A stretch of DNA of 64,000 nt, taken from assembly GCF_018613855.1 (NCBI RefSeq), contig NZ_JAGGPK010000036.1, forward strand, positions 1 through 64,000, given 5' to 3'. The translations under genes were made by a program, and so were the position numbers. The DNA comes from Arthrobacter sp. ISL-30. GTDB taxonomy: Bacteria > Actinomycetota > Actinomycetes > Actinomycetales > Micrococcaceae. Under the pieces are notes generated by a model. That model saw only the letters and a list, made by a program, of their open reading frames with translations. It searched no databases and was not told the origin of the DNA. This document shows positions 1 to 64,000 of the stretch, in pieces. Numbering within the stretch: the first letter of the stretch is position 1; each line of letters begins with the position of its first letter.

Positions 1-29
1 TGGTTGGGTCCCCATGTAGAAGTCCAGTG
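1..29 (+). repeat. Left terminal inverted repeat of the IS3 element
   Basis: Imperfect inverted match to 1229-1257: TGGTTGGGTCCCC against TGATTGGGCCCCC, then GTCCAGTG against GTCCAGCG after a short unmatched stretch. It begins with TG, as IS3 ends do. Confidence 0.85.
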
Positions 30-80
30 TTTGTGTGAGTTTCGTGTCCGAGAATGGACGCAGGAGGAAATTCACGAATC

Positions 81-359
81 ATGGCACGCAGACACACCCC
101 CGAGCAGGTCATCGCCAAGGTCCGGCAGGGCCAGAAGATGCTCAACGACGGACGTCCGATGGTCGAGGTCATCAAAGAACTGCAGATCACCGAGGCGACC
201 TGGTACCGGTGGCTGAACCAGTACGGGTCCGAGAAGAACGCCGAGGCGTCAAGGCGGACCAAGGAGCTGGAGAAGGAGAACGCCCGGCTCAAGCGTCTGC
301 TCGCTGAGAAGGAGCTGGCCATCGACATCCTGAGCGAGGTGGCGAAGGGAAAATTCTGA
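81..359 (+). CDS. IS3-family transposase OrfA (helix-turn-helix subunit)
   Basis: A 92-residue protein that binds the IS ends. The N-terminal half (RRHTPEQVIAKVRQGQKML onward, then EATWYRWLNQYG) is the helix-turn-helix of IS3 OrfA. The C-terminal half is a leucine-zipper-like coiled coil (RTKELEKENARLKRLLAEKE). The ATG at 81 is preferred over 54 because an AGGAGGAA ribosome site lies at 62-69 and because the family starts at MARRHTPEQ. It ends at the slippery site that leads into orfB, so both OrfA and an OrfAB fusion are expected. Confidence 0.9.
   Translation: MARRHTPEQVIAKVRQGQKMLNDGRPMVEVIKELQITEATWYRWLNQYGSEKNAEASRRTKELEKENARLKRLLAEKELAIDILSEVAKGKF
347..353 (+). promoter_or_regulatory. 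Programmed -1 frameshift heptamer G GGA AAA
   Basis: In the orfA frame the bases 347-353 read G GGA AAA, an X XXY YYZ slippery heptamer placed two codons before the orfA stop (357-359). A -1 slip here enters the orfB frame, which is open from 350 onward and reads on as ILSPEPRGRAVRMAVEKF. This is the usual way IS3 elements make the OrfAB transposase. The motif is seen; its use is inferred from the family. Confidence 0.7.
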
Positions 360-382
360 GCCCTGAACCCCGCGGCCGTGCC

Positions 383-1228
383 GTGCGCATGGCGGTGGAG
401 AAGTTCGGGGCGTCCGAACGCTTCGCCTGCAAGATTCTGGGCCAGAACCGTTCTGCGTTCCGCAAGAAGAAGCCGGACATGGGTTTCGAGGAAGCGCGGC
501 TGCGGATGGAGCTGCGGGCCGTGGCCGGGAAGCATCCCGCCTGGGGATGGCGGAAGGTGCGCTGGCATCTGCTGGCCCAGCCTGCATGGGATGGCGTGGG
601 GCTGAACCGGAAGCGGGTGCGCCGGCTCTGGCGCGAGGAGGGTCTGGTCTGCAAGCCCAGGGCGCGGAAGAAGCGAAGGACCGGGCCCGGCGCCGGGGAA
701 CAGCAACGGCTGACGGCCCAGTATCCGATGCATGTGGTCAGCTTCGACTTCCAGTCCGATGTGACCTCCTGCGGGCGGCACATCCGGTTCTTCAACGTCA
801 TCGATGAGTACACCCGCACGGCGCTGGCGATCATTCCGCGCCGGTCGTTCAAGGCCTCCGATGTCGTTGCGGTGCTGGAGGACATCATCGCCGAAACCGG
901 CACCGCCCCGACCTTCGTCCGCTGCGACAACGGGCCGGAATTCACGGCCGCCGCCTTGATCGAGTGGTGCAGCACCGCCGGCGTCGACACGGCATTTATC
1001 GATCCCGGATCGCCGTGGCAGAACGGCTTTATCGAATCGTTCAATGCCCAGTTCAGAAGGGAGCAACTCGCCGGAGAAATCATGGACACCGTGGCCGAAG
1101 CGAAGTATTTGGCCGAGGAATGGAAGGCTATCTACAATCATGAACGGCCCCATGGATCCCTGGACGGTATGACGCCGAAACGCTACTGGGAAACCTGGAC
1201 GCAAGAAAACCAATTAGCTATCGCATAG
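383..1228 (+). CDS. IS3-family transposase OrfB (DDE integrase core)
   Basis: Catalytic half of the IS3 transposase, 281 residues from the GTG at 383; the working form is probably the OrfAB fusion made by frameshifting at 347-353. The HTH_21-like segment (RLRMELRAVAGKHPAWGWRKVRWHL in part) precedes an rve integrase core. The DDE residues are visible: D in VVSFDFQSD, D in VRCDNGPEF, E in GFIESFNAQFRRE, followed by the NHERPHGSLDGMTPKRY tail typical of the family. No frameshift or internal stop is seen. It cuts and joins the IS ends. Confidence 0.93.
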   Translation: MRMAVEKFGASERFACKILGQNRSAFRKKKPDMGFEEARLRMELRAVAGKHPAWGWRKVRWHLLAQPAWDGVGLNRKRVRRLWREEGLVCKPRARKKRRTGPGAGEQQRLTAQYPMHVVSFDFQSDVTSCGRHIRFFNVIDEYTRTALAIIPRRSFKASDVVAVLEDIIAETGTAPTFVRCDNGPEFTAAALIEWCSTAGVDTAFIDPGSPWQNGFIESFNAQFRREQLAGEIMDTVAEAKYLAEEWKAIYNHERPHGSLDGMTPKRYWETWTQENQLAIA

Positions 1229-1257
1229 GCGCTGGACTGCTAACGGGGGCCCAATCA
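1229..1257 (-). repeat. Right terminal inverted repeat of the IS3 element
   Basis: Mirror of the left end, ending in CA at 1256-1257. On the minus strand its outermost bases TGA form the stop codon of the CBS gene fragment that abuts it. Confidence 0.85.
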
Positions 1258-1596
1258 GGTCACGGCGAGTCTGCGTCGCTCGGTCGACTTCAAAATGAAT
1301 GTAACCGCAGTAAGAAGGCAATCAGGATGGGTTGTTCTGCCGGCGAGGGCACCGAATACTCTTGCTCGGACGGTACCATCGACCGCCGACGGAATGTCGG
1401 AACGATCAATGGTGGTAATCAAACGTCCATCAATATCGACGATCAGGGCCATATGAACGTGATCATCCCTAAATAGGAGTCGGACCTGATCCACAGTGGC
1501 GAGAGGACCCAAAGTCTTCGGCACAGTTACCATGGCGTTCTTAACAAGGAGTTGCCGGGCTTGCCCCTTGTTGTGCGGTTCATCGGTTCCGCTCAT
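1255..1596 (-). pseudogene. CBS-domain protein, C-terminus cut off by the IS3 element
   Basis: The 113-residue remnant starts at an ATG with an AAGGAAG ribosome site. It carries one full CBS motif (VKNAMVTVPKTLGPLATVDQ ... HVHMALIVDIDGRLITTIDR) and the start of a second (LAGRTTHPDCLLTAVTFILK ... RRRLAVT). Such pairs usually bind adenine nucleotides. The reading frame ends at the TGA made by the terminal bases of the IS, so the last strand and helix of the second CBS domain are missing. The gene probably once encoded a stand-alone CBS-pair protein. The fragment might still be made, but a half CBS pair is unlikely to fold properly. Confidence 0.75.
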
Positions 1597-1867
1597 AATT
1601 ACGACTTCCTTGCCGCTGTACAGCTCGTGCCTTCAATATGGTTTGGATTCGGGCCCGGATGGCCAGACCCTGAAAGCGATACCGCTTCAGTATCGGTGGC
1701 AGCGGGCGCCTCGCCATCGTGCAACCAATAGGTTACGAGTTTGAGTATTAGTGCAATTTCCAGTATTTGTGCCAGCAGACCATCCTTCTTCGTCGCTTAC
1801 CATGCTTGCCAAGTGGCGCGGGCTGTCACGGCAGTGAAAATTCCCAGCCAATCTTAATGAGAAAATT

Positions 1868-2245
1868 ATGGACGGCGATGAACTTCAGGCCGACGCTGAG
1901 CGCATTGCCCTGGATCTTCCTGAAACCACACAATCCCAACCCTTCGGGCCCGATTACGAAGTTTTCAAAGTGGCAGGCAAGGTGTTCATGATGACTACAG
2001 AAGTTCCCGGCAAGAAAGTAGTCACCTTGAAGTGTGAGCCGCCCCACGGCGAAGCCCTGCGCCAGGAGTTTGAAGGGATTGTTCCCGGCTACCACATGAA
2101 CAAACGGCACTGGATTTCGGTGGGAGCCGACGAACGGATGACTTCAGAACTACTCGAGGAACTCGTTCAAAACTCCTATCTCCTAGTCCTTGAAGGTGTT
2201 CCGCGCTCCATGCGTCCAATCGATCTCGGTGCTTTCACGGATTAG
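1868..2245 (+). CDS. MmcQ/YjbR family protein
   Basis: A 125-residue member of the MmcQ/YjbR family (CyaY-like fold, often called a DNA-binding protein; the molecular role is not settled). Family marks are an N-terminal helix ending in LPETTQSQPFGPDYEVFKVAGKVF, a central strand pair (KKVVTLKCEP), and the GYHMNKRHWISVG segment near residue 80, followed by a closing helix (LLEELVQNSYLLVLEG). Length is normal for the family. It stands ahead of the molybdoenzyme gene by about 240 bases, with a hairpin at its stop codon, so it is probably its own unit. A second, diverged family member lies at 56751-57116. Confidence 0.85.
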   Translation: MDGDELQADAERIALDLPETTQSQPFGPDYEVFKVAGKVFMMTTEVPGKKVVTLKCEPPHGEALRQEFEGIVPGYHMNKRHWISVGADERMTSELLEELVQNSYLLVLEGVPRSMRPIDLGAFTD

Positions 2246-2272
2246 GGTCCCATTGGGCCACCTGCGGGACCC
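2245..2272 (+). terminator. Hairpin directly at the end of the MmcQ gene
   Basis: GGGTCCC (2245-2251) pairs exactly with GGGACCC (2266-2272) over a 14-base loop. The stem begins on the last base of the stop codon. No T-run follows, so this is a possible terminator or mRNA end, not a proven one. Confidence 0.4.
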
Positions 2273-2485
2273 CCGTGCGGCTTGACAGGCACTCTTGGAG
2301 ATCCCACGATCTCAGGATTGCGCCGTCGGCTCTTCTCCAATTCTTATGCTGCTGAGCTCGCCATAGTCTTGGTTGCAAAGCGGCTTGAAGCGGCTGAACA
2401 GCATTATCTCCGTCATGTAGATGAGTACATCAACAGCGAAGCCCCGGTCGGTGTATTAGGACAAAGGACTCAAAGGGACGGCATC

Positions 2486-4786
2486 ATGCGTACGCATTTG
2501 ACACACTGGGGAGCCTTCGAGGCCGAAAGTGACGGTAAGTCACTCCACTCGGTCAAACCGTGGTCTGAAGACCCGGACCCCCGCGACCTCCTCGACAACG
2601 TAGCTTCATCGCAGCACCATCCTACGCGTGTACTGCGTCCAGCAGTTCGGTTGGGATGGTTGGAAAACGGCCCAGGTAGTGGGTCGGGTCGGGGGAATGA
2701 ACCCTTTGTGGAGGTTTCCTGGGATCGGGCTATCGAACTGGTCAGCGCAGAACTGGGACGGGTCTATTCCGAAAAGGGTCCCTCCGCTGTATACGGCTGT
2801 TCCTACGGATGGGCCAGCGCCGGGCGATTCCATCATGCCCAAAGCCAAATCCATAGATTCCTCAACTCTTTGGGGGGATATGTTGCCGGTGTCACGGACT
2901 ACAGCTATGGGGCGTCCGGAGTGCTGTTGCCCCACGTCATCGGCGCCACCCCGGACCAAGTCATGGCACGTGCAACATCATGGAACGTGGTCAGTGAAAA
3001 CACGGAACTGTTCATCGCCTTTGGTGGGCTGTCCGAAAAAAATAGCGGCATTGGACCTGGCGGTATTGGCCGGCATGTTGCCCGGGACGCGATCCGGAAG
3101 GCAGTTGCTCGAGGATGCCGGTTCATTGACGTAGCGCCGATCGCAGATGACACGTACAGCGAAGCCAACGCAGAATGGATCGCCCCAGTGCCCGGCAGTG
3201 ATGGTGCCCTGATGCTGGCACTCGCCTTCGTATTGGATGCTGAGAACCTCGCTGATCGCGATTTCCTCTCCCGGTATTGCGTCGGCATGGACAAATTCCT
3301 GCCCTACCTCCGCGGTGACATTGACGGCACGCCCAAGGATCCCCTCTGGGCCGAGAGACTCACCACGATTCCCGCCGACAGGATTGTCCGGCTCGCCCGA
3401 GAGATGGCCGCTTCGCGAACCATGATCAATCTCAGCTGGTCTATGCAGCGGCAGCAACATGGTGAACAGCCTATTTGGCTAGGCGTGACGCTGGCAGCGA
3501 TGCTTGGACAGATCGGATTGCCAGGGGGTGGATTCCAGCACGGGTACGGTTCCTCAGCCGACGTCGGGCTGCCGCTGAGGGTCTCTAGCGCGCCGTCCTT
3601 CCCTCAAGGGCGCAACTCTGAGCTTTCCTATATCCCACTGGCAAGAATCTCCGACATGCTGCTGGAACCCGGTAGCCAGATCGATTTCAACGGTACGCGA
3701 ATCACGCTGCCGGAGATTGAGCTGATCTACTGGGCTGGCGGTAACCCCTTCCATCACCACCAGGATCTAGCGCGCTTCCGCAGGGCCTGGTCCAAACCGG
3801 CGACCGTCATCGTGAATGAGCAGTTCTGGACCAGTACGGCAAGGCATGCTGACATTGTGCTTCCGGCCACCATGTCATTCGAGCGCAATGATTACGGAGC
3901 CGGGCGCAACGACCCCACCTTTTTCCCGATGCATGCCCTGACGGCACCGGCCGGTCAAGCGCGGGACGACTACGACATTTTCGCAGATATAGCGCAAAAG
4001 CTGGGACGGAGTGACGTCTTTACGGAGAACCGAGACACCATGGGCTGGCTTCGCCATCTATATGAGGGGTGGCAGAAAAAGCTTGCTGACCATGGTGTCA
4101 GCGTCGTTGATTTCGACACGTTCTGGGCGTCGGAGAAAATTGAAATACCGGTCGTCGAACCAGATCAGGTTCTTTTTTCCGAGTTCCGGCAGGATCCGGA
4201 GATGAACCCGTTGGGTACAGCCAGTGGCAAGATCGAAATTTATTCCTCTACTATCGCCGGTTTTGGCTACGCTGATTGCCCTGGCCATCCGGTTTGGATT
4301 GAGCCGGACGAATGGCTTGGTTCCACGGGGATTTACCCGCTGCACCTCATCGCGAATCAACCAAAAACGAAACTGCACAGCCAGTTGGATATCGGTGCCA
4401 CCAGCCAGAAATCGAAGATTCAGGGACGTGAGCCCATCCGTATGAACCCTGAAGATGCGGCCGCCCGCGGCCTCACTAATGGACAGGTAGTCCTCGTTCA
4501 CAACGACCGCGGCAGCTGCTTGGCGGGTCTGGTGCTTTCCCGAGCCCTACGACGCGGCGTCGTTCAACTTTCAGCCGGGGCGTGGTATGATCCGGCGCCC
4601 GATGACCCATCATTCTGTCGCCATGGCAATCCCAATGTGCTCACAGCGGACCGGCCCTCATCAAGCCTTTCACAGGCTACAACGGCACAACATGCACTTG
4701 TAGAAGTCAGGGCTTGGTCGGGCGAAGTTCCTGAGTTGACGGTGACGAAGCCGCCCATTCTGCTACATGACGGTCAGAGCGCCTAG
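2486..4786 (+). CDS. Molybdopterin oxidoreductase, biotin/methionine-sulfoxide (BisC/DMSO reductase) type
   Basis: A 766-residue molybdoenzyme of the BisC/TorA/DMSO-reductase branch, which reduces S- or N-oxides. The bis-MGD-binding core is evident from SWDRAIELVSAELGRVYSEK and from TDYSYGASGVLLPHVIG, whose first serine matches the Mo-ligand serine of DMSO reductase. Later segments fit (YWAGGNPFHHHQDL; TARHADIVLPATMSFERND), and the C-terminal molydop-binding domain holds HLIANQPKTKLHSQLD. There is no N-terminal Cys cluster for Fe-S and no Tat signal, so a cytoplasmic BisC-like enzyme fits better than periplasmic TorA. The ATG at 2486 follows AAAGGGA; the frame is open further upstream from 2282, but that part is unlike the family. 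The real substrate is unknown. panB follows 34 bases downstream. Confidence 0.85.
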   Translation: MRTHLTHWGAFEAESDGKSLHSVKPWSEDPDPRDLLDNVASSQHHPTRVLRPAVRLGWLENGPGSGSGRGNEPFVEVSWDRAIELVSAELGRVYSEKGPSAVYGCSYGWASAGRFHHAQSQIHRFLNSLGGYVAGVTDYSYGASGVLLPHVIGATPDQVMARATSWNVVSENTELFIAFGGLSEKNSGIGPGGIGRHVARDAIRKAVARGCRFIDVAPIADDTYSEANAEWIAPVPGSDGALMLALAFVLDAENLADRDFLSRYCVGMDKFLPYLRGDIDGTPKDPLWAERLTTIPADRIVRLAREMAASRTMINLSWSMQRQQHGEQPIWLGVTLAAMLGQIGLPGGGFQHGYGSSADVGLPLRVSSAPSFPQGRNSELSYIPLARISDMLLEPGSQIDFNGTRITLPEIELIYWAGGNPFHHHQDLARFRRAWSKPATVIVNEQFWTSTARHADIVLPATMSFERNDYGAGRNDPTFFPMHALTAPAGQARDDYDIFADIAQKLGRSDVFTENRDTMGWLRHLYEGWQKKLADHGVSVVDFDTFWASEKIEIPVVEPDQVLFSEFRQDPEMNPLGTASGKIEIYSSTIAGFGYADCPGHPVWIEPDEWLGSTGIYPLHLIANQPKTKLHSQLDIGATSQKSKIQGREPIRMNPEDAAARGLTNGQVVLVHNDRGSCLAGLVLSRALRRGVVQLSAGAWYDPAPDDPSFCRHGNPNVLTADRPSSSLSQATTAQHALVEVRAWSGEVPELTVTKPPILLHDGQSA

Positions 4787-4820
4787 CAAGCCTCGATAGA
4801 AAGCCAAGGTGAACTAGATC

Positions 4821-5723
4821 GTGGATATCACCAGGACTCCTAAGCCAGAGACCCCCGAAGTCCCGGCTCCTTACGGAAGCGGCCCTTCCTCGAGTAGGCA
4901 CCGCGCGACGGATTCCGCTGGAAACCCGGCGGGGCGGATCCGAACGCATCACCTCCAGCAGGCAAAAGATGACGGCAAACGATTCGCCATGCTAACGGCC
5001 TATGATCAGTACACAGCCGAGATCTTCGATGAAGCAGGTATTGAAGTGCTCCTCGTCGGCGACTCGGCCTCCAATAATGTCTTCGGCAACGAGACAAGCC
5101 TGCCAGTCACAGTTGATGAGCTCCTTCCGCTCTGCCGAGCAGTCACCCGCTCCGCGAAGCGTGCACTCGTAGTAGCAGACCTGCCCTTCGGCAGCTACGA
5201 GGTCTCAGAGCAGCAGGCGGTGGCTACAGGCGTTCGGTTCCTTAAAGAAGGCCTAGCTCATGCAGTGAAAATTGAGGGAGGCCGCTTTTATGCGAATACG
5301 GTGAGGGCCATGGTCGAGGCAGGAATCCCTGTCATGGCACACATTGGCTTTACACCGCAAAGCGAACACGCGCTCGGTGGTTACCGCGTACAGGGCCGTG
5401 GCGACGGCGCCCAGGGGTTGATAGACGACGCAACCGCCCTCGCAGACGCCGGAGCCTTCTGCATACTCATGGAAATGGTTCCTGCCACAATTGCAGAGAC
5501 CATTGACGCGGCCATTCAGGTTCCCACCATAGGCATCGGCGCCGGGAACGCGACGACCGGACAGGTTCTGGTGTGGCAGGACATGGCCGGGCTCCGTGCG
5601 GGGAAGCTGGCGAAATTCGTCAAACAGTACGCCGATCTCCGATCCTCGCTTTTGAGTAGTGCTAAAGCATACGGGCAGGAAGTCCGTGCGGGCCAGTTCC
5701 CCGGCCCGGAACACTGCTTCTAG
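4821..5723 (+). CDS. panB: 3-methyl-2-oxobutanoate hydroxymethyltransferase (ketopantoate synthesis)
   Basis: PanB transfers a hydroxymethyl group from methylene-tetrahydrofolate to 2-oxoisovalerate, the first step to pantothenate. The 300-residue protein has an actinobacterial-type extension of about 50 residues, then the TIM barrel: [30 protein letters not shown] (metal-binding Asp), [25 protein letters not shown] and CILMEMVP, ending with [19 protein letters not shown]. The start is GTG at 4821 after AAGGTG. It sits 34 bases after the BisC-type gene and is probably cotranscribed with it, an unusual partner. No panC is in the window, and the only panD (55947-56306) is dead, so this copy relies on genes elsewhere. 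Confidence 0.95.
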
Positions 5724-6317
5724 TCGGCAAAGGGGTGCTGCCGAGCTCGGTTAGTGCGTGGTCTACTAGATCTCGGGCCGGTTTCCGGGGGATCTGTCGA
5801 ATCAAATGAACGCGGTCCCGCCGGCGCCCATGCGGAAGGGAGTGGCTGGGTTCGGCCTACGATTCCCTGGTCCACTCAGTGCTGCGCGAATATGCATTTC
5901 CACGCGCCTGCGGCCTCCCTGCGGGAAACCCCTGCTTTGCATAGCCGGAAGAACGACTCTCGGCCAGGATGGGGCTGTCTGCCCGGTTTGCTGGTGTCTC
6001 TGTCACATATTCCGGTTTACGCCTAGATTATTAGCAGCAGGCGTGACTGTCCCCAGCTGGTCCAACAGAACGAAGAACTCCTCCTCTAACTTCCTGATGG
6101 ATCTGGAAGCCCCTTAACGACGGGGCGGTCGTTGCAACACCCAGAATGACTGGGGTGTTGCAACGACCGCTAAAGTCCCGCTCTAAAGATTCCGGCGTTT
6201 CAGTGAGGACACGGCCGCTGCCCGGGCTCCGATAGCAGGTCTAGGGTACGTCAGCGGACTTTGACGTCGTCGCCTAACATGTAGTCCCTGATTGCCGCTG
6301 ACATAGGCCCGAAAACT
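5724..6317. other. Gene-free region between panB and the MHS transporter
   Basis: Two overlapping plus-strand reading frames here lack any family signal and have poor codon structure, so they were not called. The only clear structure is the long inverted repeat at 6125-6170, listed separately. The two flanking genes converge here. Confidence 0.6.
6125..6170. repeat. 18-bp perfect inverted repeat with 10-base loop
   Basis: GCGGTCGTTGCAACACCC (6125-6142) is matched exactly by its reverse complement at 6153-6170. No T-run follows on either strand. It lies between convergent genes, so it may act as a bidirectional terminator. The GGGTGTTGCAAC core also resembles terminal repeats of some transposons; which it is cannot be told from the sequence alone. 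Confidence 0.85.
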
Positions 6318-7913
6318 TCACCTTGTCACGGTGATGGCTTCCAACGAAATTCCCGCCTCCGACGCAGCACGTTGTACGGCGAGGTCATCATGGGGGAGTT
6401 GAACGATTGTGCCATCAGGGGAGCGCGAAAATGCCGCGTAAGGGAGTGGCATCTGTTGCCGGTCGATTAGCGCGTTGGCGTCCTGAGTTTGCACGAGGTG
6501 CTGTGCCTCGTCTTTGGTTTCGACGTTGGGCAGGGATCCATTTAGTGGCCTCCTGCTCGTCTCCTTGAGGAAGAACACTGAAACGAGGCCCAGTACTGCG
6601 GCCCCTATCAGGTAGTAAGCAGGGACCATTACATTTCCGGTGACGCCGATGAGCGCAGCTACCACCAGCGGGGCTGTCCCACCAAAAGCTGCGTTGCCCA
6701 GGTTGTAGGCAAGGCCGAGCGCGCTGGCCCTTGATTCTGTTGGGAACTGTTCTGGGAGAGCAGATGCATAGCTCGACGAGAAGAGAGTCGCGCATACCAT
6801 GATGAACAAAGTCCCTAAGGCCGCGCCCCAAAGATTGCCCGAACCCATCATCATGAACGCCGGTATCGGGAGAAGGATGCCCAATGCTGCACCGATGAAG
6901 AGGATACGCTTCCTGCCGATCTTGTCCGAAAGCGATGCAAAAAATTGCGTCGCGAATGCGGCCAGTACGAACAGCGGGAAGATCACGAGGGTTCCTTGAG
7001 CACCCTGGAATCCGAGCGTCTGGTTCAAGTAGGTAGGCGTGAAGGACGTCATTGTGTATGCGATGACATTCCCGGCAGCCGCGATTCCCATGACCGGAAG
7101 AATGAAGCGACGCTGAGCCCGAATGACCTCAACCACACCCATGTTCTCACGGAGCTCCCCGGTTTTTTGGGCTTCCTCGGACCGTTCCTTCAATACCGCC
7201 GAGAAGGCGGGTGACTCCTCAATCCGGTAGCGGAAGTACAGGGCAATCGCAGCGAGCGGCCCGGCGATCAGGAATGGTATCCGCCAGCCGAAGGACTGCA
7301 TTGCGCCCTCGCCCAAAGTGACCTGCAGGACGGCGACAAGACCGGCCCCAAAAGCAAAGCCAAGATAGCTGGACCCCATGAATCCAACGTAGAAACCCCG
7401 CTTGCGGTCAGGGGCGTATTCACTTAAAAAGGTTGCGCCGCCCGTGTATTCCCCGCTGGCCGAGAAGCCCTGGAGCAGTTTCAGGAAAACGAGAAGAGCT
7501 GGAGCCCATAGTCCGATTTCGGCATACCCGGGAAGAAGACCAGTAGCGAATGTGGCTACCGACATCAGCAGCAGAGTGAAGGTGAGCACCTTTCGTCGCC
7601 CAATTCTGTCGCCCAGCCATCCGCAGAAAACCCCGCCGAGCGGACGGGCGATGAAGGTGACTGCGAAGGTTCCGTACAGATAGAGGGCTTGAACTGTAGG
7701 GTCCGCCTTGGGCAGAAAGACCGGGCCAATGACCGTTATCAGATAAGCGAATACCCCGAACTCATACCATTCAATGACGTTTCCGACAACGGTTCCTGCG
7801 ACGGCACGCCTCAGGGCATCCTTCCGGACGATGCGGACATCCTTCAAACGCAATCGGCGCTTGCCGAAGTAGATGCTTTGAGCATCGACAAACTTTGGCT
7901 CGCCAAAGGACAT
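6318..7913 (-). CDS. MFS transporter, metabolite:H+ symporter (MHS/ProP-ShiA) type
   Basis: A 531-residue membrane protein with twelve predicted helices, importing a small, probably anionic or zwitterionic metabolite with protons. Helix 1 holds VGNVIEWYEFGVFAYL, a hallmark of the MHS family; the MFS loop 2-3 motif is GWLGDRIGRRKVL; the helix 5 region has GFSASGEYTGGATFLSEYAP. A hydrophilic tail of about 70 residues follows the last helix. The start is taken at 7913, where ATG overlaps the stop of the upstream gene as TAATG and follows GGAAGGGG; a start at 7931 would be inside that ribosome site. It is the last gene of the operon 9945-6318. Confidence 0.9.
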   Translation of the reverse strand: MSFGEPKFVDAQSIYFGKRRLRLKDVRIVRKDALRRAVAGTVVGNVIEWYEFGVFAYLITVIGPVFLPKADPTVQALYLYGTFAVTFIARPLGGVFCGWLGDRIGRRKVLTFTLLLMSVATFATGLLPGYAEIGLWAPALLVFLKLLQGFSASGEYTGGATFLSEYAPDRKRGFYVGFMGSSYLGFAFGAGLVAVLQVTLGEGAMQSFGWRIPFLIAGPLAAIALYFRYRIEESPAFSAVLKERSEEAQKTGELRENMGVVEVIRAQRRFILPVMGIAAAGNVIAYTMTSFTPTYLNQTLGFQGAQGTLVIFPLFVLAAFATQFFASLSDKIGRKRILFIGAALGILLPIPAFMMMGSGNLWGAALGTLFIMVCATLFSSSYASALPEQFPTESRASALGLAYNLGNAAFGGTAPLVVAALIGVTGNVMVPAYYLIGAAVLGLVSVFFLKETSRRPLNGSLPNVETKDEAQHLVQTQDANALIDRQQMPLPYAAFSRSPDGTIVQLPHDDLAVQRAASEAGISLEAITVTR

Positions 7914-8158
7914 TAATTGCACCCCTTCCAACGCTCTGCTGCTGGCTTAGCAGGTTGTCGCAAGAGAGTGTAGCCATCGCCAACATGAAACAGGCGACGT
8001 TCCCCCACTGAAGATCGAAGCCAAATAATGTCCCGGTCATCAGTAAATTCTTCTACCGTACCGGCAAAGCGGTGAGTACCCTTTTCTAAGACCACATCCT
8101 GCCCGTGCTCCACCATGGTCCAGGAAAGGCCCCTAAATGAGGTTTCTGTCTGATCCAT
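7913..8158 (-). CDS. Small conserved-looking hypothetical protein (81 aa)
   Basis: I do not recognise this protein. It is short, mostly beta in character (HRFAGTVEEFTDDRDIIWLR ... LFHVGDGYTLLR), soluble, with no signal or membrane segment. The pattern of a short strand-rich barrel suggests an SH3-like or binding domain, but that is only an impression. It stands between the cupin gene (15 bases upstream) and the transporter gene, with which it shares a TAATG stop/start overlap, so it is almost surely translated with them and serves the same pathway. Confidence 0.65.
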   Translation of the reverse strand: MDQTETSFRGLSWTMVEHGQDVVLEKGTHRFAGTVEEFTDDRDIIWLRSSVGERRLFHVGDGYTLLRQPAKPAAERWKGCN

Positions 8159-8173
8159 TTATCCCGCCCCCAC

Positions 8174-8536
8174 TTATGCGCCGGCCTCACGCCAATTAAG
8201 CGGCGAGATGGACAAGAGGAGGCGAGTGCCGGGAATTGCTCCGTATTTGACAGTCGTTCCTTTTGGAAGGACGAGCAGCTGGTCCGGTTCCCCGATCAGC
8301 GTCTCCTCATTGTCACCGTCAATGATGACGAGGCGCGCCTGGCCTTCAATGACATATATTGTTTCCTCGTACTGAACGGTCCAGGGGTCGCTGAAACCAG
8401 TCTGATGGAAAGTCATGAAGTAGGTGCCGAGCTGTGCAAGTCCCGAAGCGGCTGTCCGGTGTTCGATTTTCGCGGGACCAAAGTCATTTACGTTGCCTGG
8501 ATCGAAGGCTGGTTTGAGGTTCAAAGCGACTGTCAT
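8174..8536 (-). CDS. Cupin-domain protein (EutQ-like)
   Basis: A 120-residue single cupin. The barrel motifs are WTVQYEETIYVIEGQARLVI (first cupin motif, EutQ-like, with Glu in place of some of the usual metal His residues) and GEPDQLLVLPKGTTVKYGAI (second motif). A metal site is therefore uncertain. It may be an enzyme acting on a small polar compound or a ligand sensor. The ATG follows TAGGAGCC. It lies between the thioesterase and the 81-residue protein in the same minus-strand operon. Confidence 0.8.
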   Translation of the reverse strand: MTVALNLKPAFDPGNVNDFGPAKIEHRTAASGLAQLGTYFMTFHQTGFSDPWTVQYEETIYVIEGQARLVIIDGDNEETLIGEPDQLLVLPKGTTVKYGAIPGTRLLLSISPLNWREAGA

Positions 8537-8638
8537 TTTTGGCTCCTAGAATGAATTGTTTGCGATATGGTCAACAGGGGAGTAGTCGCCGGCCCTGGGT
8601 TTCAAAGGCCTTGATTCGATGAGCTGACACGTGATGAA

Positions 8639-9040
8639 TTAACCGACTGACGCATCACGAAGTGCCAACACGACCGCCTCTGGTAATGGACGTGGACGGG
8701 CTTTTGCGGGATCGACGTTGACGTAGATGAGTTCCACCGTTGCCAACTCCGTCTCGTCACGGGTAATCGAAATATCCAGATGGAAGCTGGAAGTTCCCAC
8801 TTTCCGGCACTTCACGTCGATGTCGAGGTTGTCGTCGAAATAGGCGGGGGCTTTGAAGGAGAGAATAGCGCTGACTACAGAGGGATCAGTGCCTTCGGCC
8901 ACGAGTTTGGGGTAGGGCCAGCCAATGCTGCGGAAGAATTCTGTCATCGCTACGTCGGCGACTTCAAGGTAGCGGCTGTTGAAGAGAAATCCCTGCGAGT
9001 CGACCTCGTGGTTCCTGACACGATGCTGATAAAGAGGCAT
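8639..9040 (-). CDS. Hotdog-fold acyl-CoA thioesterase (4-hydroxybenzoyl-CoA thioesterase/YbgC type)
   Basis: A 133-residue single hotdog domain. The active-site motif is present: VDSQGFLFNSRYLEVAD, with the Asp and the G-x-x-FN pattern of the 4HBT family. Family length is normal. It would cleave an acyl-CoA thioester in the cytoplasm. Its ATG shares one base with the stop of the upstream hydrolase (TAATG), showing translational coupling. The substrate is unknown; a short or polar acyl-CoA fits the surrounding catabolic genes. Confidence 0.85.
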   Translation of the reverse strand: MPLYQHRVRNHEVDSQGFLFNSRYLEVADVAMTEFFRSIGWPYPKLVAEGTDPSVVSAILSFKAPAYFDDNLDIDVKCRKVGTSSFHLDISITRDETELATVELIYVNVDPAKARPRPLPEAVVLALRDASVG

Positions 9041-9945
9041 TATGCCCCCATTTCCGCCTGGAGCTTGGCGTAGAGGTCCGGCCTCCGGAGTGCCAAGCCG
9101 GGGGCTTCTGGATTTGCCCTCGAAGCCATCAGCAAGTCATGGTCCAACTCTGCGATGAGAACTTCCTCTTCAGTTGATGCAGTTGTCGCAAGGATGCCAT
9201 CGTTGATTCCCACGGTCTTATCTACCGGTCCAGTAATGAGTGCTTTGCCTACGGAGTACATTGGCGAATCAGCCGGCAAACCATTGGCTCCGAACAGTGG
9301 CGACATCACGACGTAGAGCTGGTTCTCGATAGCCCGTGCCTGGCATCCGGTGCGTACACGGTGGACGCCGCGCCTATTCCAGGTTAGGGAAGGGCAAAGA
9401 ATCAGGTCTGCTCCCTTATGTACCAGGTAGCGTGACAGTTCTGGAAACTGGATGTCCGCGCAGATCAGAAGGCCCGCTGTGAACGGACCGATCTTTGTTA
9501 CGAGCAGTTCGTCGCCGCCTTTGGCGCCCAGCGAGTGCTCCTGGGGCGTGAGGTGAATTTTGTCCTGCGATTCAACTCGTCCATCCGGGTGGGCGATGAA
9601 TGCGGTATTTCTCAGCGATCCATCCTCCGCCACCCGATTGTGGCTCCCACCGGCGATGACGACGTTGTATTCCCGGGCCATCCTGCGGAGGTCTTGAACG
9701 ATGTCTTCAGTAAACTTCGGAAGGAACTTCCAGTAGTCCGTTGAGATTGTGGCGGTTGTGACTTCGTGATCGTCAATTGCCCCGAGAAGTCCTGTGCTCG
9801 CTAGTTCAGGGAAAAGCACAAGCTCGGCGTCCTGTTCCACCGCGCGCTTTACGAGTGCCTCCATATGATTCAGGTACTCCTGTAGAGACTTCTCGGATCG
9901 AAGCTCGAACTGAACGGTGGCTACCTTTAGTGACGTCTTGGTCAT
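9040..9945 (-). CDS. Carbon-nitrogen hydrolase (nitrilase superfamily amidase)
   Basis: A 301-residue amidase-type enzyme that hydrolyses a non-peptide C-N bond. The Glu-Lys-Cys triad is intact: Glu in LVLFPELAS, Lys in ESQDKIHLTP, Cys in AGLLICADIQFPELSR. The protein begins KVATVQFEL, as the family does. It is first in the operon 9945-6318, with a 440-base leader upstream. With a transporter, cupin and thioesterase behind it, it may release an acid or ammonia from an imported amide. The exact class (omega-amidase, N-carbamoyl hydrolase or aliphatic amidase) cannot be read from the motifs alone. Confidence 0.88.
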   Translation of the reverse strand: MTKTSLKVATVQFELRSEKSLQEYLNHMEALVKRAVEQDAELVLFPELASTGLLGAIDDHEVTTATISTDYWKFLPKFTEDIVQDLRRMAREYNVVIAGGSHNRVAEDGSLRNTAFIAHPDGRVESQDKIHLTPQEHSLGAKGGDELLVTKIGPFTAGLLICADIQFPELSRYLVHKGADLILCPSLTWNRRGVHRVRTGCQARAIENQLYVVMSPLFGANGLPADSPMYSVGKALITGPVDKTVGINDGILATTASTEEEVLIAELDHDLLMASRANPEAPGLALRRPDLYAKLQAEMGA

Positions 9946-10385
9946 AGGAATCTCCTGTCTGAGAAGTCGGCCGCCTTCTGACGGCGATTCTTCTGCTGCC
10001 GCCCAACTGGTCTAAGCCGACGAAGTGGCAGTTGTGCCGTAGAAAAACATTCGACGTTCAGCTGAGGTGGTTCAGACTCGCTGCCAGGTCGGCCGGGGCG
10101 ACTTATGCCTCTGACGGTAACGGAAGGCTAAGGTGCTGAACACTGGGAGGATTCTCAAAGAAACGGTAGGACATTGGTTCGAATGCCAAGGCCGGGACCA
10201 GCATGCTGGCTCATGAGGACTGTTGAGGAGGACAAGTTGGTTCAGCAGCCATGCGTGGAGAACCGGCCCAATTGGCCGGTTAAACGAAAGTAAATGCCCA
10301 TTAAGGTCAAGCGCCAGGACAATCTGGGAAGCGACCGCTGCAGCTGGAGGCCTCTCCTGATGTAGGAATTGACAACAGCGAGGGA
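9946..10385. other. Leader of the C-N hydrolase operon, with a hairpin
   Basis: No gene is visible. AACCGGCC (10262-10269) and GGCCGGTT (10275-10282) form a perfect 8-bp stem over CAATT, about 100 bases beyond the stop of the oxidase gene at 10386. It may end that transcript. The promoter for the operon starting at 9945 should lie in this stretch; no convincing -35/-10 pair was identified. Confidence 0.5.
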
Positions 10386-11630
10386 CTAGGAGGATTGATC
10401 GGTGTCGATGGTGAGCGTTTGCCTATTCATTTTTAGAGCACCGGCAAAGCCGCTGTCTTCACCGGCGATGACCTCGGCCATCACCTGGCCGCAGATCGGG
10501 CCGCTGGCAACACCCCAGGCATGACCGACGTTGATGTACGAGCCGTCAGCACGATCGACGATAGGAAGGTGGTCAGAGGTTTCGCTTCCCAGCCCGGCCC
10601 AAAGACCGGTCACGCCGTAATCGGCGAGGCTCTGATACCTATCCAGCGTCGTTGAAACCATGGCATTTGTGGCGTTGATGCTGATGTGAGGGTTGAGCGA
10701 ACCCCGCCCGTCGAGGCTGTTGCCGATGAACATGGAGCCACCGCGGTTTTGAGCGATTGAATCGTCATAGCCAACGGACAAAGTGGCCGCTGCGGCGTCG
10801 GGGCGAGCGAGCATTGCTCCGTTTGGTATTGCGAAAATTGTTGGGTCATAAGTCTGGAGGTCGGTGAGAGCTCCACACCCATAAACGCCGCGCGGGCCGT
10901 GCATAATGGCATTGGCGCGGGTATCAACGGGTTGAGTTAGCATCTGACCCACTCGGGCCGTTTCGATCGGCACGTCGATGCCCTCGGCCCGAAGATTGGT
11001 GGACCAAGCACCTGTCGCCCATACCACGCCGGAGGCATGAATTTCACCTCGGACGCTACGGACTCCGATGACGGTGTCTCCTTGTCGCAACGTAGAAAGT
11101 ACGGACGTATTTTCAAACTTGCGGATACCGGCCCTGACGCAGGCAGCGGCCAGAGCATTGACGAATTGCACACCGTCGATTTGGGCGTCGTCGGCACAGA
11201 AAACGGCGCCAATAGCAGTGTCGGGAAGAATCGAGGATTGTTTCAGTGCCTCCTCGCGACTGATCATGGTTATGTCCAAGCCGGCCGCGCGCCGATCGGA
11301 GACATAATCTTCCAGAATCCGGCCCTGTTCGTCGTTTTCGAAGAAGAAGAGTCCGCCCTGATTGCGGTAATCGAACACATCACCAAACTCGCGCAGGAAT
11401 TCCTTGTACTTCTCGTTGCCAGCCTTGGCCAGCGCCAGTTCAGTTCCTGCACGCCGCGTCTGCAGCCAGATGGCACCTGCGTTGCGTCCGGATGCACCGT
11501 ATCCGGGGAATCGCTGTTCAACGACAACGACATCAAAACCCCTTTTGCGCAGCTCCCACGCTGTGCAGAGACCCACGATTCCAGCTCCTACGACCACAAT
11601 GTCGCCGGTCGCCAGGGTGTCAGCGCCCAT
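10386..11630 (-). CDS. FAD-dependent amine/D-amino-acid oxidoreductase (DAO family), copy 1
   Basis: A 414-residue flavoprotein of the DAO family, which oxidises a secondary or primary amine or amino acid. The Rossmann dinucleotide site is DIVVVGAGIVGLCTAWEL, followed by the Glu of VVVVEQRFPG and the GASGRNAG motif. The C-terminal FAD contacts are in SDHLPIVDRADGSYINVGHAWG. The ATG follows AGGAAGGAA. It is divergent from the PucR gene at 11996, the likely regulator. A clear paralogue lies at 16237-17463 (shared GASGRN, VVWATG and WSTxL segments). Sarcosine-, glycine- or D-amino-acid-type substrates are all possible. Confidence 0.87.
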   Translation of the reverse strand: MGADTLATGDIVVVGAGIVGLCTAWELRKRGFDVVVVEQRFPGYGASGRNAGAIWLQTRRAGTELALAKAGNEKYKEFLREFGDVFDYRNQGGLFFFENDEQGRILEDYVSDRRAAGLDITMISREEALKQSSILPDTAIGAVFCADDAQIDGVQFVNALAAACVRAGIRKFENTSVLSTLRQGDTVIGVRSVRGEIHASGVVWATGAWSTNLRAEGIDVPIETARVGQMLTQPVDTRANAIMHGPRGVYGCGALTDLQTYDPTIFAIPNGAMLARPDAAAATLSVGYDDSIAQNRGGSMFIGNSLDGRGSLNPHISINATNAMVSTTLDRYQSLADYGVTGLWAGLGSETSDHLPIVDRADGSYINVGHAWGVASGPICGQVMAEVIAGEDSGFAGALKMNRQTLTIDTDQSS

Positions 11631-11995
11631 AGCGCGTTTCCTTCCTACTGGGAGGGCCTGTCCAAGGCTCTCACGCTAGTCTTCCAGATCGCCGGGCCCG
11701 AAAGCACACATGGGACTGCGCAATGCGAGCCTTTTCCGGTTTCTTCTGAGATGGCAGTTCGATTTGTCAGATAAAAAGGCTGCTTGGTCGTTCATGCAAG
11801 CTCCGAAGCTTCGAGTCTCCTGCAAGAGACGTTAAGCGGCCAACGACGGGCCGGTAATTGTTAGTCATCCAAAGGTTTATGCGAAGAGTTAGAATTCTTA
11901 CAGTGGATTGGTTGCGATCGTGGTCTAATCTGGGCGACAGCGACAGGCGCGAGGGTAACCCGTCCGCCCCGGTCTCTTTCCGAGAGAGTTCCCTT
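11631..11995. other. Divergent promoter region between the oxidase and the PucR regulator
   Basis: No gene is expected here. The PucR frame stays open upstream to 11858, so a longer PucR start cannot be ruled out. A 10-bp palindrome, CGAAGCTTCG, lies near 11807-11816 and could be an operator, though a short palindrome of this kind is weak evidence. Confidence 0.4.
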
Positions 11996-13669
11996 ATGAT
12001 CCTTGAATCGATACCCATACCGCTGGGGGCTGTGCTGGCGGACATAGGTCCAGCTGCGAGACTCCTCACAGGGGATGAATCCCAGCTGTCCAGGCAAGTC
12101 CGTGGCACGGTTGTCTTGCTGAAGCCTGAAGACTTGCCTGACGACCCGGACATTGTAGTTGTCTGCCCTCGCTTGGCGAACGCCGCTGACGCGAAGGAGT
12201 TTTTTGAGCACCTTCGTGGACCAGAGCGTGTCATATTCATAGCCGGAACGGCCTCAGCAGCAATGGACGAGGTCCAAGCGCTAGCTGGCCGCCATCTCGT
12301 TGTCGCAATTGATGAAAACCTGAACGTCGCCGATGTCGTCATGTCGATTTCCGGATCAATGCAGGTACCGGAAGAATCGGTGTCCAGGAGATTGGCCTCG
12401 TTGCAGCGCGCGCTCAGCCAAGCCATGACGGACCCTGAGCCGATACCCGCACTCCTGAACCGGCTGGCCCATGTATGCAACGCAACAGCTGCCTTGGTGG
12501 ATAAGTCCGGCCACTCAGTGCATACAACAGGCCCCATACCTATGAGCCTCCTGTTCGATGAGATCGCTCGCACTGAGGCTGATTCACAGAGGCTGGATGT
12601 CGACGGGTGGCGGGGGATCGCTGCCAGAATTTCCGCTCCAGTGGAGGCCGAGTCACATTTCGGATGGCTCGTCGTTACTGCACGACGCCCTAATTTTCCC
12701 GACGCCTATTCAACGTCGGCGGCTCATGTGGCGGCCACACTGGTCGAGGCCAGCCAACGGATGGCGGTGGCTGCCCGCCAGCAAGAGAGAGCGATACGGA
12801 CCGCAGTGCTGGAAGAGGCGCTGGCATTGCGTCGGGAGCCGCACAACCCCGAACTCGCCGGCCGAATTTCAGCTTTCGGCCTGTCCTTCGCCGACGAGCT
12901 GCGAACCATAGTGTTCCGTCCAATCCGTTCTTCGGTGGCATCGCGGTCGTTGCCCGGAACCGACGACCTTTCGGAGATGCTGGGCAAGGCGCTCGAGTCG
13001 CAGTCGATCGCCTACCTGATGACCACCAGGGATAAAACCGTCACGATAACTGCCCAATGTAGTGTCCAGACCTTCCGACGTATTGTCATAGCCGAAGGCT
13101 CCAAACTCCCAGGCGCCCACATCGGCATTGGCCGCAGCGTGCATGCGCTTGGGGACATCCTGGATTCCTACCAAGACGCACAGCTCGCCGTGCGGACGCT
13201 TCGCCGGGCCGCCCGCGGTCCAAAAATTATGGCTTACGAAGATTTCAACTATGCAACAAGGCTGTTCGCAGATGTCGGCTTCGACAAGATGATCACGTGG
13301 GCGCAAGAGTTCCTCAAGCCACTCGAAGGCAGAGAGCTCCTTGTTGAGGGCCTTCAGACATACTTCGAGCATTCTCAGAACATCAACGCCGCTGCGGATT
13401 ACCTCGGGATCCACCACAATTCATTACGGTATCGCTTGGCCAAAGCCGAAGAAATTCTCGGTATCAACCTGAGGGAACCGGGCGCGGTCTCTTCAGTCTT
13501 TCTGGCACTGACGGCCCTTGAGCTCGGGCGGCTTCAGCAGCCCAGGCCAAAGTCATCAGGGGAGGACGCCCGGAGCGGTAGGCCGTCGGACGTCGAGGCT
13601 GTGGAAGCGCTGCCCTATGCGAGGCCGACGGTTGAAAGAGCCGGCGTGGTGCGTGCCCCTGCACGTTGA
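11996..13669 (+). CDS. PucR-family transcriptional regulator
   Basis: A 557-residue regulator. The N-terminal third (LGAVLADIGPAARLLTGDES ... VVVCPRLANAADAKEF) matches the PucR ligand-sensing domain. The middle has a GGDEF-like CdaR segment (HIGIGRSVHALGDILDSYQD with AQLAVRTLRRA). The C-terminus carries the PucR helix-turn-helix (NINAAADYLGIHHNSLRYRL). The ATG at 11996 was chosen for its fit to the domain start; upstream in-frame starts at 11858 and 11879 lack well-placed ribosome sites. Such proteins control nitrogen-compound catabolism, so it may respond to the substrate of the flanking oxidase genes. Confidence 0.85.
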   Translation: MILESIPIPLGAVLADIGPAARLLTGDESQLSRQVRGTVVLLKPEDLPDDPDIVVVCPRLANAADAKEFFEHLRGPERVIFIAGTASAAMDEVQALAGRHLVVAIDENLNVADVVMSISGSMQVPEESVSRRLASLQRALSQAMTDPEPIPALLNRLAHVCNATAALVDKSGHSVHTTGPIPMSLLFDEIARTEADSQRLDVDGWRGIAARISAPVEAESHFGWLVVTARRPNFPDAYSTSAAHVAATLVEASQRMAVAARQQERAIRTAVLEEALALRREPHNPELAGRISAFGLSFADELRTIVFRPIRSSVASRSLPGTDDLSEMLGKALESQSIAYLMTTRDKTVTITAQCSVQTFRRIVIAEGSKLPGAHIGIGRSVHALGDILDSYQDAQLAVRTLRRAARGPKIMAYEDFNYATRLFADVGFDKMITWAQEFLKPLEGRELLVEGLQTYFEHSQNINAAADYLGIHHNSLRYRLAKAEEILGINLREPGAVSSVFLALTALELGRLQQPRPKSSGEDARSGRPSDVEAVEALPYARPTVERAGVVRAPAR

Positions 13670-14101
13670 GTCCTGTTGCGGTGCAAACCGACGCATAAGG
13701 CATGTTGGTCTGCGTGCACCAGCGCAAAATGATGGGGCCAGTTCCACCGAAACGGTATGCCGCACGCGCCGTCGCGCCCGGTGTGTCAGGAGAAGATTCC
13801 CAAACATTAAGCAAGGGTGTCGGAGTGCTGAACCCGCTGACCCAGCACAGCAAATCCCCAGCTGCTTTTCCCGGGGTTCGATCCCGGGCACGATCAGCAA
13901 GTCAAAGTGGCGGATTGCAAACTCTCCCGTTGCTCCGGGCTCTCTTGCCCAGCGGCCGATGGGAACCTAAAGTTTGGAGTTCCTTCACGATGCCAGCGCC
14001 GTTGCGGGACGACCCTGAGAACTGCTTCTTGCGGGGCCCGCATGGAAGGTGGCTTGAGAGGAGAGCCGAGAAACCCCGGCCCTCCTACTCGATTTCTCAA
14101 G
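13670..14101. other. Gene-free region between pucR and adk
   Basis: Overlapping frames on both strands show no family features. A 6-bp stem CCCGGG/CCCGGG over GTTCGAT at 13870-13888 recalls a tRNA T-arm, but the rest of a tRNA is absent. The two flanking genes converge here. Confidence 0.5.
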
Positions 14102-14704
14102 TCAGTGTTGCGGGGCGTCTCCCGCCAGAAGTCCCAGCGCCACGTCCATGGCGGTCGAAATCCGGTCAGATACGTCTGAGATATTGCCCGTCCCGTCGAC
14201 CTTGGTTAAGATACCGCGTTCGCTGTACAGGGATGTGACAGCCGTGGTTTGCTCAAAGTAGAGAGCCATTCTGTGCCGTCTGACATCCACTGTATCGTCC
14301 GTGCGATTTTCAAGGGCAGCGCGTTTGAGGAGGCGTTGAACCAGTTCTTCAGTGTCGGCGACGAGCTGCACAACAACATCCAGTTCCTGGCCCTTCTCCC
14401 TTAGGATGCCGTCGAGAAAATCCACCTGGCCGGGAGTACGCGGGTATCCGTCCAGTAGGAATCCATCGGCTGCATCTCGCTGGGCCAAACGGTCACGAAC
14501 CATCGCATTGGTGACTGAGTCGGGTACGAATTTACCTGCGTTCAAATACGACTCCGCAGCTACCCCCAGCTCGGATTTGCTTTTGACATTTTGCCGGAAG
14601 ATGTCGCCCGTGGAAATGGTGACGATGCCGAGCCTCTCTCCGATGAAGCTGGCCTGAGTACCTTTGCCTACCCCGGGGGGACCTATGAGAAGCATTCTGA
14701 TCAA
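14102..14704 (-). CDS. adk: Adenylate kinase, accessory copy
   Basis: Converts AMP and ATP to two ADP. The 200-residue protein has the P-loop GPPGVGKGTQASF, the NMP-site LLDGYPRTPGQVDFLD, and a short LID (ENRTDDTVDVRRHRMALY) without zinc cysteines, the actinobacterial short form. The TTG at 14704 is taken as start: it overlaps the upstream stop as TTGA, follows AAAGGAC, and gives the usual M-x-R-M-L-x-I-G opening. Housekeeping adk normally sits in the ribosomal-protein operon, so this is probably a second copy. It lies in a catabolic operon with an AMP-forming ligase (17550-19091), whose AMP it could recycle. Confidence 0.9.
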   Translation of the reverse strand: MIRMLLIGPPGVGKGTQASFIGERLGIVTISTGDIFRQNVKSKSELGVAAESYLNAGKFVPDSVTNAMVRDRLAQRDAADGFLLDGYPRTPGQVDFLDGILREKGQELDVVVQLVADTEELVQRLLKRAALENRTDDTVDVRRHRMALYFEQTTAVTSLYSERGILTKVDGTGNISDVSDRISTAMDVALGLLAGDAPQH

Positions 14705-15633
14705 GGGACTGTCCTTTCAAACCGCGCGGAGGCACGACGGACACGTTCGGCAGCGGGGGCGAAGTCGGTATGTTCGGGTGAAGTGGCATCGTGCCAGCAG
14801 TCGAAGAGCTCGGAGAGAGTTGGAAACCACACACCTTCGAAGGAGGTGAGGTGGTCGAGGAACTTTTCAAGCATGAGGAGGTTATGCGCTCGTCCGATCG
14901 TCTGCGGGTGCAGGGTCCAGGTCATCGCGCCGCCTTGGCATCTTTCATACGCGAAGTCGAAGCTGTCAATCCAGCGGGCGAGTACGGCGTCGTTGCTTTG
15001 CATGAGGGCGTTGCCCTTGAAGGATTCGAGTTCGGGGAAGTCGTCCAGGAACCAAGAGACCGGGAACTCCAGAACCCTGCTCTCCGGTCCAAACGTATTT
15101 CCTTCTTCCTGGTCTACTTTCACGACCATGCGAGGTCGGTAGGGTTCGAAATCCCTCCCCATAAGTGAGGAGTCCCAATCGAAACCAAACTCTTCCAGCA
15201 ATTCAAGCGTGTGGTCAGTAACGTCTAGTGCGGGAGAGCGGTACCCTCGTGGACGCCGACCAAGGAGCTCTTCGTGCTGCCTTATCTGCAGCTCGAGAAG
15301 CCGCCGTTCCTCGTCCCGTTCGAGGGCAGGCACATACTCGTGATAAACGCCATGGGCACCGATTTCATGGCCTGACTCCACGATTGCATCCACTGAATGA
15401 CGGAATGTCTGCATCGTATGGGTAGGTACGCACCACGTCGTCGTTATTCCATACCGGCGGAAGACGTCAAGGAGTCGTGGGGCGCCGACCAGTGCGCCGA
15501 ACTCACCCCTCGACATCAAGGATTGCGACGTCGAACGGAACGTCCCCAGCCAGACGCTCTGGGCATCAAAGTCGGGGCTGAGCGAAACGGCGAGGCGCTT
15601 GCCTTCAGGTAGATGAAGTGGCACAGCAGTCAA
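14701..15633 (-). CDS. Polysaccharide-deacetylase-fold hydrolase (PuuE/HpPgdA-like)
   Basis: A 310-residue NodB-type barrel without a signal peptide, so it acts in the cytoplasm, unlike wall deacetylases. The metal and catalytic motifs are SLSPDFDAQSVW (an Asp pair region), HEIGAHGVYHEY (the H-x3-H type pair) and YRSPALDVTDHTLELL. This form is closest in style to the PuuE allantoinase / HpPgdA branch, which hydrolyses amide bonds in small molecules. The start is TTG or the nearby GTG at 15624. It overlaps adk by four bases (TTGA) and is coupled to it. The substrate is unknown. Confidence 0.82.
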   Translation of the reverse strand: MTAVPLHLPEGKRLAVSLSPDFDAQSVWLGTFRSTSQSLMSRGEFGALVGAPRLLDVFRRYGITTTWCVPTHTMQTFRHSVDAIVESGHEIGAHGVYHEYVPALERDEERRLLELQIRQHEELLGRRPRGYRSPALDVTDHTLELLEEFGFDWDSSLMGRDFEPYRPRMVVKVDQEEGNTFGPESRVLEFPVSWFLDDFPELESFKGNALMQSNDAVLARWIDSFDFAYERCQGGAMTWTLHPQTIGRAHNLLMLEKFLDHLTSFEGVWFPTLSELFDCWHDATSPEHTDFAPAAERVRRASARFERTVP

Positions 15634-15687
15634 CTTTCTTTCGGGGGCAAGGCAGGACAGTAGTGGCTTTGCGTGGAACTTGCAGGT

Positions 15688-16173
15688 TTAGATCGGCCGA
15701 CGCGACAGCAGAACGACCCAATCGCCTTCTTGGCAAACAACGCCGTTCTGGTTCAAGATCCGGACTCGGGTAGTTACGACACCGCGGTCCGGTTTACTGC
15801 TGGACGGCCGGATTCCAATGACTTCTTCCTGAACCGTGATGGTGTCCCCGATGCGAATGGGCGCTCGAAGGTTCCAGTTGTCGATACCGAGGAACGCGAG
15901 GGCGGAACCGTTCTTCCAGCCCAAGGCCATTTCCAGCCCAAATGCCAGTGACAACGCTCCCGGTCCGTGGAAGATCCGGGTTCCGAATTCGGTTTTCTTG
16001 GCATACTCCTCATTGGTATGCAATGGGTGCATGTCACCGGACCATGTGGCGAAAGTTACGACGTCGAACTCGGTGACCGTCCTACCCGCCGACGTCCACT
16101 CCTGTCCAAGTTCCAGGTCATCAAGGTACCTCACGGCGGACGCGTTGCTCGTGCCGAGGAGATTCGTAGTCAA
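15688..16173 (-). CDS. MaoC-family (R)-hydratase
   Basis: A 161-residue single hotdog hydratase that adds water to a 2-enoyl-CoA, or a related lyase. The hydratase motif is clear: ATWSGDMHPLHTNEEYAKK, with the Asp and His of the D-x4-H pair, then GTRIFHGPGALSLAFGLE. The TTG at 16173 was chosen because GGAG lies eight bases upstream; the frame continues to a TTG at 16227 with no good ribosome site. It lies between the deacetylase-like gene and the second FAD oxidase in one minus-strand operon, pointing to an acyl-CoA intermediate in this pathway. Confidence 0.85.
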   Translation of the reverse strand: MTTNLLGTSNASAVRYLDDLELGQEWTSAGRTVTEFDVVTFATWSGDMHPLHTNEEYAKKTEFGTRIFHGPGALSLAFGLEMALGWKNGSALAFLGIDNWNLRAPIRIGDTITVQEEVIGIRPSSSKPDRGVVTTRVRILNQNGVVCQEGDWVVLLSRRPI

Positions 16174-16236
16174 GGTGTGTGCTCCAATTCTAAGTAGCTT
16201 TTTCGTAGGATGCTTTGATGACTGCAACGTCCGGGG

Positions 16237-17463
16237 TCAATACCGGATGACTCCCTCAACGGGCGCAGCCAAGGATGGCCGGTAGAGGGACAGTTCATCG
16301 AGGGGGAGACTGAGATCCTCGCCTGAGATCAGTTCTGCTACCAGGCGTCCCGTAATGGGCCCGGCCAGGTTGCCATAGACATGGCCGGTTGCCAGGACCA
16401 GCCCAGGAAGCTCTTCCACTTCGTCAACGATTGGAAGGGAGTCGGCTGTTGCGGGTACCAAGCCGGCCCAGGCGCTTTCAATGCCAAGTGTCCTGTAGTT
16501 GGGGAATGTTCTGAGGAGTGAGTCGATGGCAAGCTTGAGACCTGCCGCAGGCATCCGGTCATCGAGCTGCTCAGGATAATCCATGGGGCAGCCTATGAAG
16601 AGATTTCCGTTCTCGGTCTTGGCCACGCACTCCATATGCTCGAGGCCCTGTGAATGGTCCTCGGAAGGTGATGTGAAGTACTCATCCTTGTAACTGGGGA
16701 GGTTGCGGATGTGAGCGTATTGCTTTGCGGCCAGCGGTCCGTTCAGTATCTTGTCGAGTTTTTCCTCGACCGGTGCGAGCAGTACAGCTCCAAGCCTGTG
16801 TGCCTTGATGGGCACGGTGATGCCTTCGGATTCAAGCATCGTTGACCAGATGCCCGTTGCCCAGACAACCCTATTCGCGGGGACATTGCCGCTTATTGTC
16901 TGTACACCCACCGTTTTCGAGCCATTGCGCAACAGGCCCAGGACGGGCGTGTTTTCATGTATGCGAACGCCTAGTCGCCGGCATTCCTGAGCCAGGGCAC
17001 GGACGAACTTCGGTGTTCGGATTTGGCCGTCCTCAGGGCTGAAGGTTGCTCCGATGACGTCAGGGGGGAGGATGGGGGCAGCTTCGTGGGCCGCCTGGTC
17101 ATCGAGAAGTTCGGCTTTGAACCCGTCCGCAATGCGGGCTTCTACAAACTCCTTGTAAACGCGGCGCTGATCGTCCGTGTAGAAGAATGTCATTGCGCCA
17201 TTGCTTCTATACTCGAAGGCTGGTCCAAGGATGTCTGCAAAATCGTCGTAGAGAGCCCTGCCGGCACGAGTCAGTTTGACGGCGTAGTCGCCGTGACGAT
17301 TTTGCATATGCAGGAATCCCAGGTTGCGCCCGGAGGCGCCGTGCGCAAGTTCCCGCTGTTCGAGGAGCACGACATCGTGGCCCTTTGTTGCCAGGAAATA
17401 CGCGGTCGTTACTCCTACGATTCCGCCACCTACGACCACTACTCCGGCCTTGTCGAGGTTCAT
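16237..17463 (-). CDS. FAD-dependent amine/D-amino-acid oxidoreductase (DAO family), copy 2
   Basis: A 408-residue paralogue of the protein at 10386-11630. FAD site GVVVVGGGIVGVTTAYFL, then VVLLEQRELAHGASGRNLG, and C-terminal ADSLPIVDEVEELPGLVLAT with GHVYGN. The substrate-side segments differ from copy 1 (LHMQNRHGDYAV instead of IWLQTRRAGTEL), so the two probably act on different but related amines. It is followed closely by the MaoC gene and preceded by the ligase gene at 87 bases. Cytoplasmic; products would be an oxo acid or aldehyde plus H2O2, or the electrons may go to another acceptor. Confidence 0.87.
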   Translation of the reverse strand: MNLDKAGVVVVGGGIVGVTTAYFLATKGHDVVLLEQRELAHGASGRNLGFLHMQNRHGDYAVKLTRAGRALYDDFADILGPAFEYRSNGAMTFFYTDDQRRVYKEFVEARIADGFKAELLDDQAAHEAAPILPPDVIGATFSPEDGQIRTPKFVRALAQECRRLGVRIHENTPVLGLLRNGSKTVGVQTISGNVPANRVVWATGIWSTMLESEGITVPIKAHRLGAVLLAPVEEKLDKILNGPLAAKQYAHIRNLPSYKDEYFTSPSEDHSQGLEHMECVAKTENGNLFIGCPMDYPEQLDDRMPAAGLKLAIDSLLRTFPNYRTLGIESAWAGLVPATADSLPIVDEVEELPGLVLATGHVYGNLAGPITGRLVAELISGEDLSLPLDELSLYRPSLAAPVEGVIRY

Positions 17464-17549
17464 CTCGTCATTGTCCTAACTTCGTCTTTCGGGCAGCCTC
17501 TCTAGAAGTGCCGCCCCATTAATTTGGTGGGCGAATACAGCGCCGTTTG

Positions 17550-19091
17550 CTATGCGTCGCTGTGGCTTGTTTCTTCGGTCAGCAAGGCCGCCACATCCCG
17601 CCGGTTGACTTTCCCGGTTGTGGTATTAACGGGAAGGGCGTCGACCGTGATGAATTGGGTGGGGACCTTGTACGACGAGAGACGTGCAGCAGTGAACTCC
17701 TTGAGTTCGTCTTGGTCAAGGGGAACGGTGCCGTTTGGGACAATTGCGGCCACGACCCGCTGGCCGTAGATGTCGTCCGGGATGCCCACCACGGCAACCT
17801 CGCCAACTGATTCGTGCTGCTGAAGGACCCGCTCAACTTCGGCTGGAGAGATGTTTGTTCCACCCCGGATAATGACGTCGGACAGTCGGCCGACGACGTA
17901 AACGAACCCCTCCTCATCAATGCGGACGAGATCTTTTGTGCGGTACCAGCCGTCGTCAGTAATGACGGTTCGAGTTTGTTCATCGTCTCGCCAATATCCG
18001 AGCATGAGACCAGGTCCCGTAGAGTAGGCCTCTCCGATTTGCCCGGTGGGAACCTCCTTCCCGTCAGGGCCGAGAACCTTCAGCTTCGATCGAGGCACAA
18101 GTTTGCCGGCCGATCCTGGTTTAGGAGTCGGGTTGAGGACAGGGTCGTATGTAACCAGAGGCAGGCATTCTGACGCACAGTAGGCGTCCAGGACTGGTAG
18201 ACCAGTTTGGGCTTGCCAGCGGCCGAAAGCGGCTTCATTTCTTGGCTCACCGCCTGAGATGCAAAGCCGAAGCGAGGGAAAAGCAGGATAGCTGGAGCTC
18301 TTTTCTTCAGCGTATTGCGCCAGTTTTCCGAAGGTTGCAGTGACTCCGGCCAGGAATGTTGCGGAGTGCTTCTCGATGGCCGGGGCTATCATTTCCGGAC
18401 GTGCCCGCCGGACAACCACCACTGTCCCGCCGCGTAGCAAGACGGCCAATGAGGTGCTGGCCAACCCGTAGAGCCAGGCCATCGGCAGGCAGATAATTGC
18501 TGTGTCTTCGGGTGAGAGGTGCCAAACTTCGCCATAGGTTTCCGCGCAGTTGTGAACGGCCGTAGCTGACAGCATGATCGCTTTCGGGCGGCTCGTGGTA
18601 CCTGACGAGAAGCAGATCATGGAAAGTGGTTCGCGAAGACCCTCGGGGTTGGGCACGCCGTCATGCCGTACCTCTGTAACCTGGAATTCCGCGATGTCGA
18701 CAATTGGCGCGTTCCGTGAAGCTGGAGTGATAAGCGCACGATCAACGCTGTCGGAGGTGACGATCAGTGCAGGGTCGCTGGTATCGATGGCATATTCCAA
18801 GTCCCCGGGTCCAGAGGAAGGATAGACGGTTACGAGTACGCCGCCGCTACGCCAAACGGCCAGAGCGGTTGCAAGATAGTCGGCCGAGCTTTCTGCTATG
18901 AGGGCCACTCGATAACCTGGCTGGAGGCCGGCCTTGAGCAGCATCACGGCACGGCGTTCGATCGTTGCCTGCAGTTCCCTATAGCTGATGGTCGTATCGC
19001 CGTCGATGATTGCCGTGTGGTCAGGGTACCGACTGGCGATTTTTTCGAGTGCTGAAACACAGCTCGTTTGCTCGAATGACGACTTATTCAT
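17550..19091 (-). CDS. AMP-forming acyl-CoA synthetase/ligase
   Basis: Activates a carboxylic acid with ATP to an acyl-AMP and then to acyl-CoA, releasing AMP and pyrophosphate. The 513-residue protein has the P-loop SSGTTSRPKAIMLS, the A5 motif DAYCASECLPL, the A7/A8 segment GWYRTKDLVRIDEEGFVYVV with GRLSDVIIRGGTNI, and the A10 lysine in NTTTGKVNRRD. The ATG at 19091 follows GGAGCGG and the family start fits; the frame runs open upstream without homology. It is upstream of the FAD oxidase, MaoC and adk genes in the same direction. Confidence 0.9.
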   Translation of the reverse strand: MNKSSFEQTSCVSALEKIASRYPDHTAIIDGDTTISYRELQATIERRAVMLLKAGLQPGYRVALIAESSADYLATALAVWRSGGVLVTVYPSSGPGDLEYAIDTSDPALIVTSDSVDRALITPASRNAPIVDIAEFQVTEVRHDGVPNPEGLREPLSMICFSSGTTSRPKAIMLSATAVHNCAETYGEVWHLSPEDTAIICLPMAWLYGLASTSLAVLLRGGTVVVVRRARPEMIAPAIEKHSATFLAGVTATFGKLAQYAEEKSSSYPAFPSLRLCISGGEPRNEAAFGRWQAQTGLPVLDAYCASECLPLVTYDPVLNPTPKPGSAGKLVPRSKLKVLGPDGKEVPTGQIGEAYSTGPGLMLGYWRDDEQTRTVITDDGWYRTKDLVRIDEEGFVYVVGRLSDVIIRGGTNISPAEVERVLQQHESVGEVAVVGIPDDIYGQRVVAAIVPNGTVPLDQDELKEFTAARLSSYKVPTQFITVDALPVNTTTGKVNRRDVAALLTEETSHSDA

Positions 19092-19200
19092 ATCCGCTCC
19101 ACTTTGATTTTGAGACTTGGAAGACCAGGTGAGCCTGCTGAGCCCGCCGTGGGTAGACTCAACAGGCCCCTTTGTGGACTTGAACTGCAAGCTATGCTCG

Positions 19201-20253
19201 TTACTCCCCGGTCGCGAGTCCTCTGAGGATCTTCTCGGCATCCGAGGCCATATTTTCAACGATCTGGCCAGCGGGAAGAATTTCGTGAACGAGCTGCATG
19301 GTCTGTCCGACCGGCATCATCCCAAAATCCATGTCGCCGTCCTGGTATCCTGTCTCGACACGGGTGCCTGCGACCGCGTACTGTCCAGGGAACCCTGCGG
19401 GCTTCTTTTCTGCCGATTCCCATTCGGAAGTCCATTTGTTTTCAAAGGCACGCATGCGCTTACCGCTGTAGGAATAAGTGATGGTGCTGTCCTTGAAGGT
19501 TCCTTCCACCACGCGGTTCTTGAAGTTATCGTGACCGTAGGCTTCGGGGCTCGCGATGAAGCGGGTTCCCACCCAAACGCCGGCTGCGCCCAGAGCGAGG
19601 GAAGCCGCCAGCCCACGGCCGTCGGCGATCCCACCAGCGGCCAGAACCGGCTGGTCGACAACATCTATGACAGCCGGGACGAGGGTCATGGTTGACGCGT
19701 AGCCTGTGTGGCCACCGGCCTCAGTTCCTTGAGCCACAATAAAGTCAACGCCTGCCGCGCTGGCTTCCTTCGCCTTGCCAACCGAACCGACAAGCGAGAA
19801 GACGGTGATCCCCCGATCCTTGCACTCTTTAATGAACCAATCCGGCGTAGCGAAGGTCAGGACAACGGCAGCAGGTGCTGCATCCAGGACGATCTGAACC
19901 TGGTCTGCTACGGCACCAGGCGTCAGCAGTGCTTCTACGCCCGCCAGTTTTTCCTGGTCAGCTCCAGAAAGTGACTGCCACAGCTCCCGCACCGGCGCCC
20001 ATTGTGCTTCATCTTCAGTAGTGAGTGAGTCGGGGAGCAGGAGATTGACGGCATAGGGCTTGTCGGTACCGGCTTCGATCTTCTTGATTTCGGCCCGAAG
20101 GTTATCCGGCATGAAGCTGACTCCGCCGAGGCATCCCAGGCCGCCGGCATTGCTGACCGCCGTGACAAGTTCGGCTTGTGCCACACGAGCCATACCAGCT
20201 GAGCAGATGGGGTATTGGAGACCGAGGGCCTCGGTCAACGCTGTCTTGATCAC
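19201..20253 (-). CDS. Nitronate monooxygenase (2-nitropropane dioxygenase family)
   Basis: An FMN enzyme of 350 residues that oxidises propionate-3-nitronate or alkyl nitronates; some relatives act as enoyl reductases. The barrel begins IKTALTEALGLQYPICSAGM. The catalytic His motif is intact in AQGTEAGGHTGY, and the phosphate loop is DQPVLAAGGIADGRGLAASL then GAAGVWVGTRF. The GTG at 20253 is chosen because AAAGGTG lies just upstream and the family starts there. It is part of the minus-strand cluster between the SDR and the ligase. It may detoxify nitronate or act on an acyl-CoA; both are open. Confidence 0.85.
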   Translation of the reverse strand: MIKTALTEALGLQYPICSAGMARVAQAELVTAVSNAGGLGCLGGVSFMPDNLRAEIKKIEAGTDKPYAVNLLLPDSLTTEDEAQWAPVRELWQSLSGADQEKLAGVEALLTPGAVADQVQIVLDAAPAAVVLTFATPDWFIKECKDRGITVFSLVGSVGKAKEASAAGVDFIVAQGTEAGGHTGYASTMTLVPAVIDVVDQPVLAAGGIADGRGLAASLALGAAGVWVGTRFIASPEAYGHDNFKNRVVEGTFKDSTITYSYSGKRMRAFENKWTSEWESAEKKPAGFPGQYAVAGTRVETGYQDGDMDFGMMPVGQTMQLVHEILPAGQIVENMASDAEKILRGLATGE

Positions 20254-20365
20254 TAAGACACCTTTCAATTCTCGGGGCGAGAGCCTCGCTCCAGTTCATG
20301 TTTGCCCCAAGGCGGGGAACTTGGTAGTGGTTTGTTTCCTACTGGTGGACTTTGGGGCCGGCAGA

Positions 20366-21145
20366 TTACGTGGCGTTCCAACCGCCATCGACCTGGATGG
20401 TCTGCCCATTGACGTAGCCCGCAGCGTCTGAGGCGAGGAACAGGACTACACTCGCGACTTCTGATGGTTCGCCCGACCGTTTCGCAGGAATGAGGAAGTC
20501 CATGATTTCGGGCGATACGCCGATGCCGCGCTGCTGTGTTGAGACGAGATCGCCGAGGATTTCCTCTGAGGTAGCACGAAGGTTTGTCTTAATGACCCCG
20601 GGGGCGACGACATTTGCCGTTACGCCGTGAGGCGCGACGTCGATGGCGAGGCGGCGGGTAAGACCTTCTATCCCCGCCTTGGAAGCGACATAGGAGATGC
20701 CGTCTGCTGCACCCCTCTGGCCAGCGACGGAGCCGATAGTAATGATTCGGCCGGAATTCTGCTTCGTCATGACTTGTGCCGCCGCCCGGCAACCGTAGAA
20801 GGTGCCGGTCAGGTTGACCCCGATGATTTTGGCCCACAACTCAGGCGTGGTCTCCAGCACGTCGGCGTACCCATCGAAGACTCCGGCACTGTTGACCATA
20901 ACGTCAAGTTTGCCGGTCGTGTCCACGACCTCGTCCACGAGAGCCGACACCGACTGGTAGTCACTGACGTCCACGACGCGTGTGTGGAGCGACTTCGGAG
21001 AACCGAGTTCACGCTCGGTCTCTGCTAGACGTTCCCCTGAAATGTCGCTGGCATAGACTTCGTAGCCTGCTTCGACAAATGCCAGAGCAATGCCTCGGCC
21101 GATGCCCGATCCGGATCCTGTGATAATTACGCTTTTGCTTCCCAT
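20366..21145 (-). CDS. Short-chain dehydrogenase/reductase (SDR)
   Basis: A classical 259-residue SDR using NAD(P)(H). The cofactor loop is ITGSGSGIGRGIALAF, then VMVNSAGVFDG, the catalytic Ser in TIGSVAGQRG, YVASK for Tyr and Lys, and NVVAPGVIKTNL. An Asp at the end of strand 2 (YASDIS) favours NAD. It ends VNGQTIQVDGGWNA as usual. The ATG at 21145 is preferred over the TTG at 21154. It is first in the minus-strand cluster 21145-14102 and divergent from the FAD/Fe-S dehydrogenase. It probably oxidises a hydroxy intermediate; the substrate is not known. Confidence 0.9.
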   Translation of the reverse strand: MGSKSVIITGSGSGIGRGIALAFVEAGYEVYASDISGERLAETERELGSPKSLHTRVVDVSDYQSVSALVDEVVDTTGKLDVMVNSAGVFDGYADVLETTPELWAKIIGVNLTGTFYGCRAAAQVMTKQNSGRIITIGSVAGQRGAADGISYVASKAGIEGLTRRLAIDVAPHGVTANVVAPGVIKTNLRATSEEILGDLVSTQQRGIGVSPEIMDFLIPAKRSGEPSEVASVVLFLASDAAGYVNGQTIQVDGGWNAT

Positions 21146-21154
21146 GCCATACAA

Positions 21155-21543
21155 GTTACGGGTGGGGCGTTGTGCGCGAAACTGGCATCTTCACGGCATT
21201 TTGTCCTTGGCGTCGTGGAAGCTACAGGAGTTGGGCCCGTAAGGTTCCCGATATATCGAAGGCCCACCAGGAGCGCTAGTGCCGAGCCGCGTGCGGCGCG
21301 ACTTCGTTTCCCGATTAATCAGGAGAGTGAAAGCTCAGCCGTCGCTGGCGCCATTTAGAGATCGACCAAGGTCGTGTACTTTCGTTTGAACAATTTATGG
21401 GGACTGCCGCAGGGTCGTCCGTTCTAAGATCACAGCACGGCCGCTCCATTTTGGCCGACACCGCAATTCCTGCTAGTCGGGTTCAACCGACCACTCCCTC
21501 AAGCCAAGGCCCGACCAGCCAATTTACGGAAAGTATCAGCACC
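21155..21543. other. Divergent promoter region
   Basis: Lies between the SDR (minus) and the FAD/Fe-S dehydrogenase (plus). The dehydrogenase frame is open upstream to 21397 but that part is low in family signal. No clear operator repeat was seen. Confidence 0.45.
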
Positions 21544-24465
21544 ATGAGCTCAGCCCCCAGCGAAGCGCTTGTTCGTGATCTTGAAGACGTTGGTGTTGAG
21601 ATAGACGGAAGTAGTCGGCGACTGACCGAATACTCATTCGATGCCTCCAACTATCGCGTCCGACCAACGGCAGTTGCCTTTCCTCGCAACAGCCAGGAAG
21701 TCGGGTCCATTATGCGCATTTGTCAGCGGCATGGATTTCCGGTGACAAGCCGTGGTGGCGGAACGAGCATGGCCGGTAACGCAATTGGCAGTGGCTTGGT
21801 GCTGGACTTCTCCCGATATATGAACCGCTTGCTTGACTTGGATCTGGAATCGAAGACTGTCAAGGTTGAGCCTGGCATCGTCCTGACTACCCTGCAAAAA
21901 GAGATTCAGGCCGCGACGGGTGGGAAGTATACTTTTGCCCCTGACCCTTCAAGCATGGGCCGCGTCACAGTGGCAGGCGCCATTGGTAATGATGCTTGCG
22001 GCAACCATTCGGTCAGGGATGGCAGAACCGTTGACCATATCGTTTCGGTAGACCTAGTAACGGCGTCGGGCCATCTGGTGACAGCAGGTCCTGGGGGAGT
22101 GTGGGCGTTTGATCCCTTGGATGCAGAATCGACTGCGGAAGCAGCACGCATCCACGATGGACTCAAGCGCCTTGCCGACGCCAATTTGGCGCTTTTCCGA
22201 ACTGAGTTTGGCCGCCTTGCTCGGCAAGTTTCCGGATACCAGTTGGCGAACCTTTTGCCTGAGAACGGCTTCAATACCGCCAAGGCCTTAGCCGGCAGCG
22301 AAGGTACCTGCGCCGTGATTGTCTCCGCCACCGTCAAGCTGGCGCAAATATCGCCGGCCGCCCTTCTGGTTTGCCTGGGATATCCCGACGTCGTTGCGGC
22401 GGCATCTGATGTTCCGGAGATTCTCCGCTTCAATCCTGCCGCCGTCGAAGGCATCGACGACGCAATAGTTCAAACCGTCCGCCACCGCCGCGGAGACGCG
22501 GCAGTTGGCGCGTTGCCTGAAGGAAAGGCCTACCTCTATGTGGACCTAGATGGCGACGACCCTGAAGATGTGAAACAGCAGGCCGAAGTTCTTTTGCAGA
22601 CCCTCGCGAAACGGGGAAACATCCTTGGGGGAATGGCCGTACCGGATCCCGTTGAACGGGCGAACCTTTGGCGCGTTAGAGAAGATGGAGCGGGCTTGTC
22701 ATCCCGCCTCGTTGACGGCAACCAGTCCTGGGCAGGATGGGAGGATGCCGCAGTTGCCCCTGAAAATCTCGCGGCTTATCTTTCCGACTTCACGGCACTG
22801 CTGGACAAACATCAATTGCGTGGCATCATGTACGGCCATTTCGGAGCGGGCTGTACCCATGTGCGCGTCACTTTTGATCCCCGGAGCGAGTCCGGCCGAG
22901 AGGTGATGGAACGATTCCTGCGGGAGGCTGCCGCTCTGGTCACCCGACACGGTGGTTCCCTATCTGGCGAACATGGTGATGGCAGGGCCCGCTCGGAACT
23001 ACTGTCCGTGATGTACAGTCCCGCTGCGCTTACGGCCTTCGCTGATTACAAGGCCATCTGGGACCCGCAGGAAATCCTCAACCCCGGCATCATCACCAAA
23101 CCCGCCCCAATGATGTCAGAGCTCGCCCTTGCCGGCGTCCCTGCACGCGGTTTCCGGACGACTTTTGCCTTGGAACCGACAATCAAGGGTCAGGAAGGCT
23201 TTCCGGATGCGGTTCAGTCCTGCATCGGCGTAGGACGGTGCCGGACAACGGCAGGAGCGGGTGTCATGTGTCCAAGCTATCGCGCCACTCGGGACGAAAA
23301 GGATTCGACCAGGGCTCGTGCCCGTGTTCTCCAGGAGATGGTCTTGGGATCCAGAACCGCGCAGGAGGGGTGGAAGTCGCAAGACGTCCGCGATTCCTTG
23401 GACCTGTGCTTATCGTGTAAGGCATGTTCAACGGACTGTCCCGCGGGTGTCGACATGGCTTCGTATAAAGCGGAGTTCTTTCACCACTTCTATCAAGGCC
23501 GTTTGCGGCCCCTTTCGCACTACAGTCTCGGCTGGCTGCCGACATGGCTCAAATTGACTAGCCGCATTGCGCCCTTGGTCAATATGACCCTTCGGAGCCC
23601 CCTTGCTGCCTCCATCGCTCGCGTTGCAGGCATCACAACCCGCCGTAAGATGCCGGCCTTTGCTTCGCGCAAGCAACTTGAAAGGGAAATCGGCACCACT
23701 ACGCCGGACAATGCGGACACAGTGCTGTTCGTTGACAGTTTCACACGCGGTTTCCGGCCTGCAGTCGCGGGTGCCGCCAAAAGAGTTCTGGAGGACGCCC
23801 AGCGGACCGTTGAGTGCAGCGCCGACCAATGCTGCGGTCTGACGTGGATCTCAACAGGGCAACTGGACATCGCACGTAAGCTCCTCAGTCGAACTGCCGC
23901 CGCGCTGGATGACGGCACGGACCGACCAATCGTCGTCGTCGAACCCAGTTGCGCAGCGGCATTGCGGAAAGACCTCCCCGAACTCGTTCCAACCGAGTCA
24001 GCACGCCGTGTGGCGAACCGGATTCAGAACTTTCCGGGTGCGGTCCTGGAACAAACAAATGCCGGTTGGCGTCCAAAGGCTGTCCCGCCCGCAGTAACTG
24101 TCCAAACGCACTGCCACGAATACGCCACCTTTGGATCCGCCACGCAGACGTCAGCGCTGGCCGCCCTGGGAGTAGCCACCATCACACAAGCCAACGGATG
24201 CTGCGGCGTTGCCGGAAACTTCGGATTCGAACACCAGCACTTTGACGTCAGCATGGCAGTCGCGGAGCAGTCGCTAGCACCTGCACTTCGGGAGGCACCG
24301 GAAGGGACGCCTGTTCTCACCGACGGCTTTAGTTGCCATATGCAGGTCCGGCAGATTCTGGATAACCACTCGGATCAGGCATCAAGGCATCTGGCTGAGA
24401 TAATCGATCCCCAAAAGGCCAGTAAGCAAGCAACAAGTCCTGATGGTAAAACTATCGCCTACTAA
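21544..24465 (+). CDS. FAD-binding and 4Fe-4S dehydrogenase (YdiJ / D-2-hydroxy-acid dehydrogenase type)
   Basis: A 973-residue fusion of a GlcD-like FAD part and a GlcF-like Fe-S part, similar in layout to E. coli YdiJ (D-2-hydroxyglutarate dehydrogenase). Residues about 40-270 form the FAD-binding domain (VTSRGGGTSMAGNAIGSG; VAGAIGNDACGNHSVRDG), then the FAD-linked oxidase C-terminal domain with SLSGEHGDGRAR. Fe-S ligands lie near residues 557-585 (CIGVGRC ... CPSY) and 619-640 (CLSCKACSTDCPAG). Two CCG motifs follow (DQCCGLTW; NGCCGVAGNFGFEHQH). The ATG at 21544 follows GGAAAG. It oxidises a D-2-hydroxy acid and passes electrons to the quinone pool or a carrier. Confidence 0.88.
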   Translation: MSSAPSEALVRDLEDVGVEIDGSSRRLTEYSFDASNYRVRPTAVAFPRNSQEVGSIMRICQRHGFPVTSRGGGTSMAGNAIGSGLVLDFSRYMNRLLDLDLESKTVKVEPGIVLTTLQKEIQAATGGKYTFAPDPSSMGRVTVAGAIGNDACGNHSVRDGRTVDHIVSVDLVTASGHLVTAGPGGVWAFDPLDAESTAEAARIHDGLKRLADANLALFRTEFGRLARQVSGYQLANLLPENGFNTAKALAGSEGTCAVIVSATVKLAQISPAALLVCLGYPDVVAAASDVPEILRFNPAAVEGIDDAIVQTVRHRRGDAAVGALPEGKAYLYVDLDGDDPEDVKQQAEVLLQTLAKRGNILGGMAVPDPVERANLWRVREDGAGLSSRLVDGNQSWAGWEDAAVAPENLAAYLSDFTALLDKHQLRGIMYGHFGAGCTHVRVTFDPRSESGREVMERFLREAAALVTRHGGSLSGEHGDGRARSELLSVMYSPAALTAFADYKAIWDPQEILNPGIITKPAPMMSELALAGVPARGFRTTFALEPTIKGQEGFPDAVQSCIGVGRCRTTAGAGVMCPSYRATRDEKDSTRARARVLQEMVLGSRTAQEGWKSQDVRDSLDLCLSCKACSTDCPAGVDMASYKAEFFHHFYQGRLRPLSHYSLGWLPTWLKLTSRIAPLVNMTLRSPLAASIARVAGITTRRKMPAFASRKQLEREIGTTTPDNADTVLFVDSFTRGFRPAVAGAAKRVLEDAQRTVECSADQCCGLTWISTGQLDIARKLLSRTAAALDDGTDRPIVVVEPSCAAALRKDLPELVPTESARRVANRIQNFPGAVLEQTNAGWRPKAVPPAVTVQTHCHEYATFGSATQTSALAALGVATITQANGCCGVAGNFGFEHQHFDVSMAVAEQSLAPALREAPEGTPVLTDGFSCHMQVRQILDNHSDQASRHLAEIIDPQKASKQATSPDGKTIAY

Positions 24466-25151
24466 ATAACGGAACGCCCTTGGCGGCGCAACCACCTGCG
24501 CTGCCCCAAGTCCCCGGGTCCTCCAGCTGTTTTCCGGCGCTGGAGGTCCCGGCACCAAGCAGCAAGGATTGGCAGCGGGCGCAATTCCTAAGAGCAGATG
24601 CTGTGCCCTACTGCCTAATCCCTGCCTCTGAACGGTGCAGTTTCGGGGCGGGGCAAAGCACGGGCTTCAAAAGCGACGGATCATCGAATCTGTGTTTCTG
24701 CGTCCCGACAGTGAGTGGCGGCCAACAGTTGAAGATCTTGGACCACGAGCCTCTTTGCCTGCTCCCGCTGTCCGATTCTGTGACCCAAATTTCTGCGGGT
24801 GCTCCCTCCGAACGGCTTGACGGGCAACAGCGATGCATCAGAAATTGGGCTACTGCTTGGGGTTCCGGTTTCCTGCTCGAAGGGGTCGTAAAAGACCAAA
24901 TCAGCCATCTGCTCTCCTAGTTCATGAGGTATGGAAGCGTGATCCCGCTCGTCCGCCGGTGATGGCCGAAGAAACGGGAACCCACGGAGATTCCCAGCCT
25001 GAATCTCCACTCGCATGTTCGGGCGGAAAGCGCTGTTGTTGGCAGATCATCGACTTCCAGGAAACCTCATCGCAATCCCTGCTTGGCGTGGCTGCTTCAT
25101 CTGCGTTACAGGGCAACCCGGATACGCCTTTGCTGTCCCAACTGCTCCCGT
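24466..25151. other. Gene-free region after the FAD/Fe-S dehydrogenase
   Basis: About 690 bases between convergent genes. A plus-strand frame of 146 codons (24480-24920) and its minus-strand shadows have no recognisable domain and were not called. The only clear structure is the hairpin at 24514-24552. Confidence 0.5.
24514..24552 (+). terminator. Strong hairpin downstream of the FAD/Fe-S dehydrogenase
   Basis: CCGGGTCCTCCAGC (24514-24527) pairs with GCTGGAGGTCCCGG (24539-24552), 13 of 14 positions, over an 11-base loop, 48 bases past the stop. No T-run follows, so it is terminator-like, not a classical intrinsic terminator. Confidence 0.5.
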
Positions 25152-27320
25152 TCAGCTCCTCCTTCTGCCCCAAGTTCTGCCCCGAGCCGACTGCTCGACA
25201 AGTTCAGAAATCCAGGGACGGTAGCCGCGATGGAAGGTGATGTTGTCGGGGAGACCCTGAACCGAGGGAATTGAACCTTTTACATCTATGGTGATCCTCC
25301 CAGTCCCCATGGGCGCGTTGGTGATGTGTACATCTCCGTAGGAGGGCGGAAGTACTGGGTCCATCCACATGCCGCCTTGTGAAATGTGGGCGTCGTATCG
25401 CATGAGGCTCGTTATGAGAAGGATAGGTGTGGTGGCTGCCCAAGCTTGGGGAGAGCAGGCCGATGGGTAGGGCACAGGCTCAGGGAATTGATCACGGCTA
25501 AAGCCGCAAAACAGTTCTGGTAAACGCCCGCCGGTATATTCGGCTGCCTCCAGCAAAGCCGTCGAGATCCTCTGCGCCTCTTCCATAAAGCCATAGCGCA
25601 ACAAACCCGCGGCAATGATGGCATTGTCATGGGGCCAAACTGAACCGTTGTGGTAGCTAGCGGGGTTGTAGGCACCCATGTCACTGCCCAATGTTCTTAT
25701 GCCCCAGCCACTGAACATTTCTGGAGACATCAGTCTTTTTGCGATTAGTGGAGCTTTGTCTTCATCAACGAGGCCAAGCCAAAGACAATGACCCATGTTG
25801 GAAGCACAAGCATCCACCTGTCGCTTTTCGTTATCCAATGCAACGGCGTAGTAACCGTGTTTGGGCATCCAGAACTGCTCATTAAACTTTTTTTTGAACA
25901 CCACCATCTGGTCGGCCAATTCGTTTCCCAGGGCTTCGTCACCTGCGTCGTAAGCCATCCATGCCCGGGCGGAGTATGCCGCATATACATAGGCTTGGAC
26001 CTCGCACAACGCGAGAGGCGGCTCGGCCAAACGGCCATCAGCAAAGTTAATTCCATCCCATGAGTCTTTCCAACCCTGATGGATGAGCCCCTGATCATTC
26101 AGGCGTTCGTATTCTACGAACCCGTCACCATCTTTGTCCCCAAAGTTGCGGATCCAGTCCAAGGCACGGTCGGCATTAGGCAGCAACTTGGCGATGATGT
26201 CCTTCGCGAAGCCCCAGCGGCTGACTGAGCCAAGCACTGCCACAAATAGAGGGGTAGCGTCTACGCTGCCGTAATAGACTGACTTGCCGCCCAGTGCCAG
26301 CCCGCTGGAGACGTCGAGCCTGACCTCATGAAGAATCTTGCCAGGCTCTTCCTCGCTTACAGGATCCACTACTTTGCCTTGGTAGTCAGCCAACGTTTGC
26401 AAAGTGCCCAGTGCCAGAGAGGGGTCTACAGGTAGTGACATTTCCGAGGCCCACAAGGAATCCCTGCCAAACAGAGTCATGAACCAAGGTGCGCCTGCAG
26501 CTACGACGACCCGCTCCGGATGCCTTGGATCCTCAATGCGAAGGGCGCCGAGATCGTCATAACTGCGCTGGAGAGTTCGTTCAATCGACCGGTTACCCAT
26601 CTGAAGCCTGGGAGTTTTGGCTACCCACTCCAGCCGACGCACATCACTTGGAGACGGTCCGTCCTTTTTGTCACGGACGAACTCAACTGCATCTGCTTCC
26701 TCGGCCGCAGGGACCACACTCAGGGAAGTGCTCCAGTAGCCTCTTGCCGGCACCGTAATCCTAAACGTGAGGCCATCCGACTCAATTTCCGCGGCCGATG
26801 CGCTGATGACGATGCTCTTGCGGATGTTATGCCACTCCGAGCTGATAGTTATGGAGTCGACGCCCACATGGCGCGTTTCGTTCCAGCTATTTTGGATACG
26901 CGCTGCCTTTACTTCGAACAGATCCGCAAAATCCGCTTCCACGCGCAACGAAACTAGGCAATCCACTGATTCAAGGGAGAAATTTCGGATGGTCAATTTT
27001 TCTTGGATACCCGCTCCGACCTCATGCAATCTCTCCACGATCAATGGACTGTCCGCTTTTCCATCGGGGCCGCGGATACGTCCGGCGAACAATGCCCGAT
27101 ATGGCTCCTTTGGCTGTGCCGTGAGGGATTCAAGCGAGTGTCCGTTAACGCTTAGGTTCCAGCGAGAAAGGATACGCGTGTCTTGGTGAAACACACCATG
27201 CGGTTGCTCAGGGAAGATATCGCCATTGGACAAGGAAATACAGAAAGACGACCCCTCAACAAGAGTGACTGTGCCAGCCCCAAGGGGACCTGCGGCTGTG
27301 TCCACATTCCATCCAGCCAT
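25152..27320 (-). CDS. Glycogen-debranching-like glycosidase (amylo-alpha-1,6-glucosidase family)
   Basis: A 722-residue cytoplasmic protein. The N-terminal 200 residues match the bacterial GDE_N domain (VTLVEGSSFCISLSNGDIF; GVFHQDTRILSRWNLSVNG). The rest is an (alpha/alpha)6 barrel of the debranching/amylo-alpha-1,6-glucosidase type (APWFMTLFGRDSLWASEMSL; HQGWKDSWDGINFADG; HNGSVWPHDNAIIAAGLLRY). Asp and Glu candidates for catalysis sit in WKDSWD and RLPELFCGFSR. Length fits. It stands alone, with no glycogen genes next to it, and may act on a storage or osmoprotective glucoside. The ATG at 27320 matches the family start. Confidence 0.85.
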   Translation of the reverse strand: MAGWNVDTAAGPLGAGTVTLVEGSSFCISLSNGDIFPEQPHGVFHQDTRILSRWNLSVNGHSLESLTAQPKEPYRALFAGRIRGPDGKADSPLIVERLHEVGAGIQEKLTIRNFSLESVDCLVSLRVEADFADLFEVKAARIQNSWNETRHVGVDSITISSEWHNIRKSIVISASAAEIESDGLTFRITVPARGYWSTSLSVVPAAEEADAVEFVRDKKDGPSPSDVRRLEWVAKTPRLQMGNRSIERTLQRSYDDLGALRIEDPRHPERVVVAAGAPWFMTLFGRDSLWASEMSLPVDPSLALGTLQTLADYQGKVVDPVSEEEPGKILHEVRLDVSSGLALGGKSVYYGSVDATPLFVAVLGSVSRWGFAKDIIAKLLPNADRALDWIRNFGDKDGDGFVEYERLNDQGLIHQGWKDSWDGINFADGRLAEPPLALCEVQAYVYAAYSARAWMAYDAGDEALGNELADQMVVFKKKFNEQFWMPKHGYYAVALDNEKRQVDACASNMGHCLWLGLVDEDKAPLIAKRLMSPEMFSGWGIRTLGSDMGAYNPASYHNGSVWPHDNAIIAAGLLRYGFMEEAQRISTALLEAAEYTGGRLPELFCGFSRDQFPEPVPYPSACSPQAWAATTPILLITSLMRYDAHISQGGMWMDPVLPPSYGDVHITNAPMGTGRITIDVKGSIPSVQGLPDNITFHRGYRPWISELVEQSARGRTWGRRRS

Positions 27321-27540
27321 GTTTCAGCCTCCTTAAGACACCAACGCTCTCGGCCCAGAAACCTAGTCGGGCACATGCCGCACCACAACCCAATTGGACG
27401 CTACTCCGCTAGGTCCATTGACACCAGAGCGCGCGTTGACTCATAAAAAACCTCCGCGAAGGGGCATACATTGCCTCATAAGTAGACCTCCGGTTGACCG
27501 GGGTTTGGGTGAACTGCCTGGGGCTAGGCAGGGTGGATGG

Positions 27541-28395
27541 GTCTGACGATGACGGAAACGCAAGGCCGTGAGGAAGCAGTTGGCAGGGGCCTATCGGGGC
27601 GGTGACCGGGTCCGGAAAGGCAAGGATTCTGGACGAGCTCGTTGAGCTGAGCGGCTGCCACCGGGATCATGCCCGGGCGGTGCTGCGGCATGCCCTGGAT
27701 CCGCCGAGGCCGCGTCCGGTGCGGCCCGGGCCGGGGCGCCGGTGTACGGGGCGGATCTGCAGCACGCTCTGTTGTTCTGCGGGGCGGTGCTGCGGGCCCC
27801 GGCAGGGAAGCTGCTGGTGGCTCAGATGCTTTTCCTTGTGCCGCTGTTACGGCAGGAGGGCGCGCTGGATGTCACGGATTCCCAGGCGTTCCTGCTTTCG
27901 AGAATGAGCGCGGCTGCGATCGATCGGGCGGCTGGCCGGGGAGCGGGCGAAGCTGCTGCCCCGCGAGCGGTCCCATATCAAGCCCGGGTCGGTGCTGAAG
28001 TCCCAGATCCGGGTCCGCACCTGGGCGCAGTGGGATGACGCCCGTGCTTGGGTTCGTGGAGATCGACATGGTCAGTCACGACGAGTCCAATAGCTCCGGG
28101 CAGTTTTGCTTCACGCTCACCGTGACCGACATAGCAACCGGCTGGACGGTGAACAGATCGGTGTCCAACAGGGCGCAGAAACACGTGTTCGCCGCCCTGC
28201 AGCCCGTGATGAACGTGTTCCCGTTTCCCATGATCGGTATGGATTTGGACAATGGCGTTGGGCAAAGATCATCTGCTGGTTTACTGCCACGTACACCAGG
28301 TCGCGTTCACACGTTCCCGTTCGGAAAAAATCGACGGCGGAACAGTGTACTGCAGGTTCCCGGGGTCGGGTTTCGATTTTAGAAGAAGCCTGTCT
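27541..28395 (+). pseudogene. Degraded integrase-family transposase
   Basis: Pieces of one transposase are spread over different frames. From left to right: KARILDELVELSGCHRDHAR (27620 region), then YGADLQHALLFCGAVLRAP with DVTDSQAFLLSRMSAAAIDR (27742 onward), then SHIKPGSVLKSQIRVRTWAQWDDAR, then GFVEIDMVSHDESNSSGQFC and TDIATGWTVNRS (28045 onward), then DNG and, in another frame, LLVYCHVHQVAFTRSRSEKI. This order matches IS transposases with an rve core whose Asp residues sit in EIDMVSH and MDLDNG. Several frameshifts and a lost C-terminus show it is dead. Confidence 0.8.
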
Positions 28396-28455
28396 CATAG
28401 TACTTCTAACGGGACTGCCTGACAGCGCCAGGACATGATGCCGATTCCGATTGAG

Positions 28456-28490
28456 CCGCGGCCGACCGAAGTGCCGTCGGTCGGCCGCGG
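28456..28490. repeat. 14-bp perfect inverted repeat downstream of the APC permease gene
   Basis: CCGCGGCCGACCGA (28456-28469) is matched exactly by TCGGTCGGCCGCGG (28477-28490) over a 7-base loop. It lies about 105 bases past the permease stop on the minus strand and just after the dead transposase. It could end the permease mRNA or be a leftover of the mobile element; no T-run is present. Confidence 0.8.
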
Positions 28491-28594
28491 AGTACTATGC
28501 TGCGTTGACCTGCTCAGGAGTTACGACTTGCCACGTCCTCTGTTCTTGGCCCGCGCGACGCGGTCTGGAGTATCCGGAGCACGTGCGGACCCGA

Positions 28595-30052
28595 TCACTG
28601 CCGTCCGATCCGGCTGTAGCATTCAGGCTTCCGGCGCTTGTACACCGTCGCTGTCGCGCAACCAAGGATAAAGACGCCTGCTTCCACAGCCATGAGGATG
28701 TTGGCTAGCAGCTGGGATCCCCCGACCATCATCGGGAAATTGATTGCTGCCAAGATCAGGCCTATTCCCAAGCCGACTCCGGCGAGAATTGGGCAAATGA
28801 CAGTGGCCCACTTGGAAGCCAGAGCGCCACCGGCGCGGCGCATGTATACGGCGACTGCAATGTTACAGATGAAGATGATGGCCAAGCCCATAAAGCTGGT
28901 CATACCAAGCATGGCGGCGTAGAAGGCCAGCGGATCGAGACCGATGATGACTGCGATTCCGTTCAGGGCGAGGGCGGCGATGCTTGTGGCGATAGAGGCC
29001 ACGTGCGGAGAACCGTGACGCTTGTGCACGGCCGCCACCCTCGCTGGAAGAATGTTGTCTGCCCCCAGATTGAATACATATCGTGCTGTGATGTTGTGGG
29101 CCGCCAATATGACCGCGAAGGTGCTCGTGTTGACCATGACCGTGGCAAGGTCCTGGAGCAGTTTACCGCCGAAGTTAAGGAGGCTGGTGTTCATGGCACC
29201 CGTGGGATCCGCCGTGGTGATAGCCACAGCTTGGTCAGTACCTAGGGAACCCATGAACATGATTGAGGAGATGGCATATATCGTCATGGCTACAGCAATG
29301 ACAGCGCAGGTGGCACGAGGAATAGTCCGTGCCGGATTGCGGACTTCCTCCCGGAACAGCACCGTCACCTCGAAGCCCCCGTACATGCCGATGGCGAGCA
29401 TTAGTCCCAGGCTGAAGTTGCCGTCAAACCAGTGTGCTGGGCTCAATGGCTCCCACGAAACTCCCGCTCCATTCGCGCCGCCCTGGAAAAAGACGAGGGC
29501 ATCGTAGGCGACAATGATGAGAAGCTCGGCGAGCAGGAAGAATGCAAGGACCTTGGCCGAGAGCTCGACCTTCAGGTAGCCCAGAATGGCCGATCCGATC
29601 CAGAATACGGCGCCCCAGACGTACCAAGGCAATTCGGGGCCGTGGAAGGTGTTAGCCACGAGCTCACCCAACATCACGCCACCGAAAGAGAAGGTACCGG
29701 CGTAGACGCAGAAATACGTCAGCAAAGCCCAGTATCCGGAACCCAGGCCCACCTCTCGGCCCAGACCGGCCGTGATCAGGGCATAAAAGCCCCCAGGATT
29801 GGGGAGCACGCGTGCCATCCGGGTAAAACCTACGGAGAATAGTGCCAGGATTATGCCCGCTCCGATAAAGGACATCGGTGTCCCAAGCCCAGCTCCCTCC
29901 ATAACCATGATGGGGATGATGCCGATCACCACTACCATGGGTGCGTTATAGGCCAGCACGCTGAATATGAGCTCGAAGAAGCCCATGTTGCCCTTTAGGT
30001 GTGGATTAGACTGAGGCGCTCGCTCGGTCACTGCCGAGATTGTTGTGTCCAT
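28595..30052 (-). CDS. APC-superfamily amino acid/amine permease
   Basis: A 485-residue inner-membrane importer with about twelve helices. The N-terminal unwound-helix region reads IFSVLAYNAPMVVVIGIIPI, followed by PNPGGFYALITAGLGREVG in place of the common GGxYxW motif, typical of APC permeases for amino acids or amines. Helix 6 contains GLMLAIGMYGGFEVTVLFREE with the ARTIPRA loop. The protein is hydrophobic to its end with a short basic tail. It is a single-gene unit with a 413-base leader. Its cargo could be the amine or amino acid degraded by the flavin oxidases upstream, but the distance makes this only a guess. Confidence 0.88.
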   Translation of the reverse strand: MDTTISAVTERAPQSNPHLKGNMGFFELIFSVLAYNAPMVVVIGIIPIMVMEGAGLGTPMSFIGAGIILALFSVGFTRMARVLPNPGGFYALITAGLGREVGLGSGYWALLTYFCVYAGTFSFGGVMLGELVANTFHGPELPWYVWGAVFWIGSAILGYLKVELSAKVLAFFLLAELLIIVAYDALVFFQGGANGAGVSWEPLSPAHWFDGNFSLGLMLAIGMYGGFEVTVLFREEVRNPARTIPRATCAVIAVAMTIYAISSIMFMGSLGTDQAVAITTADPTGAMNTSLLNFGGKLLQDLATVMVNTSTFAVILAAHNITARYVFNLGADNILPARVAAVHKRHGSPHVASIATSIAALALNGIAVIIGLDPLAFYAAMLGMTSFMGLAIIFICNIAVAVYMRRAGGALASKWATVICPILAGVGLGIGLILAAINFPMMVGGSQLLANILMAVEAGVFILGCATATVYKRRKPECYSRIGRQ

Positions 30053-30465
30053 TGTCAGTCCCTTTCAGGTACATATTGATTTTGCAGACGCACCACGGCT
30101 TCTGCGAGGCCCCTCGAGTTCTGCTGCCGAAGCAAATTGAGATGATTCGGCCCATAGTCTTCGAGCTTTGGCGACCAGGTGAAGCTGTATGGCGACCGGG
30201 CACCTACTGTCATTCGGTGCAACATCGGCGCTGCTACGGGTGTTGGTGCTGCCATACCGTTAGATTTTTCGGAAGTTTCATGCAGCAACATGAAAAGATG
30301 GTGCCCTTACGCTGGAGTCTTTGGAATTAGAAGAATGACGAAGAGGCGTCTTCCGCGTTGGCGACCTCCCAGTCGCTGCACTCTCCGGCCTGTCGGTGGG
30401 ATACTTCGATCGTTTCTTGGGCTGGGCGCCTAAGATCAACGATTCAACTTGAGGTGCCCTGACCG
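30053..30465. other. Leader region of the APC permease
   Basis: No gene is supported on either strand. A 7-bp inverted repeat, TTTCATG (30276-30282) and CATGAAA (30289-30295), with a 6-base spacer, could be an operator; it lies about 225 bases upstream of the permease ATG. Confidence 0.4.
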
Positions 30466-31260
30466 TCAGGTCTCCAGGATGCCCGCTGCCATGTATCCTC
30501 CATCGACCGGGATAGTGTGGCCAGTAATAAAAGAAGCATCGTCGGAGCAAAGGAAATCGACGGCGGCAGCGACCTCGTCCGGCCTCGCATATCGGCCTAG
30601 GGGCACAAGCCGGTTATACGCGGCGCGGGTCTTTGGCGAATGGGTTGTTTTGGCCAAGGCGGTCTCAACGGGACCAGGTGCTACCGCGTTCACCGTTATT
30701 CCGAGCGGCGCTAGTTCGATTGCCATTTGTCGTGTCAACCCAGTGACCGCTGCCTTCGATGTGCCGTACGCCATTCGCCCGGCACTGGCCCGTAGCCCAC
30801 TGACAGAACTAAGGTTAACGACGCGACCCCAGCCGTTTCGTCCCATAAGGGGGACAGCTTCCTTTGTCATCAGCATCGCGCCCGTCACATTTACGGCAAG
30901 GGTGGTATTCCAAGTTTCAAGGGACAACTCGGATAACGGCGTGAGCTTTGCAATACCCGCGTTGTTGACCAGAACATCACACCGGCCAAACATTGCTTCC
31001 AGTTCCTGGTAGAACTCGACAATGGACTCCTTAGAGGACACGTCGAGGGTCATGCCTTTCGCAGAGTAGCCTGACGACCGCAATTCGTTAGCAAGTCGGT
31101 CTGCGCCGGTCCTATCCAGGTCGGCGATCACGGCGGTAAAGTGTGGTCGCATCGCTATGCGACGGGCCACACTCTCGCCGATGCCCCCGGCACCCCCTGT
31201 TATTACGGCGACTCGTGATGCCAGTGAGCCATTAGTGGTCGCGGCGGGAGTCGGGTTCAT
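30466..31260 (-). CDS. Short-chain dehydrogenase/reductase (SDR), FabG-like
   Basis: A 264-residue classical SDR. Cofactor loop VITGGAGGIGESVARR, Asp after strand 2 (VIADLDRTG), LVNNAGIAKL, catalytic Ser in NLSSVSGLRA, YGTSK for Tyr/Lys, AVAPGPVETALAK and the C-terminal TGHTIPVDGGYMA. It is the last gene of the minus-strand operon that starts at 36371; the gap to the gamma-carbonic-anhydrase-like gene is 79 bases. With the thiolase and ligase upstream it probably acts as a hydroxyacyl-CoA or alcohol dehydrogenase. Substrate unknown. Confidence 0.9.
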   Translation of the reverse strand: MNPTPAATTNGSLASRVAVITGGAGGIGESVARRIAMRPHFTAVIADLDRTGADRLANELRSSGYSAKGMTLDVSSKESIVEFYQELEAMFGRCDVLVNNAGIAKLTPLSELSLETWNTTLAVNVTGAMLMTKEAVPLMGRNGWGRVVNLSSVSGLRASAGRMAYGTSKAAVTGLTRQMAIELAPLGITVNAVAPGPVETALAKTTHSPKTRAAYNRLVPLGRYARPDEVAAAVDFLCSDDASFITGHTIPVDGGYMAAGILET

Positions 31261-31339
31261 GGGGATATCACCTTTACTTTGCGGTGGTGGCTCACCCTCA
31301 CCGGGTATTCGAGCCGGGGCGCTGAGCAGCTGGACGTTG

Positions 31340-31882
31340 TCACTCGGACGAACTTGTTTGATAGGGAGAGGAGCCTGTCACCGGCTGTGAGTCCGGCCGC
31401 TCGAGGTGGGCGAACTCGTTTATCTGGTGCCGCCGTGCCAGCGCAGTATAGGTTCGGGCGTTGTCGAGCAGTGCCTTAGCCTCGGCGTCGGAAACGGACC
31501 TAATCACTTTGCCGGGAACTCCGGCAACGAGTGAAAGTGGTGGGATGGCTGTGCCTTCGAGGACTACCGTGCCTGCTGCGATGAGACTTCCATCGCCGAT
31601 GGTTGATCCGTTCAGGACGACGGCGCCCATACCCACTAATACTCCATGCCCGATTGTGGACCCGTGGCAAATAGCGCCGTGGCCCAAAGTGGTGTTGTTG
31701 CCGATTGTAAGGGGGAAATTGGGATCAGAGTGGAGGACACAGTTGTCCTGGATATTGGACCCGTTGCCGACCCGGATCGGGGCCAGATCTGCCCGGGCGA
31801 CGGCGCCGTACCAGATACTCGATCCCGGACCTACGACGGTAGCGTTGGGGGCCACCCAGGGCCCTGGAGAGTGATTAGACAC
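31340..31882 (-). CDS. Gamma-carbonic-anhydrase/PaaY-like hexapeptide-repeat protein
   Basis: A 180-residue left-handed beta-helix protein. Repeats of the hexapeptide type run from about residue 10 to 140 (VAPNATVVGPGSSIWYGAVA; IRVGNGSNIQDNCVLHSD; TIGNNTTLGHGAICHGSTIG). The three metal-binding His residues of the gamma class are in VLHSD, LGHG and ICHG, and RADL is conserved. In phenylacetate and related CoA pathways such proteins (PaaY) are thioesterases that rescue dead-end CoA esters. The GTG start overlaps the SDR stop by eight bases (GTGTCTAA), so it is tightly coupled. A thioesterase or helper role in this CoA operon is inferred. Confidence 0.83.
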   Translation of the reverse strand: MSNHSPGPWVAPNATVVGPGSSIWYGAVARADLAPIRVGNGSNIQDNCVLHSDPNFPLTIGNNTTLGHGAICHGSTIGHGVLVGMGAVVLNGSTIGDGSLIAAGTVVLEGTAIPPLSLVAGVPGKVIRSVSDAEAKALLDNARTYTALARRHQINEFAHLERPDSQPVTGSSPYQTSSSE

Positions 31883-32660
31883 AGCGGGCCGCCAAGCCGC
31901 CGTCGACCGGGAGGCAGATGCCGTTAATGTACGACGCCTTGTCCGAGGCTAGAAAAACGGAGGCGTTGGCGATGTCCTGAGGAGAGCCCATTCGTCCGGT
32001 GGGACTCAGGGCATGGCGGGCGGCCAGGGCTTGGGGGTCGTCTGTGATCTTGTGGGTCACGAGTGGCGTGTCGATAAGTCCTGGGAGAATTGCGTTTGCC
32101 CGGATTCCTTGCTTGGCGTAAGTCAGGGCCAGAGAGACAGTCAGTTGGTTCACTGCTGCTTTGGCTGAGCTGTAGGACGGGTAGGTGTAGCCGGTGTCGC
32201 GGATACTTGCGACTGACGAGATATTCGTGATGACGCCTCGGCCAGCCTGCAACATGTGCGGGACCGTGTGGCGGCAGGTCAGATAAGCGCTGGTGAGATT
32301 GAGGCCAATGGAAGCGTTCCAGACGTCCAGATCGGTGTCGAGGACCGATCCCATTCTTGGGGCGCCCACGTTGTTGTGCAGTATTTCGGGGGTCCCGAGC
32401 TCTTGCACGACCGTTGCGACTGCACGGGCAACGTCGGTCTCTAAAGTCACGTCGGCGGTGATGCTGATACCGATCCCGCCTGCTGCGACGATCTGCTTCG
32501 CGACGCGATCCGCCTCATAGCTGTTTACATCAATGGCCGCCACCACTGCGCCCGCGGCGGCGTAGGCCAAGGCAGCTGCCTCACCGTTGCTCATGCCGGC
32601 ACCGCTGGAACCGGCACCAAAAACGAGGGCGACCTTGCCCTCAAGTTCATGTGTGTTCAT
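31875..32660 (-). CDS. Short-chain dehydrogenase/reductase (SDR) with an unusual glycine loop
   Basis: A 261-residue SDR. The cofactor loop is VFGAGSSGAGMSNGEAAA, longer than the usual TGxxxGIG, a form seen in some SDR subgroups. The rest is standard: IDVNSYEAD after strand 2, LHNNVGAPRM in place of NNAG, Ser in NISSVASIRD, YSSAK for Tyr/Lys, NAILPGLIDTPL, and INGICLPVDGGLAA. Its ATG overlaps the stop of the PPC gene as ATGA. It is the second SDR of the operon; one may act on the hydroxyacyl-CoA and the other on an earlier alcohol. Substrate unknown. Confidence 0.88.
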   Translation of the reverse strand: MNTHELEGKVALVFGAGSSGAGMSNGEAAALAYAAAGAVVAAIDVNSYEADRVAKQIVAAGGIGISITADVTLETDVARAVATVVQELGTPEILHNNVGAPRMGSVLDTDLDVWNASIGLNLTSAYLTCRHTVPHMLQAGRGVITNISSVASIRDTGYTYPSYSSAKAAVNQLTVSLALTYAKQGIRANAILPGLIDTPLVTHKITDDPQALAARHALSPTGRMGSPQDIANASVFLASDKASYINGICLPVDGGLAARCV

Positions 32661-33544
32661 CGCATAATTTCTTCCACTAGCAGGTCAAGAGTGCAGGCCA
32701 CGATGCTTTCTTCCTCGACTAGTTGTCCGGCATGGACGGCGCCAAAGCGGTCGATGGCAATACCGCTGATTCGCGCGGCAGCGGGTTCGCTCAGGTCGAA
32801 CTCACCGGTCAGGGCTACCTCTGTAGCGGGACCCTCTACGACTAGAACACTGTCACCGCGGCGAAAGACAGCACCCACAAGGCTGCCGACGCTGCCAGCG
32901 ATTGAGGCTCGCTCGAAACCCTGCTCGCGCATGATTTCCCGGACGGCGGAGGCGACCTCGACGCCTGGTGCCAAACGGGACATGACGGCACGCACTGAAC
33001 CACTCTGGTCCAGATTGCGGGAGGGGCAGGGGTGGGGCATGAAGACCGGAAGGTTGCACTCGGGGTCGGTGTCGTTGATTAGCTCGACTTCGTCCAGGGC
33101 GTGGACGATGGCATGGACAGGCCCGGGGCCGATGACGGTTTCCCACCAGAGATGGCCTCCTCGGACATCTCCGTTGGCATCAAACCAAGCGGCATGGCAG
33201 TGGGCAAGGCGCTCCCCGTCACGGAATCCAACGGTGGCAGACCCTGCGATCACCCGGGCCGGCACCAAAGCCTCGTGCGTCGAGCTGAATGTAACAGCGG
33301 CTGATCCGTCGTGGCACAGTGCTGGGATGCAGTAGCTTACCCTGGACAGGGATCCGTCGAGGAGCTCGACCTGGCCTGATGTGGCTCCCAGTGACTCCAG
33401 TGCCTCGGCCATGGCATCGAGGAGCCGCGCCCCTGCCGGGAGGATCACGGGTCTCGGGATGGTGCGGGTGGTTACTGCGGTCCTGCGCTCCACAGCGACG
33501 ACTCCTGGGTGTTTAAGGGGCTTGGTCCGCCGGGTGAGATTCAC
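32657..33544 (-). CDS. Tandem PPC/DUF296-domain protein
   Basis: About 295 residues with two PPC (DUF296) domains. The first runs roughly from residue 20 to 165 and keeps GERLAHCHAAWFDANGDVRG and GGHLWW, the His pair and glycine loop of the family. The second (about 190 to 290) keeps SIAGSVGSLVGAVFRRG, VEGPATEVALTGEFDL and the closing DRFGAVHAGQLV. PPC domains form trimers and are known from plant AT-hook proteins and bacterial proteins of unknown role. There is no AT-hook here, so a DNA role is unlikely. The GTG at 33544 overlaps the ligase stop as GTGA. Its place between ligase and SDR suggests an enzymatic or ligand-binding part in the CoA pathway. Confidence 0.75.
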   Translation of the reverse strand: MNLTRRTKPLKHPGVVAVERRTAVTTRTIPRPVILPAGARLLDAMAEALESLGATSGQVELLDGSLSRVSYCIPALCHDGSAAVTFSSTHEALVPARVIAGSATVGFRDGERLAHCHAAWFDANGDVRGGHLWWETVIGPGPVHAIVHALDEVELINDTDPECNLPVFMPHPCPSRNLDQSGSVRAVMSRLAPGVEVASAVREIMREQGFERASIAGSVGSLVGAVFRRGDSVLVVEGPATEVALTGEFDLSEPAAARISGIAIDRFGAVHAGQLVEEESIVACTLDLLVEEIMR

Positions 33545-35202
33545 AGCGTAGCTGCCTTCTTTTCGCCTGTGCCGGGGCCAAGCTGGGGGTCCCAGCCGAG
33601 TTCGAGAAAGAGCTGCCGTACTGTGCGGCGAACGATTTTTCCGTTTCCGGAGCGCGGCAGTTCGTCCCAGAAAACGATGTGGCGCGGCACTTTGTAACGG
33701 GCCATGCGTTCGGAGAGATACTGGCGCATCTCCTCTTCGCTCGTGGAACTGCCGGGGTGCAGTACGCATACAGCCACTCCGACCTCGCCCCATGTGGAGT
33801 GGGGCATTCCGAGGACAAGTGTTTCCTGAACGGCAGGGTGGGAGAGGATCTTTTCCTCGATGTCGCGGGGGTGGATGTTCGATCCACCGGAGATGAACAT
33901 GTCGGAGGAGCGGCCCGTGATGTAAAGGAAGCCCTCTTCATCGAACGTTCCGATGTCCCCGGTGCGGAGCCAGCCGTCACGGAATGCTGCCTCGTTCGCC
34001 TTGGGGTTATTCAGGTACCCAGGGAACACTCCGGGTCCGGCGACGCAGATCTCACCGTGCTCCAACGGCGGCAGCTCGTTGCCCTGCTCGTCTTGGATGC
34101 TCACCTGCATCCCCGTTCGCGGGAAGCCGCAGGTGCTGAACTCGATTCCCGGAGGTGACGGGTGACCGTGATGGTGCGGCGGAAGGACTGTGATGTTTCC
34201 CGTGGCTTCGGCCAGGCCGTAGTACTGCACGAGAACCTCGCCGAGGACGGCGCGAGCATGCTGCTGGTCTCGGCTCGGCATCGGTGCGCCCGCGTAGACG
34301 ACGTAGCGCAGGGAGGAGTGGTCACGCGTGCTGCTCGACTCATCGTCGACCAGGCGCTTGAGGATGGTGGGGACCGTGAACATGTTGACTACCCGCTCGG
34401 TCTCGATCAGTTCCCACACCTCTGCCGGATTCAGGCTGAACGAGAGCGGGATGACCGTAGCTGCTCCTCGTGCCACCTGTGGTAGAAGGTGGACGCCTGC
34501 ACCGTGCGAAAGAGGGGCAACAACGAGAGAACGATCCGTTTCAGTTGTGGTGGGCATCAGATCGGCGAGGTGGTTGGTAACTACAAAGCCGAGCTGGTCG
34601 TGGCTGAGCACTGCCGCTTTCGGTGGGCCGCTGGTCCCGGAGGTGAAGAAGTACCAGGCGGCATCGCCTTCCCAGACGCCCCGGTCCTGGAGCGGGCCGG
34701 CCGGACGGACGTAAGTGCTGATGGCGTCCGGTCCCGAGGATTCGAGCCAGAGCGTTTCCAGTCCCGGCCCGACAGCCGCCTTAACAGCGCCGACGTGGGA
34801 GGCGGTGGATGAGTGGGCAATCATCAGCACCGGTTTGCAGACTTCGGCGATCGAGGCGAAGTCACTCTCGTGCAGACGGGTGTTGACAGGCGCCAAGACC
34901 GCACCGATACGCCAAGTGGCATACATGGCCTGCACGAACTCGGGATGGTTGGGCGCGTCCAGCAGCACACACTGTCCAGGCTTGACGCCCCTTTCAATCA
35001 TCTGGGCGGCTAGGGCTGTGACCCTCTCGTCCAGGTCGCGCCAGCTCCAGCATGTTTGTCCATGAATCACAGCATCAGCATCCGGAATTCGCCTGGCAGT
35101 TTGGGTCAGAAAATGAGCCAGGTTTACTGCCCTATGAGCCGGGATGCCGACAGGACTTCCGGGGGTGGGGGCAGAGGTCATTTTTGTGTTGATGGCGTTC
35201 AC
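33541..35202 (-). CDS. AMP-forming acyl-CoA synthetase
   Basis: A 553-residue ligase that makes an acyl-CoA with release of AMP. P-loop TSGTSGPPKAAVLS, A5 motif YYGLAEATGN, A7 GWLRTGDIGTFDEEGFLYIT, A8 GRSSDMFISGGSNIHP and the A10 lysine in RSGNGKIVRR are all present. The GTG at 35202 overlaps the thiolase stop as GTGA; an ATG seven codons in (35181) is also possible. It lies between the thiolase and PPC genes and likely provides the entry step of this operon. Substrate class cannot be fixed from motifs; aromatic, cyclic or branched acids are all possible. Confidence 0.9.
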   Translation of the reverse strand: MNAINTKMTSAPTPGSPVGIPAHRAVNLAHFLTQTARRIPDADAVIHGQTCWSWRDLDERVTALAAQMIERGVKPGQCVLLDAPNHPEFVQAMYATWRIGAVLAPVNTRLHESDFASIAEVCKPVLMIAHSSTASHVGAVKAAVGPGLETLWLESSGPDAISTYVRPAGPLQDRGVWEGDAAWYFFTSGTSGPPKAAVLSHDQLGFVVTNHLADLMPTTTETDRSLVVAPLSHGAGVHLLPQVARGAATVIPLSFSLNPAEVWELIETERVVNMFTVPTILKRLVDDESSSTRDHSSLRYVVYAGAPMPSRDQQHARAVLGEVLVQYYGLAEATGNITVLPPHHHGHPSPPGIEFSTCGFPRTGMQVSIQDEQGNELPPLEHGEICVAGPGVFPGYLNNPKANEAAFRDGWLRTGDIGTFDEEGFLYITGRSSDMFISGGSNIHPRDIEEKILSHPAVQETLVLGMPHSTWGEVGVAVCVLHPGSSTSEEEMRQYLSERMARYKVPRHIVFWDELPRSGNGKIVRRTVRQLFLELGWDPQLGPGTGEKKAATL

Positions 35203-36371
35203 CGGCCACTCTCCAGAACCGTTGCATAGTTTGCCACTCCGCTGCCGCCCATGTTGAACACCGCTGCCCGGTTGGCTTTAGCCAACTGCATAGCACCGGC
35301 CTCGCCAACGAGCTGCATTGCCGCCATCACATGCTGCGACACGCCTGTCGCTCCCAGCGGGTGGCCCTTGGACTTCAAGCCTCCGGAGACATTTACCGGC
35401 AACCATCCATCGCGGTCAGTGGCGCCGCTGGCCAGGACCTGGGCTGCCTTACCGGGTTCGGCGATACCGAAAGCTTCGTACTGCAGAAGCTCGGCGATCG
35501 TGAAGCAGTCGTGGGTCTCGAGCAGATCCAAGTCCTGAAGGGTCACCGACGCTTCGTCGATGGCTGTGCGGAAGGCGCGGCCCGCGCCGGTCAAGGCAAG
35601 AGGGTCGGGACGCGCGGCGACTGCCAAATGGTCGTTAACGTGCCCACGGCCGCGGACGACAACCGACCGGCGGGCAGTGCGAGCTACATCTGCGTGGGTG
35701 ATAACCATCGCTGCTGCACCATCAGAGACCATCGAGCAGTCGGTGCGCAGCAGCCGCCCAGCCACCTTGGGATTCCGCTCGGACTCGGTGGCGCAGAAAT
35801 CAAATCCCAGGTCCTTGCGCATATGTGCCCATGGGTTGTCCACACCGTTGCGATGGTTCTTTGCGGCAATCATCGCCATGGCGTCATGGGGATCGCCGTA
35901 TCGGTTCGCGTATTGATCGGCGAGCCCTGCGAAGACACCTGCGAAACTGCCGGCAGACGCTTCGGTCCTCCGATGTGAACCGCTAAGCAAAATTCTGTTA
36001 ACCTCGCTGTTTGCAGTCGAGGTCATCTTCTCCGCGCCAACGACGAGCACGGTCCGGGCTCGCCCGGCCTCGATGCGGTCCAAGGCTGCAAAAATGGCAG
36101 CGGAGCCAGTCGCGCAAGCATTCTCCACATGCGTGGCCGGCACTCCGGCCAGCTCCGGCATGGCAGCTCCAGCGAGAGCACCCTCGAATCCTTGCGCTGA
36201 AAACCCGTTGTTGAAAACGCCGACGTATATCGCGTCGATGTCGCGGGGCTCAAGTCCTGAGTCTTCTATGGCGGCGCTGCCGATAGCTGCGATCAAGGCT
36301 TCAACGTCCTCGTGCGGCAGCCGTCCGAAGGGGGTATGTGCCCATCCAATGATGTGGGGTGAAGTGACCAT
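35199..36371 (-). CDS. Thiolase-fold acyltransferase (SCP-x/SCP2 thiolase-like)
   Basis: A 390-residue thiolase-like protein that would cleave a 3-oxoacyl-CoA or run the reverse reaction. The nucleophile is in VENACATGSAAIFAAL and the His in GGLKSKGHPLGATGVSQ. The C-terminal CxG motif of classical thiolases is absent: the matching stretch is VFNMGGSGVANY. This is the state of SCP-x-like thiolases, which in many actinobacteria and archaea need a DUF35 partner; none is seen here. It is first in the operon, divergent from the PucR-type regulator, and its stop overlaps the ligase start. Confidence 0.87.
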   Translation of the reverse strand: MVTSPHIIGWAHTPFGRLPHEDVEALIAAIGSAAIEDSGLEPRDIDAIYVGVFNNGFSAQGFEGALAGAAMPELAGVPATHVENACATGSAAIFAALDRIEAGRARTVLVVGAEKMTSTANSEVNRILLSGSHRRTEASAGSFAGVFAGLADQYANRYGDPHDAMAMIAAKNHRNGVDNPWAHMRKDLGFDFCATESERNPKVAGRLLRTDCSMVSDGAAAMVITHADVARTARRSVVVRGRGHVNDHLAVAARPDPLALTGAGRAFRTAIDEASVTLQDLDLLETHDCFTIAELLQYEAFGIAEPGKAAQVLASGATDRDGWLPVNVSGGLKSKGHPLGATGVSQHVMAAMQLVGEAGAMQLAKANRAAVFNMGGSGVANYATVLESGR

Positions 36372-36568
36372 CGAAACCTCTTCGTTTCAAAGCTTGTGCC
36401 GGAACACCTTGACCCAAGAGCCAGGAACCGGCATCAGAACTGGAAAGGAGCGCCCGTTTTGCGTGGGCTGCTGTGTCTTCCCTCACGATGTCAGGGATCG
36501 TGTGGGGAAGGGACCGTCTGGCGACGAGAGAAAGTGAAAACCTTTCCTCTATCTGTAGAATCAGTGGC

Positions 36569-37783
36569 GTGAGTGATAGCCGGATTCAAATCGCCGTGGA
36601 CCAACTGGCGGAGCACTTGCGCCGTTCGGTGGTCATTATCGACCCAGGTGTCCAGATGCTTTATTCCAGCGTCCATTTCGGCGATGAAGACCAAGTTCGT
36701 GTGCAGGCGATCCTCAACAGAGGCGCTAGCACTAAGGCGATAGGCCACGTCCTCGCCCAGGGCGTATCGACGTGGACCACGGCTGGCATCATCCCGGCCA
36801 ATGACGAGATCGGGATGAAGGCGCGCGTCTGCGTGCCGATCAGGTGGCACGGGGAGCTCCTGGGCCAGATGATGGTCATGGACGCAGACGGAACTTTGAC
36901 CACTTCCGAGTTGTCAGCCATCAACCAGACGGCCCAGGACATCGCAGCTGCCATGTCCGTTGAGGGGCAAAAAGAATCCGATTCTGGGGTTCAAGAACAG
37001 GCGGTCCGGGATCTGGTCCAGCGGGACGCGAGATTACGTCGGCGCGCTCTTATAGAGCTTGGGGCAAGCCACGCACCGGAACGTTTCGAGTACGTGACGG
37101 CTGTGGAGTTGGGGGTGCAGGGGATCTCCAACAGTGCGACGGCGTCGCACGCCGATGCCGCCTTACGCGCTGTGTTGACCATGGGTTACCGGCAGGGACG
37201 TCTTGCAGAGCTGCACGCTGTGGACTCGGGCACTGGCCTACTCCTTCTTGGCAGCGCTGCGCCCCCCGGGCAGCCCGCCATCCGGCTCCACGTGCAAAAA
37301 ATGCTCGATCAGCTGGAGGATCTGTCCTCCGGGAGGTTCGGCTGCGTGGCCGGCATCGGACCCTCCCTCTCAGGGCTTGAGCAGGCCCACAAAGCTGCTG
37401 GGCAAGCCCATTTGGCGCGGCGGGCAGCGGCGAGTGTCCTCGGTACGCAGGTAGCGGCATGGGCAGATCTGGGACCCTACGCGCTGCTGTTGCGGATACC
37501 CGAGGAGGACCTGAATGAGGAATCACTGCCTGAAGAAGTCCGGCGGCTTCTCGCCGTCGATCCTGGTCGGGACCTGACCGAGACGCTGCGGCGCTATCTC
37601 GATTACGCCTGCAACGGCCCGGCGGCCTCCGAGGCGCTGCACATCCACCGCACCACGCTCTACTACCGTCTGGGACGCATTTCCGAGCTGACCGGACTGG
37701 ATCTGTCCGACGGCCGGACGCGGCTCAGCCTTCACCTCGGGCTGACCATGCTTGACCTCCTCCCTGCCGGCCCCTCGCACTGA
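36569..37783 (+). CDS. GAF-PucR transcriptional regulator (CdaR-like)
   Basis: About 404 residues. An N-terminal GAF-like sensor (VVIIDPGVQMLYSSVHFGDE to INQTAQDIAAAM, residues about 15-130) is followed by a CdaR-type middle (FGCVAGIGPSLSGLEQAHKA) and a PucR helix-turn-helix (PAASEALHIHRTTLYYRLGR). The GTG at 36569 fits the domain start. There is no good ribosome site, but TAGAAT lies a few bases upstream, so the mRNA may be leaderless, as often in actinobacteria. It is divergent from the thiolase operon and 300 bases ahead of the MFS gene, and may control both. The ligand is unknown. Confidence 0.83.
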   Translation: MSDSRIQIAVDQLAEHLRRSVVIIDPGVQMLYSSVHFGDEDQVRVQAILNRGASTKAIGHVLAQGVSTWTTAGIIPANDEIGMKARVCVPIRWHGELLGQMMVMDADGTLTTSELSAINQTAQDIAAAMSVEGQKESDSGVQEQAVRDLVQRDARLRRRALIELGASHAPERFEYVTAVELGVQGISNSATASHADAALRAVLTMGYRQGRLAELHAVDSGTGLLLLGSAAPPGQPAIRLHVQKMLDQLEDLSSGRFGCVAGIGPSLSGLEQAHKAAGQAHLARRAAASVLGTQVAAWADLGPYALLLRIPEEDLNEESLPEEVRRLLAVDPGRDLTETLRRYLDYACNGPAASEALHIHRTTLYYRLGRISELTGLDLSDGRTRLSLHLGLTMLDLLPAGPSH

Positions 37784-37802
37784 CGCGGCAAGGGAAGCTT
37801 CC

Positions 37803-37820
37803 AGCCCCACACGCGGGGCT
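37803..37820 (+). terminator. Short hairpin after the GAF-PucR gene
   Basis: AGCCCC (37803-37808) and GGGGCT (37815-37820) form a 6-bp stem over six bases, followed by AACTCTTTGCCTCTT. It is a weak terminator candidate 20 bases after the stop. Confidence 0.45.
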
Positions 37821-37883
37821 AACTCTTTGCCTCTTATTGAGCGGCTTCTTCGGTGCGGAGTCCCGTCTGACGCGGCGCCCTAA

Positions 37884-37929
37884 CTAATGGTCGAGCTGAC
37901 TGGACCGCGTGCAGCTTTTCGACCATCAG
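37884..37929 (+). promoter_or_regulatory. Inverted repeat in the MFS leader, possible operator
   Basis: CTAATGGTCGA (37884-37894) and TCGACCATCAG (37919-37929) match at 10 of 11 positions in inverted orientation, with 24 bases between. It lies about 150 bases upstream of the MFS start at 38081 and may bind the neighbouring PucR-type protein. A hairpin that ends transcription from upstream is the other reading. Confidence 0.45.
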
Positions 37930-38080
37930 AGGAAAGTGCACGCCAATCTCTCATAGATCAGTAGTAGTGATGTACAGCACACATCACCCAAGCTGGTGTG
38001 AGCAGGCTTACGCTCTCGCGGGCTGCTCTTCGACCCGTTCTCTAGCGTTTCCCCTCTTAACCAGCAAGGAGATTGTCCTA

Positions 38081-39514
38081 ATGAGTTCCGGAACTGAACA
38101 AGTACACCCGAACAAGGACCAACCGGTCATGCAGGTCCAAGTTATGCGCAAAGTCGCCACGCGGCTCATTCCCTTCCTGGCGCTGGCGTACTTCCTTAAC
38201 TACCTGGATCGGACCAACATTTCCTTTGCCAAGCTCACAATGAGCGCGGATTTGGGGCTTAGCGAGACGATGTATGGCCTGGCGAGCGGGCTCTTCTTCA
38301 TCGGTTACGTGTTCTTGGAAGTTCCCAGCAACTTGGCACTGCACAGGTTTGGTGCACGTCGCTGGATAGCCCGGATCATGGTGAGCTGGGGCCTTGTTAC
38401 CGCAGCAATGGCATTGGTAAACACCCCAGCCTCCCTTTATGTTGCGCGAATCCTGCTCGGCATAGCGGAGGCAGGGTTTTTTCCTGGCATCGTCCTGTAC
38501 CTCACGTTCTGGTTTCCGCGTGCCGTAAGGGTTCGGCTCATCGGAACGTTCATGGTCGCGCTACCCGTATCCTCGGCCTTGGGCGCCCCCGTGTCGGCTG
38601 CAATTCTCCAGTATCTGGACGGCCTGTTCGGCCTGGCCGGGTGGCAAGTGATGTTTCTATTCCAAGGCGTCCCAACAGTTCTGTTGGGTGTAGTTGCGTG
38701 GTTCTACCTGACAGACCGCCCGCAGCATGCGAAATGGCTCTCTGCTCCGGAGCGGGAGTGGCTCGCCGGTACCATCGACGCCGAACACCAGAGTGCATCA
38801 GAGGTAGGTCACGCATCCGTGGTTCATACCCTTCGCGATCCTCGCGTGTGGGCTCTTGGCCTGGTCTATTTCGGTATCGCCTATGGCCTCTTCGCTCTGA
38901 GCTTCTTCCTCCCCACCATCGTTGGCGGACTCGCCAAGACATTCAACACCAAATTCTCCATCCTAGAGACCGGCCTGATAGTCGCGGTTCCTTTCGCGTG
39001 TGGTGCGATCGCTATGGTGTTCTGGAGTCGGCACTCGGACCGTACCGGGGAGCGGGTCTGGCACGTCGCCCTGCCTGCGCTCCTTGCGGCCGTCAGTATC
39101 CCGCTGGCCCTGTACACGGACTCACCCTTCGCCACGATGGCCGTTATCTCCGTCACCGCCATCGGCATCTTCTGCGCGCTGCCCGTGTTCTGGTACCTGC
39201 CCTCAACGTTCCTGGCAGGAGCCGGCGCAGCGGCCGGTATCGCTCTGGTGAACACCTTGGGTGCAACATCCGGCCTCGTCGCCCCCTACATGACCGGGTG
39301 GCTGCTTGACATCACTGGCGACTCGCGTGCCGCCATGTGGCTCGTCGGAGGATTCGAGCTCGTAGCTGTAATAGCGGTGCTCCTCCTGCGCAAGAGCCTC
39401 CACGCAGCAGACAAGCATCGCGGTTCTGAGGCCCGCACTGCACCCCCGGTACTTCGAGGGAGCGGACCCACCAACTTAAGCCCTGAGGACGGCATAACCG
39501 GACGCCCGGTTTGA
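38081..39514 (+). CDS. MFS transporter, anion:cation symporter (ACS) type
   Basis: A 477-residue twelve-helix permease of the ACS family (phthalate, galactonate, 4-hydroxyphenylacetate and similar organic acids). Helix 1 has FLALAYFLNYLDRTNISFAK, the family mark; loop 2-3 follows FIGYVFLEVPSNLALHRFGA with RRWIAR; helix 5 has GIAEAGFFPGIVLYLTFWFP. The ATG at 38081 has an AGCAAGGAGA ribosome site; the frame is open upstream without homology. It follows the GAF-PucR gene and faces the same way, so it probably imports the acid that the 36371-30466 operon activates and degrades. Confidence 0.9.
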   Translation: MSSGTEQVHPNKDQPVMQVQVMRKVATRLIPFLALAYFLNYLDRTNISFAKLTMSADLGLSETMYGLASGLFFIGYVFLEVPSNLALHRFGARRWIARIMVSWGLVTAAMALVNTPASLYVARILLGIAEAGFFPGIVLYLTFWFPRAVRVRLIGTFMVALPVSSALGAPVSAAILQYLDGLFGLAGWQVMFLFQGVPTVLLGVVAWFYLTDRPQHAKWLSAPEREWLAGTIDAEHQSASEVGHASVVHTLRDPRVWALGLVYFGIAYGLFALSFFLPTIVGGLAKTFNTKFSILETGLIVAVPFACGAIAMVFWSRHSDRTGERVWHVALPALLAAVSIPLALYTDSPFATMAVISVTAIGIFCALPVFWYLPSTFLAGAGAAAGIALVNTLGATSGLVAPYMTGWLLDITGDSRAAMWLVGGFELVAVIAVLLLRKSLHAADKHRGSEARTAPPVLRGSGPTNLSPEDGITGRPV

Positions 39515-39798
39515 AGGCCTCACGGTTGATGGGGCGAGCGAGTGCAGATAGAGAATGGTGCCGACGGAACGGTACCTTCCTGTTCTGTCAGGCCGCTGAG
39601 GAGGTTGGCGTCCTCGGGATCACGGTCAATTCGCTGACACTCGGCTCCATCCCCCAGGAGTCGAGTGTCACCGGTCAAATGCTGCTGGAATGCGGCAGCG
39701 CACGAATAAGGCTCAGACGCCCCGTACACGCAATGGCTCTAAGGTATCTGTCGGCGCCAGAAGGGCCCCACGGCCTAGGCTTCGTGTCCGGTCGCTAG
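39515..39798 (+). pseudogene. C-terminal remnant of an SDR gene
   Basis: The frame ending at 39798 contains AEEVGVLGITVNSLTLGSI and, later, IRLRRPVHAMALRYLSAPEG and GLGFVSGR. These match the last third of an SDR (the GITVNxxxPG region, the R-x-x-x-P loop and the G-F-V-x-G end). The cofactor loop, Tyr-Lys pair and normal end are missing, so this is a decayed fragment. The match is moderate and short. Confidence 0.45.
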
Positions 39799-39895
39799 AC
39801 AGGACGTGCGGATCTTGTAAGGCGCCCGGCTGCGGGACCGTGTTCAACCTGGTAAACGAATTCGGCCCAAGGGATGGCGATTGCGGATTCTCGGC

Positions 39896-41143
39896 TCAGT
39901 CGTTTACTCGGGTTGATCGTCTATATATAAGACATATGGCGGCGAAGAAGAGGGCGGCCCCTGAAGCGCCAAGCAGGAACGTATTGACGCCGACCGTCGC
40001 GCCCCAGAAATCCATGGCCAACCCAAGACCGAGAACCGGAAGGGCGCTGCCCAGGTAGGTCACGACGTACATCAGGCTGACGGTCCGGGCCGCGGTTCCC
40101 AAAGGAAGCTCGGAATTGAGCCCGGCGAAGAGTGTCCGGAAGCCAATACCCTGGCTCAGACCCGTGAGGGTTGCAGCAATGAACAGCAGACCCCGGAGCT
40201 GCTGAATCTGGCTGACCACAACCAGCACAAGACCGCCCGCCATCACCATCAGACTAATCGCTGCTTTATGCCGCCCGCGGACCGGCACTAGCTGGGCGCA
40301 CGCCGAGCCGCCCAGTACCAGCGCGCCCGACAGCCCGCCCATGATTCTCGACCCACCTAGCATCGGCGCATAGAACGCCGGGGCGACGGAGAGAAAGAAA
40401 CCAAACACGGCAAAGGACAAAAAGCCCACACCCGAGGTGAGAAAGAACGTTCTGAAAATAGACCGGGGAAGCGACGGGCGGGGAGGGCGCAAACTCCCGA
40501 AGAACCCACGTGGTGGGGGATCCAGGACTGGAGGATTAGCACGCACCGCTGCCAGCATGACAAGTACCACCACCACGGCCAGGAGATACACAGAGAACGG
40601 GACACCAATAGGATCCCCGAGTTCGGATAACCACCCGCCCACAAGGGGGCCGGCGGCGCCTCCTCCCACGGAAGCCAGTAAGGTGATTCGGGCGCAGAGA
40701 CCCGGCTCGCCCGGCAACAGATCCCGAAGTGCCGCTGCACCCGCCCCGAAGGACAAGGCGACCGCCAGCCCGTGAAGAGCCCTGCCCGCCAGCAGTTCGG
40801 GGAGGCCCGAAGCCAGGAGAAGCACAACAGCGGCAAGGATGCCAAGCCCCAAGCTAGCCACGAGCACCACCCGTCGCCCCATGTACTCAGACCAGTGGCC
40901 GAAAAGGGGCAATCCGATCACCACCGGCAGGACATAGGCTACAAAGGCTGCCGTCACAGCACCGTTGCCCAGCATCATACGTTCCTGGAACACGGGAAAC
41001 AGCGGGGTCATCAAGTTGGTCCCCAAGGGGAGCAGGCCAACGACGAGGGCGGCAAGAACAATGCGTACCGCGGGCGGTGCGTCCCACCCCCGGGGCGAAG
41101 GGTTCGGGCGAAGCAAAAACTCCCGGGCGAGATTCAGCAGCAT
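39896..41143 (-). CDS. MFS transporter (drug/sugar-efflux DHA1-like)
   Basis: A 415-residue permease with twelve helices. It starts near VRIVLAALVVGLLPLGTNLM; the loop 2-3 motif is GHWSEYMGRRVVLVASLGLG. Helix 5 region: LLASVGGGAAGPLVGGWLSE (the efflux motif C type), which suggests export or antiport. A central loop carries many prolines (PPRGFFGSLRPPRPSLPRS). It lies 39 bases after the FAD/Fe-S dehydrogenase gene and is cotranscribed with it. It might move the hydroxy acid used by that enzyme or a toxic relative. Cargo unknown. Confidence 0.85.
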   Translation of the reverse strand: MLLNLAREFLLRPNPSPRGWDAPPAVRIVLAALVVGLLPLGTNLMTPLFPVFQERMMLGNGAVTAAFVAYVLPVVIGLPLFGHWSEYMGRRVVLVASLGLGILAAVVLLLASGLPELLAGRALHGLAVALSFGAGAAALRDLLPGEPGLCARITLLASVGGGAAGPLVGGWLSELGDPIGVPFSVYLLAVVVVLVMLAAVRANPPVLDPPPRGFFGSLRPPRPSLPRSIFRTFFLTSGVGFLSFAVFGFFLSVAPAFYAPMLGGSRIMGGLSGALVLGGSACAQLVPVRGRHKAAISLMVMAGGLVLVVVSQIQQLRGLLFIAATLTGLSQGIGFRTLFAGLNSELPLGTAARTVSLMYVVTYLGSALPVLGLGLAMDFWGATVGVNTFLLGASGAALFFAAICLIYRRSTRVND

Positions 41144-41182
41144 AATATCTTTCTCAATGTCGGAATTCGGCCGTGCGGAGAT

Positions 41183-44044
41183 TTAGCCTGAACGCGTTGC
41201 CTTCTCCAGATACTGGAGCACGTGCCAATATGGCCGTCCCGTGGCTTCGGTCATTCCCTGCTCGCAGGTGCGGTTGAGGGAGGCGTAGGCGTCGTACTGG
41301 CCGGAATTGATCTCGGCCGCCTCTGCTGCGGTGGCAGACGCCGTTAGCTCGGGGTGCAACATCCCCCTGTCTCCTGCATAGGCGCAACAGCTCCATTCTT
41401 GGGGGAGAACGACTTTGCTGGCCACTGCCCGTGCCACCGTTTCCAAGGCGTCGGTGATGCCCAGATGGATAGAGGAGCACGTCGGGTGGAGGGCCATCGA
41501 GTCCAGGGGCCTGGTCACGTTGAGGCGGGACAGGACGTTGTCCGCGATGAATTCCACCGAGTCAACGAACCGGAGCATGCTGTATTCGGGAGACGTCAGG
41601 GCGAGGTCACGCATGGCCGCCAATCCTTCCGTGCACGAGGACGCGTCGCACACCACCGGTAGTCGGCCGTGATCGGAGGCTTCCCAGAGCATACTGAGCG
41701 TACGCGGTGCCATCGTGCGATATCCCGAGGGCAGGCCCTTGGATTTCCAGGGCGTCCCGCAGCACGCGGAGCCAATCCTATCGGGGATGGTAATAGCCAC
41801 ACCGGCCCGTTCGCACAGGGCAAGGAACGCCTCGGAGACGGAAAGCCCAGTCCCGTCTGGAGTGCCGAACATGCCGGAGACGCACGCGGGAAAGAAGACG
41901 GCTGTAGCAGCCTCGTCCCGGCGTGAGGGCCGTGGCCGTCCACCTCCAGGCAGCAGGTTCTGATACTGAGGAACGTGTTCGTCGCCCAGTACGGCGCGGC
42001 CGACCTGAGTTACAGCCCGTGGCAGCATCGGCGGAAGTGCGTTCGCCAGGCTGAGCCCGAGGCCGGCCACTCGTGTGGTCGTTTCCCACACCGATGCGGC
42101 TGCCCCCCAGACACGATCGGCGAGGACGGAATGGTTCTCCGCACGCAAACGGCGAACGAGATCTCCGGTGTTGATGCTCACCGGGCACGCTGTGGCGCAC
42201 ATGCCGTCCACGGCACACGTCTGCAAACCCTCGTAGTCATACTCCTTGCGCAGACGCATGGCCAGTTCATGGTCGCCGTTGGCTTCCGCAGCCTCAATCT
42301 CCCGGCGCCCTACGATGCGCTGTCTCGGCGTGAGAGTGAGGTCTTTGGAAGGACACACGGGCTCGCAGTAACCGCACTCCACACACCGGTCGACCTCCTC
42401 CTCCACTGTTGGCGCAGTTTTGAGGTGATTAAGGTAGGAGCGCGGATCATCGCTGAGCACAACGCCCGGATTGAACGCGTTCCGTGGATCCACAAGCGCT
42501 TTGAGCTGGCACATGACCTCATATAGTTCGTCCCCGTACTGGCGCCGAACATACGGGGCCATGATCCGGCCCGTGCCGTGCTCTGCCTTTAAAGAACCGC
42601 CCCGCTCCAGAACGAGCTGAACCATCTCCTCCGTGAACTGCTCATACCGCCCCAAACACACAGAGTCCTCGAAGTTTTCGTTGAGCATGAAGTGGACGTT
42701 TCCGTCCTTGGCGTGGCCGAAGATCACGGAATCCTCATACGCGTGGCTCTCGAAGAGGCGCGTGAGCTCCTGGCACGTTTCGCCCAGGACGGCAACGGGA
42801 ACGACGATGTCCTCCAGCAGGGCATTTGACCCACTGGGCCGACTCCCGGCCACCGTGGCGTACAGACCTTTCCGGACCTTCCACAGAGCCGCGCGTTCGC
42901 CAGACACGTCCGTCAGTGTTGCGGGGGTGCTGAGATTCAGGCTCGCAAAGAGCCGTTCAGCCTCTGCGGTGCGGTCGCGGAGTTCCTGATCGTCGCGCCC
43001 CTGATATTCCACCAACAGGGCAGCATGTTCCTGCACATTAATCTCCGCCATTCGCGCGGGGGCTTGGCCACTGCGCTGAGCCATGCGCAGCGAGGTCGAA
43101 TCCAAAAGTTCCACGGTGGCAGATCGCGCGTCCACCAGATCCGGCACAATGCTTGTGGCACTGATCAGGTCCGGGAAGACGAGTAGACCGGTGGCTACCT
43201 TGGGCATGACCTCCACGGTGTGAAAAACGGCCTCTGCCACGAAACCGAGTGTGCCCTCGGACCCGATCAGAAGATGCTCCAGAATGCGCACCGGTTCCTC
43301 GAAATCGAGGAAAGCATTGAGCCCGTAACCCATGGTGTTCTTCATTGAGAACTGATGGCGAAGGGTCCGCACGGAGGCCGCGTTCTCCACCACGCGACGA
43401 CGCAGGCCGATCAATCCCGCGTGCAGTTCGGGCTCACGCTCGCGGAAAATGCTGTCCGCCCCCACGTCGGCCGTGTTCACCACTGTCCCAGACGGCGTCA
43501 CGAAGGTCATTGACTCCAAAGTTTGGTACGTGTTGAACTCCGTACCACAGTGCATCCCCGAAGAGTTGTTCGCGACGACGCCCCCAATGGTGCAGGCTGC
43601 TTCGCTCGCCGGATCCGGACCCAACTTCCGCCCGTACTGAGCCAGCCGCTGATTGACTTGCCGCACAGTCGCCCCGGGCTGGACGCGAACGCGGCGGCCC
43701 CCGTCCAGCACCTCGATGTTCCGGAAGTTTCGGCGAGTGTCCACAAGGACTTGGTCCGAAACCGACTGGCCCGACAGTGAGGTGCCGCCAGAACGGAAGG
43801 TGAGCCCCAAGCCATGGCGATCAAGGACCCGAAAAAGCTCACCCATGCCCGCCACGGAACCGGGACGGACGACAGCCCGGGGTTGGAGAAGATAGTGGGA
43901 AGCGTCGTGCGCGGTGGTGCGACGTTCCAGTTCCGACTCCACTACAGAGCTTGGCCCTCCCCATGCCCGAAGGTCGCGCAGCAACGCGTCGTCCTCAGTT
44001 CGGGGAGATCGCTGCAGGCGATGCGCGGAGTGGATAAGAGTCAT
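41183..44044 (-). CDS. FAD/4Fe-4S dehydrogenase, respiratory D-lactate dehydrogenase type
   Basis: A 953-residue fused flavoprotein and Fe-S protein like the NAD-independent D-lactate dehydrogenases of pseudomonads and actinobacteria. FAD domain: LTFRSGGTSLSGQSVSDQVL, TIGGVVANNSSGMHCGT, then GSEGTLGFVAEAVF. Oxidase C-terminal domain: VIFGHAKDGNVHFM and SLKAEHGTGRIMAP. Fe-S ligands near residue 553 (CVECGYCEPVCPSKDL) and 606 (CAVDGMCATACPVSINTG). The two CCG-type motifs are GSACCGTPWKSKG and WSCCAYAGDRGM. It would send electrons from D-lactate or a similar D-2-hydroxy acid to quinone. It shares layout, not close sequence, with 21544-24465. Confidence 0.88.
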   Translation of the reverse strand: MTLIHSAHRLQRSPRTEDDALLRDLRAWGGPSSVVESELERRTTAHDASHYLLQPRAVVRPGSVAGMGELFRVLDRHGLGLTFRSGGTSLSGQSVSDQVLVDTRRNFRNIEVLDGGRRVRVQPGATVRQVNQRLAQYGRKLGPDPASEAACTIGGVVANNSSGMHCGTEFNTYQTLESMTFVTPSGTVVNTADVGADSIFREREPELHAGLIGLRRRVVENAASVRTLRHQFSMKNTMGYGLNAFLDFEEPVRILEHLLIGSEGTLGFVAEAVFHTVEVMPKVATGLLVFPDLISATSIVPDLVDARSATVELLDSTSLRMAQRSGQAPARMAEINVQEHAALLVEYQGRDDQELRDRTAEAERLFASLNLSTPATLTDVSGERAALWKVRKGLYATVAGSRPSGSNALLEDIVVPVAVLGETCQELTRLFESHAYEDSVIFGHAKDGNVHFMLNENFEDSVCLGRYEQFTEEMVQLVLERGGSLKAEHGTGRIMAPYVRRQYGDELYEVMCQLKALVDPRNAFNPGVVLSDDPRSYLNHLKTAPTVEEEVDRCVECGYCEPVCPSKDLTLTPRQRIVGRREIEAAEANGDHELAMRLRKEYDYEGLQTCAVDGMCATACPVSINTGDLVRRLRAENHSVLADRVWGAAASVWETTTRVAGLGLSLANALPPMLPRAVTQVGRAVLGDEHVPQYQNLLPGGGRPRPSRRDEAATAVFFPACVSGMFGTPDGTGLSVSEAFLALCERAGVAITIPDRIGSACCGTPWKSKGLPSGYRTMAPRTLSMLWEASDHGRLPVVCDASSCTEGLAAMRDLALTSPEYSMLRFVDSVEFIADNVLSRLNVTRPLDSMALHPTCSSIHLGITDALETVARAVASKVVLPQEWSCCAYAGDRGMLHPELTASATAAEAAEINSGQYDAYASLNRTCEQGMTEATGRPYWHVLQYLEKATRSG

Positions 44045-44490
44045 TGTTGAGTTCCTCTAAGGGGAAGGGATTGGAAAAGGTCGGCAGGGCGCGCCTTTCC
44101 ATGCCGGGGCGGTCCGCACCCTTTCCCACTATGCCCGCGAAACGGTCTTTGATGCACCGACTCTGGACGAAACACCTCACGGAAGATTGCTCCACTTGTA
44201 GTGTCTTCTAGCGATAAGTGTCATGAAGAATAGTTCTGAAGATGTGGGGCGTTGTTCTTGAATGGCGCGGCCGATCAGGTAAGGCCCGACGTCTGCACTT
44301 GTCCTCCCTATTCATGGCCGCGCTGAGATTGCTATCGGCGATCAAAACTGGTGCCCACCACATGCAGGATGAGCAGGTTGCCGGGCGGCCTCGCCAGCCC
44401 TGCCTAGTAGCTCCAGTTTCGCCGTCCAGTCGTTGACTCTCTCGCTTCCGCGGGTTGTTCGTCCCACACGCGAATCGATGCCCACAGGAA

Positions 44491-44512
44491 TTTACTAGGA
44501 TCCCCTAGTAAA
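44491..44512 (+). promoter_or_regulatory. MarR-type operator, site 1 (etf operon)
   Basis: TTTACTAGG (44491-44499) and CCTAGTAAA (44504-44512) form a perfect 9-bp inverted repeat around a 4-base spacer, about 70 bases upstream of etfB. The same pattern recurs at 44512-44531 and ahead of the MarR gene at 55638-55657. Binding by that MarR is inferred. Confidence 0.8.
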
Positions 44513-44531
44513 TAGTAGGAATACCTAGTAT
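44512..44531 (+). promoter_or_regulatory. MarR-type operator, site 2 (etf operon)
   Basis: ATAGTAGG (44512-44519) and CCTAGTAT (44524-44531) match at 7 of 8 positions around a 4-base spacer. Its centre is 20 bases from that of site 1, close to two turns of DNA, so two dimers could bind on the same face. The site overlaps a possible -10 box (TAGTAT). Confidence 0.75.
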
Positions 44532-44582
44532 CTTGATGTTGAAGTTCTAACTTGTCATCGCAATCGCAGGAGGAGCGGTTCA

Positions 44583-45350
44583 ATGAAAATCATCGTGCTG
44601 GTGAAGCAGGTGCCGGACACCGCAGAGGAACGCAGGCTTGATCCGGCCACCGGGCGCCTGGACCGTGACGCAACGGATCGTGTTGCCGACGAGATCAGCG
44701 AACGCGCCCTTGAGGTAGCGCTGCGCTGCAAGGACGCGGATAAGAAGACTGAGGTCGTGGTACTCACTATGGGCCCGGCGGATGCCGACCAGGCGCTGCG
44801 CAAGGCCCTGTCCATGGGTGCCGACTCGGCGCTCCATGTTCTAGATGACGGGCTGCAGGGCGCCGACATTGCACGGACAGCCGAGGTGCTGGCCGCTGCG
44901 GCTAAGCAGGCCGGCTTTGATCTGTTGGTGGCGGGCAACGAGTCCACAGACGGCCGGGGCGGTGTGGTGCCGGCGATGATTGCCGAACATCTGGCTTTGC
45001 CGTTGCTGCCCTCGCTGAACTCGATCGAATTCGACGAGGCGTCCGTCGGCGGTGAGGTCGGCGTCGAGAATGGGGCCCTGACGGTTCGTGCATCGCTGCC
45101 GGCGGTGATCTCCGTGACTGAACGGGTAGCCGAGGCCCGCTTCCCCAATTTCAAGGGCATTATGACCGCCAAGCGCAAGCCCTTGGCCACCATGTCCCTG
45201 AGCGATCTGGGACTGGACACAGCGCCTCCGCAATCAGCAGTGCTGACTACGTCCGAACGGCCGGCCCGCGCCGCCGGAAAGAAAATCTACGACGGCGGCG
45301 GCGCCGGCGTTGAGCTTGCCGAATTCCTGGCCGCCGGCCGCCTGATCTGA
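44583..45350 (+). CDS. etfB: Electron transfer flavoprotein beta subunit
   Basis: A 255-residue ETF beta chain. It opens [20 protein letters not shown] and holds the AMP-site region [20 protein letters not shown]; the recognition-loop region near [19 protein letters not shown] carries the positions used in docking to acyl-CoA dehydrogenases. With EtfA it accepts electrons from the acyl-CoA dehydrogenase at 47402. It is the first gene of the operon, with an AGGAGG ribosome site and two upstream operators. The organism surely has another etf pair, so this one is a pathway-specific copy (inferred). Confidence 0.95.
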
Positions 45351-45363
45351 GCGAGGAACCTCC

Positions 45364-46338
45364 ATGTCAAACGTACTGGCACTTATTGAAATATCGCACG
45401 CCGGAGATATCGCCGGCAGTGCACCGTCCGTCATTGCAGCCGCTGCAAAACTCGGCACCCCGATTGCCGTGGTCGCTGTAGAGCCGGGCCACACCGCCGG
45501 CATCTCCGAGCAGCTTGGCGAATTCGGCGCGCAGCACGTCTATGTCGCCGAAAGTACCCAGACCGGCATGGTGCTCGCCGCCCCCCAAGTCGCTGCGCTC
45601 GCCAGCGCCATCCAGGCGTTCTCCCCGATAGCGGTGATAGCCGCCAATTCAGTGGAGAGCAGGGATGTTGCGGCGCGGTTTGCCGTTCGCGTCGGAGCAG
45701 GCCTGCTGGCCGACGTCGTCGACGTCGCCTTCTCTGCCGACGGCACCCCGGTAGCCTTCCACTCCGTGTTCGGCGGGGCCTACATGGTGGAGGCGACCGT
45801 CTCCGCAGGACTGGCGGTCATCACGCTGCGCCAGGGCGCTCTGGATGACCGAGCTCCCGCAGCCACACCGAAGACCACGATCGTGACTGTCGACGCTGAG
45901 ACTGGCAACGCAGCCGTCATCGAACGGGTCCACCCGGCCATTGCCGACTCAGGACGCCCGCCGCTGAATGGCGCATCCACCATAGTCTCCGGAGGCCGCG
46001 GCCTGGGCTCGAAAGAGAACTTTGTGCTCGTCGAGCAACTGGCAGATGCGCTCGGTGCCGCTGTCGGTGCATCCCGCGCAGCTGTGGACGCGGGATACGT
46101 CCCCCAGGCCTCGCAGGTCGGGCAGACAGGAATCACCGTCTCCCCGCAGCTCTATGTAGCTTTGGGCATCTCCGGGGCGATCCAGCACCTGGCCGGCATG
46201 CAAACCGCCAAGACCATCGTTGCGATCAACAAAGACGAGTGCGCGCCGATCTTCGACGTCGCTGACTTTGGCGTCGTGGGCGACGTTTTCACCGTGGTGC
46301 CCCAGCTGATCGAAGCACTCAAAGCCCGCCATAACTAG
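45364..46338 (+). CDS. etfA: Electron transfer flavoprotein alpha subunit
   Basis: A 324-residue ETF alpha chain. The N-terminal domain ([20 protein letters not shown]) packs with EtfB. The C-terminal FAD domain has the family signature: [40 protein letters not shown], then [16 protein letters not shown] and [20 protein letters not shown]. The gap to etfB is 13 bases. It carries the FAD that shuttles electrons to a membrane acceptor; the next gene, a cytochrome b, is a candidate. Confidence 0.95.
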
Positions 46339-46393
46339 GACTTCACCCCCGGCCAATGCAGGCCGGCGGTGATCCACGGAAAGGAACAAGTAC

Positions 46394-47323
46394 ATGACCA
46401 CCACGACAAAGCCGGGCACGGCGCCCAGGAGCAGGGCCAAGGTGGTCACGGCCGTCGTTATCGCGGTGGTGACATTGCTGGCCGTAGTGCTCATTGCCAA
46501 ATGGACGCGGACCCTACCCGCGTTCCAATCCTTCCTGGCAGATTACCCAGGTCATGTGGACCTGCCCGCAGGCGCCCCGACAGGACTGCCGGGGTGGCTG
46601 GGTTGGCAGCACTTCCTCAACGCCTTCTTTCTTCTGCTGATCATACGTTCCGGCTGGCAGGTCAGGACCACCACCCGCCCGAAGGCGCATTGGACGCGGA
46701 ACAACAAGGGCCTGATCCGGACCAAGAACCCGCCGTCCAAGATCAGTTTGGACCTGTGGTTTCATCTGACCCTGGATGCACTCTGGGTGCTCAACGGCGT
46801 CGTCTTCGTGGCGCTGCTCCTGGCCACGGGGCAGTGGATCCGCATCGTGCCCGCCACTTGGGAGGTCTTTCCCAACGCCCTGTCCACCGCCGTCCAGTAC
46901 GCCTCGCTGAACTGGCCAATTGAGAACGGATGGGTCAACTACAACTCTCTGCAGGTGCTGGCCTACTTCACCACCGTCTTTATCGCAGCTCCGCTGGCCC
47001 TCGCTACAGGGCTGCGCATGTCAGGCGCCTGGCCCAGGAACGCTCCGAAGCTCAACAGGGCTTATCCGATCGAACTCGCCCGCGCCATCCACTTCCCGGT
47101 GATGCTTTACTTCGTCTTCTTCATCATCGTCCACGTGACCCTAGTCTTCGCCACAGGGGTATTGCGCAACCTCAACCACATGTACGCCTCAAGCGACGAC
47201 GGCAGCTGGGCAGGGTTCTGGATCTTCGCCGCTTCACTGGCGGTCATGATCGCCGCCTGGTTCCTGGCGCGCCCTCTGTTTCTGCGCCCTATTGCCTCGC
47301 TGACAGGCAAGGTTTCACGCTAG
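46394..47323 (+). CDS. b-type cytochrome (cytochrome b561/b6-like) of the etf operon
   Basis: A 309-residue membrane protein with about six helices (roughly residues 17-37, 70-88, 121-146, 187-208, 233-256, 274-292). Candidate haem-ligand histidines are H73 (WLGWQHFLNAFF), H124 (DLWFHLTLDALW), H233 (ARAIHFPVML) and H247 (FIIVHVTLVF), fit for two haems b across the membrane. The layout is that of the di-haem cytochromes that link dehydrogenases to quinone. It lies 55 bases after etfA and 78 before the acyl-CoA dehydrogenase; no ETF:quinone oxidoreductase is present. A role as membrane acceptor for EtfAB is inferred, with no precedent visible in the sequence itself. Confidence 0.8.
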   Translation: MTTTTKPGTAPRSRAKVVTAVVIAVVTLLAVVLIAKWTRTLPAFQSFLADYPGHVDLPAGAPTGLPGWLGWQHFLNAFFLLLIIRSGWQVRTTTRPKAHWTRNNKGLIRTKNPPSKISLDLWFHLTLDALWVLNGVVFVALLLATGQWIRIVPATWEVFPNALSTAVQYASLNWPIENGWVNYNSLQVLAYFTTVFIAAPLALATGLRMSGAWPRNAPKLNRAYPIELARAIHFPVMLYFVFFIIVHVTLVFATGVLRNLNHMYASSDDGSWAGFWIFAASLAVMIAAWFLARPLFLRPIASLTGKVSR

Positions 47324-47401
47324 CGGCAGGGCCTCCTGCCGGCATTGGAAGTGCCCTCGGGCGCGGCTACACAACCAACCACGAGCTCGGAAGGGCGAAA
47401 G

Positions 47402-48538
47402 ATGTTTGAACTAAACGAGGACCAGCAAGCAATGGTCCAGATGGTGCGGGACTTCGCGAGCGAAGCCCTGGCACCCAACGCGGCCAAGTGGGACGAAACC
47501 AAGCACTTCCCAGTGGACGTGCTTCAGGAGGCCGGCGCCCTGGGCATGGGCGGCATCTATGTCCAGGAGAAGTTCGGCGGCTCCGGACTCACGCGCAGCG
47601 ACGCGGTACTGATCTTCGAGGAACTGGCCAAGGGCGACACAACGATTGCCGCCTACATCTCTATCCACAACATGGTGGTGTGGATGATCGATACCTTCGG
47701 CAACGATCAGCAGCGCGCCCAGTGGGTGCCGCAGCTGGCCTCAATGGAGGCACTGGGCAGCTACTGCCTCACTGAGCCGGGCGCCGGCTCGGACGCCGCG
47801 GCACTCAGCACAAAGGCAGTCCGCGACGGCGACGAATACGTGCTCAACGGGGTCAAACAGTTCATTTCCGGCGCCGGAGCTTCCAGCTTTTACATCGTCA
47901 TGGCCCGCACCGCCGACACCGGGAGCAGGGGCATCACGGCAATCGTGGTTCCCGCCGATACCCCCGGGCTGTCCTTCGGGGCCAACGAGAAGAAGATGGG
48001 CTGGAACGCGCAGCCCACCCGCCAAGTCATCTTCGAGGACGTCCGCGTCCCCGTCGCTAACAGGCTGGGCGAGGAAGGCAGCGGCTTCGGGATTGCAATG
48101 AGGGGCCTCAACGGCGGTCGTATCAACATGGGTGCGTGCTCCCTTGGCGGCGGCCAGGTTGCCCTGGACAAGTCCGTTGCCTACCTCAAGCAACGTTCGG
48201 CATTCGGCGGGCCGCTGATCAACCAGCAGGCCCTGCTCTTCCAATTGGCCGACATGGAAACGGAACTTGAGAGCGCCCGGACCCTGCTCCGGCGTGCCGC
48301 CGATGCGCTGGACAGGGGAGCGGACGACGCCGTCAAACTCTGCGCGATGGCCAAGCGGGTTGCCACGGACGCCGGGTTCAACGTAGCCAACGCCGCTATC
48401 CAGCTCCACGGCGGCTACGGATACCTCAGCGAATACGGACTCGAAAGGATCGTGCGGGACCTGCGGGTCCATCAGATCCTGGAAGGCAGCAACGAGATCA
48501 TGCGTCTCATTGTCGGCCGGATGCTGGCGGAGGCGTAG
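47402..48538 (+). CDS. Acyl-CoA dehydrogenase, isobutyryl-CoA dehydrogenase type
   Basis: A 378-residue flavoprotein that makes an alpha,beta double bond in a short branched acyl-CoA. Motifs: SYCLTEPGAGSDAAAL, the second family signature QLHGGYGYLSEYGLERIVRD, and the catalytic Glu in the QILEGSNEIMRLI end. The next genes encode the exact downstream enzymes for isobutyryl-CoA, which makes that the likely substrate; 2-methylbutyryl-CoA is possible too. The ATG at 47402 follows GGAAGGGCGAAAG. Electrons go to EtfAB. The stop is three bases before the next start. Confidence 0.92.
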   Translation: MFELNEDQQAMVQMVRDFASEALAPNAAKWDETKHFPVDVLQEAGALGMGGIYVQEKFGGSGLTRSDAVLIFEELAKGDTTIAAYISIHNMVVWMIDTFGNDQQRAQWVPQLASMEALGSYCLTEPGAGSDAAALSTKAVRDGDEYVLNGVKQFISGAGASSFYIVMARTADTGSRGITAIVVPADTPGLSFGANEKKMGWNAQPTRQVIFEDVRVPVANRLGEEGSGFGIAMRGLNGGRINMGACSLGGGQVALDKSVAYLKQRSAFGGPLINQQALLFQLADMETELESARTLLRRAADALDRGADDAVKLCAMAKRVATDAGFNVANAAIQLHGGYGYLSEYGLERIVRDLRVHQILEGSNEIMRLIVGRMLAEA

Positions 48539-48541
48539 CCC

Positions 48542-49624
48542 GTGGAAAGCGAAGCATTGCAGAACAACGAGATCCTGCTCCGGCGCGACGGCCGTCTGGG
48601 CCACATCATCCTAAACCGGCCCCAGGCAATGAACGCGTTGACCCAGGGCATGGTGAAGACCATCGCCGCCACGCTTACAGAGTGGGAGAACGACGACGGC
48701 GTGTCGACGGTTCTGCTGTCAGGTGCCGGAGAGCGGGGGCTCTGCGCTGGCGGAGACATAGTGGCCATCTACCGTGACGCTCTGGACGGCGGGCAGGAGA
48801 CTGCCCGCTTCTGGATGGACGAGTACTGGCTCAATGCCCACATCGCGCGGTATTCGAAGCCCTATGTGGCGGTGATGGACGGGGTAGTGCTCGGCGGCGG
48901 AGTCGGCGTTTCCGCCCATGCGTCGGTGCGCATCGTTACGGAGCGGACGAAGGTCGGCATGCCGGAGACCGCCATCGGTTTCGTCCCCGACGTAGGGGGC
49001 ACCTACCTGCTCTCCCGTGCTCCGGGCGAGCTGGGCACCCATGTGGCGCTGACCGCGTCGACTATCTCCGGGCCTGACGCCATCGCCTTGGGGCTGGCGG
49101 ACTTCTTCGTGGACAGTGACACGTTGCCCGCGCTGGCAAGGGCCCTTGGCAGTATGGATGCCCGCGAAGCGGTCCAGGCGTTCGCGCCGGATTACTTCCC
49201 CCCGTCGGCGCTGGTTTCGGAGCGCGGGTGGATCGACGAATGCTACGCGTTCGACGACGTTGAGGCGATTGTCGATGCCCTGCAGCGGTCCTCTGCGCCG
49301 GCCGCCCGCGATGCGGCAGACCGCATCCTCGCCAAATCACCGACGGCACTGAAAGTGACATTGGAGTCGCTCCGCCGGGCACGGCAGATGCCCCTCCTGG
49401 AAGAGGCACTGGACCAGGAATACCGTGTTTCCCTTCGTTGCCTGGCCGGCGGCGATTTTCCCGAAGGTATTCGCGCGCAGGTCATCGACAAGGACCGCAA
49501 CCCACGCTGGTCGCCGCCGTCGCTGGCTGAAGTCTCGACCGAGGCGGTGGAAGCGTACTTTGCGGACCTTGGTGCCGCAGAACTCGGGCTGGGCGCGGAA
49601 GCCATCCACCATCTCAACAAATAG
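48542..49624 (+). CDS. 3-hydroxyisobutyryl-CoA hydrolase (crotonase fold)
   Basis: A 360-residue crotonase-fold hydrolase; the length and C-terminal extension (EYRVSLRCLAGGDFPEGIRA then VIDKDRNPRWSPPSL) are those of HIBYL-CoA hydrolases, not of 260-residue hydratases. The oxyanion and active-site segments are GLCAGGDIVAIYRDAL, VVLGGGVGVSAHASVRIVTE and MPETAIGFVPDVGGTYLLSR, with the Glu and Asp of the hydrolase site. It frees 3-hydroxyisobutyrate from its CoA ester, which allows the next enzyme to act. The GTG start lies three bases after the dehydrogenase stop. Confidence 0.92.
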   Translation: MESEALQNNEILLRRDGRLGHIILNRPQAMNALTQGMVKTIAATLTEWENDDGVSTVLLSGAGERGLCAGGDIVAIYRDALDGGQETARFWMDEYWLNAHIARYSKPYVAVMDGVVLGGGVGVSAHASVRIVTERTKVGMPETAIGFVPDVGGTYLLSRAPGELGTHVALTASTISGPDAIALGLADFFVDSDTLPALARALGSMDAREAVQAFAPDYFPPSALVSERGWIDECYAFDDVEAIVDALQRSSAPAARDAADRILAKSPTALKVTLESLRRARQMPLLEEALDQEYRVSLRCLAGGDFPEGIRAQVIDKDRNPRWSPPSLAEVSTEAVEAYFADLGAAELGLGAEAIHHLNK

Positions 49625-49676
49625 ACGAATCCTCAGGACACAGGTCGTCAGGGCAAAAAGGTAGGAGAAGAGTTTC

Positions 49677-50588
49677 ATGACCAAACGGATAGCCTTCATC
49701 GGACTGGGCCACATGGGTGGGCCCATGGCCGTGAACCTTGCCAAGGAAGGTTACATGGTTGAGGGTTTTGACCTTGCGCCCGCAGCTCTGGAGTATGCCC
49801 GGGACAATGGCGTTACCTTGGCTGCTTCGGCGGCTGAGGCCGCCAAGGACGCCAACGTCGTCATCACCATGTTGCCTGCGGGCAGGCACGTCCTCGCGGC
49901 TTATCAGGGCGAGGATGGACTCCTCGCGGCGGCCAAGCCAAACACCCTGTTCCTGGACTGTTCCACGATTTCCGTCGAGGATTCGCGGACCGCCCATGAA
50001 CTTGTCCAAACGGCGGGGCATCGCTGTCTGGACGCGCCGGTCTCCGGCGGTGTGGTCGGGGCTGAAGGCGGGACGCTGACCTTCATGGTCGGTGGCGATG
50101 AGGCAGACTTCGTCGAGGCAAAACCCGTCCTGGAAGCAATGGGCAAGCGCATAGTCCACTGCGGCGGCCCGGGCGCCGGGCAGGCTGCCAAGGTCTGCAA
50201 CAACATGATCCTGGGCGTCTCCATGATCGCGGTCAGCGAGGCCTTTGTGCTGGGTGAACGGCTGGGTCTGTCCAATCAGGCACTCTTTGACGTCGCCGCC
50301 AACGCGTCGGGCCAGTGCTGGGCGTTGACCACCAACTGTCCCGTGCCCGGACCGGTGCCCGCCAGCCCGGCCAACCGCGACTACCGGCCCGGCTTCGCCG
50401 GAGCTCTCATGGCCAAGGACCTGGGCCTGGCAGCCCACGCCATGGAAGCCACGGGAGTCGATGCCCGCCTGGGCAGTCTGGCCGAAGAAATCTACCGCCG
50501 CTTCGCCCAAGGAGACGGCGCGGAGCAGGATTTCTCCGCAATCATCAACGAGATTCGGGCGAACTCCAAGACAAAGGAAATGGCATGA
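49677..50588 (+). CDS. mmsB: 3-hydroxyisobutyrate dehydrogenase
   Basis: A 303-residue beta-hydroxyacid dehydrogenase that oxidises 3-hydroxyisobutyrate to methylmalonate semialdehyde with NAD. It has [20 protein letters not shown] (cofactor loop and substrate signature), [20 protein letters not shown] (substrate-binding), and the catalytic lysine in [14 protein letters not shown]. The family end [20 protein letters not shown] is intact. Its stop overlaps the next start as ATGA. Length and motifs match MmsB. Confidence 0.95.
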
Positions 50589-51361
50589 GCGATTACCAAA
50601 ACATCGTTATCAAGCAGCAGGGCCGCGTGGGCATCATCACCCTTAACCGTCCGGAAGCCCTGAACGCGCTCAACGATGCGCTTGGCTATGAGGTCCTGGC
50701 CGCAGCACTTGAATTCGACCAGGATCCGGGTGTCGGAGCCATTGTCATTACCGGCTCGGAACGCGCCTTCGCCGCCGGCGCGGACATCAAGGAAATGGCC
50801 ACGAAGTCCTACATGGACATGTACCTGGAGGACTGGTTTGCGGCCTGGGATCAGCTTGCCAGGGTCCGCACCCCGATGATCGCCGCGGTGGCAGGATACG
50901 CCTTGGGCGGCGGCTGCGAGCTCGCCATGATCTGCGACTTCATCATCGCCGCCGATAACGCCAAGTTCGGCCAGCCCGAAATCAAGCTCGGAGTCATTCC
51001 CGGCATGGGCGGCTCCCAACGCCTTACCCGCGCGATCGGCAAAGCCAAGGCGATGGAGATGGTTCTCACCGGTCGGACCATGGGGGCCGAGGAGGCCGAA
51101 CGCGCTGGCCTCGTGGCCAGGATAGTTCCAGTAGCAACGCTAATGGACGAGGCCCTTGCCACCGCCGAAACGATCGCTGCCATGTCCAAGCCCGTGGCCC
51201 TGCTCGCGAAGGAAGCCGTCAACTCCGTTTACGAGACATCTCTGGCCGAGGGAGTCCGCCTTGAGCGCAGGCTCAACCATTCATGCTTTGCCATCGAGGA
51301 CCAAAAGGAGGGGATGCAGGCCTTTATCGAAAAGCGTTCCCCCCGTTTCAGTCACCGGTGA
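50585..51361 (+). CDS. Enoyl-CoA hydratase (probable methacrylyl-CoA hydratase)
   Basis: A 258-residue crotonase with both catalytic glutamates: [20 protein letters not shown] and [17 protein letters not shown]. The oxyanion loop is [13 protein letters not shown]. It would hydrate methacrylyl-CoA to 3-hydroxyisobutyryl-CoA between the dehydrogenase and the hydrolase. The ATG at 50585 overlaps the mmsB stop as ATGA; longer frames upstream are shadows of mmsB. It is the standard hydratase of the operon, in contrast to the altered crotonase at 54190. Confidence 0.93.
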
Positions 51362-51425
51362 ACTCCACCCGTTAGCCAGTTGGGCCTCCATGAGGCACAG
51401 AAGAATTCTTGAAATGCGAGGAAGC

Positions 51426-52925
51426 ATGACTGAAGTAAGCGTTGACCCACGGTTCGGATCCATCCTGAATGGTACAGATCAACTGATGTGGATCGACGGC
51501 GAGCGGACGGAGGCGGCCACGGGGGAGTGGCGCGAGGTCAAGAACCCCGCGCGCCGGGACACCGTGATTGCCCGGGTGCCGTCTGCCGGTACCCAGGACG
51601 TGGAGCGCGCCGTCGCCGCATCGCGCAAGGCCTTTCCGGGATGGCGCTCACTGCACTTCACGGAGCGTGCCCGTGCGTTGTCCCGGATCGCCGACGATAT
51701 CGAGGCCAGGGCCGAGGACTTCGCCCGGCTGACCGCACTGGACACCGGCAACGCGCTACGCACCCAGGCCCGCCCGGAGGTGGCGACCCTGGTGGCCCTC
51801 TTCCGCTACTTTGCCGGCATTGCCGGCGAGGTCAAGGGCGCCACGCTGCCAGCCGGAGACAACCAGCTGCAGTACACCCGGCTGGAACCCCTCGGCGTGG
51901 TCGCCTGTATCCTGCCCTGGAATTCGCCGCTGATGATCGCCGGCTTCAAGGTACCCGCCGCGCTGGCTGCGGGCAACACGGTGATCCTGAAGGCGGCCGA
52001 CGACGCTCCGCTGACCATCCTGCTGCTGGCGGAAATCTGCAACCGGCATCTGCCCGCCGGCGTCGTCAACGCTCTGACCGGGCGCGGCAGTGTCATCGGT
52101 TCGGCGCTGTCACGGCACCCGGGAGTGGACAAGGTTTCATTCACCGGCTCCACTGACGTGGGGCGCGGTGTCGCACGCGAGGCCGGAGAACGGCTGGCCC
52201 ACGTGTCGCTGGAGCTCGGCGGCAAGAACCCCTCAATCGTCTTCCCTGACGCGGTCGATGACGAACTGATAGACGGTCTGCTCGCGGCCTCACGATTCAC
52301 CCGCCAAGGTCAAAGCTGCACAGCGGGCTCGCGGCTGTTCCTGCACGAGGACGTCTATGAGGAGGTACTCGATCGGCTGGTGGCCAAGCTTGGTGCCCTG
52401 AAGGTCGGGGATCCTCTGGACGAGGCCACCGACATGGGCGCCATCATCAACAACAGTCAGTTCACGCAGATCAGCCAGTACCTGGAGGAAGGGCGGGCCA
52501 GCAAAGACCTGGAAATTGCGCTGGGCGGCAATGTGCCATCCGAGGGCCCGCTGACGGAGGGCTACTATCACCTGCCCGCCGTGTTCGGCGGCGTGAAGAA
52601 CGAATTCCGGCTGGCCCAGGAGGAAATCTTCGGCCCGGTCCTGGTCGCCATCCGCTGGAAGGACGTTGACGATGTCGTCCGCATGGCCAATGACACCCAC
52701 TTCGGTCTTGCCGCCTACGTGTGGAGCCACAGTCTGGACAACGCCCTCAATACTGCCCATCGTGTGGAAGCGGGCTGGGTACAGATCAACCAAGGTGGCG
52801 GCCAGGTAGTGGGGCAGTCCTATGGCGGCTACAAGCAGAGCGGCATCGGCCGCGAGGTGTCCCTCGAGGGCATGCTGGCGGGCTTCACGCAGACCAAGCA
52901 AATCAACGTCAAGCTGCGGGGCTGA
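51426..52925 (+). CDS. NAD(P)-dependent aldehyde dehydrogenase, hydrolytic type
   Basis: A 499-residue ALDH that oxidises an aldehyde to the free acid. The general-base Glu is in VSLELGGKNPSIVFPD and the nucleophile Cys in RQGQSCTAGSRLFL; CILPWNSPLM and FTGSTDVGRGVA are the cofactor-site segments. Methylmalonate-semialdehyde dehydrogenase (MmsA) would be expected here, but CoA-acylating MmsA enzymes lack this Glu and have a different Cys context, so this protein most likely yields an acid and not an acyl-CoA. Substrate: methylmalonate semialdehyde or isobutyraldehyde (inferred). It lies 64 bases after the hydratase and 3 before the CoA-transferase. Confidence 0.9.
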   Translation: MTEVSVDPRFGSILNGTDQLMWIDGERTEAATGEWREVKNPARRDTVIARVPSAGTQDVERAVAASRKAFPGWRSLHFTERARALSRIADDIEARAEDFARLTALDTGNALRTQARPEVATLVALFRYFAGIAGEVKGATLPAGDNQLQYTRLEPLGVVACILPWNSPLMIAGFKVPAALAAGNTVILKAADDAPLTILLLAEICNRHLPAGVVNALTGRGSVIGSALSRHPGVDKVSFTGSTDVGRGVAREAGERLAHVSLELGGKNPSIVFPDAVDDELIDGLLAASRFTRQGQSCTAGSRLFLHEDVYEEVLDRLVAKLGALKVGDPLDEATDMGAIINNSQFTQISQYLEEGRASKDLEIALGGNVPSEGPLTEGYYHLPAVFGGVKNEFRLAQEEIFGPVLVAIRWKDVDDVVRMANDTHFGLAAYVWSHSLDNALNTAHRVEAGWVQINQGGGQVVGQSYGGYKQSGIGREVSLEGMLAGFTQTKQINVKLRG

Positions 52926-52928
52926 GCC

Positions 52929-54164
52929 ATGGCTGAATCAACAGCGACAGCCGCACCACTGGCCGGGATCACGGTCCTGGATCTCAGCCGCGCGCTTGCC
53001 GGTCCCTTTGCCACGGCACTCCTGGCGGACATGGGTGCGGCGGTTATCAAGGTTGAGAGCATCAAGGGCGGCGACTCAACCAGGTCCTGGCCGCCATTCG
53101 AGAATGAACACAGCCTCTATTTCGACTCCACCAACCGGGGAAAATCATCCTTGGCCCTGGACTTTTACAGTCCCGAGGGACAGAGACTGCTACGTCAGCT
53201 GGCGCTGGAAGCCGACGTCCTCGTGGAGAATTTCCGACCGGGCGTCCTAGGCGACATCGGGCTGGATCCGGCCGGGCTGCGCGCCGAAAAGCCGGACCTG
53301 ATAATCGCCTCCGTGAGCGGCTTCGGCACCACAGGTCCGCTCAGCCAGGCGGCCGGGTTGGACCAAGTGGCCCAAGGCATGTCGGGCCTCATGTCCATCA
53401 CTGGTCCGGACTCGGAGAATCTGTATCGCGTTGGGGTGCCGCTCATCGATATGTATGCCGGAGTGTTCATCGCGTTCGGCATCGCTTCAGCCCTGGCCGG
53501 CAGGGAACGCAACGGGGCAGGGATGGAAGTTTCGACGTCGCTCTTGGAGTCCGCGCTGGCCATCTCGTCCTTCCAGGGGCAGCGCTATCTCAGCACCGGC
53601 GAAGTGCCAGTGCCGCAGGGTAACAATCACCCGGTGCTCTCGCCATACGGCGTTTTCAAGACCGCTGACATTCCGATCATCATCGCCGTCGGCAACGACA
53701 AGCAATGGCGCCAGCTGTGCGAGCTGGTGGGTGATCCGGGCCTGGTCGATGAACGGGAGTATGTCACCGGCCGCGACCGCACGATACATCGGGACGCCCT
53801 GACGGCACGCCTCGAAGGGCTGCTCGCAGTGCGCCCTGGAACCGAATGGGTGCAGATGTTCCGGGCCGCGGGGATCCCCACCGGGCCAATCTACAATTAC
53901 CGCGAAGTCTTCCATGACCCACAAGTCCAGGCCCTGGACATGGTCCGGCACGTCTCTCGGCACGACGGCTCACCCCTGCCGCTGTTGCGGGGCCCGCTAT
54001 CCATCAACGGCGAAGGTACGCCCATCCGCAAAGCGCCGCCAGCCTTAGGTGGGGACACCCGACGAGTGCTGGAGGGGCTGCGGCTCAGCGAGGAGCAGAT
54101 CACCGGACTCCTTGAGGCCGGTGTGGTGAGGGAAGCTCTTGTTCCGCAGGACGTGCCGCTATGA
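52929..54164 (+). CDS. Family III CoA-transferase (CaiB/BaiF type)
   Basis: A 411-residue class III CoA-transferase that moves CoA between two carboxylic acids. It opens PLAGITVLDLSRALAGPFAT and has ADMGAAVIKVES. The nucleophilic Asp is in VGVPLIDMYAGVFIAFG. NRGKSSLALDF and the C-terminal RAAGIPTGPIYNYREVFHDP are family marks. The ATG is three bases after the aldehyde dehydrogenase stop. It could load CoA on the acid made by that enzyme (methylmalonate, or isobutyrate). The CoA donor is unknown. Confidence 0.92.
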   Translation: MAESTATAAPLAGITVLDLSRALAGPFATALLADMGAAVIKVESIKGGDSTRSWPPFENEHSLYFDSTNRGKSSLALDFYSPEGQRLLRQLALEADVLVENFRPGVLGDIGLDPAGLRAEKPDLIIASVSGFGTTGPLSQAAGLDQVAQGMSGLMSITGPDSENLYRVGVPLIDMYAGVFIAFGIASALAGRERNGAGMEVSTSLLESALAISSFQGQRYLSTGEVPVPQGNNHPVLSPYGVFKTADIPIIIAVGNDKQWRQLCELVGDPGLVDEREYVTGRDRTIHRDALTARLEGLLAVRPGTEWVQMFRAAGIPTGPIYNYREVFHDPQVQALDMVRHVSRHDGSPLPLLRGPLSINGEGTPIRKAPPALGGDTRRVLEGLRLSEEQITGLLEAGVVREALVPQDVPL

Positions 54165-54189
54165 AAACCGAACCGCAAGGGAGGAAACT

Positions 54190-54996
54190 GTGACCGGAAC
54201 CCTCCGGGTCGAATACAACGGTCCGGTGGCCACCATCGTGCTGGACAATGAGCGCCGGCGCAATGCGATGACCAAGGACATGTGGCAACAGTTCCAACCC
54301 CTGCTCGATCTTCTGGCGGTCGACGAAACCGTTAAGGTGGTAGTGGTGCGTGGAGCGGCGGAGAACTTTTCCGCGGGAGCAGACATCAGCGACCTCAAAG
54401 ACATCCTGCATGATCCCGGCACCGGCCGGCACGACGGCGGCCACGTCACCGCCGGAGAAAACGCGCTGGCCAGTTTCCACAAGCCCACCATTGCCGCCAT
54501 CGACGGCTACTGCATCGGCGGCGGCTGGCAGATTGCAGGTGCCTGCGACATCCGGATCGCCTCCGACCGGTCAACATTCGGCATCACACCCTCAAAGGTC
54601 GGCATAATCTACCCGCTGTCGGGCATTGAACGGCTGGTCAGGCTGGCCGGGCCAGCGACGGCGAAATACCTGCTCTTCAGCGGAGACTTTATCCCGGCTG
54701 CGGAAGCGATGGCCCTGGGCTTGCTGGCACGGGTGGTACCCCAGGGCGGTTTCTGGGCGGAAATCACGGAATTCGCCGAGCGTCTGGCCTCCCGTTCGCA
54801 GCTGTCCATCCAGGCGATGAAGGATATCGTGGACATCATCGCCAAGGGCGGCGATGACCCGGGGGAGACCAGCGCTGCATGGCAACGTGAAATGGCCCTC
54901 AGCGGTGAGCCCGAGATAGGGATCCAGGCTTTCCTCGCAAAGCAGACTCCCGAATTCAAATGGGCGGGACGTGATTCCCGGCTCTTCGAGCTCTAG
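54190..54996 (+). CDS. Crotonase-fold protein lacking the hydratase glutamates, decarboxylase-like
   Basis: A 268-residue crotonase with the oxyanion loop NFSAGADISDLKDI. At the two hydratase Glu positions it has Gln (CIGGGWQIAGACD) and Ser (STFGITPSKVGIIYPLSG). The second stretch looks like methylmalonyl-CoA decarboxylase, where MTPxxLGVPYxLxG stands at the same place and a Tyr is near the active site; here the Tyr is kept (GIIYPLSG). So it is probably not a hydratase and may decarboxylate methylmalonyl-CoA to propionyl-CoA. Start is GTG at 54190 after GGGAGGAAA. It is the last gene of the operon, with a hairpin behind it. Confidence 0.82.
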   Translation: MTGTLRVEYNGPVATIVLDNERRRNAMTKDMWQQFQPLLDLLAVDETVKVVVVRGAAENFSAGADISDLKDILHDPGTGRHDGGHVTAGENALASFHKPTIAAIDGYCIGGGWQIAGACDIRIASDRSTFGITPSKVGIIYPLSGIERLVRLAGPATAKYLLFSGDFIPAAEAMALGLLARVVPQGGFWAEITEFAERLASRSQLSIQAMKDIVDIIAKGGDDPGETSAAWQREMALSGEPEIGIQAFLAKQTPEFKWAGRDSRLFEL

Positions 54997-55021
54997 CCGC
55001 GTTTTGGCATTCTGTTGGAAG

Positions 55022-55057
55022 TGCCCGCCTTGCCGTCACTCGTCGTCCAGGCGGGCA
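55022..55057 (+). terminator. Terminator of the etf operon
   Basis: TGCCCGCC (55022-55029) pairs exactly with GGCGGGCA (55050-55057) over 20 bases and is followed by TTTT, 26 bases past the last stop of the operon. It overlaps the 3' end of the convergent MarR gene. Confidence 0.6.
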
Positions 55058-55569
55058 TTTTCATCGAAGTCGCCCGCCTGGCGCCGGAAGCGACCAAGGG
55101 TTTCGATCAGACCCTCAACCTCGTCACTGGTAAATCCGGTTCGGGTGAATACCTGCGCGTTCAGATCCTTGGTGGCTGCCAGGACAACGTCCCGGCCCTG
55201 AGGGGAAATCTGCACCAAGGTGGCCCTGCCGTCCGTCGGGTGGGCAACCCTGCGCACCAGCCCAGCACGTGCCAGTCGGTCCACCGCACTTGTCACGCTC
55301 GTGGGGTGGACCTGCAGCCGTGCACTGGCCTTGGCCATGGGCAGCGACCCGCTCCTGGTGAAACTGAGCAGCGCCAGCAGTTCATAGCGGGCGAACGACA
55401 ACCCATGGGGTTTGAGCACGCCTTCGATACGGCCGAGCAGAATCTGCTGGGCACGCATGAGCGCGGTGACCGCGGCCATGCCTTCGGCGGCATCACCCCA
55501 TCCGTGCTCCTGCCAATGACGCTGGGCCTCGGCTATCGGGTCCTTGGACAGGGGAAGCAAGCCCGGCAC
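55036..55569 (-). CDS. MarR-family transcriptional regulator, likely repressor of the etf operon
   Basis: A 177-residue winged-helix protein. The recognition part reads SFARYELLALLSFTRSG then ARLQVHPTSVTSAVDRLARA and the wing GLVRRVAHPTDGRATLVQIS, with the Asp-x-Arg of MarR wings. The GTG at 55569 has an ideal GAAGGAG site; the frame runs to 55668 but would then contain the operator at 55638-55657. It faces the ten-gene operon tail to tail. The same palindrome in its own leader and in the etfB leader suggests autoregulation and control of the operon. The ligand is probably an acyl-CoA or acid of the pathway (inferred). Confidence 0.88.
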   Translation of the reverse strand: MPGLLPLSKDPIAEAQRHWQEHGWGDAAEGMAAVTALMRAQQILLGRIEGVLKPHGLSFARYELLALLSFTRSGSLPMAKASARLQVHPTSVTSAVDRLARAGLVRRVAHPTDGRATLVQISPQGRDVVLAATKDLNAQVFTRTGFTSDEVEGLIETLGRFRRQAGDFDENARLDDE

Positions 55570-55946
55570 GCCATCTCCTTCGATCGAAAATACCTGAGCA
55601 ATATGCTCCTTTTGACTAATTCTCTCATTTCGAAGCGTGTTACTAGGAAATGCTAGTATTGCGGCCAAGTTCGGGGTAACGGAGCGTTCGAGGGCGACGA
55701 GGAACCGCTTTATGTCGAGACAAGGACAGCCACTATCTCATCCAGCACACGGTCTTCTCGAATCACTCAACGGATCTGAGCAGTCGCACCTGACGTAAGG
55801 AATATCCTGCAACTCCGGACAGGATGGCGTTTTCTCCTAAAGTAAAGCGCAGGCGGGGTACCAGCCCTCACAGTCCGTTCCGGAGTGCTGTCTTGTTCAG
55901 CGCGAACGGGGGCCGCAGTAGTCCCGGTGTGAGGCCCTGGGCGGGG
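55570..55946. other. Leader of the marR gene and 3' side of dead panD
   Basis: Holds the third operator (55638-55657). Open frames on the plus strand (55824-56096) run antisense to panD and were not called. Nothing else was seen. Confidence 0.5.
55638..55657 (-). promoter_or_regulatory. MarR-type operator ahead of the marR gene
   Basis: TTACTAGG (55638-55645) and GCTAGTAT (55650-55657) around a 4-base spacer match the two etf sites (TACTAGG-N4-CCTAGTA) with one changed base per arm. It lies about 70 bases upstream of the marR GTG. Confidence 0.75.
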
Positions 55947-56306
55947 TCATTGCCCCAATACTATGAGCCGGTTGTGTTGGTCAACATGAACCACACGCGG
56001 TTCGTAGACCCTCGCTTCTTCGGAGGTCATCTGAGCGCACGGAATCAGGATGACAATGTCGTTTTCATGTACCACGTGCGCAGCCGGCCCAATTGATGCC
56101 GATGACGCCCGAGGCCCGTTCGCCGGCGATGGTGTAGGTCTCCAGACGGGCGCCGTTAGTTACGTCCACGATGGCGACGAGCTCCCCCGGAAGGACGTCG
56201 GCAGCATCGAGCAGGTCCAGGTTGACGGTGACCAAACCTACATAATGCAGGTCAGCCTGAGTGACGGTGCCCGGTGGATTTTGGATTTGAATATTGTTCG
56301 ATCCAC
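55947..56306 (-). pseudogene. panD: Aspartate 1-decarboxylase, dead copy
   Basis: Read in one frame from the GTG at 56306 (GGAG site upstream) the start is [13 protein letters not shown], as in PanD. A one-base loss near 56268 moves the frame to [20 protein letters not shown], then [20 protein letters not shown] and SGVIGIN. A one-base gain near 56091 restores the first frame: [37 protein letters not shown]. The serine that is cut to form the pyruvoyl cofactor (HYVGS in the family) is Leu (HYVGL, codon TTG). Two frameshifts plus loss of this residue mean no activity. Beta-alanine for pantothenate must come from elsewhere. Confidence 0.85.
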
Positions 56307-56637
56307 AGGAAGCTCCAATACTCGGGTTGCTGTAAGGCCGCCGGTCTACAGCCGATTCAGCATGAACGCCGCCCTTGCGGAACGCGTAGTGGCATCTTGC
56401 CAGCAGCTCGCAATCGCCTGCTTCCACAATTGCTGGTATTGTCCACGAATCGGCCCCCTCGCTACAGGTGTGCGCATTTCCCGATAGCATCGTCGACCGG
56501 ACAGACACATGGCAGGGACTGATGAGGTGCAGACACTGCAGGAGTGCGCCAAGATTCGCGCCGAGTTGCTGCATGGTGCGGGGCTGGAACAGGCGTTCGG
56601 ACCAGACTCGGAGATCTAAAAGTGCGGGAAGGTGTCC
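56307..56637. other. Region between dead panD and the second MmcQ unit
   Basis: Several overlapping frames on both strands; none gives a family match. On the plus strand the frame that ends with the 38-codon gene below is open from about 56509 to a TAA near 56617, so an older, longer gene may have been split by a stop. Confidence 0.4.
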
Positions 56638-56754
56638 ATGCTGCTTACCACCGGGACTAATGACCCAATCGTGATCTTTCTGGCGGTCGAGAACCTCCCG
56701 CGGGTTCACCGGCCGGTGGATGCGGAGACGTTCGAACGGGGCCTGCAGTCGTGA
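56638..56754 (+). CDS. Small open frame coupled to the MmcQ gene
   Basis: A 38-codon frame starting at ATG with GGGAAGG five bases upstream. Its stop overlaps the GTG of the MmcQ gene as GTGA, which suggests translational coupling. The product ([20 protein letters not shown] in part) is not recognised. The same frame upstream, past a TAA, has [20 protein letters not shown], so it may be the tail of a broken gene. Confidence 0.35.
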
Positions 56755-57116
56755 CATTGAGCGGCGAGGAAGTGCAGCGGATTGCTCGGCAGGTTGCCGA
56801 GGGTTTGCCGGAGACCAGTAGCGGCTATCCGTTTACCCCTCACCTGCAGGTGTGGAAGGTAGCGGGTAAGGTCTTCTTGATCGTGACCGAGGACGATCCG
56901 GATCAGCAGATTGTTACCGTCAAAATAGGCCTGGACCACGGCGACGCACTACAGCGAGACCACGCCTCGATCAGCCGAGGTCACTACCTCAATAAGGAGC
57001 ATTGGGTATCTATCGCGGCCGGCCCCGGGATCACCCGCACAATCGTGGAAGACCTCGTCCACGGCTCGTATGAACTCGTCACCGCGGCACTCTCTGGGAA
57101 AGATCGGCCAGAGTAA
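56751..57116 (+). CDS. MmcQ/YjbR family protein, second copy
   Basis: A 121-residue MmcQ/YjbR-family protein. The start is GTG at 56751, overlapping the previous stop (GTGA). Family marks are [20 protein letters not shown], then [36 protein letters not shown] and a last helix [17 protein letters not shown]. It is a clear but distant relative of the protein at 1868-2245: both keep LPET, xVxKVAGKVF and N-K-x-HW. Its role is unknown; the neighbours (dead panD, ABC operon) give no hint. Confidence 0.85.
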
Positions 57117-57508
57117 GTCGTCGCGCTGTCGAAACGTGCGGGGGCCATCGTCCTTTCGAAAGGAGGACACGTCACAGGATCGGAAGCAGCGCCGTTCGAG
57201 CCCAGAATGAGCTGACCTGCTCCTAATCAGTAGCCAACGAGTCAGCCACGTCAGGTGCCTCTCCAACTCCTTGGCGCGCCGGTAAGACGTCGCGCGATTG
57301 TTTGCCTTGCATTGTGTATGATCTGGCGGGCATAGGCGTGCTGGGCCCGCAGACCGGCCGAACCGCTTGATACGGCGGCATTGTGGGAAACACAAACAGC
57401 CTCCGCTAAGTTGTGAAATCCAACAATCAACACGTGACCTCCTTCACAGATATGTTCTTTTCAGTCGTCATCGGTCTGTCCGAGGCGTTGAACCTGGAGG
57501 TGTATCGC
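57117..57508. other. Leader of the ABC transporter operon
   Basis: No gene seen. TCCTTTCGAAAGGA at 57151-57164 is a perfect 14-base palindrome shortly after the MmcQ stop, a candidate operator. The ABC frame is open up to 57413 but the GGAGG-supported ATG is at 57509. Confidence 0.45.
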
Positions 57509-59113
57509 ATGGTCCACAACTTTCAAGAGCCGTCCGCGTCAGGGCCCGTCAATCCGTTCAAGCTAGAGACTTCTCGGCGCCAGGTGCTGGCGGTCGGAGG
57601 CATCAGCCTCGGCGCTCTCTTGCTCGCTGCTTGCACCAATTCGCCGAGCAGCGGCACCGAGCAGTCCGGCGGAACGCCCAAGAAGGGCGGTACCCTGCGC
57701 ATTTCGATCGGTGACGGTAGCAGTTCGGACACCTTGGACCCAGGTACCGCTCTCACGGCAAATGCATCCTTGGTCGTGAAAACGATTTATGACCCGCTTG
57801 CTGTCACCGACAATAATTTCCAAGTGCAGCCGGCCCTGGCGACATCGTGGGAAGTCAACTCCGACGCGACGCAATGGACGATTCACCTTCGAGAAGGTGT
57901 GAAGTGGCATGACGGAAGCGACTTCACGTCAAAGGACGTCCTTTACACCATCAGCCGCTGGCTCGATCCAAAGACGGGGAGTGCGATCAACGGATTCCTG
58001 TCGCCCTACCTCGACATGGGCGGGGTTTCGGCACCGGATGCCTCGACGGTTGTGCTCAACCTTAAGAAGCCCAACAGCGTCCTGATTCAGACTCTGGGCG
58101 CGAACCCAGCAAGTCAGATGATCAAAGACGGAGTGACAGACTTCAGCGGCAAGAACTTGGTGGGAACAGGGCCATTCAAGCTAACGGCATGGAGCCCCGG
58201 CACGGGGTGGAAGGCTGTGCGGAATGACGCATACTGGGGTGACGCGGTGTACCTGGATGGGATCGAGGCATCGATTACGCCGGATCAGGGCGCAAAGCTG
58301 CAGGCCGCGCTATCAGGAGCAGCTGACATTACCGATTTGATTCCGGTCTCGCTGTGGGCGGGGGTTCAAGGCCGAAACGACTTGGTTCTCGAGACGATCA
58401 AGAACAGGCAAAGCTGGGTCTTCGCGTTCGATCAGCGGGTGGCGCCCTTCGACGACCACCGCGTGCTCGATGCCATCAAGCTTGCAACCGACCGCGATAA
58501 GATGGTCGAGACCGCGCTGCTCGGCCAGGGGACGGCCACCGCAGATGTGCCGATCGCTCCTGGCTCTTCCTGGTACCCGTCCGGGCTCAAACCAGAATAT
58601 GACCAGGGCAAGGCGAAGGCGCTGCTGGCCGAGGCGGGTTTCCCGAACGGACTGGACATGAAGTTGAGCGTGACAGATTCTGTACCCGGAATGTTGGATG
58701 CTGCTCAAGCCTGGCAGCAGGCCGTCAAGAGTGCCGGGATCAACGTGACATTGGACCAGTTCTCGCCGGACACGTACTGGTCGAAGGGGTATATGGCCAC
58801 CCCTGCTTTCATGAGCTTCTTTACCCAGTTCTTCCCGCCTGTCGGGTTCGACGCCTTCTACCGGAAGAGCGCTGCTTGGCCCTACACCCACTTCGCAGAT
58901 CCAGCTGTGGACAAAATAGTCGACGAGCTTTACGCAACCACAGATCAGAGCCGGCAAGTCGAGCTGACCCAAGAGGCTTACCTGCAGGCTCGAAAGTCCT
59001 TTGGCCTTCTAATTCCTGTTTTCTCGGACGCTGCTTATGCACGGTCTTCCAAAGTTAACGGCGTCTTCATGAACTTGGACACAGTAGATTTCCGAAAGAC
59101 GTGGTTGGCCTGA
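57509..59113 (+). CDS. ABC importer solute-binding lipoprotein (peptide/opine/nickel family 5)
   Basis: A 534-residue SBP_bac_5 protein that catches the cargo outside the membrane. The signal is Tat-like (ETSRRQVLAVGG) and ends in a lipobox GALLLAAC with Cys42, so it is a lipoprotein. The mature part has TLDPGTALTANASLVVKTIY, WTIHLREGVKWHDGSDFTSK and NLVGTGPFKLTAWSPG, the usual family signature. The ATG at 57509 has GGAGG eight bases upstream. It heads the operon with two permeases and a fused ATPase. Cargo could be a peptide, glycoside or other amphiphile. Confidence 0.92.
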   Translation: MVHNFQEPSASGPVNPFKLETSRRQVLAVGGISLGALLLAACTNSPSSGTEQSGGTPKKGGTLRISIGDGSSSDTLDPGTALTANASLVVKTIYDPLAVTDNNFQVQPALATSWEVNSDATQWTIHLREGVKWHDGSDFTSKDVLYTISRWLDPKTGSAINGFLSPYLDMGGVSAPDASTVVLNLKKPNSVLIQTLGANPASQMIKDGVTDFSGKNLVGTGPFKLTAWSPGTGWKAVRNDAYWGDAVYLDGIEASITPDQGAKLQAALSGAADITDLIPVSLWAGVQGRNDLVLETIKNRQSWVFAFDQRVAPFDDHRVLDAIKLATDRDKMVETALLGQGTATADVPIAPGSSWYPSGLKPEYDQGKAKALLAEAGFPNGLDMKLSVTDSVPGMLDAAQAWQQAVKSAGINVTLDQFSPDTYWSKGYMATPAFMSFFTQFFPPVGFDAFYRKSAAWPYTHFADPAVDKIVDELYATTDQSRQVELTQEAYLQARKSFGLLIPVFSDAAYARSSKVNGVFMNLDTVDFRKTWLA

Positions 59114-59166
59114 AACCTCGGGGCGGCACAGATGTTTGATGATTCACAATTGAGAAAGGGTATGAA

Positions 59167-60174
59167 ATGACTATCGTGGCAGCGGAACCGATCGCGGCGC
59201 CGGTGGTCGCACCCCGGAAGAGTATGACTCGCGTTTGGGCCTTGGTTCGTCAGCTTCTGATGTCGGTTCTGACGCTCTTGCTGATTTCGTTCATAGCGTT
59301 CGCGGCAATGAACCGTTCACCTGAGCAGATCGCGCGCAACGCGCTCGGAATCAGCGTTACCGACGAACAGTTGCAATCCTTCATCACGTTGCAGGGACTA
59401 GACCGTCCGTTGCCCGTTCGATACCTTGACTGGCTCGGTCACTACCTTCAGGGTGATTGGGGCACTACTCTGACCTCAAAATTGCCGATCAAACCTCTGG
59501 TGCTTCCTGCTTTCGCCCACACAGCTGAGCTCGCCCTGGCGTCTCTGGTCTGGTCCCTTCCCGTGGCCATCGCCCTCGGGGTGTTCATGGCTCGAAAAGG
59601 AGGAGTCTTTGATCGCGTCGCGTTCGTGGTGATGACCGTCCTGGCTGCGCTCCCGGAATTCGTCGTTGGATTGGGCTTGATGATCCTGCTAGCAGTTCAG
59701 CTCCGCTGGCTGCCCGTTTCCTCCTCGGCTGTCTCGGGGGAGGTTAGTTTTGCCTGGCTCCAGGCATTCGTCCTCCCCGCTTTGACCCTCGGACTGATTG
59801 TTGTGCCTTACGTCTCGCGCATCGCACGTGCCTCTGTCTCAGAAGCCTTGAACGCTCCCTTTACAAGGAACGCCGTCCTGCGAGGGTTGCCCCGGCGCCG
59901 AGTCGTGTGGCGACATGCGACCCGTTCCGCGGCCGTCCCGCTAGTGCACGCCGTCGCGCTCGTCATGATTTACCTGCTCGGCGGTGCCATCATCGTCGAG
60001 AACGTCTTCGCCTTCCCAGGGCTAGGACGGCTCTTGGTGCAAGCGATCGCGCAGGGCGACACGAACTCGGCTCTCTCGATCACGGTGCTGCTCGGTGCGG
60101 TATTTATCGCTCTTAGCTTCGTTGCAGACATTTTTGTCGCCTACCTCAACCCACGACTGAAGGCGGCCCGATGA
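59167..60174 (+). CDS. ABC importer permease, DppB/OppB type
   Basis: A 335-residue six-helix permease. After an N-terminal helix (LMSVLTLLLISFIAFAAMNR) come the family segments GLDRPLPVRYLDWLGHYLQG with DWGTTL, and the EAA loop with RIARASVSEALNAPFTRNAV, LRGLPRRRVVWRHATRSAAV. The end GAIIVENVFAFPGLGRLLVQ is typical of the DppB branch. Its stop overlaps the next start as ATGA. Confidence 0.93.
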   Translation: MTIVAAEPIAAPVVAPRKSMTRVWALVRQLLMSVLTLLLISFIAFAAMNRSPEQIARNALGISVTDEQLQSFITLQGLDRPLPVRYLDWLGHYLQGDWGTTLTSKLPIKPLVLPAFAHTAELALASLVWSLPVAIALGVFMARKGGVFDRVAFVVMTVLAALPEFVVGLGLMILLAVQLRWLPVSSSAVSGEVSFAWLQAFVLPALTLGLIVVPYVSRIARASVSEALNAPFTRNAVLRGLPRRRVVWRHATRSAAVPLVHAVALVMIYLLGGAIIVENVFAFPGLGRLLVQAIAQGDTNSALSITVLLGAVFIALSFVADIFVAYLNPRLKAAR

Positions 60175-61067
60175 GCGCGGATTCCATGCCCCAGACGACA
60201 GTTATTCATCGCAGGCCAGTACGAAGGCTGCGTGTCCTCCGACCGATCACGCACACCTGGTCAGGGCGCTCCGGGCTCGTGATCATCAGCGCCGTCGTCC
60301 TAGTCCTGATTTTTGGTCCAGCACTGGCTCCTCATGCATATGATCAGCTTGCTGTCGGGCGGCCGCTCTCGCCGCCGACCAGCGGTTTGCCGTTCGGGAC
60401 GGACAACCTGGGGCGGGATGTCTTCAGCCGGTTCCTGCTGGGTGGTCAGATGGTGTTGCTGATTCCGCTCGCGGCCGTTGCGTTGGCGACGATCACCGGG
60501 GGTCTGTTGGGGATGGTTGCTGCCTACGCCGGTGGACTGCTCGATAAAGTCGTAGCCCGAGTCTTCGACGTTCTTCTGACTCTCCCGCCCCTGCTCATTG
60601 CCCTCTCCGTCATCGCTGGCTTTGGCTCGTCAACGACAGTCCTGTTGACGACGGTGGCAGTGATCTTCATGCCGCAAATTGGAAGAGTGGCCAGAGGAGC
60701 AACACTCGCGGTTGTCACGTCCGACTACGTCCAAGCAGCGCGGGCACGCGGCGAGCGTCCTTTGTCCATTGTTGTTCGGGAGATCGCCCCAAACATCGTC
60801 GGACCGCTCGTCTCGGATCTCGCCCTCCGGGTTACCTATGGAGTGCTCTTCGTCGCGGCCCTTAACTTCCTTGGTCTCGGAGCTAAGCCACCGTCGCCTG
60901 ACTGGGCCCTATCTATCGCGAGCAGCCTGGGGTATGTGCAGGTCCAGCCCTGGGCGGCTCTCGCGCCGGTAGTCGGCATCGCTGCCCTGTCGGTTGGCCT
61001 CAACCTGATCGCAGACTCGATCATCTCTTACGTCAGCAACGACACTACAAAGGACTCCATGCTATGA
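60171..61067 (+). CDS. ABC importer permease, DppC/OppC type
   Basis: A 298-residue permease. It has the DppC entry LPFGTDNLGRDVFSRFLLGG, then six helices and the EAA loop RGATLAVVTSDYVQAARARG with EIAPNIVGPLVSDLALRV. The C-terminal LGLGAKPPSPDWALSIASSL is typical. ATG overlaps the upstream stop; its own stop overlaps the ATPase start (ATGA). It pairs with the upstream permease to form the channel. Confidence 0.93.
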   Translation: MSADSMPQTTVIHRRPVRRLRVLRPITHTWSGRSGLVIISAVVLVLIFGPALAPHAYDQLAVGRPLSPPTSGLPFGTDNLGRDVFSRFLLGGQMVLLIPLAAVALATITGGLLGMVAAYAGGLLDKVVARVFDVLLTLPPLLIALSVIAGFGSSTTVLLTTVAVIFMPQIGRVARGATLAVVTSDYVQAARARGERPLSIVVREIAPNIVGPLVSDLALRVTYGVLFVAALNFLGLGAKPPSPDWALSIASSLGYVQVQPWAALAPVVGIAALSVGLNLIADSIISYVSNDTTKDSML

Positions 61068-62959
61068 CTACCTCGGTCGCGCTCGAAGTGCGCGGGCTCT
61101 CAGTAGGGTACGGCCAGCGGAACAGTGACATCAAGGCGGTCGTTAATGATGTCGATTTTGTTCTGGAGCGAGGAAAGATCCTCGGAATGGCGGGCGAGTC
61201 CGGCTGCGGTAAGAGCACGACGGCGCTGGCGGCGATCGGCTATCGGCCCGGCGCGATGCAGGTGCCCGCTGGCAAGTCAAAACTTGGGGACATTAATCTA
61301 CTGAACATCCCCCTTCCACAACTTCGGCGCATATGGGGTAGCAAGGTTGTTTATGTGCCCCAAGCATCATCGAACGGGTTGACTCCAGCTTTGACGATTG
61401 GACGTCAGATGGCTGAGCCCATGGAAATCCACCTCGGGCTGAAAGGACGAGCCAACCGCGACAGGCAGGTCGAACTTTTGCAGGAGGTCGGCGTTCCTAA
61501 TCCGGAGGCCGCCCTCCGGCGCTATCCGCATCAGTTCAGCGGTGGCCAGCAGCAGCGGATTAACCTGGCGATCGCCCTCTCGTGCAACCCCGAGGTGCTG
61601 ATCCTCGACGAGCCGACCACTGGGTTGGACGTGACGACACAAGCCCGGATCGTGAAACTTCTCAAGCGCGTGATCGAGGAGCACCAGACTGCCGCCCTGT
61701 TCGTGAGCCATGACCTGCCTCTCCTCGCGGAGGTTTCCGATCGGATCGCAATTATGTACGCGGGCCAGATCGTGGAGTCAGCTCCGGCGAGGGAATTGAT
61801 GTCGAGCCCAGAGCACCCTTACACCAGGGCGCTGCTCGCGGCCGTTCCGGACCCGACCGGCACTCGTGCATTGTCCGGGATCCCTGGTGTGCCGCCGCCG
61901 GGAGTTGTCGAGGGAGCCTGTCCTTTTGTCCCGCGATGCCCCTTCAGCATCAAGAGCTGCTCGGAATCGAACCCGAACCTGTTGCCATTGAGACCTTCTC
62001 ACAACGTTCGGTGTGTGCGGGCGGGCAACTATGAAAGGCCTTCGATTAGTGACCGGCCTTCAGTTCTCGGAGTGATCGAGGAGTCGGCGCCGCTATTGTC
62101 CGTCGACGACGTGTGGTGCGAGTACGGCTCTCGGGGTCGTTCGACGCCGGTCGTCAACGGGGTCACTTTCAGCGTTGCGCCGGGTGAGACGCTTGCGCTC
62201 GTCGGTGAGTCCGGCAGCGGAAAGTCAACCCTGCTGCGCGCCATCGCAGGGCTGCACCCTCGAAGCCGCGGTGAGATCCAGTTTGATGGTGCCCCACTCG
62301 CCCCCGAGGTAGGAAAGCGGTCACGCTCTATGCGGCGTGATGTGCAAATTGTCTTTCAAAACCCTGATATGTCTCTGAACCCGCGTCACGACGTCATGGG
62401 CCTCGTCTCGCGGCCTCTGCAGCTCTTCCAACCCGAGTTGTCCAAGGCCGACCGTGAAGATCGCGTGCGTAAAATTTTGGCCGATGTTAATCTTCCGGAG
62501 ACGGTGGTTCATCGGTATGCCAGCGAGCTGTCTGGCGGACAGAAGCAACGCGTCGCGATCGCCCGGGCATTCGTGACGAACCCGCGGCTGATCCTTGCCG
62601 ACGAGATCACCTCCGCACTCGACGTGTCTGTGCAGGCTGCGATCCTTGATCTTCTGTCCAAGTTGTCTGCGGAGCATGGAACTTCGGTGGTATTCGTCAC
62701 CCATGACCTTGCGGTTGTCCGCGCAGTCGCCCATCGTGCTCTTGTTTTGCAGAAAGGCGTTGTCAGAGAGATCGGTCCGGTCGCCCAGCTTTTCGAGTCG
62801 CCCGCGGACGACTACACGCGCGAACTGGTTGATGCCATTCCGATGTACAGCCCGACCGCCTCTCCCATTGCCCCTGCATCATCGCGACGCCCAACAGAGA
62901 GTACTCCGGTACCTGGCTTTCAGGATGTGCGGGACCTCAGAGTAGAAAGGGGCGCGTAG
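61064..62959 (+). CDS. Fused ABC ATPase (DppD-DppF in one chain)
   Basis: A 631-residue protein with two ATPase cassettes. First: Walker A GESGCGKSTTAL, signature FSGGQQQRINLAIAL, Walker B VLILDEPTTGLD. Between them is the oligopeptide C-terminal motif with cysteines (CPFVPRCPFSIKSC). Second: Walker A GESGSGKSTLLRAIAG, signature LSGGQKQRVAIARAF, Walker B LILADEITSALD. So one gene replaces the separate dppD and dppF. It powers the importer. It overlaps the permease gene by four bases and is followed by the hydrolase gene after 63 bases. Confidence 0.94.
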   Translation: MTTSVALEVRGLSVGYGQRNSDIKAVVNDVDFVLERGKILGMAGESGCGKSTTALAAIGYRPGAMQVPAGKSKLGDINLLNIPLPQLRRIWGSKVVYVPQASSNGLTPALTIGRQMAEPMEIHLGLKGRANRDRQVELLQEVGVPNPEAALRRYPHQFSGGQQQRINLAIALSCNPEVLILDEPTTGLDVTTQARIVKLLKRVIEEHQTAALFVSHDLPLLAEVSDRIAIMYAGQIVESAPARELMSSPEHPYTRALLAAVPDPTGTRALSGIPGVPPPGVVEGACPFVPRCPFSIKSCSESNPNLLPLRPSHNVRCVRAGNYERPSISDRPSVLGVIEESAPLLSVDDVWCEYGSRGRSTPVVNGVTFSVAPGETLALVGESGSGKSTLLRAIAGLHPRSRGEIQFDGAPLAPEVGKRSRSMRRDVQIVFQNPDMSLNPRHDVMGLVSRPLQLFQPELSKADREDRVRKILADVNLPETVVHRYASELSGGQKQRVAIARAFVTNPRLILADEITSALDVSVQAAILDLLSKLSAEHGTSVVFVTHDLAVVRAVAHRALVLQKGVVREIGPVAQLFESPADDYTRELVDAIPMYSPTASPIAPASSRRPTESTPVPGFQDVRDLRVERGA

Positions 62960-63022
62960 CAGTCACTTCATGGCTTCTGATCGGGAACAACGAATATTGG
63001 AAACAACGGATAGGAGTGACCC

Positions 63023-63838
63023 GTGAGCGGGACGAATTTGACTTTGACAACATCGGACGGGGTCACGATTCGGTACGACGACGAGGGCGAAGGGCGGCCG
63101 ATCGTTCTCTCGTCCGGCGGTAGCGCCCACAGCGGCCACTGGGTGTTGCAGCGCGACGCCTTGTTGGAGGCTGGATACCGTGTCATAAGGTACGACCACA
63201 GGCTGCATGGGCGCTCCGACGTATCCGAGCACGGGCAGCGGATGAGCCGGCTCGGGCTGGACCTGGGCGAGCTGCTGACCGCTCTGGACCTTCATGACGT
63301 GGTTCTGGTTGGCCATTCGATGGGAGTATCGACAAGCTTGGCTTACTTCTCCATCGCCGACGATGCCTGGGACCGAATCACTGCGTTTGTCGCTGTGGAC
63401 CAGTCTCCGAAGATTGTGAACGACGCCGAGTGGCAATGGGGTGTTCGGGGCATCACCGAGGAAAACGTCTTTGACGCGGCCTACTTCCGCTATGACTGGC
63501 TCAAGGATGGTTTTGAACCGGATTTGCCCGATGACGTACGGCATCTCGTCGCTTCGATCACGCCATCTTGGGAAGACTTCCCTTGGGACAAGGCACACCG
63601 CCTTCTCCTCGACCACTTTGTCGCCGACTGGCGTGACGTTGTGCCGCACATCCAGGTCCCCACACTGGTCATCACCGGCCGGGACACACCCTTCTACGAG
63701 CTCGAAGGCATGCGCTGGTTCGCCGACACCGTCCCAGACGGACGCCTCAGCGTCTTCGAGCACAGCGGTCACGACCCCTACCTAAGCGAGTACCTGGAGT
63801 TCAACGCCCAGCTCCTGGACTTCATCGCCCAGCATTGA
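63023..63838 (+). CDS. Alpha/beta-fold hydrolase
   Basis: A 271-residue hydrolase. The nucleophile elbow is VLVGHSMGVSTSLAYF (Ser), the acid is likely the Asp of VITGRDTPFYELEG, and the His is in FEHSGHDPYLSEYL. The oxyanion region is RPIVLSSGGSAHSGHW, where HG is replaced by SGGSAHSG. There is no signal peptide, so it works in the cytoplasm. GTG start. It is the last gene of the ABC operon and probably hydrolyses the imported compound (ester, lactone or amide); the exact substrate is not readable. Confidence 0.88.
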   Translation: MSGTNLTLTTSDGVTIRYDDEGEGRPIVLSSGGSAHSGHWVLQRDALLEAGYRVIRYDHRLHGRSDVSEHGQRMSRLGLDLGELLTALDLHDVVLVGHSMGVSTSLAYFSIADDAWDRITAFVAVDQSPKIVNDAEWQWGVRGITEENVFDAAYFRYDWLKDGFEPDLPDDVRHLVASITPSWEDFPWDKAHRLLLDHFVADWRDVVPHIQVPTLVITGRDTPFYELEGMRWFADTVPDGRLSVFEHSGHDPYLSEYLEFNAQLLDFIAQH

Positions 63839-64000
63839 ATCGGGGCTGCCGTTATTCAATCAGCTTGTCGCTGCGTCCCCGCGCGGCGCACATCATTCGG
63901 CGACGGTCGGGAGCGGTCTCGGGCAGGATTCCGGAAAGCGCCTCTGTTGGGTTATCAGGCGGGCGATTCACAGGACTTGCACGCTTTTTAGTGTCGGCGG

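Follow-up and report, generated by a model that had tools for sequence, protein, structure and literature searches.

The enzyme family to which the locus described here is most closely related is PanD, the pyruvoyl-dependent aspartate 1-decarboxylase (PF02261, TIGR00223; solved relative 2c45), whose cleavage serine is Ser25 in E. coli numbering according to an excerpt of PMC3975893. The window, which is the whole stretch of 64,000 nucleotides of Arthrobacter sp. ISL-30 that was analysed, contains a panD remnant of about 440 bases. The remnant shares with PanD the sequence of its segments, their order and a C-terminal tail typical of the genus, but differs from it in having three frame changes, a premature stop codon and a leucine for the pyruvoyl-forming serine. 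It is very probably the pseudogene of an accessory panD, lying within a region of CoA-dependent catabolism.

Two described panD genes, one on plasmid pTC2 (CP000476.1) and one on plasmid pDCT5, have 78–79% DNA identity to the remnant over some 410 bases and likewise lie outside the canonical place of the gene. These are annotated genes on plasmids typed as conjugative or mobilizable, whereas the remnant is broken and is found on a draft contig (C30). In Rhizobium etli and R. leguminosarum panCB is plasmid-encoded and essential, as an extract of PMC3082293 has it. As far as that extract goes, the likeness lies in pantothenate genes being located off their usual chromosomal place, and the difference in the plasmid panCB being essential whereas the remnant is extra, dead and a panD instead of a panCB. 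PanB has a part in the nicotine catabolism of Pseudomonas putida, in the portion of PMC3891541 that treats it.

Structure and decay of the remnant

The remnant is divided into four segments, which are listed below together with the method by which each was delimited.

55868..56306, minus strand: panD pseudogene (three-frame tblastn and codon-level reading; PF02261 on two segments)
56268..56306, minus strand: segment 1, N-terminal, in the frame of 56306, up to the first frame change (tblastn, codon-level reading)
56086..56268, minus strand: segment 2, the core with HYVGL, in another frame, up to the second frame change near 56091 (PF02261, tblastn, codon-level reading)
55950..56090, minus strand: segment 3, in the first frame again, running into a premature TGA at 55947-55949 (PF02261, tblastn, codon-level reading)
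55868..55954, minus strand: segment 4, the C-terminal tail, in the third frame (tblastn, 55954-55883)

An initial annotation had followed PanD over 55947-56306, with a base missing near 56268 and an extra base near 56091. These two changes were recovered by tblastn and codon-level reading, which place the similarity on the minus strand, beginning at a GTG at 56306. The GTG is the likely start, the corresponding codon in the strain's own intact panD being ATG. Relative to that intact gene the remnant lacks one base at about 56268 and has one extra base at about 56091 and another at about 55954. The two frameshifts first reported are hence real, but overall the changes do not offset, there being three of them (lost, gained, gained), and the outer parts share a frame only as regards segments 1 and 3, the C-terminal tail being in the third frame. 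Nor does the gene end at 55947 as was thought, since the TGA there is premature and the tail runs on to a stop at about 55868; this genus-typical tail is matched over 24 amino acids with 83% identity (tblastn, E 1.7e-8). PF02261 matches two segments separately, with 72.6 bits (56083-56268) and 32.5 bits (55965-56090), both over the cut-off of 25 bits, so that by this measure the similarity to PanD is far above chance. Compared with a functional PanD, the remnant thus has the family match and has neither an uninterrupted reading frame nor the cleavage serine.

The motif HYVGL stands in the remnant at the position of HYVGS in intact PanD. It is here that the alpha chain begins in solved relatives, the alignments of 6oyy_B and 1vc3_B opening with residue 2 of each at query residue 26, which marks the position as the site of the cleavage serine; from the alignment, it is this serine, the one that becomes the pyruvoyl cofactor, that leucine replaces. 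The leucine noted initially was confirmed, with serine found in the 220 other stretches scored, a number that includes repeat fetches of one gene and rows outside the genus. Leucine was found in five, all of which are the place of the remnant under several locus identifiers. Among 52 near-invariant positions, defined as those unchanged in 98% or more of 160 distinct full-length rows, five are substituted in the remnant (S25L, D29N, G65A, G73W and Y90C) and a sixth is lost at a break. G73W sits at a frame change and is possibly an effect of alignment, which leaves four firm substitutions, Ser25 included. No departures at these positions occur in 192 of 212 full-length rows, and the most are found in L216 (24), L044 (7) and L212 (6), all of them accessory.

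The median pN/pS against intact genes is 0.202 for the remnant, 0.097–0.182 for 63 canonical genes and 0.110–0.281 for 32 others, which places it slightly above the canonical range and inside that of the other copies, and pN/pS alone does not separate it from working copies. Its third-position G+C is 0.676, the medians being 0.838 for canonical genes and 0.725 for the others. Both measures fit a gene on which selection acted for the greater part of its existence and whose loss is fairly recent. A pseudogene would not be proven by substitution rates taken alone; the proof lies in the frame changes together with the missing serine. Given three frame changes and a leucine for the pyruvoyl-forming serine, no active PanD is to be expected. 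The gene had been described as killed in three ways, which is right as to its being dead and incomplete as a list, as a third frame change and substitutions at other near-invariant positions have to be added. Programmed frameshifting was considered and is ruled out by the three breaks together with the lost cleavage serine.

Other pantothenate genes of the genome

The window belongs to contig C30 (64,930 bases) of a draft genome of 4.36 Mb in 68 contigs (completeness 96.14, contamination 0.33). An intact panD with its serine present is located at C44:16201-16542, scoring 171.1 bits with PF02261 and 178.4 bits with TIGR00223 against a cut-off of 106. This gene holds the canonical, genus-typical place and is followed, as are most other canonical panD genes, by a transporter-like gene that is presumably AEC-like. 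Its presence in the genome explains why the remnant copy was dispensable. There is one match to panC in the genome, without stops, and there are three panB loci, of which the copies on C33 and in the window are open and the copy on C54 has three internal stop codons.

The dead remnant had led to the view that the strain has lost PanD, so that beta-alanine must come from another gene or from a salvage route. That the strain obtains beta-alanine in such a way is scarcely credible: the search for a second panD which the initial annotation proposed found the intact canonical copy, with its serine and in the genus-typical place of the same genome, and panC and panB are present as well. With an intact panD, one panC and two open panB genes the conclusion about beta-alanine is unsupported, and a false lead is removed, the strain not being PanD-less.

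The panB of the window had been called intact, and it is indeed open over its full length, although it is one of three.

4821..5723, plus strand: extra panB, open over its full length (PF02548, 341.9 bits; TIGR00222, 277.2 bits against a cut-off of 207.55)

The protein encoded is 80–82% identical to the accessory PanB of L219, L201 and L042 and 78% identical to that of the strain's own C33 copy. Because it is an extra copy, closer to accessory panB than to C33, it probably says little about the pathway, and a functional tie to the remnant would be only conjectural. The ketopantoate reductase C-terminal family PF08546 has no match in the strain's genome, and that step may use another enzyme.

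Several further genes were observed in this connection. An MFS transporter gene (6321-7922) adjoins the panB of the window and is 83–84% identical to one near the accessory panD-panB in L214 and L198. An extra adenylate kinase gene of the window (14105-14695) is 59–64% identical to those adjoining accessory panD. The broken panB (G000:C54:7380-8084, L055) shares its contig with the strain's own prpD-prpB-prpC cluster, which has no panD match, an arrangement that fits gain and loss without proving it.

Surroundings and origin of the remnant

The remnant lies beyond a catabolic gene cluster and a regulator gene.

44583..54996, plus strand: cluster of etfBA, acyl-CoA dehydrogenase, 3-hydroxyisobutyryl-CoA hydrolase, 3-hydroxyisobutyrate dehydrogenase, enoyl-CoA hydratases, aldehyde dehydrogenase and CoA-transferase III (Pfam, NCBIfam)
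55036..55668, minus strand: MarR-family regulator, downstream of the remnant (Pfam MarR; homologous, with 69.5% by blastp, to the regulator that adjoins the intact L203 panD)

The 3-hydroxyisobutyryl-CoA hydrolase scores 446.7 bits against a cut-off of 274 and the 3-hydroxyisobutyrate dehydrogenase 398 against 291.6, and from its gene content the cluster looks like one for isobutyryl-CoA (valine-type) breakdown. Isobutyryl-CoA breakdown can lead to propionyl-CoA. The aldehyde dehydrogenase of the cluster scores 234, short of the methylmalonate-semialdehyde dehydrogenase cut-off of 448.5, and the formation of propionyl-CoA by the cluster therefore remains putative. On the other side of the remnant, a YjbR-family open reading frame (56751-57116) follows a stretch with a forward frame from 56530 that is broken by a stop codon, and the spacer there may contain another decayed gene.

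The locus L203, from another species, has homologues of seven of the cluster genes with 69–89% protein identity. Its intact panD is situated 16 bases past the last enoyl-CoA hydratase, inside the operon and on the same strand, whereas in the window the regulator separates the remnant from the cluster and the remnant is on the opposite strand, so the two arrangements are related without being identical. The homologues in the window are about full length when compared with L203, the first gene of which is cut by the end of the locus. Full-length neighbours of this kind would argue against a poor local assembly, and they bear on the reading in which the remnant is an otherwise intact second panD spoilt by sequencing or assembly error. 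That reading is highly improbable. The assembly is a draft in 68 contigs and the frame changes are located within or adjoining short runs of G or C, as error would have it, but error alone would hardly account for the change from serine to leucine, three further firm near-invariant substitutions, 73–75% DNA identity to the strain's own gene and the full-length neighbours. The leucine codon by itself, which was first held to exclude a sequencing error, does not do so; error becomes very unlikely once this further evidence is joined to it.

The remnant has up to 82% DNA identity to panD of other species of the genus and 73–75% to the intact gene of its own genome. A decayed recent duplicate of the strain's own panD would be of the same gene family and in the same genome, as is the remnant. 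It is nonetheless a most improbable origin in view of these identities, and a topology test rejected the remnant and the strain's own intact gene as one clade (p 0.0117).

It is less simple to decide between an accessory lineage and a replaced ancestral panD, that is, an older or horizontally acquired gene of canonical type from another species of the genus. By raw identity the rows closest to the remnant are canonical panD genes of other species (82%, L176), a likeness that would speak against an accessory origin, and placement of the remnant among canonical genes was not rejected (p 0.137). Against a replaced ancestral gene are the best tree, in which the remnant groups with the accessory copies L200 and L205 (moderate support, 93/79), the absence at the remnant of the AEC-like gene that trails canonical panD, and catabolic surroundings like those of other accessory copies; replacement is on balance unlikely, if less so than a recent duplicate. 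The 98 rows of this tree exclude fragments, most named-genome loci, three loci belonging to other families and repeats of one place. Its accessory and canonical labels require 5 changes, compared with 26.0 in shuffles, the labels being slightly circular in that they come from neighbour genes, with L028, L186, L187 and L191 set as canonical by hand. A single accessory clade was not rejected either (p 0.252). In an earlier quick tree the remnant joined L212 (0.64) within a group of 13 rows that are accessory by context except for the canonical L068.

Two traits of an accessory copy are seen in the remnant, a non-canonical place and a canonical panD elsewhere in the genome. L200, one of the two rows nearest to it in the 98-row tree, is the panD annotated on pTC2 of Paenarthrobacter aurescens TC1, a plasmid typed as conjugative, and a similar panD is found on pDCT5 of Arthrobacter dokdonellae, typed as mobilizable. 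No prpC, panB or adenylate kinase gene adjoins the remnant, the panB at 4821 and the adenylate kinase at 14105 lying 40–50 kb off. A query of 1,261 bases, consisting of the remnant and one flank, was compared with 198 genomes of the genus, the strain's own included; among the matches listed no flank was shared, all of them falling within query positions 5-496 except for the window itself. A 4.6 kb query against plasmid records gave matches in 63, none covering 80% of the query. Membership of the remnant in the accessory and partly plasmid-borne panD lineages of the genus is supported without being proven, as is its not having arisen by recent duplication of the strain's resident panD.

Accessory panD in the genus

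With PF02261, further panD loci were detected in 8 of 36 relatives from the same genus. A DNA search that scored at most two candidates per genome gave two panD matches in 36 of 198 genomes of the genus, the strain's own included. Five of these 36 (G005, G110, G111, G128 and G212) have one PF02261 match only, and so at least 31 of the 198 carry an extra panD. The accessory set comprises 37 of the 38 extra loci, a fragment in G209 being left out, and its members are not all independent, as L050 and L222 are near-identical. Twenty-seven of the 37 are open, nine are broken and one is cut by a contig end; the scripted count was 26 open and full-length, 10 broken or partial and one cut, and L202 was moved to the open class because it has an alignment gap of one residue only.

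The neighbours of these copies recur. At 13 of the 37 loci a same-strand prpC match is found upstream, within 2 kb; a prpC gene is called in 11 of the 13, L214 and L221 having the match only, and in L219 an adenylate kinase gene lies between. The next gene downstream is panB at 10 loci (only partial, with 55% identity, in L223), and adenylate kinase is found within 1.2 kb at five. At least one of the three accompanies 21 of the 37, and no prpB, prpC, prpD, panB or adenylate kinase gene was found within 7 kb of any of 16 canonical loci. Copies with prpC as a neighbour fall into two separate accessory groups of the tree. With NCBIfam the prpB and prpC representatives are over their cut-offs, and the prpD representative matches PrpD best, at 869.1 against a cut-off of 950. 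The titles and abstract openings of the best-matching literature hold no description of a panD-prpC linkage, which is not claimed here to be unpublished.

The loss of a spare panD is ordinary, and the recurrent link of extra panD and panB to propionyl-CoA pathways is mildly interesting. An accessory panD, often with panB, would raise the supply of beta-alanine, pantothenate and CoA, serving pathways in which CoA becomes tied up in the form of propionyl-CoA or acyl-CoA. Such a gene would be gained and lost repeatedly and would decay once the demand or its partners change. A broader proposal, offered tentatively and with rather more doubt than confidence, is that a mobile CoA-supply set (panD, often panB and sometimes adenylate kinase) moves together with operons for the formation or consumption of propionyl-CoA, such as those of the methylcitrate cycle and isobutyryl-CoA breakdown, that it relieves the sequestration of CoA and that it is acquired and shed time and again, with the discarding stage represented by the window. 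If the linkage to propionyl-CoA is true, cofactor supply would be inherited along with catabolic pathways.

Dead and live extra copies of panD coexist with the canonical gene in the genus, and hence predictions of vitamin auxotrophy based on gene counts or on a single window can go wrong. As to gene order, there are examples (L207, L214 and L219) in which an accessory panD comes after prpDBC and before panB.
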